A stretch of 41,052 bases of DNA from Elusimicrobiaceae bacterium (GTDB taxonomy: Bacteria > Elusimicrobiota > Elusimicrobia > Elusimicrobiales > Elusimicrobiaceae): NCBI GenBank assembly GCA_017468055.1, contig JAFUJU010000037.1, positions 1 to 41,052 on the forward strand, given 5' to 3'. The notes under the pieces were generated by a model, which saw nothing but the letters and a program-made list of their open reading frames with translations, did no database searches and was not told the origin of the DNA. Shown here one piece after another: positions 1-41,052 of the stretch (positions are counted from its first letter, which is position 1; the number at the start of each line of letters is the position of its first letter). A program made the position numbers and the translations under genes.

Positions 1-303
1 ATAAACCGTCTGCCAAGTGCCGTTTAATTTGTTTAAAATACGCAGGGCATCTTTTTTATCTTTGGGCTTGCCAATCACTTCCCCACCGCAATATACCAGC
101 GTATCGGCCCCGATTACGCATGCATCGGGATATTTTTGCGCCACTTCCCATGCCTTTTTAGCAGATAAATCCGCTACTTGCAAGTGAGGGCGTTTGTAGC
201 GGGTAGATTCCGGTAGGAGGGAAGGGCAAACCTCAAATTTTTTGCCCATTTTCTGCAAAATTTCTATCCGGCGCGGAGATTTGGAAGCTAGGACCAGTTT
301 CAT
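1..303 (-). CDS. maf: Maf-family nucleotide pyrophosphatase (partial, runs off window start)
   Basis: The first 101 codons are visible; the 3' end lies outside the window. The N-terminus MKLVLASKSPRRIEIL is the Maf signature (usually LASxSPRRxxLL). It is followed by VIGADTLV and GEVIGKPKDKKDA, which carry the conserved catalytic-region Asp and the Lys-Pro motif. Maf proteins hydrolyse non-canonical or modified nucleoside triphosphates in the cytoplasm and have been linked to septum formation. The ATG at 303 lies 2 nt after the stop of the small membrane-protein gene upstream, so the two genes are translationally coupled. The family call is secure from the motifs. Substrate (dTTP/UTP type or m7GTP type) cannot be decided from this fragment. 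Confidence 0.93.
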   Translation of the reverse strand, partial: MKLVLASKSPRRIEILQKMGKKFEVCPSLLPESTRYKRPHLQVADLSAKKAWEVAQKYPDACVIGADTLVYCGGEVIGKPKDKKDALRILNKLNGTWQTVY

Positions 304-305
304 AC

Positions 306-524
306 TTATTTTTTAACGAATTTAGAAATAATGATATAGCCCAAAATCAGGCCCAAGGCACCGCAAATATTGATATGAGCAGACAAAGGATGAATGCCGA
401 CAGAATAAACTTTCAGCAATGCCCCCGACATTTGCCCCGGTAAGAATGCCGCCAACCACTCAAAACCCAACGCAATCAAACCGCCTACAATCAAAGTTAG
501 TACGGTAAAAATAATTCCTCTCAT
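306..524 (-). CDS. Small two-helix membrane protein, DUF4321-like
   Basis: This is a 72-aa protein with two hydrophobic stretches, about residues 4-28 and 46-67. It ends in a short basic tail (KFVKK), so it is an inner-membrane protein. The second segment (INICGALGLILGYII) resembles the C-terminal helix of DUF4321 proteins, which are often found next to maf; the family assignment is from memory and moderate. A Shine-Dalgarno sequence AAGGAG lies just upstream of the ATG at 524. The stop codon is 2 nt from the maf start, which makes a two-gene operon. Function unknown. Confidence 0.75.
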   Translation of the reverse strand: MRGIIFTVLTLIVGGLIALGFEWLAAFLPGQMSGALLKVYSVGIHPLSAHINICGALGLILGYIIISKFVKK

Positions 525-557
525 TTTTTTCTCCTTTTCTTTATACTATTAAATCTG

Positions 558-1802
558 CTAGTGCAAAGTCACGGTATCTTTTTTCACAGGAACGGGAACA
601 TTATACTTGCCGTCTTGTTCATCGCTCAGGTCCCTACGCAGGCGCAAAAAGCCTACCCCGGCCAAGAGTCCTACCGCCCCGATAATTACCCACGGCCCCG
701 CCAAAAAAACAGGTGCTACATATTGCCCCAGCCAACCGGCGGCAAAAAACCCCAAAGAGGAGCCTAAATTATAAAATACCATAATCATGCCTAAATACCG
801 CCCGCGGGTGCGGGAATCGGCAATATTAGACGTGATAGTTTGCTCAGCCGGATTAACAATCAGCTCGCCTACAGAGGCCAAAAATACACCGATAGCTATA
901 GGAATAAAACTGCCAAAAAACCCTACTGATCCATACCCCACTGCATAAAACAAACACCCCAAAAACAAGGCGGTGGAAAGGCGGATTTTTTCCATCATTT
1001 TACTGGCGGGATATTGTAACAAAATGGTGGCAAGGCCATTAATGGTAAAAAACCACCCAATATAATATTCCGGCATTTTCAAATAAGTATGACAATGCAC
1101 CGAAAGCCCCACCACCAACTGGGAGTTTACTGCTGTAATCAACAGCACATACAAACATATTTTGGCCAGTTTACTGTCTTTGAGCGAAGTAACCAGAGAA
1201 ACAAAATTAGGCCGCCTGCTCTGCCCCGTCATGGTGGACTTATCTTGCAAAGTGTATTGCACATACAGCACCGTCAGCGCATATGCCAAGGCTGTAAAAT
1301 AAAAAGCATAGCTGTAGGAATAACGCACCAAAAATCCCCCCACCGCCGGCCCTAAGGCCCAACCCAAATTTACCCCGATGCGAATAATGCCAAAGGCCTC
1401 CACGCGCTGCTTAGGGGTGGTGTTATCCGATATCCATGCATTGGAAGCCGGGCGAAAAGCCGCACCTAAAAATGCCGTCAGGAAATACGTCAGCAAAATC
1501 CATCCCAAATGCGCCTGATGCTCTATGCATAGGGCCAGGCCCAACATGGCCGCCACCTCCAGCCCCAACCCCCAGAGCATAATATTTTTGCGTCCGAATG
1601 CATCGGACAGTTCCCCCGCCAACGCACTTGAAAAACTGCGGCTTAAAGAAGACAGCGCAATAATCAGCCCCGCCCAAGCAGTACTCATGCCCTTTTGGCT
1701 AATTAAATAAACCGTGAAAAAGGGCAAAGAAAGACCGTAACCAAAAAGTAAAAGTCCATTGGCTACGGAAAGCGAAATCATGGCACGGCGTGTGGTATTC
1801 AT
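558..1802 (-). CDS. Major facilitator superfamily transporter (DHA1-type efflux candidate)
   Basis: A 414-aa protein with about 12 hydrophobic segments. The MFS motif A in the loop between helices 2 and 3 is visible as GELSDAFGRKNIMLWG near residues 62-78. The second half starts after a charged central loop near residues 190-200. The length and motif fit proton-driven drug or metabolite exporters; the substrate is not predictable. The gene stands alone, bounded upstream by the terminator of the preceding gene. There is no Shine-Dalgarno sequence: a TAAAAT hexamer ends exactly 6 nt before the ATG, so the mRNA may be leaderless. The C-terminal tail is hydrophilic. Confidence 0.85.
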   Translation of the reverse strand: MNTTRRAMISLSVANGLLLFGYGLSLPFFTVYLISQKGMSTAWAGLIIALSSLSRSFSSALAGELSDAFGRKNIMLWGLGLEVAAMLGLALCIEHQAHLGWILLTYFLTAFLGAAFRPASNAWISDNTTPKQRVEAFGIIRIGVNLGWALGPAVGGFLVRYSYSYAFYFTALAYALTVLYVQYTLQDKSTMTGQSRRPNFVSLVTSLKDSKLAKICLYVLLITAVNSQLVVGLSVHCHTYLKMPEYYIGWFFTINGLATILLQYPASKMMEKIRLSTALFLGCLFYAVGYGSVGFFGSFIPIAIGVFLASVGELIVNPAEQTITSNIADSRTRGRYLGMIMVFYNLGSSLGFFAAGWLGQYVAPVFLAGPWVIIGAVGLLAGVGFLRLRRDLSDEQDGKYNVPVPVKKDTVTLH

Positions 1803-1808
1803 ATATAT

Positions 1809-1814
1809 ATTTTA
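1809..1814 (-). promoter_or_regulatory. -10 element of MFS gene, leaderless geometry
   Basis: TAAAAT on the minus strand is followed by ATATAT and then the ATG at 1802. A possible -35, TTGGCC, lies about 18 nt upstream inside the stem of the neighbouring terminator. Transcription would start at or next to the ATG. Prediction only. Confidence 0.5.
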
Positions 1815-1827
1815 TTAAATCTAAAAC

Positions 1828-1856
1828 AAACAGGCCAAGGAAACCTTGGCCTGTTT
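1828..1856 (-). terminator. Rho-independent terminator of the Cys-rich secreted protein gene
   Basis: A perfect 13-bp inverted repeat (AAACAGGCCAAGG / CCTTGGCCTGTTT) with a 3-nt loop starts about 20 nt past the stop codon of the 1877-2995 gene. On the minus strand it is followed by a T-rich GTTTTAG. Confidence 0.8.
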
Positions 1857-1876
1857 GCTATAAAATACCATTGGTA

Positions 1877-2995
1877 CTAAGAGCCTGTGACAAACTTAAA
1901 GACTTTTTCGACAAGATTATACTTAGCCTCAGACTTGGAACAATCTAAAGTCAGTTTCGTCCAATATGTTCCTCCTGAGCAAGTTTGTCCATAATTTTGC
2001 TTGTAATAGTAAAAGGAGGCAGTCATCGGACTTGTGGATCTGTTAAAACCACACCCCATATCTCCATAAATTTCATCACAGGCACTGCCTGCGGAAGCGG
2101 AAGTCCCTTTTGAATTTACATAGTTTGCAAAATTAACATTTCCTTGATCGGTTGGATTGGTCGGTTGTTGATAACTATAATAGCAATTCTGACTGCTTCC
2201 CCAAGAACCGGTCGTAACCCCGCTAGTGCCGCAACCGATGGAATAATAGTCCCTGCACGAGCCTTTGGCCAACATACTGCTGGTACAACCGCCCGTATAT
2301 GAACTAAGAGTTCCGTTGCAGGTGTCCGCGCTGGAGTACGCGCTAGGATCAGAGGTAGAGAACTCTCTGCTAGAGGTAAGAGTTTGGGTACATCCGCCTG
2401 TTCCAGTGCTCATCTTACAACCTAAAACTTTGTAGACATTTCCCGTTACGCTGTCCGTTTGCTCTATCCATTCAAATTCGGTACAATCCATATCCGCCCC
2501 TAAAGGAATCGTATTTCCACCTAATGTAAAATTGCTTTTTGGCTCTTTTGAGGCGCCATTGTCCACATCAGCACTTCCGCCGGCCACTTTTATGGTATGG
2601 TAAGGTAAGTCCAACGTGAGGCCATGCACTTGTAAGGCCGCACTTCCGACCTCTATACTTCCGTCCACTACAGCATCTCTGTGCGTGCGTATTTCACCGC
2701 CAATCATATAAACGGACGGAGTAAATACTTGCGCCGCCGGTAAATCTACCCCACTCACATAGGCACAACCTATGTCCAGCGGACCGGAACCAATATGATC
2801 GATCGTTACTTCGCTAGCGGATTGGACCGTTACAAATTGACTCTGAGCATTACCGACCGTGCTTAATGTATCTGATACTTTCAAATGTTCATAACGACCT
2901 AAGCGCGAAGGATTAAAACTTACGCTGTCAATGACTTCTGCCGTCGCCACTCCAACAAGCAGACTCACAAAAACAAGTAAAAAGAATTTCTTCAT
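1877..2995 (-). CDS. Secreted cysteine-rich protein of unknown function
   Basis: A 372-aa protein with a clear signal peptide (MKKFFLLVFVSLLVGVATA, cleavage probably before EV). The mature N-terminal half (about 20-160) is rich in Val, Ser, Gly and Asp, with no recognisable domain, and may be beta-rich. The C-terminal half (about 165-360) holds most of the roughly 17 cysteines among Ser, Thr, Gly and Tyr, which suggests several disulphides in an extracytoplasmic protein. A strong Shine-Dalgarno sequence, TAGGAGGT, sits 8 nt before the ATG. The gene is monocistronic with its own terminator. No family is recognised. A surface or pilus-associated role is possible given the many pilins in the window, but this is speculation. 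Confidence 0.8.
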   Translation of the reverse strand: MKKFFLLVFVSLLVGVATAEVIDSVSFNPSRLGRYEHLKVSDTLSTVGNAQSQFVTVQSASEVTIDHIGSGPLDIGCAYVSGVDLPAAQVFTPSVYMIGGEIRTHRDAVVDGSIEVGSAALQVHGLTLDLPYHTIKVAGGSADVDNGASKEPKSNFTLGGNTIPLGADMDCTEFEWIEQTDSVTGNVYKVLGCKMSTGTGGCTQTLTSSREFSTSDPSAYSSADTCNGTLSSYTGGCTSSMLAKGSCRDYYSIGCGTSGVTTGSWGSSQNCYYSYQQPTNPTDQGNVNFANYVNSKGTSASAGSACDEIYGDMGCGFNRSTSPMTASFYYYKQNYGQTCSGGTYWTKLTLDCSKSEAKYNLVEKVFKFVTGS

Positions 2996-3104
2996 GAATT
3001 ATACCTCCTAAGGTACCCATAATTGCACTTTATCAAAAAGGAAATAGAGAGTCAAGGGAAAAATTCATATTTTTTGGTCCAAAAATCTAATCATTTTTTT
3101 TGCT

Positions 3105-3133
3105 TGCCAAAAAATAAATGGGTGTGCTATCTT
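3105..3133 (+). promoter_or_regulatory. Sigma70-type promoter of the hydG leader
   Basis: TTGCCA at 3105-3110, a 17-nt spacer, and TATCTT at 3128-3133 place the transcription start near 3140. That is a few bases before the closing helix of the structured leader. The spacing and -35 match are good and the -10 is fair. Confidence 0.6.
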
Positions 3134-3140
3134 GTATATA

Positions 3141-3256
3141 CAGAAGCACCTTATGCACGCAGGACCTCATCCCTGCGCGTAAGACGTCGGCCTGGTCCGA
3201 CAGGTCCGTTCCGGCGGTGGAAAGGGTTCTTCCGCCGGAGCGGTTTAAAAAGTGCT
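3141..3256 (+). promoter_or_regulatory. Candidate structured RNA leader upstream of hydG
   Basis: The GC-rich 116-nt segment in an AT-rich gap folds by eye into a closed multi-helix element. AGCAC (3145-3149) pairs with GTGCT (3252-3256) and encloses three hairpins. Hairpin one has CTTA and CGCAGG (3150-3163) pairing with CCTGCG and TAAG (3172-3183). Hairpin two is GTCGG (3186-3190) with CCGAC (3197-3201). Hairpin three is CCGGCGG (3211-3217) with CCGCCGG (3232-3238), extended internally by GGAA/TTCT. The loop ACCT (3164-3167) of hairpin one can pair with AGGT (3202-3205), a pseudoknot. There is no long open frame with a ribosome site and no tRNA T-arm. Class unknown; a riboswitch-like or protein-binding leader is inferred. 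Confidence 0.5.
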
Positions 3257-3261
3257 ATGAT
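3256..3261 (+). promoter_or_regulatory. Extended -10 directly before hydG, leaderless geometry
   Basis: TGC-TATGAT is followed by ATAAGT and then the ATG at 3268. There is no Shine-Dalgarno sequence at this start. The hexamer overlaps the 3' strand of the leader's closing helix. It may therefore be a second, leaderless promoter for hydG. Confidence 0.45.
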
Positions 3262-3267
3262 ATAAGT

Positions 3268-4650
3268 ATGATTATTGATGATGAGAAACTGCAACGAACC
3301 TTGGAAAATGCAAAGTCCCACACGGACACCGAGGTGACGGAAATTTTAACCAAAGCCCGCGAGTTAAAAGGGCTCAGCCTGCAAGAGGCAGCCGTCCTTT
3401 TGAATATTACCGACGAAAAACTGCTGCAAGAGCTGTTCCATGCCGCTAAGTATGTAAAAGAAGAAATTTACGGAAACCGCATTGTATTGTTTGCACCGCT
3501 GTATATTTCCAATATCTGTACCAATGAATGCGTGTATTGCGCTTTCCGCAAGAGTAACACCTCTTTAAAACGTCACGCCAGCTCCCGCGAAGAAATTACC
3601 CAAGAGGTCACCGCCCTTTTACAACAGGGCCACAAGCGTATTTTGATGGTGGCGGGAGAAGCCTACCCCGGCGGTGGTTTGCAATATGTATATGACAGCA
3701 TCAAAGCCATTTATGACACCCGCTGGAACGGACAAAATATACGCCGCGTCAATGTAAACATTGCGCCCTTGGTGCAAGAAGAATTTGAAGAACTCAAAAA
3801 ATGCAACATCGGCACGTATCAGTTGTTCCAAGAAACGTATCATAAACAAACCTATGAACAATTGCACTTAGAAGGGGCTAAAAAAGATTACCAGTTTCGC
3901 CTAGATGCCATGGACCGCGCCTTAAAGGCCGGAATTAATGATGTGGGCATTGGCCCTTTGCTGGGGTTGTATGATTATAAGTATGAAATTTTGGCCACCT
4001 TGGAGCATGCCTTTTACTTGGACCAAACCTACGGCGTCGGCCCGCATACGATTTCTATTCCACGCATTGAACCGGCGGAAGGATCTGACTATAGCTTGCA
4101 CCCCCCCTACCAGTTAACGGATATGGATTTCAAGAAAGTAGTGGCCGTCTTGCGCTTGGCCGTACCTTATACCGGTATCATCTTAAGCACGCGCGAAAGT
4201 GCACAAATGCGCAATGAATGCATGGAGTTGGGTGTCTCGCAAATTTCGGCCGCCAGCCGCGTCAATCCCGGTGGGTATTCCTACGATAAAGACAACGGCA
4301 GCCAGTTTACACTGACCGACGAACGCACCTTGGCCGAAGTGATTGATGCTTTGGCAGATGCCAAACACATGCCGTCTTTCTGCACCGGTTGCTACCGCTT
4401 GGGCCGCGTGGGGAAAGATTTCATGGATTTGGCCAAACCGGGGCTGATTAAAAAACATTGTTTGCCTAATGCCATGTTCACCTTTGCCGAATATTTGGAA
4501 GACTTTGCCCCCGAAGCCTTAAAAACCAAAGGTTATGCGCTGATTGAAAGCACCACCCAAGAAAACTTTGAAGAGGGCGGCGCAATCCGAAAAATGATAG
4601 AAACCAACTTGGCTAATATCAAAAACGGAAAACGGGATTTGTACTTCTAA
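3268..4650 (+). CDS. hydG: [FeFe]-hydrogenase maturase HydG (radical SAM tyrosine lyase)
   Basis: HydG cleaves tyrosine to p-cresol and dehydroglycine and builds the Fe(CO)(CN) synthon for the H-cluster of [FeFe] hydrogenases. The 460-aa product has the N-terminal radical-SAM motif CX3CX2C at Cys84, Cys88 and Cys91 (CTNECVYC). It also has the family-specific C-terminal motif CX2CX22C at Cys372, Cys375 and Cys398, which binds the second cluster. The length matches HydG. The frame stays open upstream to 3118, but those 50 codons run through the structured leader and do not resemble HydG; MIIDDEKL at 3268 is the natural start. hydE, hydF and hydrogenase subunits are not in the window. A terminator follows, so the gene is transcribed alone. 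Confidence 0.95.
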   Translation: MIIDDEKLQRTLENAKSHTDTEVTEILTKARELKGLSLQEAAVLLNITDEKLLQELFHAAKYVKEEIYGNRIVLFAPLYISNICTNECVYCAFRKSNTSLKRHASSREEITQEVTALLQQGHKRILMVAGEAYPGGGLQYVYDSIKAIYDTRWNGQNIRRVNVNIAPLVQEEFEELKKCNIGTYQLFQETYHKQTYEQLHLEGAKKDYQFRLDAMDRALKAGINDVGIGPLLGLYDYKYEILATLEHAFYLDQTYGVGPHTISIPRIEPAEGSDYSLHPPYQLTDMDFKKVVAVLRLAVPYTGIILSTRESAQMRNECMELGVSQISAASRVNPGGYSYDKDNGSQFTLTDERTLAEVIDALADAKHMPSFCTGCYRLGRVGKDFMDLAKPGLIKKHCLPNAMFTFAEYLEDFAPEALKTKGYALIESTTQENFEEGGAIRKMIETNLANIKNGKRDLYF

Positions 4651-4661
4651 ACCGTTCTACC

Positions 4662-4696
4662 AAAAACACCCGCTGAAAAAAGCGGGTGTTTTTTTG
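4662..4696 (+). terminator. Rho-independent terminator of hydG
   Basis: A 13-bp stem (AAAAACACCCGCT / AGCGGGTGTTTTT) with a 6-nt loop is followed by a run of T, 12 nt after the hydG stop. Confidence 0.93.
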
Positions 4697-4743
4697 TAAA
4701 AATCTTTTATTTTTCACTCTGTATTTTGTAAAATATAAATATA

Positions 4744-4852
4744 GACGGATTTTTATTTTTGTACTTTTTGGCGGGCTTCGGCGCGCCAACCCTACAGGGC
4801 CCTATGGTATCGGTCTTCCGACAGCCGGGTGGTACAGAGGTAAAAATCCGTT
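4744..4852 (+). promoter_or_regulatory. Candidate structured RNA leader upstream of the first yfcC gene
   Basis: A perfect 11-bp closing helix pairs ACGGATTTTTA (4745-4755) with TAAAAATCCGT (4841-4851). A second helix, TTGTAC (4759-4764) with GTACAG (4832-4837, one G-T pair), lies inside it. Next comes a hairpin TTGGCG/CGCCAA (4768-4789) whose inner GC pairs are capped by UUCG. Then comes a hairpin TCGG-TCTT-CCGA (4810-4821). ACCC (4789-4792) can pair with GGGT (4827-4830). A -10-like TAAAAT at 4729-4734 puts the start near 4741, right at the closing helix. The real ribosome site (GGAGGAAG) lies about 25 nt beyond the element. Class not recognised. Confidence 0.5.
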
Positions 4853-4893
4853 TTTATTTTGCAAACAAAAGATTCGGAGGAAGAAAAAAGAAA

Positions 4894-6360
4894 ATGAAAC
4901 TGTTGAAGTTCAAGTTGCCCCAATTCAACACCCTCAGCATTATTTTTGCCATTATCTTATTGGTAACGGCAATGACGTGGCTTGTACCCAGCGGCGCATA
5001 TGACCGCGTACTAAGCGACGGTAGAGAAGTGGTCGTTCCCGGTACGTATCATGCCGTAGAGGCTAACCCACAAGGTGTTTTTGACGTTTTAAAAGCCCCC
5101 ATTACCGGCTTTGAAAACACCGCACTTGTAATTGCCTTTTTGCTTATCATCGGCGGTGTATTGGCTGTGGTGGAAAAAACGGGTGCCATTACCGCAGGTA
5201 TCAAAGAGGCCAGCCGCTTTTTTGGCAAAAAACCTCAGTTTAAATTTCTTTTTATTCCGATGGGTGTCATTATCTTTTCTTTGTGCGGGGCCACATTCGG
5301 CATGTGCGAAGAGACCTTAATTTTTATTCCCGTTTTAATCCCGCTTGCCTTATCGTTAGGGTATGATTCTGCCCTCGGCACTGCCATCGCATTTGTAGGA
5401 GCAGGAGTTGGCTTTGCCACAGCTTTTACCAATCCCTTCACCGTAGGCATTGCCCAAGGTATTGCGCAAGTGCCGTTGTACTCCGGCTTGGGGTATCGCC
5501 TGATTATTTGGGCTATTTGCACCTGTGTACTGATTGGATTTTTGATGATTTACGCGCGTAAAATTACCAAGGATCCTACTAAAAGCTTAACCTATGAGCA
5601 CGACCAAGCCAAACGCCAAGAACTGGGAATGAATACCGACAGTCAAACCATTACCACCCGTCAAAAGCTGGTGCTGATTGCGTTTACGTTGGGTATGATT
5701 ACATTGGTGTGCGGAGTACTTAAACCGCAACTGTGCGACTTTATCAAAGGTTTCACCGGTGTGGATTTGATGGCGTTACTTAACCTTGAAAACAGCGGTT
5801 GGTATATTACAGAAATTGCTGCTCTTTTCTTAGGCATAGGCTTTGTCTCAGCCATCTTGGGTGGACTAAACATGAGCCAATTTACGGACAGCTTTTTTGA
5901 CGGCGTACGTGGTATGGCTTCTATTGCCATTACTTTATGTTTTGCCCAAGCGATTGTACTTATTGCCCAAAACGGCCAAATCTTAGATACGCTTTTAAAC
6001 TTCATGTCTAAAGGCATCTCCAAATTACACCCCATTTGTGCTTCTTGGGCGGCTATGCTTTTGCAAACCGTGATTGATTTCTTTATTCCGTCCGGATCCA
6101 GCAAAGCGGTGCTGACTATGCCCATTTTGGCCCCCTTGGCAGACCTCATCGGCATTACGCGCCAAACTATGGTGCTCTCTTTTCAACTGGGAGGCAGCTG
6201 GCTGAATATGATTTTCCCTACAGACCCTGTCACCCTTGCCGCTATCGGATTTGCCAATATTGCTTTTTCTAAATGGCTGAAATGGCTTGCTCCGCTGCTG
6301 ATAGTGATGTATTTGCTTTCTTTTGCGGCCCTCATTCCGCCGTATTTTATGAATTGGTAA
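4894..6360 (+). CDS. YfcC-family membrane transporter (first of a tandem pair)
   Basis: A 488-aa integral membrane protein with about 11-13 hydrophobic segments. It has the N-terminal family pattern VPSGAYDR near residue 32, followed by GTYHAVEANPQG and the glycine-rich TM block FLLIIGGVLAVVEKTGAI. YfcC proteins belong to the basic amino-acid antiporter (ArcD/DcuC-like) group, so amino-acid or dicarboxylate exchange at the inner membrane is likely; the substrate is unknown. The start at 4894 is set by GGAGGAAG 11 nt upstream. The open frame extending back to 4759 lies in the structured leader. It is co-oriented with a paralogue 79 nt downstream. Confidence 0.85.
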   Translation: MKLLKFKLPQFNTLSIIFAIILLVTAMTWLVPSGAYDRVLSDGREVVVPGTYHAVEANPQGVFDVLKAPITGFENTALVIAFLLIIGGVLAVVEKTGAITAGIKEASRFFGKKPQFKFLFIPMGVIIFSLCGATFGMCEETLIFIPVLIPLALSLGYDSALGTAIAFVGAGVGFATAFTNPFTVGIAQGIAQVPLYSGLGYRLIIWAICTCVLIGFLMIYARKITKDPTKSLTYEHDQAKRQELGMNTDSQTITTRQKLVLIAFTLGMITLVCGVLKPQLCDFIKGFTGVDLMALLNLENSGWYITEIAALFLGIGFVSAILGGLNMSQFTDSFFDGVRGMASIAITLCFAQAIVLIAQNGQILDTLLNFMSKGISKLHPICASWAAMLLQTVIDFFIPSGSSKAVLTMPILAPLADLIGITRQTMVLSFQLGGSWLNMIFPTDPVTLAAIGFANIAFSKWLKWLAPLLIVMYLLSFAALIPPYFMNW

Positions 6361-6369
6361 CAACTTAAC

Positions 6370-6416
6370 ACAGCCTTCCGCCGCATTTTATTTTGTTTGA
6401 GCCGGCGGGAGGCTGT
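6370..6416 (+). other. Intercistronic hairpin between the two yfcC genes
   Basis: A 14-bp stem (ACAGCCTTCCGCCG / CGGCGGGAGGCTGT, one G-T pair) with a 19-nt loop starts 9 nt after the first yfcC stop. There is no T run after it, so it is more likely a processing or stability element, or a weak attenuator, than a terminator. The Shine-Dalgarno sequence of the next gene (AAGAGGA) follows about 10 nt later. Confidence 0.7.
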
Positions 6417-6439
6417 AGATTTAAAAGAGGAAAACAAAA

Positions 6440-7843
6440 ATGAAAAAATTTCTTTCCAAATTCTGCAACACCTATTTTTTAATTTTCTGCATTATGTTGG
6501 GCGTTACTGCCCTAACGTGGGTCATTCCTGCCGGAGAATATGAACGTATAGAACAGAATGGGCGCACCATCGCGGTGGCCGGCTCTTACCATGCTGTAAC
6601 GCAAACTCCGCAAGGATTAGGCCAAGCCTTACAAGCCCCTATTCAAGGGTTTCACCAATGCGCAGAAATTATTGCTTTTATTCTGGTAGTAGGAGCTTTA
6701 TTTACCGTGATAGAGCGCACAGGTGCTGTCGGCACAGTGGTTAAAAAAGTAAGTTTTTATTTCGCCCAACACCCCGAGCGGCGCATCTTTTTTATCCCGA
6801 CTTGCATGTTTCTTTTTTCTCTCTGCGGAGCCGTATTTGGCATGGAGGAAGAAACGCTAATCTTTATCCCCATTTTTATTCCCCTTGCATTGTCTTTGGG
6901 CTATGACACTTTGGTGGGCATGGCTATTCCGTTTATCGGGGCATTTACCGGTTTTTCTTCCGCGTTTGTCAACCCTTTTACCGTCGGTATTGCACAAACC
7001 ATTGCCCAGCTTCCTATGTATTCCGGTTGGCAGTACCGCGTGCTGGTATGGTTTATTTTTACTTCTGTGGTGGCGGCTTTCTTTACTTGGTACGGAGAAA
7101 AGATCCGCAAGCACCCCAGTAAAAGTTTAACTTGCAAGATGGATGTCGTTCGCCGGGCCGAGCTAAACATTGTTAATGATGTGGTGGTAGATGAAACCTT
7201 TCGCCTGACGCGTGCCCACAAGTTGGTGCTCTTATCTTTTGCCGCAGGAATGGGGGTTTTATTTTACGGTATTATCAAATATCAATGGTACATGACAGAA
7301 ATAGCCGCCGTCTTTTTAGGTGTAACAATTGCGGTGGCTTACTTTGGAAAACTCAAATTAGACGAAACCACCGATGCCATTCTGGCAGGGGCGCAAAGCA
7401 TGATCGGTGTATGTGTTTTGATGGCCTTGGCGCGTTCTATCGTCATCGTTGCCACACAGGGCCACATTTTGGATACGGTTTTGCACGCCATGACGCAAAG
7501 TTTAGGCAATTTACATCCCATTTTGGCTTCTCAAGCCATGTTCTTTGTACAAACTATTTTAAACTTTTTTATTGCTTCCGGCTCTGGTCAAGCGGTACTA
7601 ACGATGCCTATTATGATTCCGCTGGGAGACTTGGTAAATGTATCGCGCCAAACCGTTATTTTGGCCTACCAGTTTGGGGAAGGCTGGGGCAACCCTATTA
7701 TTCCCACCGCTCCGGTAACCATGGGAGCCTTGGCCTTGGCCGGAATTACGTATAGTGCGTGGGTCAAATGGTTTATGAAGTTGGAAGTGATTTTAATTAC
7801 CTTATCGCTTTTACTGCTGATACCGGCATACTATATTTGGTAA
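6440..7843 (+). CDS. YfcC-family membrane transporter (second of a tandem pair)
   Basis: A 467-aa membrane protein, clearly paralogous to the preceding gene along its whole length. Shared blocks are VIPAGEYER, GSYHAVTQTPQG, CGAVFGMEEETLIFIPIFIPLALSLGYD (written in family order), NPFTVGIAQTIAQ and GSGQAVLTMPI. The central segment is about 20 residues shorter than in the first copy. It is preceded by AAGAGGA, 9-10 nt before the ATG. A terminator follows its stop. The pair probably arose by tandem duplication and then diverged in substrate range. The exact solute is unknown. Confidence 0.85.
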   Translation: MKKFLSKFCNTYFLIFCIMLGVTALTWVIPAGEYERIEQNGRTIAVAGSYHAVTQTPQGLGQALQAPIQGFHQCAEIIAFILVVGALFTVIERTGAVGTVVKKVSFYFAQHPERRIFFIPTCMFLFSLCGAVFGMEEETLIFIPIFIPLALSLGYDTLVGMAIPFIGAFTGFSSAFVNPFTVGIAQTIAQLPMYSGWQYRVLVWFIFTSVVAAFFTWYGEKIRKHPSKSLTCKMDVVRRAELNIVNDVVVDETFRLTRAHKLVLLSFAAGMGVLFYGIIKYQWYMTEIAAVFLGVTIAVAYFGKLKLDETTDAILAGAQSMIGVCVLMALARSIVIVATQGHILDTVLHAMTQSLGNLHPILASQAMFFVQTILNFFIASGSGQAVLTMPIMIPLGDLVNVSRQTVILAYQFGEGWGNPIIPTAPVTMGALALAGITYSAWVKWFMKLEVILITLSLLLLIPAYYIW

Positions 7844-7847
7844 AATA

Positions 7848-7871
7848 AAAAGGCCCCCAACGGGGCCTTTT
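7848..7871 (+). terminator. Terminator after the yfcC pair
   Basis: A 10-bp stem AAAAGGCCCC / GGGGCCTTTT with loop CAAC. The T run is only four, so read-through into the symporter 12 nt downstream is possible. Confidence 0.75.
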
Positions 7872-7882
7872 CAGAGGGAAAA

Positions 7883-9298
7883 ATGCTTCCGAAATTAAAA
7901 ATAATTTCTTATCTTTCCGTTGCAGACTGGTGGGTGTTCGGGTTGGTTTTGCTTCTTACTTTTGCCGCCGCCTTATTCGGTCATTACCGCAAAAAACGCC
8001 CCCAAAATACGGCCCTTGATTATCTGCTCATGGGACGGCAACTGACACTGCCTTTATTTGTAGCGACCTTAGTGGCTACGTGGTACGGCGGCATTTTCGG
8101 CGTGAATGAGATTACGTTTAACTATGGTATTTATAACTTTGTAACACAAGGATTTTTTTGGTATGTGGCCTATATTATTTTTGCTTTTTTCATTGCTGAA
8201 AGAGTGGCTAAATACAAATCCCTTACGCTGCCCGATTTAGCAGAAAACATGTTCGGCCCCAAAGCCGGCAAGGTGGCCGCCGTCTTTACATTCTTCTACA
8301 TTACCCCCGTGGCTTATGTGTTAAGTTTGGGGCTTTTTTTGAATATGATTTTTGGCATTGGGGTTTTGCCTGCCATGATTATCGGCACGCTATTTACTTG
8401 CCTCTATACGGCGTGGGGCGGGTTTAAAGCGGTTGTTTTTTCTGACTTGGTACAATTTTTTGTGATGTGCAGTGCTGTTTTGCTGGTAGTAGTCTTTTCC
8501 GTGCAGGATTTTGGCGGGCTTGCCTTTTTAAAAGCGCACTTACCCCCTTCCCACTTTAGTTTAACAGGCGGCAACGGCCTGTTAAATACATTGATTTGGG
8601 GATTTATTGCTCTTGCCACTCTCATAGATCCCAGTTTTTACCAACGTTGCTTTGCAGCCAAAAACCCAAATATTGTAAAAAAGGGTGTGCTGATTTCTAC
8701 CTTCATTTGGTTTTGCTTTGACATTTGCACAACAGCAGGCTCTTTGTACGCACGCGCCTTATTGCCTACGGCAGAACCGGCGCAAGCCTATTTCTTTTAT
8801 GCGGTGCAACTTCTGCCTACCGGATTGAAAGGCTTTTTTATTGCCGGTATTTTAGCTATCATTCTTTCCACCCTTAACTCTTTTTTATTTATTGCGTCTA
8901 ACACACTCAGCTATGATCTGCTGAAAAACCGCTTTAAAAATATTGTCTTATCCAACCGTATTGCTTTGTTTGCCGTGGGAGCGGTGGCAATTGTTTTAAC
9001 CCAACTTTTAAACGGAAGTTTTAAAGAAATTTGGTTAACGCTAGGCTCTTACTTTTCGGCCTGTTTACTTGTGCCTATTTTGGTAGGATATATTTATCCT
9101 AAACGCATCAGCGACCGTTTGTTCGTTCTCTGTGCTCTTTGCAGTGCAGCTGTGATGACTATCTGGAAACTTTTACCGCTGGGCGGTATTTGGGCACAAA
9201 TAGATGCTTTCTATATTGGGGTCAGTGTAAGCATTCTTATTTTACTTTGCAGCAGAAAAAAGGTAAAACATTATGTCAAAAGCACTACTGATTTGTAA
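7883..9298 (+). CDS. Sodium:solute symporter (SSS family), thiamine-uptake candidate
   Basis: A 471-aa membrane protein with 12-13 hydrophobic segments and the layout of the SSS/PanF-type family. It has an N-terminal helix followed by LDYLLMGRQLTLPLFVATLVA, then the ATWYGG region near residue 60, and a conserved transport core containing GGFKAVVFSDLVQFFVM near residue 180. Such proteins couple Na+ entry to vitamin, sugar or amino-acid uptake. Its last 26 nt overlap the start of thiamine pyrophosphokinase in another frame. By context it probably brings in thiamine or a precursor, as proposed for other SSS members near thiamine genes. The Shine-Dalgarno sequence AGAGGG is 7 nt upstream. Confidence 0.83.
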   Translation: MLPKLKIISYLSVADWWVFGLVLLLTFAAALFGHYRKKRPQNTALDYLLMGRQLTLPLFVATLVATWYGGIFGVNEITFNYGIYNFVTQGFFWYVAYIIFAFFIAERVAKYKSLTLPDLAENMFGPKAGKVAAVFTFFYITPVAYVLSLGLFLNMIFGIGVLPAMIIGTLFTCLYTAWGGFKAVVFSDLVQFFVMCSAVLLVVVFSVQDFGGLAFLKAHLPPSHFSLTGGNGLLNTLIWGFIALATLIDPSFYQRCFAAKNPNIVKKGVLISTFIWFCFDICTTAGSLYARALLPTAEPAQAYFFYAVQLLPTGLKGFFIAGILAIILSTLNSFLFIASNTLSYDLLKNRFKNIVLSNRIALFAVGAVAIVLTQLLNGSFKEIWLTLGSYFSACLLVPILVGYIYPKRISDRLFVLCALCSAAVMTIWKLLPLGGIWAQIDAFYIGVSVSILILLCSRKKVKHYVKSTTDL

Positions 9299-9887
9299 TG
9301 GACAAGACTGCGGGGAATGGCTTAAAAAAGAGGCAAAAGAGGCAGATTTTATTTTGGCGGCTGATGGCGGTGCAGACGCAGCTCTGGACGCAGGCATTGT
9401 GCCTGATGCGGTTATCGGAGATTTAGACTCTGCTTCCCCCCGCGCACGTAAGATGCTGGCCAACACTCCTTTTATTCACGTTAGCCGTCAAGATAATACA
9501 GATTTTGAAAAAGCGCTAGACTGGCTAAGCTTGCAACAGTTTGACAGTTGCACCATTGCCGGAGCTACCGGCGGACGTATGGATTTTACCCTTGGGAACT
9601 TTTTATCTGTTTATGCCTATTTAAATAAAATAGAAGTGGTTTTTCAGGCCGAAAATTGGAAAATTTATCCCTTGATTAAAAGCAAAAAATTTAATGCGCG
9701 TAAAGGCGCCCGTATGAGTATTATCTCGCTAACACCGTGCCAAAATATCACGTTAAAGGGTGTTAAATACCGCCTAAACGGTGCTGATTGGCAATTGGGC
9801 CAGACCGGCATTTCCAACGTCATTACCGCGAAAAAAACCGAAGTCTTGTTTGACTCCGGTTATATGCTACTGTATTTAGAAGATTAA
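9273..9887 (+). CDS. thiN: Thiamine pyrophosphokinase
   Basis: A 204-aa cytoplasmic enzyme that converts thiamine plus ATP to thiamine pyrophosphate. Family motifs are visible in order: ADGGAD near residue 30, VIGDLDS near 50, DNTDFEKAL near 75 and GATGGRMDFTLGN near 98. In the last motif the usual His after Asp is Phe here. The C-terminal beta domain begins near residue 130. Translation is coupled to the symporter by a 26-nt overlap, with AAAGGT as ribosome site. Its TAA stop overlaps the stop of the convergent pilin gene, leaving no room for a terminator. The cell seems to salvage thiamine rather than only making it, which is inference. Confidence 0.92.
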   Translation: MSKALLICNGQDCGEWLKKEAKEADFILAADGGADAALDAGIVPDAVIGDLDSASPRARKMLANTPFIHVSRQDNTDFEKALDWLSLQQFDSCTIAGATGGRMDFTLGNFLSVYAYLNKIEVVFQAENWKIYPLIKSKKFNARKGARMSIISLTPCQNITLKGVKYRLNGADWQLGQTGISNVITAKKTEVLFDSGYMLLYLED

Positions 9888-10366
9888 ATATCATTACATT
9901 CGTAGTAGGTATAATTTCCTGTCCCAATATCCCTATTAACTTTTCCGTTTCCACAAGGAAGCAAATGAGCACAAATCTCTCCTCCTTCGCAAGACATGCG
10001 CCGATTACTTCCGGTATAGACTCCGTCCGGCATGTGAAACCGGTAATATAACGTTGCCTCTTCCAAACTTCCTTTTCCCTGAAATATTAAAGCCGCAGAA
10101 CCTATATACGTAGAGTAATAAGAGGTTTCCCAATCTTTTAATTCCGTAGGAAAGTCGTAAGACAAATCATCTAAACTATCTGATACCCTTCCATTTTCCA
10201 TCACATACACATTTTGTGCATCTAAAAAAGCCTTTCCCAAACTCCACGCTTCAGCAGCTTTAGCTTTATTGACCGCTTTTTGATAGTGCGGTAAAGCTAC
10301 CGAAGACAATATACCGATGATAAGCACAACCACTAATAGTTCTATCAATGTAAAACCTTTTTTCAT
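9884..10366 (-). CDS. Type IV pilin-like (pseudopilin) protein, cassette copy 1
   Basis: A 160-aa protein starting with the class III signal [11 protein letters not shown]: basic leader, Gly before the prepilin-peptidase site, methylatable Phe and the conserved Glu5. It continues into one long hydrophobic helix ([15 protein letters not shown]). The C-terminal domain is variable and has four cysteines. The Met at 10366 is preceded by AAGGAGA; an upstream in-frame Met at 10402 lies in the leader and is not used. It has the shared cassette promoter and 5' UTR. It is closest to the pilin at 39390 (shared EAW, KGxL and CEG elements). It probably assembles in a type IV pilus or type II secretion pseudopilus at the inner membrane and periplasm; assembly genes are not in the window. 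Confidence 0.92.
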   Translation of the reverse strand: MKKGFTLIELLVVVLIIGILSSVALPHYQKAVNKAKAAEAWSLGKAFLDAQNVYVMENGRVSDSLDDLSYDFPTELKDWETSYYSTYIGSAALIFQGKGSLEEATLYYRFHMPDGVYTGSNRRMSCEGGEICAHLLPCGNGKVNRDIGTGNYTYYECNDI

Positions 10367-10439
10367 TTTTTTCTCCTTTTTAACAGCTTTAAGACTTGCC
10401 AAACGACTTTTAAAACTCCGATCAGACTACAACGCTGAA

Positions 10440-10467
10440 ATTGTAGCAAAAAAAAAAAACGTGTCAA
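10440..10467 (-). promoter_or_regulatory. Pilin cassette promoter, copy 1 (T12 spacer)
   Basis: On the minus strand, TTGACA (10462-10467) and TACAAT (10440-10445) are separated by 16 nt: CG, twelve T, GC. The -10 starts 74 nt before the pilin ATG. It is near consensus, and the homopolymer sits exactly in the spacer. Confidence 0.85.
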
Positions 10468-10501
10468 GAGGTGGCGCACTTCCCCGTCGGAAAATATCAA
10501 A

Positions 10502-10529
10502 AAAGCCCCGCTTGTATAAGCGGGGCTTT
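10502..10529 (-). terminator. Terminator of the dapF-dapL-pilin operon
   Basis: A 12-bp stem AAAGCCCCGCTT / AAGCGGGGCTTT with a 4-nt loop, followed on the minus strand by TTTTTT. It lies just downstream of the pilin stop at 10545. Confidence 0.9.
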
Positions 10530-10544
10530 GGGAAATAAAAATTA

Positions 10545-11018
10545 TTATGGATGGAATGTTTCGGTATAGATACCTAGACTTTTACAAACGCCAATTCCTT
10601 TTTTAGTATCAGACATACAAGCTAATGTACGTTTGCCGGAATCTGTGGTGGCATACGGGTTCCAAATTACATAATCACCGCCGATTCTTTCCGCCACGAT
10701 TCCGCCACAAGGTGTACCGGGAATCGGAGCAGAGGTGGCGGCATTTAAATAATAATTAAAATATTTACCGGCCACCATGGTGCCGGCAGTATCATCCCCC
10801 GGAATGGTAATCAAAATTTTCTTAAAAGTTTCCGGACATTTATTTCTTTCCGCCGCAAAGGCATACACCGCATCATTGGCGGCCTTAATATTATTCATGG
10901 CTTCTGTTGCACGTGTTTTTTCAATACTTCTTTGATAATTGGGCAACGCGACGGAGGACAAAATGCCGATAATAAGTACTACAACTAATATTTCTACTAG
11001 GGTAAAACCTTTTTTCAT
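10545..11018 (-). CDS. Type IV pilin-like protein in the dapL operon
   Basis: A 157-aa protein with the class III leader [18 protein letters not shown]. The N-terminal helix differs slightly from the other five copies (LVEI instead of LIEL; NYQRSIEKTRATEA after it). The C-terminal domain has about five cysteines, including CGG and CKSLG. Unlike the other pilins it has no cassette promoter. It starts 9 nt after the dapL stop with AAGGAGA as ribosome site, so it is probably made from the dapF-dapL mRNA. It may be a more constitutive major or housekeeping pilin; that is inference. Confidence 0.9.
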   Translation of the reverse strand: MKKGFTLVEILVVVLIIGILSSVALPNYQRSIEKTRATEAMNNIKAANDAVYAFAAERNKCPETFKKILITIPGDDTAGTMVAGKYFNYYLNAATSAPIPGTPCGGIVAERIGGDYVIWNPYATTDSGKRTLACMSDTKKGIGVCKSLGIYTETFHP

Positions 11019-11027
11019 ATATTCTCC

Positions 11028-12254
11028 TTATTTTAAATTTAAAATCCGTTGAGCCGCTTTTTGCGTCAGTTCCGGCGTATTAAAAGCCGTCAAGCGGAAA
11101 TACCCCTCCCCGCTGCGGCCAAAGCCCGAACCGGGAGTACCTACAATTTGCAATTTTTCAAGCATAAAGTCAAAAAATTCCCAAGAAGTTACGCCCTTGG
11201 GTGTTTTTAACCAAATGTAAGGCGCATTTTCTCCGCCAAACACTTCAAATCCGGCCTCTTTCAGCGCGCCGTAAATCACGCGGGCATTGGCTAAATAACC
11301 GTCAATAATTTCGCGCGTCTGCCGTAAACCTTCCTCCGAATAAACAGCCTCGGCCCCGCGTTGGATAATATAAGGCACTCCATTAAATTTGGTGCTTTGC
11401 CGGCGCATCCATAAAGCATTTGCACTATGGGCGGTGCCATTATCATCATAAATTTTAAGTGCTTTGGGCACCACGCAGTAGGCACAACGCGTGCCCGTAA
11501 AGCCTGCCGTTTTGGAAAAAGAGCGAAACTCTACCGCACATTTTTCCGCCCCTTCTACTTCAAAAATGCTATGCGGCACCTTCTCCTGACGAATAAAGGC
11601 CTCATAAGCGCTATCATATAAAATAATAGCTTTGTGCTCCAGTGCCCAATCCACCCATTTTTTCAGTTCCTCTTTTGTCATCACAGAACCGGTGGGGTTA
11701 TTGGGTGAACACAAATATATTAAATCTGCGTGCTCAGCAGGAAGAGCAGGGGAGAAATTGTTTTCTGCAGTACAAGGCAAATAAATAATATTTTTAAATT
11801 GCCCATTTTCAAATTTTCCGCTGCGGCCGGCCATAACGTTGGTGTCTAAATACACAGGATATACCGGATCTTGCAAAGCCACGCGGCTATCCTCTGAAAA
11901 CAATTCCTGAAAATTAGCCACATCGCTTTTAGCTCCATCACTGACAAAAATTTCATCTTCGCCAATATTTACTCCCAGAGCCTGATAATCATGCAAGGCA
12001 ATCGCTTTGCGCAAAAATTCATATCCCTCATAGGGCCCATATCCGCGGAAACTGCCCGCTTGGCCCATTTCATCACAAGCCTTTTTCATGGCGTTCACCA
12101 CCGCCGGCACTAAGGGGCGGCTAACGTCACCAATACCTAAACTGATGACTTCTTTTTCAGGGTGGGCGGCCTTATAAGCGGCCGTTCTTTTGGCTACTTC
12201 GGCAAACAAATAACTGCCTTGTAAGTTTAAATAATTCTCATTCAGTTTCGTCAT
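11028..12254 (-). CDS. dapL: LL-diaminopimelate aminotransferase
   Basis: A 408-aa PLP enzyme that converts tetrahydrodipicolinate directly to LL-diaminopimelate, using glutamate, for lysine and peptidoglycan. The family start LNENYLNLQGSYLFAEVAKR is typical of DapL. Further motifs are ISLGIGDVSRPL, GYGPYEGYEFLR, SDGAKSD, CSPNNPTG and the PLP-lysine segment SFSKTAGFTGTRC. It overlaps dapF by 4 nt (ATGA), so the two are translationally coupled. With dapF it gives the last two steps to meso-DAP, implying that the one-step aminotransferase branch is used in this organism. The pilin follows 9 nt downstream. Confidence 0.96.
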   Translation of the reverse strand: MTKLNENYLNLQGSYLFAEVAKRTAAYKAAHPEKEVISLGIGDVSRPLVPAVVNAMKKACDEMGQAGSFRGYGPYEGYEFLRKAIALHDYQALGVNIGEDEIFVSDGAKSDVANFQELFSEDSRVALQDPVYPVYLDTNVMAGRSGKFENGQFKNIIYLPCTAENNFSPALPAEHADLIYLCSPNNPTGSVMTKEELKKWVDWALEHKAIILYDSAYEAFIRQEKVPHSIFEVEGAEKCAVEFRSFSKTAGFTGTRCAYCVVPKALKIYDDNGTAHSANALWMRRQSTKFNGVPYIIQRGAEAVYSEEGLRQTREIIDGYLANARVIYGALKEAGFEVFGGENAPYIWLKTPKGVTSWEFFDFMLEKLQIVGTPGSGFGRSGEGYFRLTAFNTPELTQKAAQRILNLK

Positions 12255-13084
12255 AAATCTTGTGTAAATACTCCCTCAAACACTTTTTTTGCCGGACCCG
12301 TCATCTGTACGTGACTTCGGCCCGTCCAATCAATTTCCAGTTCTCCGCCGTCTAAAATCACACGCACTTTTTCAGTTGTTTGACGGGTTAGCACCGCCGC
12401 CACGGCCGTAGCGCAAGAGCCCGTTCCGCAGGCTTGCGTAATGGCGGCACCGCGTTCCCACACGCGCATGCGCAAGGTGTGCTCATCTATTTTTTGTACA
12501 AATTCCACATTGGTCTTTTTAGGAAAAAGCGCATGTTTTTCTATTTCAGACCCTACTTTTGCCACATCTACCAAGGTAATGTCCGGCACAAAAATTACAA
12601 AGTGCGGGTTTCCCATGGACACCGCCGTTCCGCACCACTCCTGACCGGCAGCCGTCAACGGTATTTCTATAGCCATGTCTTGCTGCGGCCCTTGCATCGG
12701 AATTTCAGCACGTTTCAAACGCGGGGTCCCCATGTCTACCGTTACCAAACCTTTTTCCCAATCTTGCACTTCCGTTAAGATCGGTCCGGCCAAAGTTTGT
12801 AGTAAAAGTTTATTTCCTTTTAAATATCCCTTTTCCCGCCAAAAAAGTGGCGCACAGCGTGAGGCATTACCACACATTTCCGCTTCGCTTCCGTCTGCAT
12901 TAATAATGCGCATTTGGGCAGTGCCCTCGCTGAGCGGAGTCATCAAAATTAACCCGTCTCCCCCCACACCAAAACGGCGGTCACACAAAATTTGCGCCGC
13001 GCGGGATACATCTGAAAAATGTTCTATTTGGGCATCAACAAACACAAAGTCATTGCCCAGCCCCTGATATTTAGTAAAGTGCAT
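12251..13084 (-). CDS. dapF: Diaminopimelate epimerase
   Basis: A 277-aa enzyme that epimerises LL-DAP to meso-DAP in the cytoplasm. Both catalytic cysteine motifs are present: EMCGNASRC in the first half and ACGTGSCATA in the second. It has the expected start FTKYQGLGNDFVFVD and the GGDGLILM segment. It is the first gene of dapF-dapL-pilin. There is no Shine-Dalgarno sequence: TAAAAT ends 6 nt before the ATG, matching the leaderless pattern. It is divergent from uppS across 72 nt. Confidence 0.96.
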   Translation of the reverse strand: MHFTKYQGLGNDFVFVDAQIEHFSDVSRAAQILCDRRFGVGGDGLILMTPLSEGTAQMRIINADGSEAEMCGNASRCAPLFWREKGYLKGNKLLLQTLAGPILTEVQDWEKGLVTVDMGTPRLKRAEIPMQGPQQDMAIEIPLTAAGQEWCGTAVSMGNPHFVIFVPDITLVDVAKVGSEIEKHALFPKKTNVEFVQKIDEHTLRMRVWERGAAITQACGTGSCATAVAAVLTRQTTEKVRVILDGGELEIDWTGRSHVQMTGPAKKVFEGVFTQDL

Positions 13085-13090
13085 ATTTGT

Positions 13091-13096
13091 ATTTTA
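13091..13096 (-). promoter_or_regulatory. -10 element of dapF, leaderless geometry
   Basis: Minus-strand TAAAAT, then ACAAAT, then the ATG at 13084. There is no purine-rich ribosome site between. Prediction from position and composition. Confidence 0.5.
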
Positions 13097-13144
13097 TAAA
13101 AACCAAACCGTTTGTGTCAGCTTTATCTGCAGAGCACAATTAGG

Positions 13145-13150
13145 TAAAAT
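13145..13150 (+). promoter_or_regulatory. -10 element of uppS, leaderless geometry
   Basis: TAAAAT, then ATAAAT, then the ATG at 13157. It mirrors the dapF promoter in the same 72-nt divergent gap. Confidence 0.5.
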
Positions 13151-13156
13151 ATAAAT

Positions 13157-13852
13157 ATGAGCGAAAAAATCAATCTCCCCCCCAAGCATATTGCTATTAT
13201 CATGGACGGAAACGGCCGCTGGGCCACCGCGCGTAATTTGCCGCGTTCTGCCGGACATAAAGAAGGGGCAAAAGCCGTGCGCCGCGTGATAGAGGCCGCA
13301 CCGGAGTTGGGCATTGACTTTATTACACTGTATGCTTTTTCTACGGAAAATTGGTCCCGTCCGAAGGAAGAAATTGATACACTCATGGATCTCTTGGAAA
13401 AAACGCTGGACGAATACCAAAAGTCCGCCACGAAGCAAAATTTGCGCATTTGGGTCAGCGGAGAGCGGGAGCCTTTACCGTATAACATTTTACAGAAAAT
13501 AGACAAACTGGTACAAAGCACCGCTTCCCATACGGGGTTGACCGTTAATTTGGCCCTTAACTACGGAGCCAGACAGGAAATTATACACGCCGTCAACCAA
13601 CTCTTAGCTCAAGGCAAAAAGCAAATTTCTGCCCAAGATATTGCCACCCATCTTTACCAACCGCAGCTGCCGGAGCCGGAGTTAATTATCCGCACATCTG
13701 CCGAGCAACGCTTGTCTAATTTTTTATTGTGGCAGGCGGCATATAGTGAATTTTATTTTACCTCTGTTTTATGGCCGGACTTCGATAAAGAAGAATTAAA
13801 AAAAGCGGTGCTGGATTATCAGCACCGCCAAAGAAGATTCGGTGGAGTGTAA
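13157..13852 (+). CDS. uppS: Isoprenyl transferase (undecaprenyl diphosphate synthase)
   Basis: A 231-aa cis-prenyltransferase that makes the C55 lipid carrier for peptidoglycan and LPS. The catalytic Asp motif HIAIIMDGNGRWA begins near residue 10. LYAFSTENWSRP follows near residue 55. The C-terminal RTSAEQRLSNFLLWQ and AYSEFYFT form the allylic and isopentenyl diphosphate site; the usual RTSGE is RTSAE here. It stands alone, ends in a bidirectional terminator, and shares its promoter region with dapF. cdsA, usually next to uppS, is not adjacent. Confidence 0.95.
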   Translation: MSEKINLPPKHIAIIMDGNGRWATARNLPRSAGHKEGAKAVRRVIEAAPELGIDFITLYAFSTENWSRPKEEIDTLMDLLEKTLDEYQKSATKQNLRIWVSGEREPLPYNILQKIDKLVQSTASHTGLTVNLALNYGARQEIIHAVNQLLAQGKKQISAQDIATHLYQPQLPEPELIIRTSAEQRLSNFLLWQAAYSEFYFTSVLWPDFDKEELKKAVLDYQHRQRRFGGV

Positions 13853-13866
13853 CTCTTTGCTTTAAT

Positions 13867-13896
13867 AAAAAGAGCTCTGCAAAAGAGCTCTTTTTT
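13867..13896. terminator. Bidirectional terminator between uppS and the NHL gene
   Basis: A 12-bp stem AAAAAGAGCTCT / AGAGCTCTTTTT with a 5-nt loop and T-rich flanks on both strands, between convergent genes. Confidence 0.9.
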
Positions 13897-13911
13897 ATTA
13901 CAAATCATTCA

Positions 13912-15153
13912 TCAATTCCCACTCTGTATTTTTTCCAGTTGAGGTTTAAAAAGCACCTCGTAAAAACTGCGGCTGTCTACCGTTTGTGTGTTTTTACCAA
14001 ATGCAGAATAACTGGTAGGAGGTCTCACGCGGGAAATGGCCTGTACGCGGCGTACTACATTATTTCCGGTATCCAAGAAATACAACATATCCAACGGTGA
14101 AATAGCCATCGCTCCCGGATAGGCCAGAGAGACGTCCCATGCGTTCATATTGGCCCCGTTATAACCGCGTTCTCCGCTGCCCACCACCGTTTCGGCTTCA
14201 CCGCGGCGCTCTTTTACATTAATGCGGATACGGCGAATGCGTTGGTTGTCCGTATCGGACACATACAGCCGTCCGAAGCGGTCCAAAGCCAAACCGGTGG
14301 GATCATTAAAACAAATATCGCCCGTTCTGCCATAATTGTTATCTCCGCAAAATCCGGATTTTCCGTTTCCGGCAAACGTAAAAATCAAATTTTTGATACT
14401 GTCTACAAATCTGATTTTATGATTCTTCGTATCGGCAATATACAAATTATCGTGTTTATCAAAAATAATGGCACTGGGTTTGTTCAGGCGTGCATTACCC
14501 GCTAGGCCGAAATCACCGTCATCACCGGCTTCCCCCTTTCCCACCACGGTTGTCAAAATACCGGTTGTATGGTCTATTTTACGAATGCGGTGGTTACCTG
14601 TATCTGCAATAAAAATTTCTCCACGGCTGTTAATGGCTACGGCTGTAGGATTATTTAAAGCAGTTGCCTTGGCACGAGACCCTTCCCCTTCGTAGCCGCG
14701 GCTTCCGTTTCCGGCAATGGTATGCAAATATCCTTTGGGGGTCAGCATACGGATACGATGATTGCCGGTGTCAGCAATGTATAAATTGCCGTGATGATCT
14801 ATCGCTAGGCCCGTCGGCCCACGTAAGCCTGCCATGTCGGCATTTCCGCCGTCATTAAAAAACCCCGGTTTGCCAGTACCGGCAACGGTGTAAATACGGC
14901 CCGTGCGCACTTCTATATAACGGATACGGTGGTTTAAGGTATCGGCAATATAAATATTGTTCCAGCGGTCCACGGCTATGCCCAAGGGGCTGGCCAAACG
15001 CGCCTCTAAAGCGTCCAAGCTGTCTCCGCTAAATCCACGCTTGCCTGCTATGCCGGCCACATTCTCAATGGCTCCCGGCCCTGTCAGCTCCACGGCGGCA
15101 TGAATGCAAGAGGTAAAAAATATGATAAAGAAAGTTAAAATGATTTTTTTCAT
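13912..15153 (-). CDS. Secreted NHL-repeat beta-propeller protein
   Basis: A 413-aa protein with signal peptide MKKIILTFFIIFFTSCIHA. About six NHL repeats follow, each with the pattern GLAID..GNLYIADTGNHRIR and separated by AGNGxxGxxGDG loops, which together should form a six-bladed propeller at about residues 30-380. The loops resemble those of teneurin-type and bacterial serine/threonine kinase-linked NHL proteins. The tail after about residue 375 is not repetitive. The start at 15153 is chosen because AGGGAGG lies 8-9 nt upstream and the signal peptide begins there; an earlier in-frame Met at 15201 has neither. Ligand unknown; probably a periplasmic or surface binding protein. Confidence 0.88.
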   Translation of the reverse strand: MKKIILTFFIIFFTSCIHAAVELTGPGAIENVAGIAGKRGFSGDSLDALEARLASPLGIAVDRWNNIYIADTLNHRIRYIEVRTGRIYTVAGTGKPGFFNDGGNADMAGLRGPTGLAIDHHGNLYIADTGNHRIRMLTPKGYLHTIAGNGSRGYEGEGSRAKATALNNPTAVAINSRGEIFIADTGNHRIRKIDHTTGILTTVVGKGEAGDDGDFGLAGNARLNKPSAIIFDKHDNLYIADTKNHKIRFVDSIKNLIFTFAGNGKSGFCGDNNYGRTGDICFNDPTGLALDRFGRLYVSDTDNQRIRRIRINVKERRGEAETVVGSGERGYNGANMNAWDVSLAYPGAMAISPLDMLYFLDTGNNVVRRVQAISRVRPPTSYSAFGKNTQTVDSRSFYEVLFKPQLEKIQSGN

Positions 15154-15172
15154 AAAAAGCCTCCCTTTTGTA

Positions 15173-15201
15173 ATGGTAACAAAAAGAAAATTCTCTGGCA
15201 A
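15173..15201 (-). promoter_or_regulatory. Promoter of the NHL gene
   Basis: On the minus strand, TTGCCA (15196-15201), a 17-nt spacer and TACCAT (15173-15178). Transcription would start about 15 nt before the ATG, leaving the Shine-Dalgarno sequence in a short leader. Confidence 0.55.
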
Positions 15202-15296
15202 CCTCGCCCATTCTCTTTCAATTTGTTACAATAAAGAGGAAGTCTTCTATTCCGGCCGCGCAACCGGTGTGGCCCAAAATAACAAGAGGTATAAAC

Positions 15297-16649
15297 ATGA
15301 TTATTTTATTTCTAAATTGCGGCAGCTCGTCTGTCAAATACAGCGTTTATGACTGGGATAAAAAACGCAGCTTGGCGGCCGGTGGAGTGGAACGCATCGG
15401 CATTGCAGGCTCGTTCATCACTCACGAACGTCCGGGCTGTGCCGCCTATGAATTGCAACAAGATTGTAAAGACCACAAAGATGCCATCAATTTAGTCATC
15501 AACACCTTAACCCATAGCGAACACGGCGTCATTGAAAACATCAATATGATTTCTGCCGTCGGTCACCGCATCGTGCACGGCGGTAAATTTACTAAATCCG
15601 TAGAAGCCACGCCGGAAGTAATTGCCGAACTTAAAAATATTTCTGACTTGGCCCCTCTGCACAATCCGGCCCATATCATGGGTATTGAAGCGGCTAAATC
15701 CATTTTACCCAACGTCACACACGTATGTGTTATGGATACGGCATTCCACCAAACCATGCCGGCATTTGCCTATATGTATGCTTTGCCGCGGGAATGGTAC
15801 ACCCAGCACAGCATGCGCCGCTTTGGTGCACACGGAACGTCCGTAATGTACTGTTCCCGCCGTGCGGCTGTACTCTTGGGTAAAAATGTAGAAGATACCA
15901 ACACCATCATCTGTCACATCGGAAACGGGGCCAGCTGTACCGCCGTTAAAAACGGCCAATGCTATGACACCAGCATGGGGTTAACCCCCTTGGAAGGATT
16001 GGTCATGGGTACGCGCTGCGGAGATATTGACCCTTCTATCTGTTTTCAAATGATGAAAAAGCTCAACATGAGCCCGGACGAAATGTACCGCATTTTAAAC
16101 CGTGAAAGCGGCGTAAAAGCCATTACGGGCGGTAGATTTGCTGACAGACGCGACATTGAAATCAATGCCCAAAAAGGCGATGAGCTTTGCAAATTGGCCA
16201 TTGCCATGGAAAGCTACCGCATTAAAAAATACATCGGCTCTTATATGGCCGCTTTGGGCAGAGTAGACGCTATCGTATTTACCGCGGGAGTGGGCGAAAG
16301 AGGCCCCGGCATTCGCGGCAAAAGTGTGGAAGGATTGGAAAATTACGGCATTGTGTTAGACCCGCAAAAGAATAAAGATGCCGTTACGAAAAATGCAGAA
16401 AGCTGTATTTCCGCGCCGGAATCTAAAGTCAAAATCTTTGTAGTGCCGACGGACGAAGAAATTGTGGGAGTGCAAGACATCGTGGCCATTCAAGCCGGGA
16501 CGTATGATGTGTACACCAAGTTCCACTACATCTTCCAAGACCCGGAATACCGCAACGCTTTGCGTGACGAAGCATTTTTAGAAGAAGTGAAGAAAAAACC
16601 CTTCTTGTTAAATGCCGCCGTCAATATTCCGCAAGAATTGAAAAAATAA
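15297..16649 (+). CDS. ackA: Acetate kinase
   Basis: A 450-aa enzyme that makes ATP from acetyl phosphate, the energy-yielding last step of acetate fermentation. Motifs in order: FLNCGSSSVKYSVYDW at the N-terminus, GHRIVHGG, MDTAFHQTMP, HIGNGASCTAV, EGLVMGTRCGDIDP and FTAGVGERGP. The protein is about 50 residues longer than typical AckA; the extra length is a Lys/Glu-rich C-terminal tail after residue 405. The ATG at 15297 follows AAGAGGT by 7 nt. pta is not adjacent. A TACAAT hexamer at 15227-15232 is a possible -10, giving a leader of about 60 nt. Confidence 0.95.
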   Translation: MIILFLNCGSSSVKYSVYDWDKKRSLAAGGVERIGIAGSFITHERPGCAAYELQQDCKDHKDAINLVINTLTHSEHGVIENINMISAVGHRIVHGGKFTKSVEATPEVIAELKNISDLAPLHNPAHIMGIEAAKSILPNVTHVCVMDTAFHQTMPAFAYMYALPREWYTQHSMRRFGAHGTSVMYCSRRAAVLLGKNVEDTNTIICHIGNGASCTAVKNGQCYDTSMGLTPLEGLVMGTRCGDIDPSICFQMMKKLNMSPDEMYRILNRESGVKAITGGRFADRRDIEINAQKGDELCKLAIAMESYRIKKYIGSYMAALGRVDAIVFTAGVGERGPGIRGKSVEGLENYGIVLDPQKNKDAVTKNAESCISAPESKVKIFVVPTDEEIVGVQDIVAIQAGTYDVYTKFHYIFQDPEYRNALRDEAFLEEVKKKPFLLNAAVNIPQELKK

Positions 16650-16665
16650 ATTCTTTTCTTACGTC

Positions 16666-16693
16666 AAACACCCCGCCAAAAGCGGGGTGTTTT
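16666..16693. terminator. Terminator between ackA and a convergent pilin
   Basis: An 11-bp stem AAACACCCCGC / GCGGGGTGTTT with a 5-nt loop, followed by TTTT on the plus strand. It can serve ackA, and less strongly the pilin ending at 16697. Confidence 0.85.
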
Positions 16694-16696
16694 GAT

Positions 16697-17170
16697 TTAA
16701 TATTCAACAAAGAATCCATCCCCTAAATGCTTTGAAAAGCCATACTCTTTACACTTGTCAGCGCCAGTATCATCAAAGCAGACTAAAGGATAAAAACTAT
16801 TTTCATTACAAGACGGCCAATGTCCAGCCAGTTTACAATATTCCTCTTCTTGAAGGTATATAGTAATACTTTCGTCCTGTTTACAGGTAGCGGAAAACAA
16901 ACAATTTCCTTGCGGACACTCTTCTTCCTCATACGTCCAATATTTAGATGTTGGGATTTCTATGCTCAAAGAATCTTGAGCATTACTAGTGTCTCCTTGT
17001 TCCAAAATAACAAGATGAATGGCCGTTTGCAGTGCTTTTAGGGCTATTTTAGCTTCAGCAACACGAGATTTTGCCACCGCTTTTTGATACTGCGGCAAAG
17101 CAACCGCAGACAGGATGCCGATAATCAGTACCACTACCAACAATTCAATCAAAGTAAAACCTTTTTTCAT
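16697..17170 (-). CDS. Type IV pilin-like protein, cassette copy 2
   Basis: A 157-aa protein with the class III signal [11 protein letters not shown] and the shared helix through VALPQYQKAVAKSR. The C-terminal domain is unlike the other copies. It is rich in Glu and Cys (EEEECPQGNC, EEEYCKLAG, DKCKEYGFSK) with about seven cysteines, consistent with a disulphide-stabilised pilin head. AAGGAGA precedes the ATG. It has its own cassette promoter and stands alone between ackA (convergent) and a TPR operon. Role as pilus or pseudopilus subunit is inferred from the N-terminus. Confidence 0.92.
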   Translation of the reverse strand: MKKGFTLIELLVVVLIIGILSAVALPQYQKAVAKSRVAEAKIALKALQTAIHLVILEQGDTSNAQDSLSIEIPTSKYWTYEEEECPQGNCLFSATCKQDESITIYLQEEEYCKLAGHWPSCNENSFYPLVCFDDTGADKCKEYGFSKHLGDGFFVEY

Positions 17171-17243
17171 TTTTCTCTCCTTTTAGATAGTTTTAAGATC
17201 TGCCAAACACCACATAAGACTAGGGTCTGAGGGCAACGCTGAA

Positions 17244-17271
17244 ATTGTAGCAAAAAAAAAAAACGTGTCAA
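17244..17271 (-). promoter_or_regulatory. Pilin cassette promoter, copy 2 (T12 spacer)
   Basis: Minus-strand TTGACA (17266-17271), 16-nt spacer CG-T12-GC, TACAAT (17244-17249). The -10 starts 74 nt before the ATG, identical to the other cassettes. Confidence 0.85.
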
Positions 17272-17361
17272 GAGCCGACGTGCTTTTCTGACGGAAAACG
17301 ACCAATAAATCAAAAATAATTTTTTCCTATTTCGTCATCACGTAAGGAGACATCAATAAAA

Positions 17362-17440
17362 TTTTTTGCCGTTCGTAATAACTGAAAAATTTGCATTACC
17401 CTATTCTGATTTTTCAGATTTAAGATGATTTTGACGGATT
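17362..17440. repeat. Truncated copy of the ~175-bp intergenic repeat
   Basis: The GTTCG-AA-AACTGAAAA start and the TGATTTTTCAGATTTA segment match the left half of the repeats at 28510-28565. The palindromic core and right end are missing. The rest of the 17272-17530 gap shows nothing else that I recognise. Confidence 0.5.
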
Positions 17441-17530
17441 TAGTTTGTGCGCGGTGTAGCATTAGCCACATAAGAACAAAGAGACGGCAAAAGTACTTCC
17501 ATTTGGAAAATAGTTGTATCTACAAGCAAA

Positions 17531-17559
17531 AAGACACAAGAGTCTGCCTCTTGTGTCTT
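17531..17559 (-). terminator. Terminator of the TPR operon
   Basis: A 12-bp stem AAGACACAAGAG / CTCTTGTGTCTT with a 5-nt loop, followed on the minus strand by TTTTTG, 35 nt past the TPR gene stop. Confidence 0.85.
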
Positions 17560-17593
17560 GTGCGTAAATCTTAATAACCGAAGAAATTTTACC

Positions 17594-18757
17594 CTACTTA
17601 TACATCACCGCTCTGAATTCGGAAGTACGGTTAATATTGTTAAACATCCACCCTTTCCGGTCTTGATCATAAAGTGCATCAAAATCACGAAATCCGCGTT
17701 TTAATGCTTGGTCCAAATAACGATACACGTTGCGGCGGTCTTTCTTTTGCAGCCAGTATGTACCGGCCAAATTAATATACGGTGTAGGCAAGGTATCATC
17801 TAATTCAATGGCTTTTTCAAAATCTTTTTTGGCAAGATTGTAATTTTTTTGTTTCAAATACACATATCCGCGGTTGTTATAGGCAATCGGCCATTTGGGT
17901 GAAATTTCGATAGTTTTACTGTAATCAGCCAATGCCTTGTCTAATTCCCCCATTTCTTCATACACAAGGCCGCGTCTGTTATAAAAAATATCTTCGGGGG
18001 CCAACTCCAACAAGCGCCCGTAATCTTCCGCAGCGGCGGCCAGTTCCCCCATATCTTTGAATGCCGAAGCCCGATAACGGTAGGCTTGGTCAAAATTTTC
18101 CTGACGGTTAATGGCTTTACTGTAATAAGAAACCGCTTCATCCAAATGGCCCTGATTGTAGCGAATTCTCCCCAACCATAAATACAGTTCTGCCCAGTTT
18201 TCATTTTCTGCCAGCAAAGCCGTCAGCTCGTTTTCTGCTTCTTCGTATTTATAGGTATGAAAATAGGCCTGCGCCAAGTCAAAAGAAATGGCTGTCGTAG
18301 GTTTGCGACGGGTTAAATATTTCCTGTAATCTTTTATAGCGGCGGCATATTTTTCCAGCTTCATGTTGGCTTGGGCCCGGTGCAAATAAAAGTCCGGATA
18401 GTCTTTTTTTAAAGAAATTGCTTTGCTCAAATCTGCCAAGGCTAAAGCATACTTTTGCATATCTGCATATGCCAAGGCGCGCGCGTAATAACGGAACGGG
18501 TCTTTGGGAGTCAGCTGTAAAGCTTTTGAATAATCCGCTATGGATTTTTTATATTTTCCCAGCTGCCGGTAAGCATCAGCCCTATGATGCCAAGCGGCCG
18601 CATATTTGGGCGATTTTTTGACAGCTTGGGTTAAAAGAGCCACCTTTTGGGTCGGATCGGTTTCTTTTTTGGCACGGTTTAACAAAGAGGACGCACTTTG
18701 CGCCATCACACTCACGGATATACTGCATAAGAACACTAAAAGGATTACTTTTTTCAT
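17594..18757 (-). CDS. Exported tetratricopeptide-repeat protein
   Basis: A 387-aa protein with signal peptide MKKVILLVFLCSISVSVMA and Gln as likely first mature residue. About nine to ten TPR units follow, for example AAAWHHRADAYRQLGKYKKS and PFRYYARALAYADMQKYALA, ending in a short non-repeat tail. TPRs are protein-docking scaffolds; the partner is unknown. The ATG lies only 2 nt after the stop of the preceding membrane-protein gene and has no Shine-Dalgarno sequence, so translation is probably coupled. An in-frame open stretch upstream overlaps that gene and is not the start. It is the last gene of a three-gene operon with its own terminator. Confidence 0.87.
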   Translation of the reverse strand: MKKVILLVFLCSISVSVMAQSASSLLNRAKKETDPTQKVALLTQAVKKSPKYAAAWHHRADAYRQLGKYKKSIADYSKALQLTPKDPFRYYARALAYADMQKYALALADLSKAISLKKDYPDFYLHRAQANMKLEKYAAAIKDYRKYLTRRKPTTAISFDLAQAYFHTYKYEEAENELTALLAENENWAELYLWLGRIRYNQGHLDEAVSYYSKAINRQENFDQAYRYRASAFKDMGELAAAAEDYGRLLELAPEDIFYNRRGLVYEEMGELDKALADYSKTIEISPKWPIAYNNRGYVYLKQKNYNLAKKDFEKAIELDDTLPTPYINLAGTYWLQKKDRRNVYRYLDQALKRGFRDFDALYDQDRKGWMFNNINRTSEFRAVMYK

Positions 18758-18759
18758 AT

Positions 18760-19485
18760 TTAAAATAAAATCCATATATTTAAAATTAAAGCCAAAAATC
18801 CTACACCGTACAACAGCCACAACACCAGCACCGCTAACCAACGCAAGTTTAAAAACAAAGCCCCCACCAAGGTTGCCCTACTGGCAAAAATACTGGAAAA
18901 CTGCACCGTACTCGTTGTCAGGCGGGCCAAGCGCGCCAAAAACACAGAGCGCGTAACAAACGTTAGGGCAGAAATCAACACTAAACCGGCCGCTTTGGGC
19001 GCCGACTGCAAACGGAAATTTCTCAGGGGAGCCAATACTTCCGTCACACTGTTTTCCAAAATTACTTTGGCTTGTTGCTTAGGCAAGCCCTCGTCCATAT
19101 CGTTGATTTTGGAACGTACTTGCTCTTTGAGCGAAGCAAACAACTCGTATAAAAAATCTTCCACTTGTCCGGCTGCAACTTTAACCCCAAACACCAAAGA
19201 TAAAAGCACCGCATACCCAAAAGCCAATGTTCCGTATAAGCTGACTATCAAAAACAATAAAAACCACGAAAGCGGTACCGGCAACAATCCTATAAACTCC
19301 TGATACACGGCAAAAACTGCTACCAACCAAATACAAAGCGAAACCGCCAAATAAGGCAAGAAAATCGTCCGCAATGCGCTCAGCATTCCGCCCAAAAGCA
19401 ACAAAAACGCCGCACGCATCCGCTGGGTAGCCGCAGAAACAAGCCCCGTATTTTCTTCCGCTACGGCAGAAAGTTTAATCCCCAT
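18760..19485 (-). CDS. Membrane protein of unknown function
   Basis: A 241-aa protein with about four to five hydrophobic segments. Two are near residues 30-75, one near 85-115, and one or two in the C-terminal third. Between them is a hydrophilic segment (about 115-160: EDFLYELFASLKEQVRSKIN) that is probably cytoplasmic and helical. ATG at 19485 is preferred. A GTG at 19506 is also possible but lies deeper inside the upstream 47-aa gene. The stop of that gene overlaps this start by 11 nt, so the genes are coupled. No family is recognised. Confidence 0.7.
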   Translation of the reverse strand: MGIKLSAVAEENTGLVSAATQRMRAAFLLLLGGMLSALRTIFLPYLAVSLCIWLVAVFAVYQEFIGLLPVPLSWFLLFLIVSLYGTLAFGYAVLLSLVFGVKVAAGQVEDFLYELFASLKEQVRSKINDMDEGLPKQQAKVILENSVTEVLAPLRNFRLQSAPKAAGLVLISALTFVTRSVFLARLARLTTSTVQFSSIFASRATLVGALFLNLRWLAVLVLWLLYGVGFLALILNIWILF

Positions 19486-19618
19486 GGCAGCAACCGCAAC
19501 ACCCACCGCACGGGCCGCTGTGGCCTTTTTTGGCGGTGGAGGGCACCTGCGAGGAAACCTTAATCACTTTTCCCGTTTTCGGGTCGTATTTATACGTTCC
19601 TGTATTATTTTCTTTCAT
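19475..19618 (-). CDS. 47-aa cysteine-rich small protein
   Basis: The frame from the ATG at 19618 to TAA at 19475 encodes 47 residues beginning MKENNTGTYKYDPKTGKVIK and ending in PCGGCCGCCHGD. The tail has five cysteines and a His, a plausible metal or iron-sulphur site. The YDPKTGKVxKVS start looks like a real conserved domain edge rather than random translation. A minus-strand TATAAT ends exactly 6 nt before the ATG with no Shine-Dalgarno sequence, the leaderless layout seen at other genes. It heads the operon with the membrane and TPR proteins and overlaps the former. Function unknown. Confidence 0.7.
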   Translation of the reverse strand: MKENNTGTYKYDPKTGKVIKVSSQVPSTAKKGHSGPCGGCCGCCHGD

Positions 19619-19624
19619 AGTTTT

Positions 19625-19630
19625 ATTATA
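19625..19630 (-). promoter_or_regulatory. -10 element of the 47-aa gene, leaderless geometry
   Basis: Minus-strand TATAAT, then AAAACT, then the ATG at 19618. It immediately follows the T tract of the pilin terminator region on the opposite side. Confidence 0.55.
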
Positions 19631-19635
19631 TAAAA

Positions 19636-19662
19636 AACCCCGCTTTTCGTTTTAGCGGGGTT
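19636..19662 (-). terminator. Terminator of the pilin gene at 19676
   Basis: A 9-bp stem AACCCCGCT / AGCGGGGTT with a 9-nt loop and TTTTTTATA after it on the minus strand. Confidence 0.85.
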
Positions 19663-19675
19663 AAGGTTTTTCAGA

Positions 19676-20155
19676 TTAACAACACCAACAGTCCTCATTT
19701 TCAGGAATATTAAGCACTTTTAACACGTCCCAATCGGGTGCCTCATCGCAATCTCCCATTCTTCCGGAAAAAGAGCCGTCACGATGTCGGCAAACACATA
19801 CGTCTGTATTGTTTATTAAATAATCAGCAGTTGATAAAATATCAGGATCATCATTAGTAGAATAAGCATGATAAGTAAAATATTTTGTACCTCTTGCATA
19901 TTCAGTATCATACATATCCTCACCTATTTCTACCGATAAATTCGTAAAATCTCTGCAATTCTCTGAAGGTGTTGCCACTCCTTTTTCCAATTCACACAAA
20001 ACTACGGCATCGGCAATACTTTTTAAATTAGTAAATGCCTCGGCAAAGCGGGCCTTCGTCACCGCCCTGTTATATTGCGGTAAGGCTACGGCAGATAAAA
20101 TACCAATAATAAGCACTACAACCAACAGTTCTATCAACGTAAAACCTCTTTTCAT
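19676..20155 (-). CDS. Type IV pilin-like protein, cassette copy 3 (Cys-tail type)
   Basis: A 159-aa protein with leader [18 protein letters not shown] and the shared helix. The body contains [41 protein letters not shown] and the C-terminal NEDCWCC. It is a close paralogue of the pilin at 27869: same AFTNLK block, same VC-C-H-DG-FSG motif, same Cys-rich end. AAGGAGA precedes the ATG. It has its own cassette promoter and terminator. The Cys-rich end is unusual for pilins and could crosslink subunits or bind metal. Confidence 0.92.
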
Positions 20156-20228
20156 TTTTCTCTCCTTTTATACGGCTTTAAGGCCCAACAAACAACTCTT
20201 AAGACTTAGGCCTGATTACAACGCTGAA

Positions 20229-20256
20229 ATTGTAGCAAAAAAAAAAAACGTGTCAA
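20229..20256 (-). promoter_or_regulatory. Pilin cassette promoter, copy 3 (T12 spacer)
   Basis: Minus-strand TTGACA (20251-20256), 16-nt spacer CG-T12-GC, TACAAT (20229-20234). The -10 starts 74 nt before the ATG. Confidence 0.85.
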
Positions 20257-20296
20257 GAGGTGGAGCTCTTTCCCGTCAGAAAAAGGCCAAAAAAAT

Positions 20297-20329
20297 ACAC
20301 CGCCTAAAACTTTTTGTTTTAAGCGGTGT
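20297..20329 (-). terminator. Terminator of lpxK
   Basis: Stem ACACCGC-TAAAAC / GTTTTA-GCGGTGT with one mismatch and a 5-nt loop; ATTTTTTT follows on the minus strand. It starts about 20 nt past the lpxK stop. Confidence 0.85.
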
Positions 20330-20347
20330 TTGATTAATAATCTTTTC

Positions 20348-21451
20348 TTAGCGGCGCATTTTGGAAAACTTCGGATATAAAGCATCTGTGAATTTATTGA
20401 ATTCACTTTCTCCGCCGCGAATTTTTAAGTTCACGGACAGGACGTACACATCCGAGGTTAAAATTTCGCGCCAATTATCCGGAAATTTAACAAAGTCCTT
20501 AAACGTGGTAATCAAAGGCAGTCCGTTGCGCGTTTGCTCAAAGGTGCGCAGGTTATCTTCGGTATAATGTTCATGGTCCGGAAAGCGCCACACTTGTTTC
20601 AAATTAAGCCCCAAGTTTTTAAGCGTGTTTTCAAATGTTTCGGGGTGCCCCAAAGCACTAAAGCAAGCCACTTCCCCTTTCACATCTTTCAGCTCCACCT
20701 TTTGTCCTTTGCATACGTCCATATAATATTCCGGCTCATGAATACTCTCCACAATTTCCGGCAAATCATTATACTGGCGAATGGTGTCTTTTACTTCTTC
20801 CAGTTCTCGTTCGGACACTTGGTCACAATGGGTCAACACAAACAGAGCTCCTCTTTCCAGGGAATGCAAAGGCTCGCGCAAGTTCCCCAGCGGCAATAAA
20901 TGCCCTCCGCCAAAAGGATTTTTGGCATCAATCAAAATAATATTTGCATCGCGTTTTAGGCGGTGATGTTGCAAGCCGTCATCCAGCAAAATGATTTGGC
21001 TCTTAAATCGACGCAAAGCCTCGGTGGCGGCTTTGGCCCTGTCGCGGCAGATGACAATGGGCACTTTGTATTGGCTTAATACACGGCTCATCATGTAGGG
21101 CTCATCTCCGGCCAAACGCCAATCGGCGTCCGGATTATCAAATAAAACGATTACTTCGTCCTTTTCTTTTTGTTGGCGTTTGTAGCCGCGCGATACAATC
21201 GCCACACGTATTCCTTCTTTGGCTAAGGCCGTTGCCGCTAGCAAAACTGCTGTCGTTTTACCGGTTCCTCCGGCAGTGATATTTCCGATACATACCACCC
21301 GAGAGTTCACAGACTTGACAGCCTGCCAGCCGTTCTCGTAGCTGATCCGGTCCAACCATACCCCCAATCCGTACAATTTACTGGCAGCCAGAAGGACCAA
21401 ACGTCCGGCCCAATTTTCTTTCATTTTCTCACGTAAAGAAAGTGCGTCCAT
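20348..21451 (-). CDS. lpxK: Tetraacyldisaccharide 4'-kinase (lipid A synthesis)
   Basis: A 367-aa inner-membrane-associated kinase that adds the 4'-phosphate of lipid A. The Walker A-like segment is GNITAGGTGKTT near residue 57, followed by AIVSRGYKR. The family motif ILLDDGLQHHRLKRD is near residue 145. A hydrophobic N-terminal segment (RLVLLAASKLYGLGVWL) anchors it. The ATG at 21451 is chosen because GAGGT lies 5-8 nt upstream. An in-frame ATG at 21490 overlaps a TAAAAT promoter element (TGC-TAAAAT) that would start transcription between the two. It is divergent from the acyltransferase gene of the same pathway. Confidence 0.94.
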   Translation of the reverse strand: MDALSLREKMKENWAGRLVLLAASKLYGLGVWLDRISYENGWQAVKSVNSRVVCIGNITAGGTGKTTAVLLAATALAKEGIRVAIVSRGYKRQQKEKDEVIVLFDNPDADWRLAGDEPYMMSRVLSQYKVPIVICRDRAKAATEALRRFKSQIILLDDGLQHHRLKRDANIILIDAKNPFGGGHLLPLGNLREPLHSLERGALFVLTHCDQVSERELEEVKDTIRQYNDLPEIVESIHEPEYYMDVCKGQKVELKDVKGEVACFSALGHPETFENTLKNLGLNLKQVWRFPDHEHYTEDNLRTFEQTRNGLPLITTFKDFVKFPDNWREILTSDVYVLSVNLKIRGGESEFNKFTDALYPKFSKMRR

Positions 21452-21549
21452 AAATACCTCTTGCAAAAAGAATTTGATATATTTTAGCATTTTCTTTTCC
21501 CCCCTTTTTTAACTTGCTAAATCACTGAGGGAAAACAGGATAAAATTGG

Positions 21550-21555
21550 TATAAT
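21550..21555 (+). promoter_or_regulatory. Extended -10 of the lpxL-type operon, leaderless geometry
   Basis: TGG-TATAAT is followed by AAAGT and then the ATG at 21561. No ribosome site is present. Confidence 0.6.
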
Positions 21556-21560
21556 AAAGT

Positions 21561-22496
21561 ATGAGATTTCAAAAATCCCCCACCTATTTCGCCCAGTACG
21601 TAGGGCTGAAGACCGCCTGTTTTATTTTTCGGCTTCTACCGTACAATGTTGCCATTTCCGCGGGGCGTTTTTCCACAGGGGTAGCCAGCAAACTAATGCG
21701 CAAACGTTTTGAGCGAAATTTGCGGGATATCGCCTTGGCATTCCCTGACAAATCCCCTCAAGAAGTGCGTGATATTGCCTTTAAATCCTGGCAAAACATG
21801 GGTCAAATTTTGGCAGAAGTGGTAAAGCTAACCTCTTATGACAAAGAAGAATTTAGAAAACATGTGGAAATACGTGGCTTGGAAAAATTAAAAGAAAACC
21901 AAGCAAATAAGGTGGGCGGCATCATTCACATCGGGCATTTTACCAACTGGGAAGCCTTTGGTCTGGCTGCGTCCGTAGAAGGGCTGGATAAAGCCGTTTT
22001 GGCCCAGCGCATGGACAACCCATACGTGGATGAAGAAACTAACCGCCTGCGCAATATCTTCGGTGGAAACACCTTTCACAGTAATCACGATGCTAACCCT
22101 TTTTTGGCTTGTGTACGTTGGGTAAAAAAAGGAAAAATGATTGGCATTCTGACAGACCAAAATATTTTATCTACTGATTTTTTTATGCATTTCTTAGGCC
22201 GTCCGGCGGCAATGTCCCCCATTACGGCCCTCTTATCTATCCGTTTAAAAGTACCCGTATTTCCGGTAGTGGTCTCTCGCGAAAACGGCAAAATTATTTG
22301 CACGGTGGAGGACCCGCTTCTTCCGCCGGAAGAATACAGCCCGGAAAATATCCGCCTGTTCATGCGCAAATTAACGGATATCTATGAAAATTGGATCCGT
22401 CAAAAGCCGGAAAATTGGCTTTGGGCGCATAACCGTTGGAAACGAGAAGCAGTTGCTAAAAAGTGGCTGGCGGAGAATCCTACATGCATTCAATAA
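21561..22496 (+). CDS. Lipid A biosynthesis (KDO)2-lipid IVA acyltransferase, LpxL/HtrB type
   Basis: A 311-aa inner-membrane acyltransferase that adds a secondary acyl chain to lipid A. The catalytic HX4E motif is HFTNWE near residue 133, with an amphipathic N-terminal anchor near residues 15-40. Conserved GILTDQN and the later FLGRPAAMSP are near residues 195-215. The 311-aa length and the C-terminal ENWLWAHNRWK are typical of the family. LpxL cannot be separated from LpxM or LpxP without alignment. It is first in a five-gene envelope operon and overlaps gmhB by 13 nt. Confidence 0.9.
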   Translation: MRFQKSPTYFAQYVGLKTACFIFRLLPYNVAISAGRFSTGVASKLMRKRFERNLRDIALAFPDKSPQEVRDIAFKSWQNMGQILAEVVKLTSYDKEEFRKHVEIRGLEKLKENQANKVGGIIHIGHFTNWEAFGLAASVEGLDKAVLAQRMDNPYVDEETNRLRNIFGGNTFHSNHDANPFLACVRWVKKGKMIGILTDQNILSTDFFMHFLGRPAAMSPITALLSIRLKVPVFPVVVSRENGKIICTVEDPLLPPEEYSPENIRLFMRKLTDIYENWIRQKPENWLWAHNRWKREAVAKKWLAENPTCIQ

Positions 22497-23041
22497 AAGC
22501 AGTCTTCTTTGATAGGGACGGTACCCTCATTCACGAAAAACCGGGCACTTATTTAAGTGACCCGGGCAAAGTACGCCTTTATGCTCCCGTTCCGGCCGCT
22601 CTCAAACGAATGGCTAAGGCCGGATTTCATTTTTTCATCGTATCCAACCAGTCCGGTATCGGACGGGGTTATTTTACCGCCAAAGAAGTCCATGCCGTAC
22701 ATGCGCGTTTGCAACAATTACTCGAACCGACAAAAATAGAAGAGATCGTTTTTTGTCCGCATGCACCGCAACAACCCTGTAATTGCCGCAAACCGGCTAC
22801 GGAACTAGGAGAAAAACTGATTAAAAAATATCACATTGATCCGCGCCGTTCTTTCATGGTAGGAGACAAAAAGGCAGATGTACTTTTTGGTCAAACCCTC
22901 GGCTTGCGTGCCGTACTGATGACCACCGCTAATGGCAAAAATCACCTAAAAAAGTACCCGGAACTAAAACCGGATTTTGTAGCCTCCGATATGCGCTCTG
23001 CCGCGAGCTATATTTTAAAAGAGGACGCCAATCATGAGTAA
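22484..23041 (+). CDS. gmhB: D-glycero-beta-D-manno-heptose 1,7-bisphosphate phosphatase
   Basis: A 185-aa HAD-superfamily phosphatase of ADP-heptose synthesis for the LPS core. It has the nucleophile motif FFDRDGTL near residue 8, motif II SNQSGIGRG near residue 50, and the zinc-binding pattern CPHAPQQPCNCRKP near residue 92. The C-terminal GDKKADVLFGQ holds the acidic motif. The start at 22484 has GGAG 8 nt upstream within the acyltransferase gene. It overlaps both neighbours (13 nt and 8 nt), a tightly coupled operon with the heptose kinase two genes on. Confidence 0.93.
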   Translation: MHSIKAVFFDRDGTLIHEKPGTYLSDPGKVRLYAPVPAALKRMAKAGFHFFIVSNQSGIGRGYFTAKEVHAVHARLQQLLEPTKIEEIVFCPHAPQQPCNCRKPATELGEKLIKKYHIDPRRSFMVGDKKADVLFGQTLGLRAVLMTTANGKNHLKKYPELKPDFVASDMRSAASYILKEDANHE

Positions 23042-24137
23042 AAGCGCAGTACTTTTTTTATCCTGCGCCTGTCTGTTGGCCGCTTGCCACACAGCCAAAA
23101 ATTCCCCCTCCTCTCCGTTACCTGTTAAACAACAGCCATTACCGATTTCAGAGGAAGTATCCCCAGAGGAACCGATAGACCAAACAGACGTGGTGTTTCC
23201 TGTCCTTGCCACGGATCCTTTGATCCCTGTCTCAAAAGACACAACGGAAAAAGAAACAACCTTTTCTAAAAAATCGGAAATTTTGCCCAAACAATCCGAG
23301 CCTCAACCCATGCCCCTGACCGCAGGCATACCAGCCCCTGACAAAGCCGTATTTGACGATGAAGAGCTGATCGATTTTTCAGACCGCTCCTTACACCCCT
23401 TTTCTGTCTTACAGCCCAATTCCCATTCTATCCAAGCCGCTCCTTGGGCTTACGAACAGCTCAAATACGGCCTTTATTACACGTTTATCAAGGCAGGAAC
23501 GGCCTATATCCGCAACCGCGGTCTGGTGAATATAAACGGACGGACGGCTTACTTACTACAGACCACTGCTTTTTCCGCGCCCGTGATCGATGCCGTATTT
23601 AAGGTACGGGATGTGAACCAATCTTGGCTGGACGCGGAGGGTCTGTTTTCTTTAGGATACGGACAAAGCGTACGGGAAGGCAGATATATCCGTGATGAAT
23701 GGATTACCTTTGATTACGCCAACAAGCAATATATAGGCCAATCCAAAAAGAAAAAAGAGCCCAAGCAAATCTTGGGCACACTGGAAATAAAAGTGTTGGA
23801 TATGCTGAGCTCGCTTTATTTTGTACGCAGCCAACCATTGGAAGTGGGCAAAGACTTGGTGTTTGACATCGTCAACCGCAGCAAACAATATCCGCTGGTG
23901 GTTAAAGTACTTAAAAAAGAAAAAATTAAAACAGCGGCCGGCACCTTCAAAACAATCGTGGTAGAACCGCAAATCCGCGGGGAAGGGATTTTTGTTTCCA
24001 AAGGAAAAAGTCTCAAGGTTTGGCTGACAGATGACGAATATAAAATGCCTGTAAAAATGACAGTGGAAGTATTTATCGGTTCGGTTTCTGCCGAACTTTT
24101 GGAGTATAAAAGACAAGTGCCTGAAAATATTTTATAA
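23034..24137 (+). CDS. DUF3108 lipoprotein
   Basis: A 367-aa exported protein. The N-terminus MSKSAVLFLSCACLLAACHT has a lipobox (LLAAC), so the mature protein starts at Cys18 and is lipid-anchored. A Pro/Ser/Glu-rich linker covers about residues 20-115. The C-terminal domain (about 135-360, starting EQLKYGLYYTFIKAGTAYI) fits DUF3108, a beta-rich domain found in proteins of unknown function in outer-membrane contexts. Its place between gmhB and the heptose kinase suggests an envelope or LPS-related role, which is inference. Start overlaps gmhB by 8 nt. Confidence 0.85.
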   Translation: MSKSAVLFLSCACLLAACHTAKNSPSSPLPVKQQPLPISEEVSPEEPIDQTDVVFPVLATDPLIPVSKDTTEKETTFSKKSEILPKQSEPQPMPLTAGIPAPDKAVFDDEELIDFSDRSLHPFSVLQPNSHSIQAAPWAYEQLKYGLYYTFIKAGTAYIRNRGLVNINGRTAYLLQTTAFSAPVIDAVFKVRDVNQSWLDAEGLFSLGYGQSVREGRYIRDEWITFDYANKQYIGQSKKKKEPKQILGTLEIKVLDMLSSLYFVRSQPLEVGKDLVFDIVNRSKQYPLVVKVLKKEKIKTAAGTFKTIVVEPQIRGEGIFVSKGKSLKVWLTDDEYKMPVKMTVEVFIGSVSAELLEYKRQVPENIL

Positions 24138-24159
24138 TCTAGGATTATAAGAGGTATTT

Positions 24160-25149
24160 ATGCAAACCATATACAGCAAAAGAATCAGAGAAATTTTACG
24201 TGCTTTTAAAGGAAAAGAAATGATTGTGGTCGGCGATATTATGCTGGACCACTTTATCAAAGGTTCCGTCAGCCGCATCTCGCCGGAAGCTCCGGTGCCG
24301 GTGGTGGCGGTTAATAAAGAATTTTTTGTAGCGGGCGGCGCAGGCAATGTAGCGGTTAATTTAGCTGCGTTGGGTGCCAGACCCACCTTAGTATCTGTAG
24401 TAGGCAGAGACGCCGGCGGGGAACTATTAAAAGATTTCCTGCGCAAGCAAAACGTCAATATTAGCGGCATTGCCGAAGATTACGACCGTCCTACTACCCA
24501 AAAAATCCGCGTCATGGCAGAACAACAGCAAATCGTCCGCTATGACCGCGAAAGCAAACACCCCGTGGCCCATGCAGTGGCCGGGGAATGCATGAAAAGT
24601 TTTGAAACGGCTCTCAAAACGGCAAAAGGGGTCATTTTGTCAGACTATGCCAAAGGTATGCTGACCGACAAAAATATCAAAACCCTCATTGAATCTTGCC
24701 GGAAGAAAAAAGTCCCCGTGTGTGTGGACCCTAAAATTGATAATTTCAAAAAATATAAAAATATTACCTGCATGACTCCCAACACCAAAGAAGCATGGGA
24801 AGGGGCGGGGCTTTCCCCAAAATCCGGCGAAGAAGCCATGGAAAACTTGGGTTGGAAAATCTTAAAAATGCTTAATGCAGACTCTATTTTAATTACCCGC
24901 AGTGCTGATGGCATGAGTCTGTTTGAAAAAGGTAAAAAGAAATCCGTCACCGTCAAAGCAACCGCCAGAGAAGTGTTTGATGTTACCGGTGCGGGAGATA
25001 CGGTCATTTCAGTATTTACGCTAGCTTTGGCTTGCGGGGCTAAACTGCACGAGGCTGCTGTGTTGGCCAATTATGCGGCCGGCATCGTGGTGGCCAAATC
25101 CGGCACTGCCACCGTCACGCCGAAAGAGATTGAAAAGGAACTCCCATGA
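24160..25149 (+). CDS. hldA: D-glycero-beta-D-manno-heptose 7-phosphate kinase (HldA-type, single domain)
   Basis: A 329-aa PfkB-family sugar kinase. Family motifs: VVGDIMLDHFIKGSVSRISP near residue 22, GGAGNVAVNLAALG near residue 62, the anion-hole motif DVTGAGDT near residue 275 with its catalytic Asp, and CMTPNTKEAW mid-protein. It corresponds to domain I of E. coli HldE. The cytidylyl/adenylyltransferase domain II is absent and must be encoded elsewhere. It is preceded by AAGAGGT and overlaps kdsB by 4 nt (ATGA). Confidence 0.92.
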   Translation: MQTIYSKRIREILRAFKGKEMIVVGDIMLDHFIKGSVSRISPEAPVPVVAVNKEFFVAGGAGNVAVNLAALGARPTLVSVVGRDAGGELLKDFLRKQNVNISGIAEDYDRPTTQKIRVMAEQQQIVRYDRESKHPVAHAVAGECMKSFETALKTAKGVILSDYAKGMLTDKNIKTLIESCRKKKVPVCVDPKIDNFKKYKNITCMTPNTKEAWEGAGLSPKSGEEAMENLGWKILKMLNADSILITRSADGMSLFEKGKKKSVTVKATAREVFDVTGAGDTVISVFTLALACGAKLHEAAVLANYAAGIVVAKSGTATVTPKEIEKELP

Positions 25150-25883
25150 GTGATATTTTAATTGTTATCCCTGCCCGTTACGGCTCCACCCGTTTGCCCG
25201 GAAAAGCCTTAAAACTTTTAGCCGGAAAGCCGGTGGTGCAATATGTTTATGAGGCGTGCCTAAAGGCCAACGTAGGCGAAGTGCTGATTGCCACGGAAAA
25301 CCAAATTGTGGTAGATGCGGTGGCTCAATTTGGCGCAAAAGGGGTGCTGACCAGCGAGTCTTGCCAAAGCGGTACTGACCGCGTGTACGAAGCCGCCCAA
25401 GGCCGTAGTGAAAAATTTATCATTAACGTGCAAGGGGATGAGCCATTTTTAAATCCGACCACGGTGCAAAAAATAGCCGCTCTGTTGCAAAAAGACCCTT
25501 CTTGCGATATTGCCACCGCTGTTGCCCCAACCTTGGACGAAGAAAAAATCAATAATCCAAATTGTGTCAAAGCGGTGCTGAATAAAGATGGAAAAGCACT
25601 TTATTTTTCACGTTCCCGTGTGCCTTACAAGCGGGAAATTACAGAGGAAAACAAAAATATTCCCTATTGGCAACATTGCGGCATTTACGGATACCGCCGC
25701 GAAGCTTTGGAACGTTTTGTTTCGCTCCCTCCCAGCCCGCTGGAAAAGTTAGAAAAGTTGGAGCAATTGCGCGCATTGGAGGACGGCTTAACCATCAAGT
25801 GCATAGAAATTGCCCCTGCAGGTCCGGCCATAGATACCGCACAGGATCTGCAAAATGCCGAAGAATATTTGAAAAGATTATAA
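25146..25883 (+). CDS. kdsB: 3-deoxy-manno-octulosonate cytidylyltransferase (CMP-KDO synthetase)
   Basis: A 245-aa cytoplasmic enzyme that activates KDO as CMP-KDO for lipid A-KDO assembly. It has the nucleotide-binding start VIPARYGSTRLPGKAL, NVQGDEPFLNP near residue 98, and HCGIYGYRREALERF near residue 178, all diagnostic. It is the last gene of the operon, coupled by a 4-nt overlap to the heptose kinase and followed by a strong terminator. Confidence 0.96.
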   Translation: MSDILIVIPARYGSTRLPGKALKLLAGKPVVQYVYEACLKANVGEVLIATENQIVVDAVAQFGAKGVLTSESCQSGTDRVYEAAQGRSEKFIINVQGDEPFLNPTTVQKIAALLQKDPSCDIATAVAPTLDEEKINNPNCVKAVLNKDGKALYFSRSRVPYKREITEENKNIPYWQHCGIYGYRREALERFVSLPPSPLEKLEKLEQLRALEDGLTIKCIEIAPAGPAIDTAQDLQNAEEYLKRL

Positions 25884-25889
25884 AGCGAA

Positions 25890-25920
25890 GAACTCCCGCT
25901 CCGGCGGGAGTTCCCCTTTT
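25890..25920 (+). terminator. Terminator of the envelope operon
   Basis: A 10-bp stem GAACTCCCGC / GCGGGAGTTC with a 4-nt loop, then CCCTTTTTT, 6 nt after the kdsB stop. Confidence 0.93.
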
Positions 25921-25975
25921 TTAGCTATTTCGCGTAAGGTAAAGAATTGTTAGGCAAGGAAACGCAAAATAAACC

Positions 25976-26212
25976 AAATATGAAAAATGGTTTGCGTTGT
26001 CCAAACAAGCAACTGAAAATTTAAATACAAACTGAAAACTAAATGTTTGTAGCATGATTTTTTAGATTTAAAATTTATTTGGATTGCCAGTTGGCCGAGG
26101 CAAGTAGTGGTAACTACGGCGAGTGCCAAGGCAATTCAAAGAAAATTAAATATGAAAAATGGTTTGCGTTACCCAAACAAGTAACTGAAAATTTAAATAC
26201 AAACTGAAAATT
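25976..26212. repeat. Intergenic repeat: 64-bp direct repeat around a palindrome
   Basis: A ~64-bp block beginning AAATATGAAAAATGGTTTGC occurs at 25976-26038 and again at 26148-26210, offset 172 nt, with only a few differences. Between the copies is an imperfect palindrome, 26083-26135. Its outer arms are ATTGCC/GGCAAT, then TTGGC/GCCAA, and its tip is GTAG-TGGTAA-CTAC. The palindrome and the ATGAAAAATGGTTTG tail recur at 28490-28845. No open frame. It fills the gap before pyrG, whose ribosome site follows at 26224. Confidence 0.8.
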
Positions 26213-26237
26213 TAAATATATAAAGGAGAAAAAACTT

Positions 26238-27830
26238 ATGTCTAAATTCATTATTATCACCGGCGGCGTAGTTAGTTCCTTAGGAAAAGGAATTTCCGGC
26301 GCCAGCATCGGCAAACTTTTACAATTACACGGCCTTAAGGTCAATATGATTAAATGTGACCCGTACATTAACGTGGATCCCGGCACCATGAGCCCCTACC
26401 AACACGGAGAAGTGTTCGTTACTGTGGACGGCGCCGAGGCAGACTTGGACCTTGGCTATTACGAACGCTTTTTAGATGTCAACATGACCAAAGCCAATAC
26501 CAACACCGCCGGCAGCATTTACCAAACTGTCATTGACAAGGAACGCCGCGGCGAATATTTGGGGGCAACGGTACAAGTCATTCCGCACATCACCAATGAG
26601 ATCAAGAAACGTTTCTGCGCATTTGAAAAAGAATGCGACGTATCTATTATTGAAATTGGCGGAACGGTGGGTGATATTGAATCTCTTCCGTTCTTAGAGG
26701 CGGCCCGCCAACTGCGCTTGGAAAGAGGTGCTAAAAACGTTATTTGTATCCATGTTACGTTACTGCCTTACATTGCCGTAGCCCAAGAGCTGAAAACCAA
26801 ACCCAGCCAACATTCTGTCAATAAACTACGCGAAGTAGGCATTGAACCCAGCATGCTCATTTGCCGCACGGAGAAACCTCTTTCCGAAGGCATTAAAAAC
26901 AAACTTTCCTTGTTCTGCAATGTCCCTGCGCAAGCAGTCATTGAATGCGCCGATGCCAAATCTATTTACGAAGTTCCCCGCAATTTCTACAACCAAAAAG
27001 TAGATGAGCAAGTATTGGAATTTTTAGGCATTACTCCTACCCAACCGATTAACGAAAATTGGTTTAAGTTCTTCGACAAAGCCTTAACCCTCAGCCAAAA
27101 AGTGAAAATTGCTATTGCGGGTAAATATTCCGAATTGCAAGATGCCTATAAATCCGTCAATGAGGCTTTGCGTCATGCCGGCATGAATAATGATGCCAAG
27201 GTAGAAATTACCTATATCAATACGGAAAAAGATGATGTGGTAGCCAAACTCAAAGAGGCTGACGGTATTTTGATCCCCGGCGGATTTGGCACGCGTGGTA
27301 TTGAAGGGAAAATCAACACTATTCGTTACGCACGCGAAAACAAAGTGCCTTTCTTGGGTATCTGTGTGGGTATGCAATGTGCCGTTATTGAAGCGGCGCG
27401 TAATTTATGTGGGCTTACCGATGCCAACTCTACTGAATTTGATGATCAAACCAAAGATCCGGTGGTAGATTTGACCCCACAACAACAAAATGTAGAATAC
27501 AAAGGCGGCACGATGCGTTTGGGCCACTATACGGCCGATTTGGCCAAAGGCTCTTTGGCTCATAAACTCTACGGGAAAGACCAAATCTTGGAGCGCCACC
27601 GTCACCGCTATGAGTTCAATCCCAAATATGTGCCTTTGTTAGAAAAAGCAGGGCTGAAGGTGTCCGGTTGGCACGAAGGGGTATTACCTGAGATTGTGGA
27701 ACGGGAGGATCACCCGTATTTTATCGCGGGCCAATTCCACCCCGAATTTGGCTCCCGCCCCTTGCGCCCGCATCCGCTGTTTGACGGTCTGATCAAAGCC
27801 AGTTTAAAAAATAAAGCAAGCAAAAAATAG
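26238..27830 (+). CDS. pyrG: CTP synthase
   Basis: A 530-aa enzyme that aminates UTP to CTP with glutamine. The N-terminal synthetase domain begins FIIITGGVVSSLGKGISGAS. The C-terminal glutaminase domain (about 285-525) has the nucleophile Cys in GICVGMQCAVIE and the catalytic His and Glu in HPEFGSRP. Length is normal. AAGGAG lies about 9 nt before the ATG. It is monocistronic between a repeat region and a terminator. KDO activation by the neighbouring kdsB uses its product, but the genes are separated by 354 nt and a terminator. Confidence 0.97.
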   Translation: MSKFIIITGGVVSSLGKGISGASIGKLLQLHGLKVNMIKCDPYINVDPGTMSPYQHGEVFVTVDGAEADLDLGYYERFLDVNMTKANTNTAGSIYQTVIDKERRGEYLGATVQVIPHITNEIKKRFCAFEKECDVSIIEIGGTVGDIESLPFLEAARQLRLERGAKNVICIHVTLLPYIAVAQELKTKPSQHSVNKLREVGIEPSMLICRTEKPLSEGIKNKLSLFCNVPAQAVIECADAKSIYEVPRNFYNQKVDEQVLEFLGITPTQPINENWFKFFDKALTLSQKVKIAIAGKYSELQDAYKSVNEALRHAGMNNDAKVEITYINTEKDDVVAKLKEADGILIPGGFGTRGIEGKINTIRYARENKVPFLGICVGMQCAVIEAARNLCGLTDANSTEFDDQTKDPVVDLTPQQQNVEYKGGTMRLGHYTADLAKGSLAHKLYGKDQILERHRHRYEFNPKYVPLLEKAGLKVSGWHEGVLPEIVEREDHPYFIAGQFHPEFGSRPLRPHPLFDGLIKASLKNKASKK

Positions 27831-27837
27831 ATAAGGT

Positions 27838-27866
27838 AAACCCCCGTCTGATTGACGGGGGTTTTT
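27838..27866 (+). terminator. Terminator between pyrG and a convergent pilin
   Basis: An 11-bp stem AAACCCCCGTC / GACGGGGGTTT with a 5-nt loop and TT after. The next gene, a convergent pilin, ends at 27869. Confidence 0.9.
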
Positions 27867-27868
27867 AA

Positions 27869-28360
27869 TTAGCAACAACAGCAATTTTCATCTTCTTCAA
27901 CGTTTAATAGTTTAAGAATATCAAAAGGAATATCTTCTTTTCCTCCGAAACAATCTCCACAGCCATTAGTTGCCCCCGAAAAATGTCCATCTTCATGAGC
28001 ACATAAACAAACAGCATATTCCTTATTTGCAGCAACTGCTTTGATTATATCATGAGAATTTGTTCCTGGTCCGGGAATATATGCAAAATGCTTTGTGTGA
28101 GATACATTATAATCAGCTTCACCAGGATAAAAAGTCAAATTATCCATAGAAATCTGACAAGTATGATATGCCCCAGTAATTTTTCCGTTTTCTAACTCGC
28201 AAATTTTTACTGCATCAGCAAGAGCTTTCAAGTTGGTAAAAGCTTCGGAAAAACGTGCTTTTGTTACCGCTTTGGTATATTGCGGAAGTGCCACCGCGGA
28301 TAATATACCGATAATTAATACTACAACGAGTAGTTCAATCAGCGTAAAACCTTTTTTCAT
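27869..28360 (-). CDS. Type IV pilin-like protein, cassette copy 4 (Cys-tail type)
   Basis: A 163-aa protein with leader [18 protein letters not shown] and the shared helix. It is a close paralogue of the pilin at 19676 (SEAFTNLKALADAVKICELENG, VCLCAHEDGHFSGATNGCG). It ends EEDENCCCC, four consecutive cysteines at the very C-terminus. AAGGAGA precedes the ATG. It has its own cassette promoter with the shortest T tract of the set (11). Presumed pilus or pseudopilus subunit. Confidence 0.92.
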   Translation of the reverse strand: MKKGFTLIELLVVVLIIGILSAVALPQYTKAVTKARFSEAFTNLKALADAVKICELENGKITGAYHTCQISMDNLTFYPGEADYNVSHTKHFAYIPGPGTNSHDIIKAVAANKEYAVCLCAHEDGHFSGATNGCGDCFGGKEDIPFDILKLLNVEEDENCCCC

Positions 28361-28433
28361 TTTTCTCTCCTTTTAGACGGCTTTAAGACCCAACAAACAA
28401 CATCTAAGTTTTGTGTCTGAGGGTAACGCTGAA

Positions 28434-28460
28434 ATTGTAGCAAAAAAAAAAACAAGTCAA
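28434..28460 (-). promoter_or_regulatory. Pilin cassette promoter, copy 4 (T11 spacer)
   Basis: Minus-strand TTGACT (28455-28460), 15-nt spacer TG-T11-GC, TACAAT (28434-28439). The tract is one T shorter than in the other four copies, giving a 15-nt spacer. The -10 still starts 74 nt before the ATG. Confidence 0.8.
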
Positions 28461-28489
28461 GACTTGTATTTTTTTCCGTCGGAGAACTA

Positions 28490-28845
28490 GCAACAAAAAC
28501 GCTATTCCGTTCGCAACAACTGAAAACACAATACTCGTAGCATGATTTTTTAGTTTTAGGAATTATTTGTTCCGTAAGTTACCCGAAACAAGTAGTGATA
28601 TCTACGGCGAGAGGCAAGGCGGAGGCAAGAAACTTAAAGATGAAAAATGGTTTGCCCAATTTCAAACCCGCAAATAAAAATGCCGTTCCCCACACCTGAA
28701 AAACTATTGCTCATAGCATGATTTTTCAGATTTATGATTTATTGCCTCCGCTAGTTGCCAAGGCAAGTACTGCTAGGTACGGCGCAGGCAAGGCGGAGGC
28801 AAGAAACTTAAAAATGGAAAATGGTTTGCCCAAAACTAGCCCAAC
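28490..28845. repeat. Two tandem copies of the ~175-bp palindrome-containing repeat
   Basis: The marker TAGCATGATTTTT occurs at about 28538 and 28714, a 176-nt period. Each copy contains a core AAGTA-TG-TA-TACGGCG (28589-28607 and about 28765-28784). Each ends GGCGGAGGCAAGAAACTTAAA followed by ATGGTTTGCCC. The second copy holds a long palindrome, 28742-28802, with outer arms TTGCCTCCGC/GCGGAGGCAA and inner TTGCC/GGCAA and GTAC/GTAC. The segment after the second copy (about 28826-28866) reappears at 40336-40377. No open frame. Confidence 0.8.
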
Positions 28846-28864
28846 AACCGAAGAAACCGTTATA

Positions 28865-29815
28865 TTATATCTCAAAAGCTGACGGATCCACCGGTATCCT
28901 AAACCACAACAGCGCCCCCTGCCCCAGTCCCGGGCTCTGTACACCGATTTCCCCGTTATGCGCATTCACAATTTCCTGTGCAATAGACAAACCCAAACCC
29001 CAACCTTGTTTCTTAGCGGAACGCTCGTTATCGGCTTGGTGGAACTTTTGAAATACTTTTCCTTGTTCGCTATGGGCAATGCCTGGTCCTTCGTCAGCAA
29101 TATAACACACCAACCAACCGTCCTGTAAGAAATACCTCAGCTCTATGCGCCCCCCCTGCGGAGAAAACTTAATGGCATTGCCGAGCAAATTATTCAGCAC
29201 TTGGGAAATGCGAAAGCGGTCTGCATAGACCATGACATCATTCGGATATTCGTAACGCACCAAAAAAAGTCCTTTCTTCTGGGCATTCACCTGTTGCAAG
29301 GCGTATACATCATTGATCAACTGATTGAAATTAAAATGTTTAAAATCCATCTTAAACTTACCTGATTCAATCATGGAAATATCCATCAAATCCGCCATCA
29401 GTTGGTTCATATTATCCGTAGCTTTTAAAATATTATTTAAGGCCAATTGATCCCCATTACCGCTGCCTTGGGGACCGTCCATCATGAGCACAGAGGTAAA
29501 CCCCTGAATAGAGGTAAGCGGTTGGCGCAAATCATGCGCTACAATGGACATAAATTTAGAACGGATTTCATTCAAGCGGTTTAACTCTTGGTTGGAAAGT
29601 TGCAGTTTTTCCACCATACTTTCCAACATATTCACTTTTCCGGAAAGCTGCACTTGCAAAGCGGCAATTTGCTGCTGGTAATTATGCTCCGCTTTCATCA
29701 CAACACGCTTCATTTTATACATGGAAAAACGGCGCGTAATCCAATACGTCAGCAGCACCAACGGAATAGCCAACACTGCATAATAAAACAAATGATGAGA
29801 AATAACAGAATCCAT
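28865..29815 (-). CDS. Membrane sensor histidine kinase (orphan)
   Basis: A 316-aa protein with one N-terminal membrane helix (about residues 8-28) and almost no extracytoplasmic part. A coiled coil follows at about 40-85. The HisKA domain has the phospho-acceptor His94 in SIVAHDLRQPLTS. The HATPase domain has NNLLGNAIKFS, DEGPGI and GWGLGLS. It probably senses a membrane or cytoplasmic signal. No response regulator is in the window. It starts 3 nt after the tsaC stop with AAGGTGGG as ribosome site, so it is the third gene of rsmI-tsaC-kinase. Downstream lies the repeat region with no clear terminator. Confidence 0.9.
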   Translation of the reverse strand: MDSVISHHLFYYAVLAIPLVLLTYWITRRFSMYKMKRVVMKAEHNYQQQIAALQVQLSGKVNMLESMVEKLQLSNQELNRLNEIRSKFMSIVAHDLRQPLTSIQGFTSVLMMDGPQGSGNGDQLALNNILKATDNMNQLMADLMDISMIESGKFKMDFKHFNFNQLINDVYALQQVNAQKKGLFLVRYEYPNDVMVYADRFRISQVLNNLLGNAIKFSPQGGRIELRYFLQDGWLVCYIADEGPGIAHSEQGKVFQKFHQADNERSAKKQGWGLGLSIAQEIVNAHNGEIGVQSPGLGQGALLWFRIPVDPSAFEI

Positions 29816-29818
29816 AAT

Positions 29819-30445
29819 CTAGCCCACCTTTATATTTAATATTTTTTCCAACTCTCCAACGGTAACGGCCCCTTCACGCAACACTGCGGGCGCACCCGTC
29901 ATATCCACTACACTAGACGGCACGGGAGTACACGCTCCCCCCAACAAAATAATATCTGCTTTACCTGTCAAAAAGTCTAACAACGTTTCTTCCTGAGTAA
30001 TCACAGGCTTCCCATGAGAATTGGCGCTGGTGGAAGCCAGCGGAACAGACATCAAAGCCAGTATTTCCGCCAATTTACGGTGCGCAGGCACCCGCAAGCC
30101 AAGTCCGGCAAAACCACGCAATAAACGCTTCCCTTTTTCATTGGCGGAAAGCACCATTGTCAAAGCCCCCGGCCAAAAAGCATGGGCCAATTTCTCCGCC
30201 TCTTCCGTCCATTGCGTAATTTCTTGGGCTTGGGCAACCGTACCTACCAAAATTTGTAAAGCAGATTGGGCGGGACGGTCCTTTATTTCATAAATGCGCG
30301 CAATGGCTTTTTCATCGAAAGCATTGGCTCCGATTCCATACACCGTATCTGTCGGAAAAGCGACCACCGCACCGGCGTCTATCTCCGCCGCCACAGAACG
30401 CATATCCTGACTATTCATTTTATTAATATGGTAAATCCGGCTCAT
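29819..30445 (-). CDS. tsaC: Threonylcarbamoyl-AMP synthase (Sua5/YrdC/YwlC)
   Basis: A 208-aa enzyme that makes threonylcarbamoyl-AMP from threonine, bicarbonate and ATP for the t6A37 tRNA modification. It has the family motif VVAFPTDTVYGIGANAFDE near residue 28, KDRPAQSALQILV near residue 56, and STSANSHGKPV near residue 135. The length fits the short single-domain form without the Sua5 C-terminal domain. The start at 30445 overlaps the end of rsmI by 23 nt; a Met at 30418 is an alternative. It sits mid-operon between another RNA-modification gene and a kinase. Confidence 0.93.
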   Translation of the reverse strand: MSRIYHINKMNSQDMRSVAAEIDAGAVVAFPTDTVYGIGANAFDEKAIARIYEIKDRPAQSALQILVGTVAQAQEITQWTEEAEKLAHAFWPGALTMVLSANEKGKRLLRGFAGLGLRVPAHRKLAEILALMSVPLASTSANSHGKPVITQEETLLDFLTGKADIILLGGACTPVPSSVVDMTGAPAVLREGAVTVGELEKILNIKVG

Positions 30446-31130
30446 CTTCTTTCTCGGTTTCTGTTTCCGGCAGACCGATCACTACCACAAATTCGCCCTG
30501 CACTTTTTTGCGGGAGGCCAAATCCTGCGCCACTTCCGCCGTTGTACCGCGCAGCCACTCTTCATATACCTTAGAAATTTCACGCGCAGCTACCACCGGT
30601 GTATTTTCACCCAGTGTTTTGCCGATCAACTCCAAAAGTTTGATGACCCTAAACGGAGATTCATACACAATCACAGGATGTTTTTGGCTATAAGCGCCAG
30701 TTAAAAGTTTAGCCGCCTTTCCCGCTTTACGCGGCAAAAAACCCAAAAAGGTGAAGGCTCCGCCCGTAAATCCGGCACCCGCTAACGCACAAGCGGCGGC
30801 ACTCGGGCCGGGCAAAGAAGTAATGGGTAGTTTTTCTTTAGCCGCTTCCCGTACCAGTTTCCAACCGGGGTCAGAAATGCACGGTGTGCCGCAATCGGAC
30901 ACCAAAGCACAATTTTTTCCGCCACGCAACAAATCCAAACACCGTCTGACGGAAGAATCATCATTTTCATTGTAGCGTACCGTAGGCTTGGAAATGCCGA
31001 AATGTGTGAGTAAAATTTGGGTACGGCGGGTATCTTCGCACAATACAAAATCGGCACATTTCAAAGTTTCCAGTGCGCGTAACGTAATATCCTGCAAATT
31101 CCCCAAAGGGGTAGGCACTATGCTTAACAT
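30423..31130 (-). CDS. rsmI: 16S rRNA (cytidine1402-2'-O)-methyltransferase
   Basis: A 235-aa SAM-dependent tetrapyrrole-methylase-fold enzyme that modifies C1402 in the ribosomal P site. Motifs in order: IVPTPLGNLQDIT at the start, LCEDTRRT near residue 33, VSDCGTPCISDPG near residue 77 (normally SDAGTP), and LPGPSAA near residue 105. There is no Shine-Dalgarno sequence: TGA-TATACT ends 6 nt before the ATG, the leaderless pattern. It is first in rsmI-tsaC-kinase and divergent from rsfS. Confidence 0.95.
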   Translation of the reverse strand: MLSIVPTPLGNLQDITLRALETLKCADFVLCEDTRRTQILLTHFGISKPTVRYNENDDSSVRRCLDLLRGGKNCALVSDCGTPCISDPGWKLVREAAKEKLPITSLPGPSAAACALAGAGFTGGAFTFLGFLPRKAGKAAKLLTGAYSQKHPVIVYESPFRVIKLLELIGKTLGENTPVVAAREISKVYEEWLRGTTAEVAQDLASRKKVQGEFVVVIGLPETETEKEDEPDLPY

Positions 31131-31136
31131 AAAACT

Positions 31137-31142
31137 AGTATA
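31137..31142 (-). promoter_or_regulatory. Extended -10 of rsmI, leaderless geometry
   Basis: Minus-strand TGA-TATACT, then AGTTTT, then the ATG at 31130. No ribosome site. Confidence 0.55.
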
Positions 31143-31168
31143 TCAAAATTACGCGCGCGTAAGGGTGC

Positions 31169-31212
31169 TATATAGTAAAAACTCTGCTAAAAATGCTATG
31201 CTTTACTATATA
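31169..31212. promoter_or_regulatory. Inverted repeat in the rsmI/rsfS divergent gap
   Basis: TATATAGTAAA (31169-31179) and TTTACTATATA (31202-31212) are perfect 11-bp inverted arms 22 nt apart. They overlap the likely rsfS promoter or leader. This could be an operator or an mRNA hairpin; it is AT-rich, so chance is not excluded. Confidence 0.4.
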
Positions 31213-31238
31213 TAGAATAAAGCAAGAGGTGCTACAGC

Positions 31239-31790
31239 ATGCAAAATAAAGAAATTGCCATTTTGGCCGCCCGTTATGCAGACGATAAAAAGGCCGAAAA
31301 TATTAAACTGATTGACTTGAAAGGATTGTCTTCTTTGTGCGAGTATATTTTGATTGCCACAGTGACGTCTAAACCGCATTTGGAAGCGGTGGAAGATGAA
31401 ATCAGCACCCAGCTTAAAAAAATCGGTGTATATAAATCCAACAGAGACGGCGGCGAAAGCATGACTTGGCGCGTGGCCGATTATGGCTCTTTCTTGGTAC
31501 ACATTATGACGCAGGAAGCCCGTGATTTTTATGCTTTGGACAAAATTTTTAGTTTCGGAACAGAAGTAAATTATAAGAAACCGAAAACCGTGAAAAAAGC
31601 GACCACTAAAAAAACCGTCAAAAAAACCACTGCTAAAAAAACCGTGAAAAAAGCGGTTGCCAAAAAAACGGTCAAGAAAACCGCCGCTAAAACAGCGAGC
31701 AAAACGACCGCCAAGAAAACAGTGAAAAAAACAACCGCAAAAAAAGCCGTCAAAACCACTAAAAAAACTACCAAGAAGGCGGCGAAATAA
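31239..31790 (+). CDS. rsfS: Ribosomal silencing factor RsfS with histone-H1-like lysine-rich tail
   Basis: RsfS binds ribosomal protein uL14 and blocks subunit joining in starvation. Residues 1 to about 108 form the normal domain (DLKGLSSLCEYILIATVTS, then GGESMTWRVADYGSFLVHIM and YALDKIF). From about residue 109 to 183 the protein is a low-complexity tail of KKTVKK, TTAK and KKA units, nearly all Lys, Thr, Ala and Val. It resembles eukaryotic H1 or bacterial H1-like C-termini, and a normal RsfS ends before it. The frame is continuous with no frameshift. AAGAGGT is 10 nt before the ATG. argS begins 2 nt after the stop. Confidence 0.93.
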   Translation: MQNKEIAILAARYADDKKAENIKLIDLKGLSSLCEYILIATVTSKPHLEAVEDEISTQLKKIGVYKSNRDGGESMTWRVADYGSFLVHIMTQEARDFYALDKIFSFGTEVNYKKPKTVKKATTKKTVKKTTAKKTVKKAVAKKTVKKTAAKTASKTTAKKTVKKTTAKKAVKTTKKTTKKAAK

Positions 31791-31792
31791 AT

Positions 31793-33385
31793 ATGTTTGC
31801 ATACCTGAAAAAAGAAATTGAATTGAAGCTTTCCAGCACTCCTGCCTTTGAAGGCGTTGATTTGCCTAAGGTGGAGTTTTCCCCCGCACCGGAGCATACC
31901 GGAGCCGATTTATCTTTGACGTGGGCCATGGCCGCCGCCAAAGTATTGCGCAAAAATCCTTTGGAAATTGCCAAACAAACTGCCGTGTTGTTGCGCGAAG
32001 TGAACGGCATTGCCGATGCCACTGCCGCCGCTCCCGGTTTTATTAATTTGCACTTGGAAGATAAGCTCATCATCTCTTCCGCCTTGGACCGCCGCATCAA
32101 GGAGAGCAGCGCCGTAGGCAGTAATAAACATAAAATTTTGATAGAGTTCGTGTCTGCTAATCCGACGGGCCCGCTGCACGTTGCCTCCGGCCGCGGGGCT
32201 GCTTTGGGGGATAGTTTGGTGCGTATCCACCGCGCTTTGGGTCACGCGTGCGACAGCGAATATTACGTCAATGACGCCGGAAATCAAGCACAGTTGTTGG
32301 CTGAATCTTTGAAAGCCCGCATTCAAGGCAAAGAACCTCCCGAGAACGGATACCACGGTGAATATCTGGCGGAAATGGCTAAAGTAGCCCCGAAAGATTT
32401 AAAAGAAGAAGAGTACGGACGTTGGGCCATGGAATACTTAATCAAAACCCAACAGGAAGATATGGAAGCTTTCCGCGTACAATTCACCCGCTGGTTCCGT
32501 GAATCCGAACTTCATAAAGAAGGAGCCGTGCAAGGAGCTTTAAAAGCTTTGGAAGAAAACGGCTATGCTTACAAAAAAGAAGATGCGGTATGGTTTGGCT
32601 CTACCAAAGATGCCGCCGCCAAGGACGATAAAGACCGCGTACTCGTTCGCACCGACGGACGTCCTACCTATTTCCTGGCTGATATTGCCTATCATAAAAA
32701 TAAATATGACCGCGGCTACGACAGCCTGGTGGACATCTGGGGTGCCGACCATCACGGCTACGTGCCCCGTATGAAAGCGGCCGTACATGCCTTGGGAAAA
32801 GAAGAAAAGTCTTTTGTACCTATTATCCACCAATTAATCCATTTGTTAGACAACGGAGAACAGGTGAAAATGTCTAAACGTGCAGGCAAATTTATTACCT
32901 TGCGCGAATTGACCAATGAAGTAGGGGCCGATGCATGCCGTTTCTTCTTTGCCAGCCGCACCCCGAATGCCCAGATGACGTTTGATATTGAACTGGCTAA
33001 AAAACAGTCCAATGAAAATCCGGTCTTTTATGTACAATACGTACACGCGCGCATTCACTCCATTTTCGCCGCCGCGGCGGAAAAGGGTATTGAGGTAGGC
33101 GAAATGTTAACCCCGCTCACCCAGCAGGAGCGTGCCTTGCTCTTAAAATTGATTTGGTTTAAGCCCGTATTACAAAACTGCTTAAACGATTTGAGCCCGC
33201 ATCATTTGACCACTTATTTAATGGAACTGGCGGGGCTGTTCCACTCGTTCTACGATCATTGCCGTGTGTTAGATGAGCAAAACCTGCCGCTCACCCGCTC
33301 GCGTCTGCTTATTTGCCAACGGGTGGCGGAACGTATTAAGAAAGGCTTGGAATTTTTGGGTGTCAGTGCCCCTGAAAAGATGTAA
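31793..33385 (+). CDS. argS: Arginyl-tRNA synthetase
   Basis: A 530-aa class I synthetase. It has the N-terminal Arg-tRNA synthetase domain (about 1-85), the HIGH-type motif in FVSANPTGPLHVASGRGAAL near residue 120, YYVNDAGNQ, and the KMSK loop in VKMSKRAGKFITL near residue 358. The C-terminal DALR anticodon-binding domain begins near residue 415 and ends SRLLICQRVAERIKKGLEFLG, as is typical. It is slightly shorter than most ArgS. It starts 2 nt after rsfS, in a two-gene operon, without its own ribosome site. Confidence 0.96.
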   Translation: MFAYLKKEIELKLSSTPAFEGVDLPKVEFSPAPEHTGADLSLTWAMAAAKVLRKNPLEIAKQTAVLLREVNGIADATAAAPGFINLHLEDKLIISSALDRRIKESSAVGSNKHKILIEFVSANPTGPLHVASGRGAALGDSLVRIHRALGHACDSEYYVNDAGNQAQLLAESLKARIQGKEPPENGYHGEYLAEMAKVAPKDLKEEEYGRWAMEYLIKTQQEDMEAFRVQFTRWFRESELHKEGAVQGALKALEENGYAYKKEDAVWFGSTKDAAAKDDKDRVLVRTDGRPTYFLADIAYHKNKYDRGYDSLVDIWGADHHGYVPRMKAAVHALGKEEKSFVPIIHQLIHLLDNGEQVKMSKRAGKFITLRELTNEVGADACRFFFASRTPNAQMTFDIELAKKQSNENPVFYVQYVHARIHSIFAAAAEKGIEVGEMLTPLTQQERALLLKLIWFKPVLQNCLNDLSPHHLTTYLMELAGLFHSFYDHCRVLDEQNLPLTRSRLLICQRVAERIKKGLEFLGVSAPEKM

Positions 33386-33406
33386 GTTTTTCTTACCAAA
33401 TATTGC

Positions 33407-33412
33407 TACAAT
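33407..33412 (+). promoter_or_regulatory. Extended -10 before the macroglobulin gene
   Basis: TGC-TACAAT predicts transcription start near 33418-33420, inside the 5' arm of the hairpin that follows. No good -35 was found. Confidence 0.45.
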
Positions 33413-33413
33413 A

Positions 33414-33454
33414 AAAGAAAATCTCTTTCACTTCCAAGTAAAGAGATTTTCTTT
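33414..33454 (+). terminator. Hairpin between argS and the macroglobulin gene
   Basis: A perfect 15-bp stem AAAGAAAATCTCTTT / AAAGAGATTTTCTTT with an 11-nt loop. It is followed only by ATCTTTGG, so as a terminator for argS it is weak. It may also be a 5' stabilising hairpin of the next mRNA. The macroglobulin Shine-Dalgarno sequence (GGAGG) follows at 33461. Confidence 0.6.
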
Positions 33455-33469
33455 ATCTTTGGAGGATTT

Positions 33470-36400
33470 ATGAAAAAATTAATTATATGTTTGGCTTTGC
33501 TTTTTCCTTTTCAATTATCCGCACAAAACATTTTACAACAGGCTGATGAACTATACCAAAAACATGACTTTGCCCAAGCTCTGACCCTTTACCAAAAAAC
33601 GCTGGAAACAGCCACCGGCCAAACTCTTTACCGCGCACAACTGCGCACGATTGCCAGCCAATATATGTTAGGGCAATATCTCAATGCCGCCCAAAGTGCC
33701 TTCTCCTTTGATTTGCCGAAACAAGATATATGGAAAGCCCGCTTGTTGCTCTACCGTATCCAAACGGCACAGCGAGTGAAAAACCAATACCGCGCCATAT
33801 TGCCCGACACTTCGCAAGACAATGCTTCTCTGCAAAATTTAAGCCAAGCCCAATGGAACGAAAAAATAACAGAAGCGTTTGAAGAATTGGCTGCGTTGAA
33901 ACCCACCTTAATTCAGGCCCCGATAGAAAAAGAGGAAATCATTTTAAATACCAAAGATACAGATACTAAGGCCATAGCTACATTGTTTGATTTTGTGGTG
34001 CTCTTGTGGACAGATCACTTGCTTCTGCAAGACAAAGCTGACAAAGTGCCTGCCGCGGCTGTTTGGCAAAAAAAACCTCTCCCCGCCCACAATACTACCG
34101 CCAAAGCCATCTCTTTAATGCAAGAAGCGGCTAAAGCAGACGGCAAAAATCGCGCCGATGCGCGCCTGATTTGGCAAGCGAAAAGTTGGGCCTTACCTTT
34201 TACTTCCCCCTATTTGTTTTCTTTTGACGATGAGAAGGCCCAACGTCTACAGGCGGCGCAACTGTTGGAAACTTTGGCAGGGTACTCCCAAGAAAAAACG
34301 CCTTGGTGGAATAAATTCAAATATCTTTTGCAGGCAAGACCCACCTACGGCCAATCTTATGCCGCCTATGAAGCGGCCGAACTATACCAACAGGCAGAAA
34401 AATATCAGCAAGCCTTGCAAATTTGCCAATGGGCCCAAGCCCATTTATCGGATAATTATTACACGTCTTATGCTTGCTCCGAATTGATAGAGGGCATTAC
34501 AAACCCCGTGTTAAATCTATCTGCTGTCAACTCTCTGCAAGATCCGGCCAATACTTCGGTGTCTTTTACAGCGCGGAATATTGAAAATATTTACGTACGT
34601 ATCTACCGCACCGATGAACAAGAGCTGAAAAAACTGAACGGTACTTCCTCTTATGCTCCGTGGAACTATTTAAAAGATACCAATAAAAAATTAACGGAAT
34701 CTTTTATTCCGCGCACCCCTTTTCAAACACACGTTCAAAAAATCAGCTACCCCTATCCCTACGCATTCAAAGAGGACGTCTTGAGCTTGCCCGCTTTGCA
34801 TGAAAAAGGCTTTTATGTGGTTTTACTCAGTTACGCTGAAAATTTTGATCCACACTCTGCTCCGGTGGAGAGTTTTATCATAAATCAAACAGACTTGGCT
34901 CTTTTTGCCACTGCCGCTATAGATGCCCCTACAGCCAAAACGTGGGGAGAAAAAAGTTTCACGGCTGATGTCTTTCGCTTATATGCGTTAAACGCAAAAA
35001 CAGGCGAGCCCGTACCGGACGCACAAATCACTTATTTTACACAGAACCTCAAACAACAACGTCAAGCCAGGACCAATGAAAACGGTGTACTAGTTGTTGC
35101 CCAAACTCTGGCACCGCAAAATTCTAAAAATTTTCAAATCGCACCCAAAATCCAAAAAGACGGTCATACCGCTTTTCTTTCCGGCTGGTTTAACTTTTAT
35201 TACCGTCCCCCCCAACTGTATAAAGTGTATGTAGAATCGGATCTGGCCTTATACCGCCCCGGTCAAAAAGTGCATCTGGCTGCATACGGATTTAAAAATA
35301 CGGATAGAGGCTTTATTACCCTACCCAAAAACCAACCATTGCAACTAACAGTGCGCGACCCAAACTACCAAGAGGTGTTAACAAAAACCCTTTCCACCAA
35401 TGATTACGGCACCGTCCAAACGGAATTTCTCTTACCTGAAACGGGCCTGCTGGGAAACTATACGGTAAAAGTATCTTTGAACGGTAAAAACAGCGGGAGC
35501 CACTCTTTTCGTGTAGAAGAATATAAGCGCCCCGAATATGAAGTAACCCTTCAGCCGCAAGCAAAGTTAGAATTTGGCAAAAAGGCAGAAATTGCCGGTC
35601 AGGCGCGCTATTACTTTGGCACTGCGCTCCAAGATGCCACCGTTTCTTATAAGCTTATTCAAAGCGCATTTCTGCCGCGCTTTTGCTGGTGGTGTCCTCC
35701 AGCAAATACAGAGAAGCTCATCCTTACGCAAGGAGAAACCAAAACCGATAAAGAAGGTAATTTTGCTTTTACATTCCAAGTACCTGCCCACACCGAAACC
35801 CCCGTTTCCTTTTTGGCAGAAGTGTCCGTACGGGATGCTTCCGGCCGCATGATAGAGGCCTCCCATACCTATATGCTTAGTCCGAAACCTTACTTTTTTG
35901 ATGTACGCTTTACCCAAGGGTTTTATGACAGCCAGACCCCGCAAGTATTAGCCGATATCGCTCTGACAGACATCAACCAAAACCCGATACAAGGAAAAGT
36001 AACGGTGGAGATTTTGGAGTTGGAAAACGTGTTACCTACCGCGGAAAAAACAAATTCTTACCGCCCTGATTCCTTAGAAACCTACTTTGTCAACAACAAA
36101 GAAATACGCAAAGTAAAAGCAGAAAACTTGTCTTTACAAGGAAGTCCTGTTTCCGTGCAAATTCCGGCTCTGTCAGAAGGAATTTATAAGCTTAAATTAC
36201 ACCACAAGCAAGCCGGCACGCAAGAACTTATTTTCTTAGTAGCAGACCAACACAGCCGCTTGGCCTTGCCCGAAGTGGCCATTTTACAAAAAGACACCTA
36301 TGCCCCTGCCGAGCAGGCCAAAATACTCATTGGGGCACAAAAACTCAAAGGGAAAAAACGGGTAGAAGTCAGCCAAGGACAATTTTTATTTTCCCGTCAG

Positions 36401-39298
36401 GTCTTGGAGGGTGGGGTCAGCGTGTATCATTTGCCCATTCCTGCTGACTTGGTGACCAGCCAGCTGAATTTGCAATGGTTTGGTGCCAGCGATTATAAAA
36501 TCTATGCCAAAAACATAACGATCCCTCTGCACCACCGCGAAAAGGAACTCTCTTTAGAGATGGCCATTGCAAAAGCGGTAAAACCCTCCGAAAAAATCAA
36601 CTGGCAAGCCCGCGTAAAAGATGCGCAAGGCCGGCTGGTACCGGCTCAAATTTCCGCCAAAGTATATGACAAATCGTTAGACTATTATCAAAAAAACAAC
36701 CCGCTTAATCTGACCCAATTATGGAAAGAAAGTCTAAGCGGTTGGTCCTCTTTTGGACAGAGTGCGTTTTCTTTATATCCACGCACGTTAGATCAAGTGG
36801 AAAGGGAGCACAGAAAGTATCAAGATGTTCCGCAAATGCCGTCTATTAATTTAACGGGCCGTCCGATACGATACGGATTAGTCAAAGGCCGCGCCATGAA
36901 CGCATTATCCGCCACCAGATACTCATTAACCGCTAGCGCAGATATGGCGATGGTGGAAGAGAGTGCCGTGGCAGAAACCGCCCTTGCTAAAGGGGCCTCC
37001 TTGCCGGAGCAAGATACCACCGAAACACCGCGGACCGATTTTTCTGAAACGGCCTACTTTAATGCACGCTTGTCTGCAACCAACGGGCTGGGTCAGCTGC
37101 AGTTTACCATGCCGCAAAGTTTAACGGCATGGAATATCCAAGCGCTGGCGATGACAAAAAGGGCCGATATCGGCTCTTTCAGCGCCCAAACTGTCACGAG
37201 AAAAGACTTGATGGCTCGCCTGTCCCTGCCGCGTTTTTGGCGGGAAGGAGACGTCAGTTCTATCGTACTGCAGAGCACGAATGTAACCAATAAAAAACGT
37301 AGCGGACAAGTCACCTTGACGGTACTTTTAGACGGGAAAGATATTTCCAAAGAAATTACTTCGGAAAAACTGACCCGACACATTACCATACCTGCTAACG
37401 GTACGGTAGAAACGCTTTGGTCTGTTACCTTGCCGCAAAATGTGGGCATTCTCTCTGTTACGGCCCGCTTACAGGCCGGCCAAGACAGTGACGGGGAAAC
37501 CCACCAAATTCCCCTCTTGCCCGCCAGTGAACGAATGGCCGAAAGCACCACGGTATCTTTAGAAAACAGTACTGCTTCGCTGAGCCTAAAAAACCTTTTA
37601 TCTCCCGATGAAAAACGCAAGGTATCTGCGGTCAATCTGCGCATTGATCCCGGGCTCTTGTTGACGGTATTTAATGCCATGCCGCAACTGTTAAAACCCT
37701 TTCATCAGGACGTACTCAGCCTCACAGACCGCTATGTTCCCTTGGCAGTAGTACATGGCCTTTATCAAAAATATCCCATACTGCAACAAGCGGTAGAAAA
37801 ACTGCCCAAACGCAACACGGCCACTCCCGCTTGGGCCGACAATCAAGATCCGGCCCGATTGATACTGTTGGAAGAAAGCCCCTGGTTGCGCCAAGCACAA
37901 GGCGGAGCGGAAAGAGAGAAGTTTTTAACCGATATGTTCAATGCAACGTTGGTAGAAAAAACCCGTCAACAAACAGAAGAAGAACTCACCAAATATCAAA
38001 CTTCTTCCGGCGGATACAGTTGGTTGCCCAATGGAAATGCCAGTGAATATTTAACCTTGAATGTATTATCCGGTTTTGCACAAATCTTGCGCTACGGCGG
38101 ACAGATACCGCAGGAAAGAGCCCAAAAAGCCTTGGCATGGTTGGCCCCGCGCATAGAAGAAAACCTGCAAACTTCTTCTCCTTCTTTCTACGGAGTGGCG
38201 CATGCGCTGTATGCAGCCTATGTTTTCAGCTCTTTTCCAAAAGAGTGGAAAGAGATTTCTTCCGCACCCGTACGTAAATGGTTGGACTATGCAGATCAAC
38301 ATGCCGCTTTTATGACCCCCTTGGGTCAAACGTATGCGGCGGCAAGTTACCATCATTTAGGAGAAAATACAAAAGCCCAGAACTATATGGGCTTGGTACT
38401 CTCTGCCATGAAGACCGATCCCGTCACCGGAGCTTATTTTGCACCGGAAGCACAAAGCTGGCTGTGGTACAATGACACCATAGCCACCCAAGCGGCCACC
38501 CTGAGCACCCTGTTGGAGGTACGCCCCGAAGACACCGCTACAGCTGCTGCTATGGTAAAGTGGCTGCTTTTCAACCGAAAGGGGCAGGCCTGGCGCTCCA
38601 CTACCCAAACGGCCGCTGTCGTATATGCTTTGCTTGAATATATGCAAAGAAATGGTATTTTAGACGATCCGGCCGAATATACCGTCACTTGGGGAGACGA
38701 ACATAAAAAGATTGTTTTTGAACCTTTTGACTGGTCTGAGCCCTTGGTCTGGAGCCAACAAGCAACCCAAGTGCCCGCACAGTATTATTCCGCCCAAGTG
38801 ACCAAACGTTCCGGCCTGACGAGCTTTGCCACCTTGGACGCAATATACACTACTCCCAATGCCTTGCCTTCCCCTCAGGGAGTGTTAAATATTTCCCGCA
38901 CGTATCTGCTGAAATATACCGAGAACGGAGTAGAAAAAGTGCGCCCGCTTGAGCTGGAAGAAGAAATCCCTGTCGGAGCAGAAATAGAGGTACGTTTAAC
39001 CTTGCAATCTTCGTCGGCTTTTGACTTTGTAGTCGTAACAGATCCCAAACCTTCCGGCTTTGAAAATACGGAATTGTTAAGCGGTTGGAGCTGGAATGTT
39101 TTACCCATGTATAGAGAATATAGAGATGCGGCCACTTATTTCTTTTTAGACCGTGTACCGGCCGGAACCTATACCTTCTCTTACACCTTGCGCCCTACCT
39201 TGGCGGGTGAATATCACTTATTGCCTGCACAAGTGCAATCCATGTACGCGCCGGAGTTTTCCGCCCATACGGGCAATGAAAAGATAAAAGTGAAGTAA
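33470..39298 (+). CDS. Large secreted alpha-2-macroglobulin-like protein without thioester
   Basis: A 1942-aa exported protein. It has a signal peptide MKKLIICLALLFPFQLSA, with no lipobox Cys, so it should be soluble periplasmic or secreted. A TPR-like helical region follows at about 20-330. The MG2-type segment is near residue 582 (VESDLALYRPGQKVHLAAYG), then VEEYKRPEYEV near 683. The A2M-family core is near 1188-1230 (ETAYFNARLSATNGLGQLQF, then MPQSLTAWNIQALAMTK). The alpha/alpha-toroid-like domain is near 1480-1750 (GGYSWLPNGNASEYLT). The thioester motif CXEQ is absent, as in YfaS-type relatives. Bacterial macroglobulins are thought to trap foreign proteases; without thioester the trap would be non-covalent. 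The usual partner pbpC is not adjacent. Confidence 0.9.
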   Translation: MKKLIICLALLFPFQLSAQNILQQADELYQKHDFAQALTLYQKTLETATGQTLYRAQLRTIASQYMLGQYLNAAQSAFSFDLPKQDIWKARLLLYRIQTAQRVKNQYRAILPDTSQDNASLQNLSQAQWNEKITEAFEELAALKPTLIQAPIEKEEIILNTKDTDTKAIATLFDFVVLLWTDHLLLQDKADKVPAAAVWQKKPLPAHNTTAKAISLMQEAAKADGKNRADARLIWQAKSWALPFTSPYLFSFDDEKAQRLQAAQLLETLAGYSQEKTPWWNKFKYLLQARPTYGQSYAAYEAAELYQQAEKYQQALQICQWAQAHLSDNYYTSYACSELIEGITNPVLNLSAVNSLQDPANTSVSFTARNIENIYVRIYRTDEQELKKLNGTSSYAPWNYLKDTNKKLTESFIPRTPFQTHVQKISYPYPYAFKEDVLSLPALHEKGFYVVLLSYAENFDPHSAPVESFIINQTDLALFATAAIDAPTAKTWGEKSFTADVFRLYALNAKTGEPVPDAQITYFTQNLKQQRQARTNENGVLVVAQTLAPQNSKNFQIAPKIQKDGHTAFLSGWFNFYYRPPQLYKVYVESDLALYRPGQKVHLAAYGFKNTDRGFITLPKNQPLQLTVRDPNYQEVLTKTLSTNDYGTVQTEFLLPETGLLGNYTVKVSLNGKNSGSHSFRVEEYKRPEYEVTLQPQAKLEFGKKAEIAGQARYYFGTALQDATVSYKLIQSAFLPRFCWWCPPANTEKLILTQGETKTDKEGNFAFTFQVPAHTETPVSFLAEVSVRDASGRMIEASHTYMLSPKPYFFDVRFTQGFYDSQTPQVLADIALTDINQNPIQGKVTVEILELENVLPTAEKTNSYRPDSLETYFVNNKEIRKVKAENLSLQGSPVSVQIPALSEGIYKLKLHHKQAGTQELIFLVADQHSRLALPEVAILQKDTYAPAEQAKILIGAQKLKGKKRVEVSQGQFLFSRQVLEGGVSVYHLPIPADLVTSQLNLQWFGASDYKIYAKNITIPLHHREKELSLEMAIAKAVKPSEKINWQARVKDAQGRLVPAQISAKVYDKSLDYYQKNNPLNLTQLWKESLSGWSSFGQSAFSLYPRTLDQVEREHRKYQDVPQMPSINLTGRPIRYGLVKGRAMNALSATRYSLTASADMAMVEESAVAETALAKGASLPEQDTTETPRTDFSETAYFNARLSATNGLGQLQFTMPQSLTAWNIQALAMTKRADIGSFSAQTVTRKDLMARLSLPRFWREGDVSSIVLQSTNVTNKKRSGQVTLTVLLDGKDISKEITSEKLTRHITIPANGTVETLWSVTLPQNVGILSVTARLQAGQDSDGETHQIPLLPASERMAESTTVSLENSTASLSLKNLLSPDEKRKVSAVNLRIDPGLLLTVFNAMPQLLKPFHQDVLSLTDRYVPLAVVHGLYQKYPILQQAVEKLPKRNTATPAWADNQDPARLILLEESPWLRQAQGGAEREKFLTDMFNATLVEKTRQQTEEELTKYQTSSGGYSWLPNGNASEYLTLNVLSGFAQILRYGGQIPQERAQKALAWLAPRIEENLQTSSPSFYGVAHALYAAYVFSSFPKEWKEISSAPVRKWLDYADQHAAFMTPLGQTYAAASYHHLGENTKAQNYMGLVLSAMKTDPVTGAYFAPEAQSWLWYNDTIATQAATLSTLLEVRPEDTATAAAMVKWLLFNRKGQAWRSTTQTAAVVYALLEYMQRNGILDDPAEYTVTWGDEHKKIVFEPFDWSEPLVWSQQATQVPAQYYSAQVTKRSGLTSFATLDAIYTTPNALPSPQGVLNISRTYLLKYTENGVEKVRPLELEEEIPVGAEIEVRLTLQSSSAFDFVVVTDPKPSGFENTELLSGWSWNVLPMYREYRDAATYFFLDRVPAGTYTFSYTLRPTLAGEYHLLPAQVQSMYAPEFSAHTGNEKIKVK

Positions 39299-39308
39299 AT
39301 AACTGAAA

Positions 39309-39341
39309 AAAAATCCCCAAAGTATTTTGGGGATTTTTTTT
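39309..39341. terminator. Terminator between the macroglobulin gene and a convergent pilin
   Basis: A 13-bp stem AAAAATCCCCAAA / TTTGGGGATTTTT with a 4-nt loop. T-rich on both strands, so bidirectional. Confidence 0.93.
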
Positions 39342-39389
39342 AAAACAAATAGTCTTTGAATAGAAATTTAAATATAAAATGACAAGATA

Positions 39390-39833
39390 TCAAGAATAAC
39401 AAATTGCACCGCCATTTGTGCCAATATCCACACATGGAATCATATTTTTGCAATTTTTCTGATCTCCTTCACAATGAATCTTTGTCTGATGTTCACCATT
39501 TACATATCGGAAAAAGCTTATCTTATATTTGCCCAATCCGCCTTTTCCGCTTAATATAAGGAAAAACATATTATTTGTTCCATAAAAACTCACAGAATGC
39601 CAATTTTTCATTTCCGGTATTTCAATATCTAATTCATCGAACTCTGTTGCGTATGTTCCGTTTGACAGAAAATACACTCCTTGCGCATCATCCACAGCTT
39701 TTATAGTAGTCCAAGCTTCAACAGCCTTGGCTTTATTTACTGCTTTGCTATATTGTGGCAACGCTACCGAAGACAATATACCAATGATTAACACAACTAC
39801 TAAAAGTTCAATCAGCGTGAAACCTTTTTTCAT
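39390..39833 (-). CDS. Type IV pilin-like protein, cassette copy 5
   Basis: A 147-aa protein with leader [18 protein letters not shown] and the shared helix through SSVALPQYSKAVNKAKAVEAW. The head domain contains SGKGGLGKYKISFFRYV and CEGDQKNCKNMIPC; four to five cysteines. It is closest to the pilin at 9884. AAGGAGA precedes the ATG. It has its own cassette promoter and lies alone between the macroglobulin gene and the palindromic element. Confidence 0.92.
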   Translation of the reverse strand: MKKGFTLIELLVVVLIIGILSSVALPQYSKAVNKAKAVEAWTTIKAVDDAQGVYFLSNGTYATEFDELDIEIPEMKNWHSVSFYGTNNMFFLILSGKGGLGKYKISFFRYVNGEHQTKIHCEGDQKNCKNMIPCVDIGTNGGAICYS

Positions 39834-39906
39834 TTTTCTCTCCTTTTATACGGCTTTAAGACCCAATAAACAGCACATAACTCTTGAGTCTGAGGGCAAC
39901 GCTGAA

Positions 39907-39934
39907 ATTGTAGCAAAAAAAAAAAACGTGTCAA
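39907..39934 (-). promoter_or_regulatory. Pilin cassette promoter, copy 5 (T12 spacer)
   Basis: Minus-strand TTGACA (39929-39934), 16-nt spacer CG-T12-GC, TACAAT (39907-39912). The -10 starts 74 nt before the ATG. Confidence 0.85.
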
Positions 39935-39963
39935 GAGGTAGCGCAGTTCCCCGACGGAAGAAT

Positions 39964-40327
39964 GTTACTTTTTGGCATTTCCCGAAAAGTAACCAAATAG
40001 GCTAGCCGATACAGCAAACCAAAATACCTGCTTTTTAGGCTGTTTTGTGAACTCGTAAAATTTACTCAAACACACAAAACAGTGTTTCCTAAAAAACAGG
40101 TATTTTAACTACGTTTGCAATATCGGCATTAAACAGCGAAAAGAGTTTTTTTCCTTTTGTTAAAAGGTCGGCATTCAAAGCGTTTTAAAAATACTTTAGG
40201 AAAAGGAAAGCATATTTTTTATGTCTGAGCGTTAGCGAGTTTAAAAAATATCCTTTTCGTAAAGTGTTTTTGCTTTGTCTGCCGACTAGCCTTTTTGCTT
40301 ACTTTTTCGGTAATGAGAAAAAGTAAG
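39964..40327. repeat. ~365-bp nested inverted-repeat element
   Basis: The element is built from inverted repeats at several scales. The left end is a hairpin GTTACTTTT/AAAAGTAAC (39964-39993) and the right end a matching hairpin CTTACTTTTT/AAAAAGTAAG (40298-40327). AGGCTAG (39999-40005) faces CTAGCCT (40286-40292). Hairpin A (40005-40127) has GCCGATA/TATCGGC outer arms and AAATACCTG/CAGGTATTT inside. Hairpin B (40167-40286) has GTCGGCA/TGCCGAC, CAAAGC/GCTTTG and ATATTTTTTA/TAAAAAATAT arms. There is no ORF, transposase or ribosome site. It could be a MITE-like or cruciform element. Confidence 0.8.
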
Positions 40328-40330
40328 AAT

Positions 40331-40377
40331 AAATTGTTTGCCCAAAACTAGCGCAACAACCGAAGAAGCCGTTATAT
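40331..40377. repeat. Relic of the ~175-bp repeat (right end)
   Basis: TTGCCCAAAACTAGC-CAACAACCGAAGAA-CCGTTATAT matches 28828-28866 with few changes. In both places it lies at the 3' side of a minus-strand gene. Confidence 0.75.
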
Positions 40378-40383
40378 GCAAAA

Positions 40384-40409
40384 AAAAGCCCCGCGAGAGC
40401 GGGGCTTTT
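40384..40409 (-). terminator. Terminator of the outer-membrane protein gene
   Basis: An 11-bp stem AAAAGCCCCGC / GCGGGGCTTTT with a 4-nt loop and TTTTTTT on the minus strand, 17 nt past the stop. Confidence 0.92.
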
Positions 40410-40425
40410 AAGTGATTTCTTAAAA

Positions 40426-41052
40426 TTAGAATTTCACTAAGATACCTAACTGGCCTTTGGTATTATCTTTCTGGCCAAAGTCAGTTTTGGCATGACCATA
40501 TTTGGCATAGCCGATACCGGCAAACAAGTCCACATATTCGTTGTGGGCATATTTGGCGGTGAGGTCGGCTTCCAAGGTGGCGGAATGGTGGCCTTCGCGT
40601 TCTTGGAAGGAGAAGCCGTCCAAGGCGAATGTCCATTTGCCTACATTGTAGTCTACACCCACATTGAACAAGCGCATGCTTTGGGCTAATACATCGGTCA
40701 AATCACCAAAGAGCAAGCCGGGGGTATAGTTACCCAAACCGTCAAAACCATTGGTATAGACAAAGGCAAAGCGCGGGGTGAAGGCTTCCAAGTTCAAAGC
40801 GGCATCGGCTTTTACAAAATAGCCGGTGTCTTTATGTTCTTTGAATAAGCGTTCTCCGCCAAAATTGCGCGCATATTCAGCCGCCAAGGTCAAGGCATCG
40901 GGGTTAAATACAAACTTGGTACCATAGAAACCGTAGTTTTGGTCATCGTCCGCTACCACATCGGTACCGTCAAACTAGGATACATTGTGGAAGTTGTAGC
41001 CGTAAACTTGCCCTTGCAAATTATCGGCCAAGTTCAGTTTGAAATCGGCTCC
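40426..41052 (-). pseudogene. Outer-membrane beta-barrel protein, 3' part, interrupted by in-frame TAG (partial)
   Basis: The minus-strand frame runs from the window edge as GADFKLNLADNLQGQVYGYN, hits TAG at 40975-40977, and continues without shift into FDGTDVVADDDQNYGFYGTK and a barrel-like tail. Alternating hydrophobic/polar strands (AAEYARNFG, RFAFVYTNGF, NVGVDYNVGKWTFALDGFS, LFAGIGYAKYG) end in the terminal aromatic signature LGILVKF, as outer-membrane proteins do. Coding character is the same on both sides of the stop, so this is one gene with a nonsense codon (perhaps Trp TGG to TAG). It could also be a sequencing or assembly error. The N-terminus is outside the window. Confidence 0.75.

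Follow-up and report, generated by a model that had tools for sequence, protein, structure and literature searches.

A probable clade-specific structured RNA with a predicted promoter of its own upstream of hydG in Elusimicrobiaceae

The locus described here lies in a window of 41,052 nucleotides (the whole stretch of DNA that was analysed), which is contig C27 of the incomplete 1.3-Mb genome of an Elusimicrobiaceae bacterium (G000). In this window hydG occupies positions 3268..4650 of the forward strand and encodes the radical SAM maturase of the [FeFe] hydrogenase H-cluster (510.9 bits to TIGR03955, whose cut-off is 312). The gene upstream is divergent (1877-2995, reverse strand); its product, 372 aa long and rich in Cys and Ser, is a secreted protein with the signal peptide MKKFFLLVFVSLLVGVATA. 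This gene has its own promoter (TTGACT-17-TAAAGT) and is matched in position in G072 and G023 by a gene with a similar start. No tRNA or tmRNA was found within the window. hydG is present in 59 of 66 genomes of the genus, and we read 57 of the hydG upstream regions. Four of these, from closely related uncultured bacteria of the gut, carry the RNA that is the subject of this work (G000, G072, G023 and G025) and 53 do not; the hydG proteins of G072, G023 and G025 are the three closest to that of the window, at 93-95% identity.

The gap between the two genes holds a three-hairpin structured RNA at 3140..3250 on the forward strand, its start being predicted from a promoter motif. A preliminary description of this DNA had pictured a GC-rich element in an AT-rich gap, in agreement with a GC content of 66% over 3150-3243 vs 30% in the gap upstream. 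The segment 3143-3256 folds at -57.7 kcal/mol, compared with a mean of -38.7 kcal/mol for dinucleotide shuffles (z = -5.15), and none of 200 shuffles folded as well. Covariance-model matches in the four genomes range from E = 1e-17 to 1e-31. The three internal hairpins of the preliminary description are borne out: all are conserved in four related species, with compensatory changes. In a four-sequence alignment 97.2% of cells are paired under the three-hairpin model and 6 pairs are changed on both sides, which are small counts; none of 500 shuffles matched these values, and the pairing was destroyed when partners were slid against each other. The conservation partly reflects ancestry, as only four related sequences are available. 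We consider it probable that the conserved RNA is real and distinct from the hydG promoter.

Hairpin 1 (3155..3180) is formed by the stem CGCAGG/CCTGCG (3158-3163/3172-3177) and a lower stem extension, with 100% of cells paired and 3 pairs changed on both sides. While this stem varies among the carriers, its 8-nt apical loop (ACCTCATC, 3164..3171) is retained in the form [A/C]CCUCAUC, with 7 of its 8 positions identical in the four genomes, and is predicted to be unpaired with a probability of 0.97 or more. The loop is the best-conserved unpaired stretch of the RNA and the only one that is strongly conserved; the junction bases vary. Hairpin 2 (3186..3201) is GUCGG/CCGAC (3186-3190/3197-3201) or a near variant in three copies, and G025 substitutes another hairpin. 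A single-sequence fold favours GCCUG/CAGGU at this place, but GTCGG/CCGAC is the better reading because its pairing is kept in G072 and G023. Hairpin 3 (3206..3243) pairs CCGTTCCGGCGG with CCGCCGGAGCGG (3206-3217/3232-3243) in 100% of cells and includes two compensatory pairs in G072, where CCGUUCCGGCGG became CCGAUGCGGCGG and the opposite strand changed to match. It is the most stable part of the RNA. The 5′ part differs in length by about 14 nt among the carriers.

Two further elements of the preliminary description, a closing helix AGCAC/GTGCT and a kissing interaction between ACCT and AGGT, did not hold up in the relatives. The closing helix is intact only in G000, with 64.7% of cells paired and zero compensatory changes in the alignment, and the kissing pair is complementary in G000 only; the proposed test of covariation upstream of hydG thus supports the hairpins in the four carriers and neither of the other two elements, and "pseudoknotted" and "closed" are features of one sequence. 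The GTGCT strand does overlap the TATGAT promoter, as had been noted, and it is present there because it forms the TG motif of the extended -10 element of hydG. The case illustrates how an RNA in its own right can look like a gene's riboswitch when a single sequence folds strongly and a promoter is close by.

The distribution of the RNA is narrow. A covariance model built from three copies found the fourth, in G072, and no other convincing match among the 66 genus genomes; a second model convincingly found the same four copies only among 149 genomes of the order, and its weaker matches at hydG (E 0.002-0.008) span the shared promoter flank that was built into the model. Candidate copies elsewhere in the genome and order were weak matches (E >= 0.003) that lacked the hairpin 1 loop or lay on the strand opposite to the element, and we rejected them. 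Remnants were sought with the full model in 30 sources, most of them regions upstream of other hydG genes, and the best E was 0.3. The conserved pattern of hairpin 3 was not found in viral contigs, and among genome contigs it occurred only in the record of G025 and in one unrelated Opitutae record. As the RNA occurs in the four carriers with the closest hydG proteins and nowhere else convincingly, we regard it as clade-specific. No Rfam family matched at its gathering score in the window, and none overlapped 3141-3256 even at E <= 10, in line with the preliminary description, which could match it to no consensus core of the riboswitch classes that it named; a literature search on small RNA in Elusimicrobi* found no title on the subject.

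That description had proposed a riboswitch-like sensor of hydrogenase maturation, responding to SAM, tyrosine, iron or redox state. A covarying structured RNA upstream of hydG that belongs to no known family speaks for such a sensor, and this much of the proposal stands. The sensing role fits poorly, however: 53 of the 57 regions read upstream of hydG in the genus lack the RNA, whereas a riboswitch would keep a conserved aptamer core across most orthologous genes, and what is conserved here is one apical loop in 4 of 57 regions. The varying junction bases, the replaced hairpin 2 of G025, the unequal length of the 5′ part and the poor conservation of the closing helix and kissing pair all argue against a riboswitch, as does the position of the RNA upstream of the main hydG promoter, although P1 transcripts that read through, which the lack of a terminator-like site would allow, would have it in their 5′ UTR. 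Compared with the riboswitches among the Rfam cis-regulatory families, the RNA is alike in being structured and preceding a metabolic gene, and differs in that it matches no Rfam family, lacks a conserved core in its junctions, is narrowly distributed and sits upstream of the main promoter. We therefore rate a ligand-sensing riboswitch as very unlikely. A base-pairing RNA fits better than an aptamer, since the junctions vary and one apical loop is invariant.

A much better riboswitch candidate lies downstream of hydG. A leader at 4756-4850 (forward strand) precedes an ORF for a yfcC-type antiporter (4894-6360), and its model, R3, found it at E <= 1e-16 in 17 genomes of the genus, with one further, diverged copy at 2.7e-4, in 18 of 18 cases immediately upstream of yfcC homologues. 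Its core, ACCCUACAGGGCCCUAUGGUAUC...AGCCGGGUGGUACAGAGGU, is almost invariant and surrounds two variable, covarying hairpins (99.4% paired, both sides changed in 8 pairs and 0 of 500 shuffles as good, in an alignment fitted to the model). The remainder of the phylum sample lacks it, and no Rfam family matched; a GGGUGGUAC stretch looks T-box-like by eye only. These features single it out as a strong riboswitch candidate of an undescribed kind. A lysine riboswitch controls a yfcC gene in Clostridioides difficile (PMC11477304), and for this reason basic amino acids would be our first guess at the ligand.

Two promoters are predicted between the divergent gene and hydG. The first, P1 (3104..3133, forward strand, from a consensus scan), has a -35 element TTGCCA at 3104-3109, an 18-nt spacer with a TG motif and a -10 element TATCTT at 3128-3133. 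It predicts transcription from near 3140, the start given in the preliminary description. In all four carriers the same place holds TTGC(C/T)A and TATCTT (TAATCT in G025) at 17-18 nt spacing, with an AT-rich stretch, ATCTAA(T/C)C.TTTTTTT, above it and 121-128 nt from the predicted start to the hydG ATG. P1 is thus conserved as a motif and would give the RNA the promoter of its own that a base-pairing RNA should have.

The second promoter, P2, is the extended -10 promoter of hydG (TGCTATGAT, 3253..3261, forward strand); it lies downstream of the RNA, with its end 6 nt from the ATG. Across the 57 hydG upstream regions, with or without the RNA, AAAAGTGnTATnATATAnnT or close variants stand directly before the ATG and end 6-7 nt upstream of it, and no Shine-Dalgarno sequence was found at the hydG start in any of the 57. 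From a -10 element so placed, established promoter geometry has the transcript begin at or beside the ATG. The hydG message is, by this motif and its conservation in 57 genomes, most likely leaderless. The arrangement recalls the leaderless mRNAs from extended -10 promoters (reviewed in PMC9031893), in that hydG has TGnTATnAT ending 6-7 nt before its ATG, genus-wide, and no Shine-Dalgarno sequence; it differs in that a four-genome clade adds a second promoter and a structured RNA upstream, and in that the hydG start is predicted from the motif.

Similar arrangements were seen at other genes. In the four carriers, a -10-like TATAAT or TATGGTAAAAT also stands shortly before the ATG of hydF and of the second hydA, and neither gene has a Shine-Dalgarno sequence; the hydrogenase genes of the genus may therefore commonly have leaderless messages. 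In G007, G014, G021, G024, G029, G034 and others, a divergent gene upstream of hydG, which by eye resembles smpB, has a mirror-image TTTGCTATnATATnnnATG at its start, a promoter that again abuts the start codon.

The 3′ end of the RNA bears on three readings. A terminator scan found no terminator-like site between hairpin 3 and hydG: hairpin 3 is followed by 2-3 T at most, in the sequences UUUAAAAAG, UUAAAAAG or UCAAAAAG, and so does not look like a typical intrinsic terminator. In the absence of a terminator or defined 3′ end, we do not class the RNA as a proven small RNA. It could instead be an alternative structured 5′ leader, with P1 reading through into hydG and the hairpins tuning stability or translation, or binding a protein, with no ligand or loop pairing involved. 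The missing terminator would suit such a leader, as would the nearly constant distance from hairpin 3 to the hydG start in the four carriers and the fact that the RNA adjoins hydG in every one of them (4 of 66 genus genomes). Yet P2 would already yield a complete leaderless message, the long transcript would have no Shine-Dalgarno sequence at the hydG ATG, and synteny within a clade of this size says little for a role in cis; we find this reading possible but rather unlikely. Alternatively, the hairpins may act as an insulator or inefficient terminator that shields the hydG promoter from upstream transcription, or may have no regulatory importance. In favour of this account, hairpin 3, the most stable part, abuts P2, and several congeners (e.g., G008, G010 and G068) have unrelated hairpins just before P2. 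We nevertheless think it improbable: with the upstream gene divergent, only P1 is left to terminate, hairpin 3 has no T-run, and neither the invariant hairpin 1 loop nor the conserved -35 and -10 elements of P1 would be needed.

We favour a clade-specific base-pairing RNA, either a small RNA or a leader transcribed from P1, and give this reading a probability of roughly 0.4. Small RNAs that pair through a C/U-rich seed in an apical loop are an established kind in bacteria. The present RNA is like them in being short and hairpin-rich, with a promoter of its own and an invariant pyrimidine-rich loop on a covarying stem; it differs in having no standard terminator, in its absence from Rfam and in being known from sequence alone. 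A conserved unpaired seed, such as a base-pairing RNA needs, is present in the four genomes as the predicted unpaired hairpin 1 loop. That the RNA acts through pairing of this loop is a tentative proposal that we hold at somewhat less than even odds.

Among possible targets, the start of hydG itself is the best candidate. GATGAG, at 3280..3285 on the forward strand (codons 5-6), is complementary to CUCAUC of the loop and is found in 4 of 4 carriers compared with 1 of 53 non-carriers, which makes it a hypothetical target; a conserved 6-nt complement near the hydG start is expected for 1.5% of random 8-mers (a chance of about 0.015). This pairing was framed as a hypothesis after the data had been seen, and the four carriers are one clade. 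Synonymous constraint on the first hydG codons is seen throughout the genus, also where the RNA is lacking (0.65 in those relatives vs 0.82 here), and this weakens the argument. The complementarity is accordingly suggestive only, and hydG as a target of the RNA is doubtful. GATGAG was absent from the starts of hydF and of the two hydA genes in G000, G072, G023 and G025 (hydE was excluded, its longest frame having no clear start codon); with no common target at hydF or hydA, we rejected a shared hydrogenase regulon. A leader peptide (ATGCACGCAGGACCTCATCCCTGCGCGTAA in the window) was also rejected: no start codon and no end of the reading frame is common to the four carriers, and the invariance of the loop includes third codon positions.

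Taken together, the locus most likely encodes a structured RNA, specific to the clade and not described before, with a predicted promoter of its own, acting as a base-pairing small RNA or as an alternative P1 leader. The basis for this is what can be read from the genomes: a covarying structure, its distribution, the motifs of the two promoters, an invariant loop and its complementarity. The RNA would be transcribed from the sigma70-type promoter P1, starting at about 3140, and, rather than being a normal hydG leader, it was probably added together with P1 in front of an ancestral leaderless promoter, P2. Its three hairpins would fold independently, with hairpin 1 displaying the C/U-rich CCUCAUC as a likely seed for RNA-RNA pairing, whether in trans as a small RNA or in cis within transcripts that read through from P1. 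Were the GAUGAG of codons 5-6 the target, pairing would hinder leaderless initiation at hydG. This most specific form of the proposal, a newly evolved RNA of the clade that pairs through its hairpin 1 loop with codons 5-6 of the adjoining leaderless hydG, we judge unlikely as a whole; if true, it would mean cis-encoded RNA control of [FeFe]-hydrogenase maturation where there is no Shine-Dalgarno site to mask. Provided that it is transcribed, the RNA would represent a small RNA not previously described in Elusimicrobiaceae, as well as a candidate for RNA control of a leaderless hydrogenase-maturase message.
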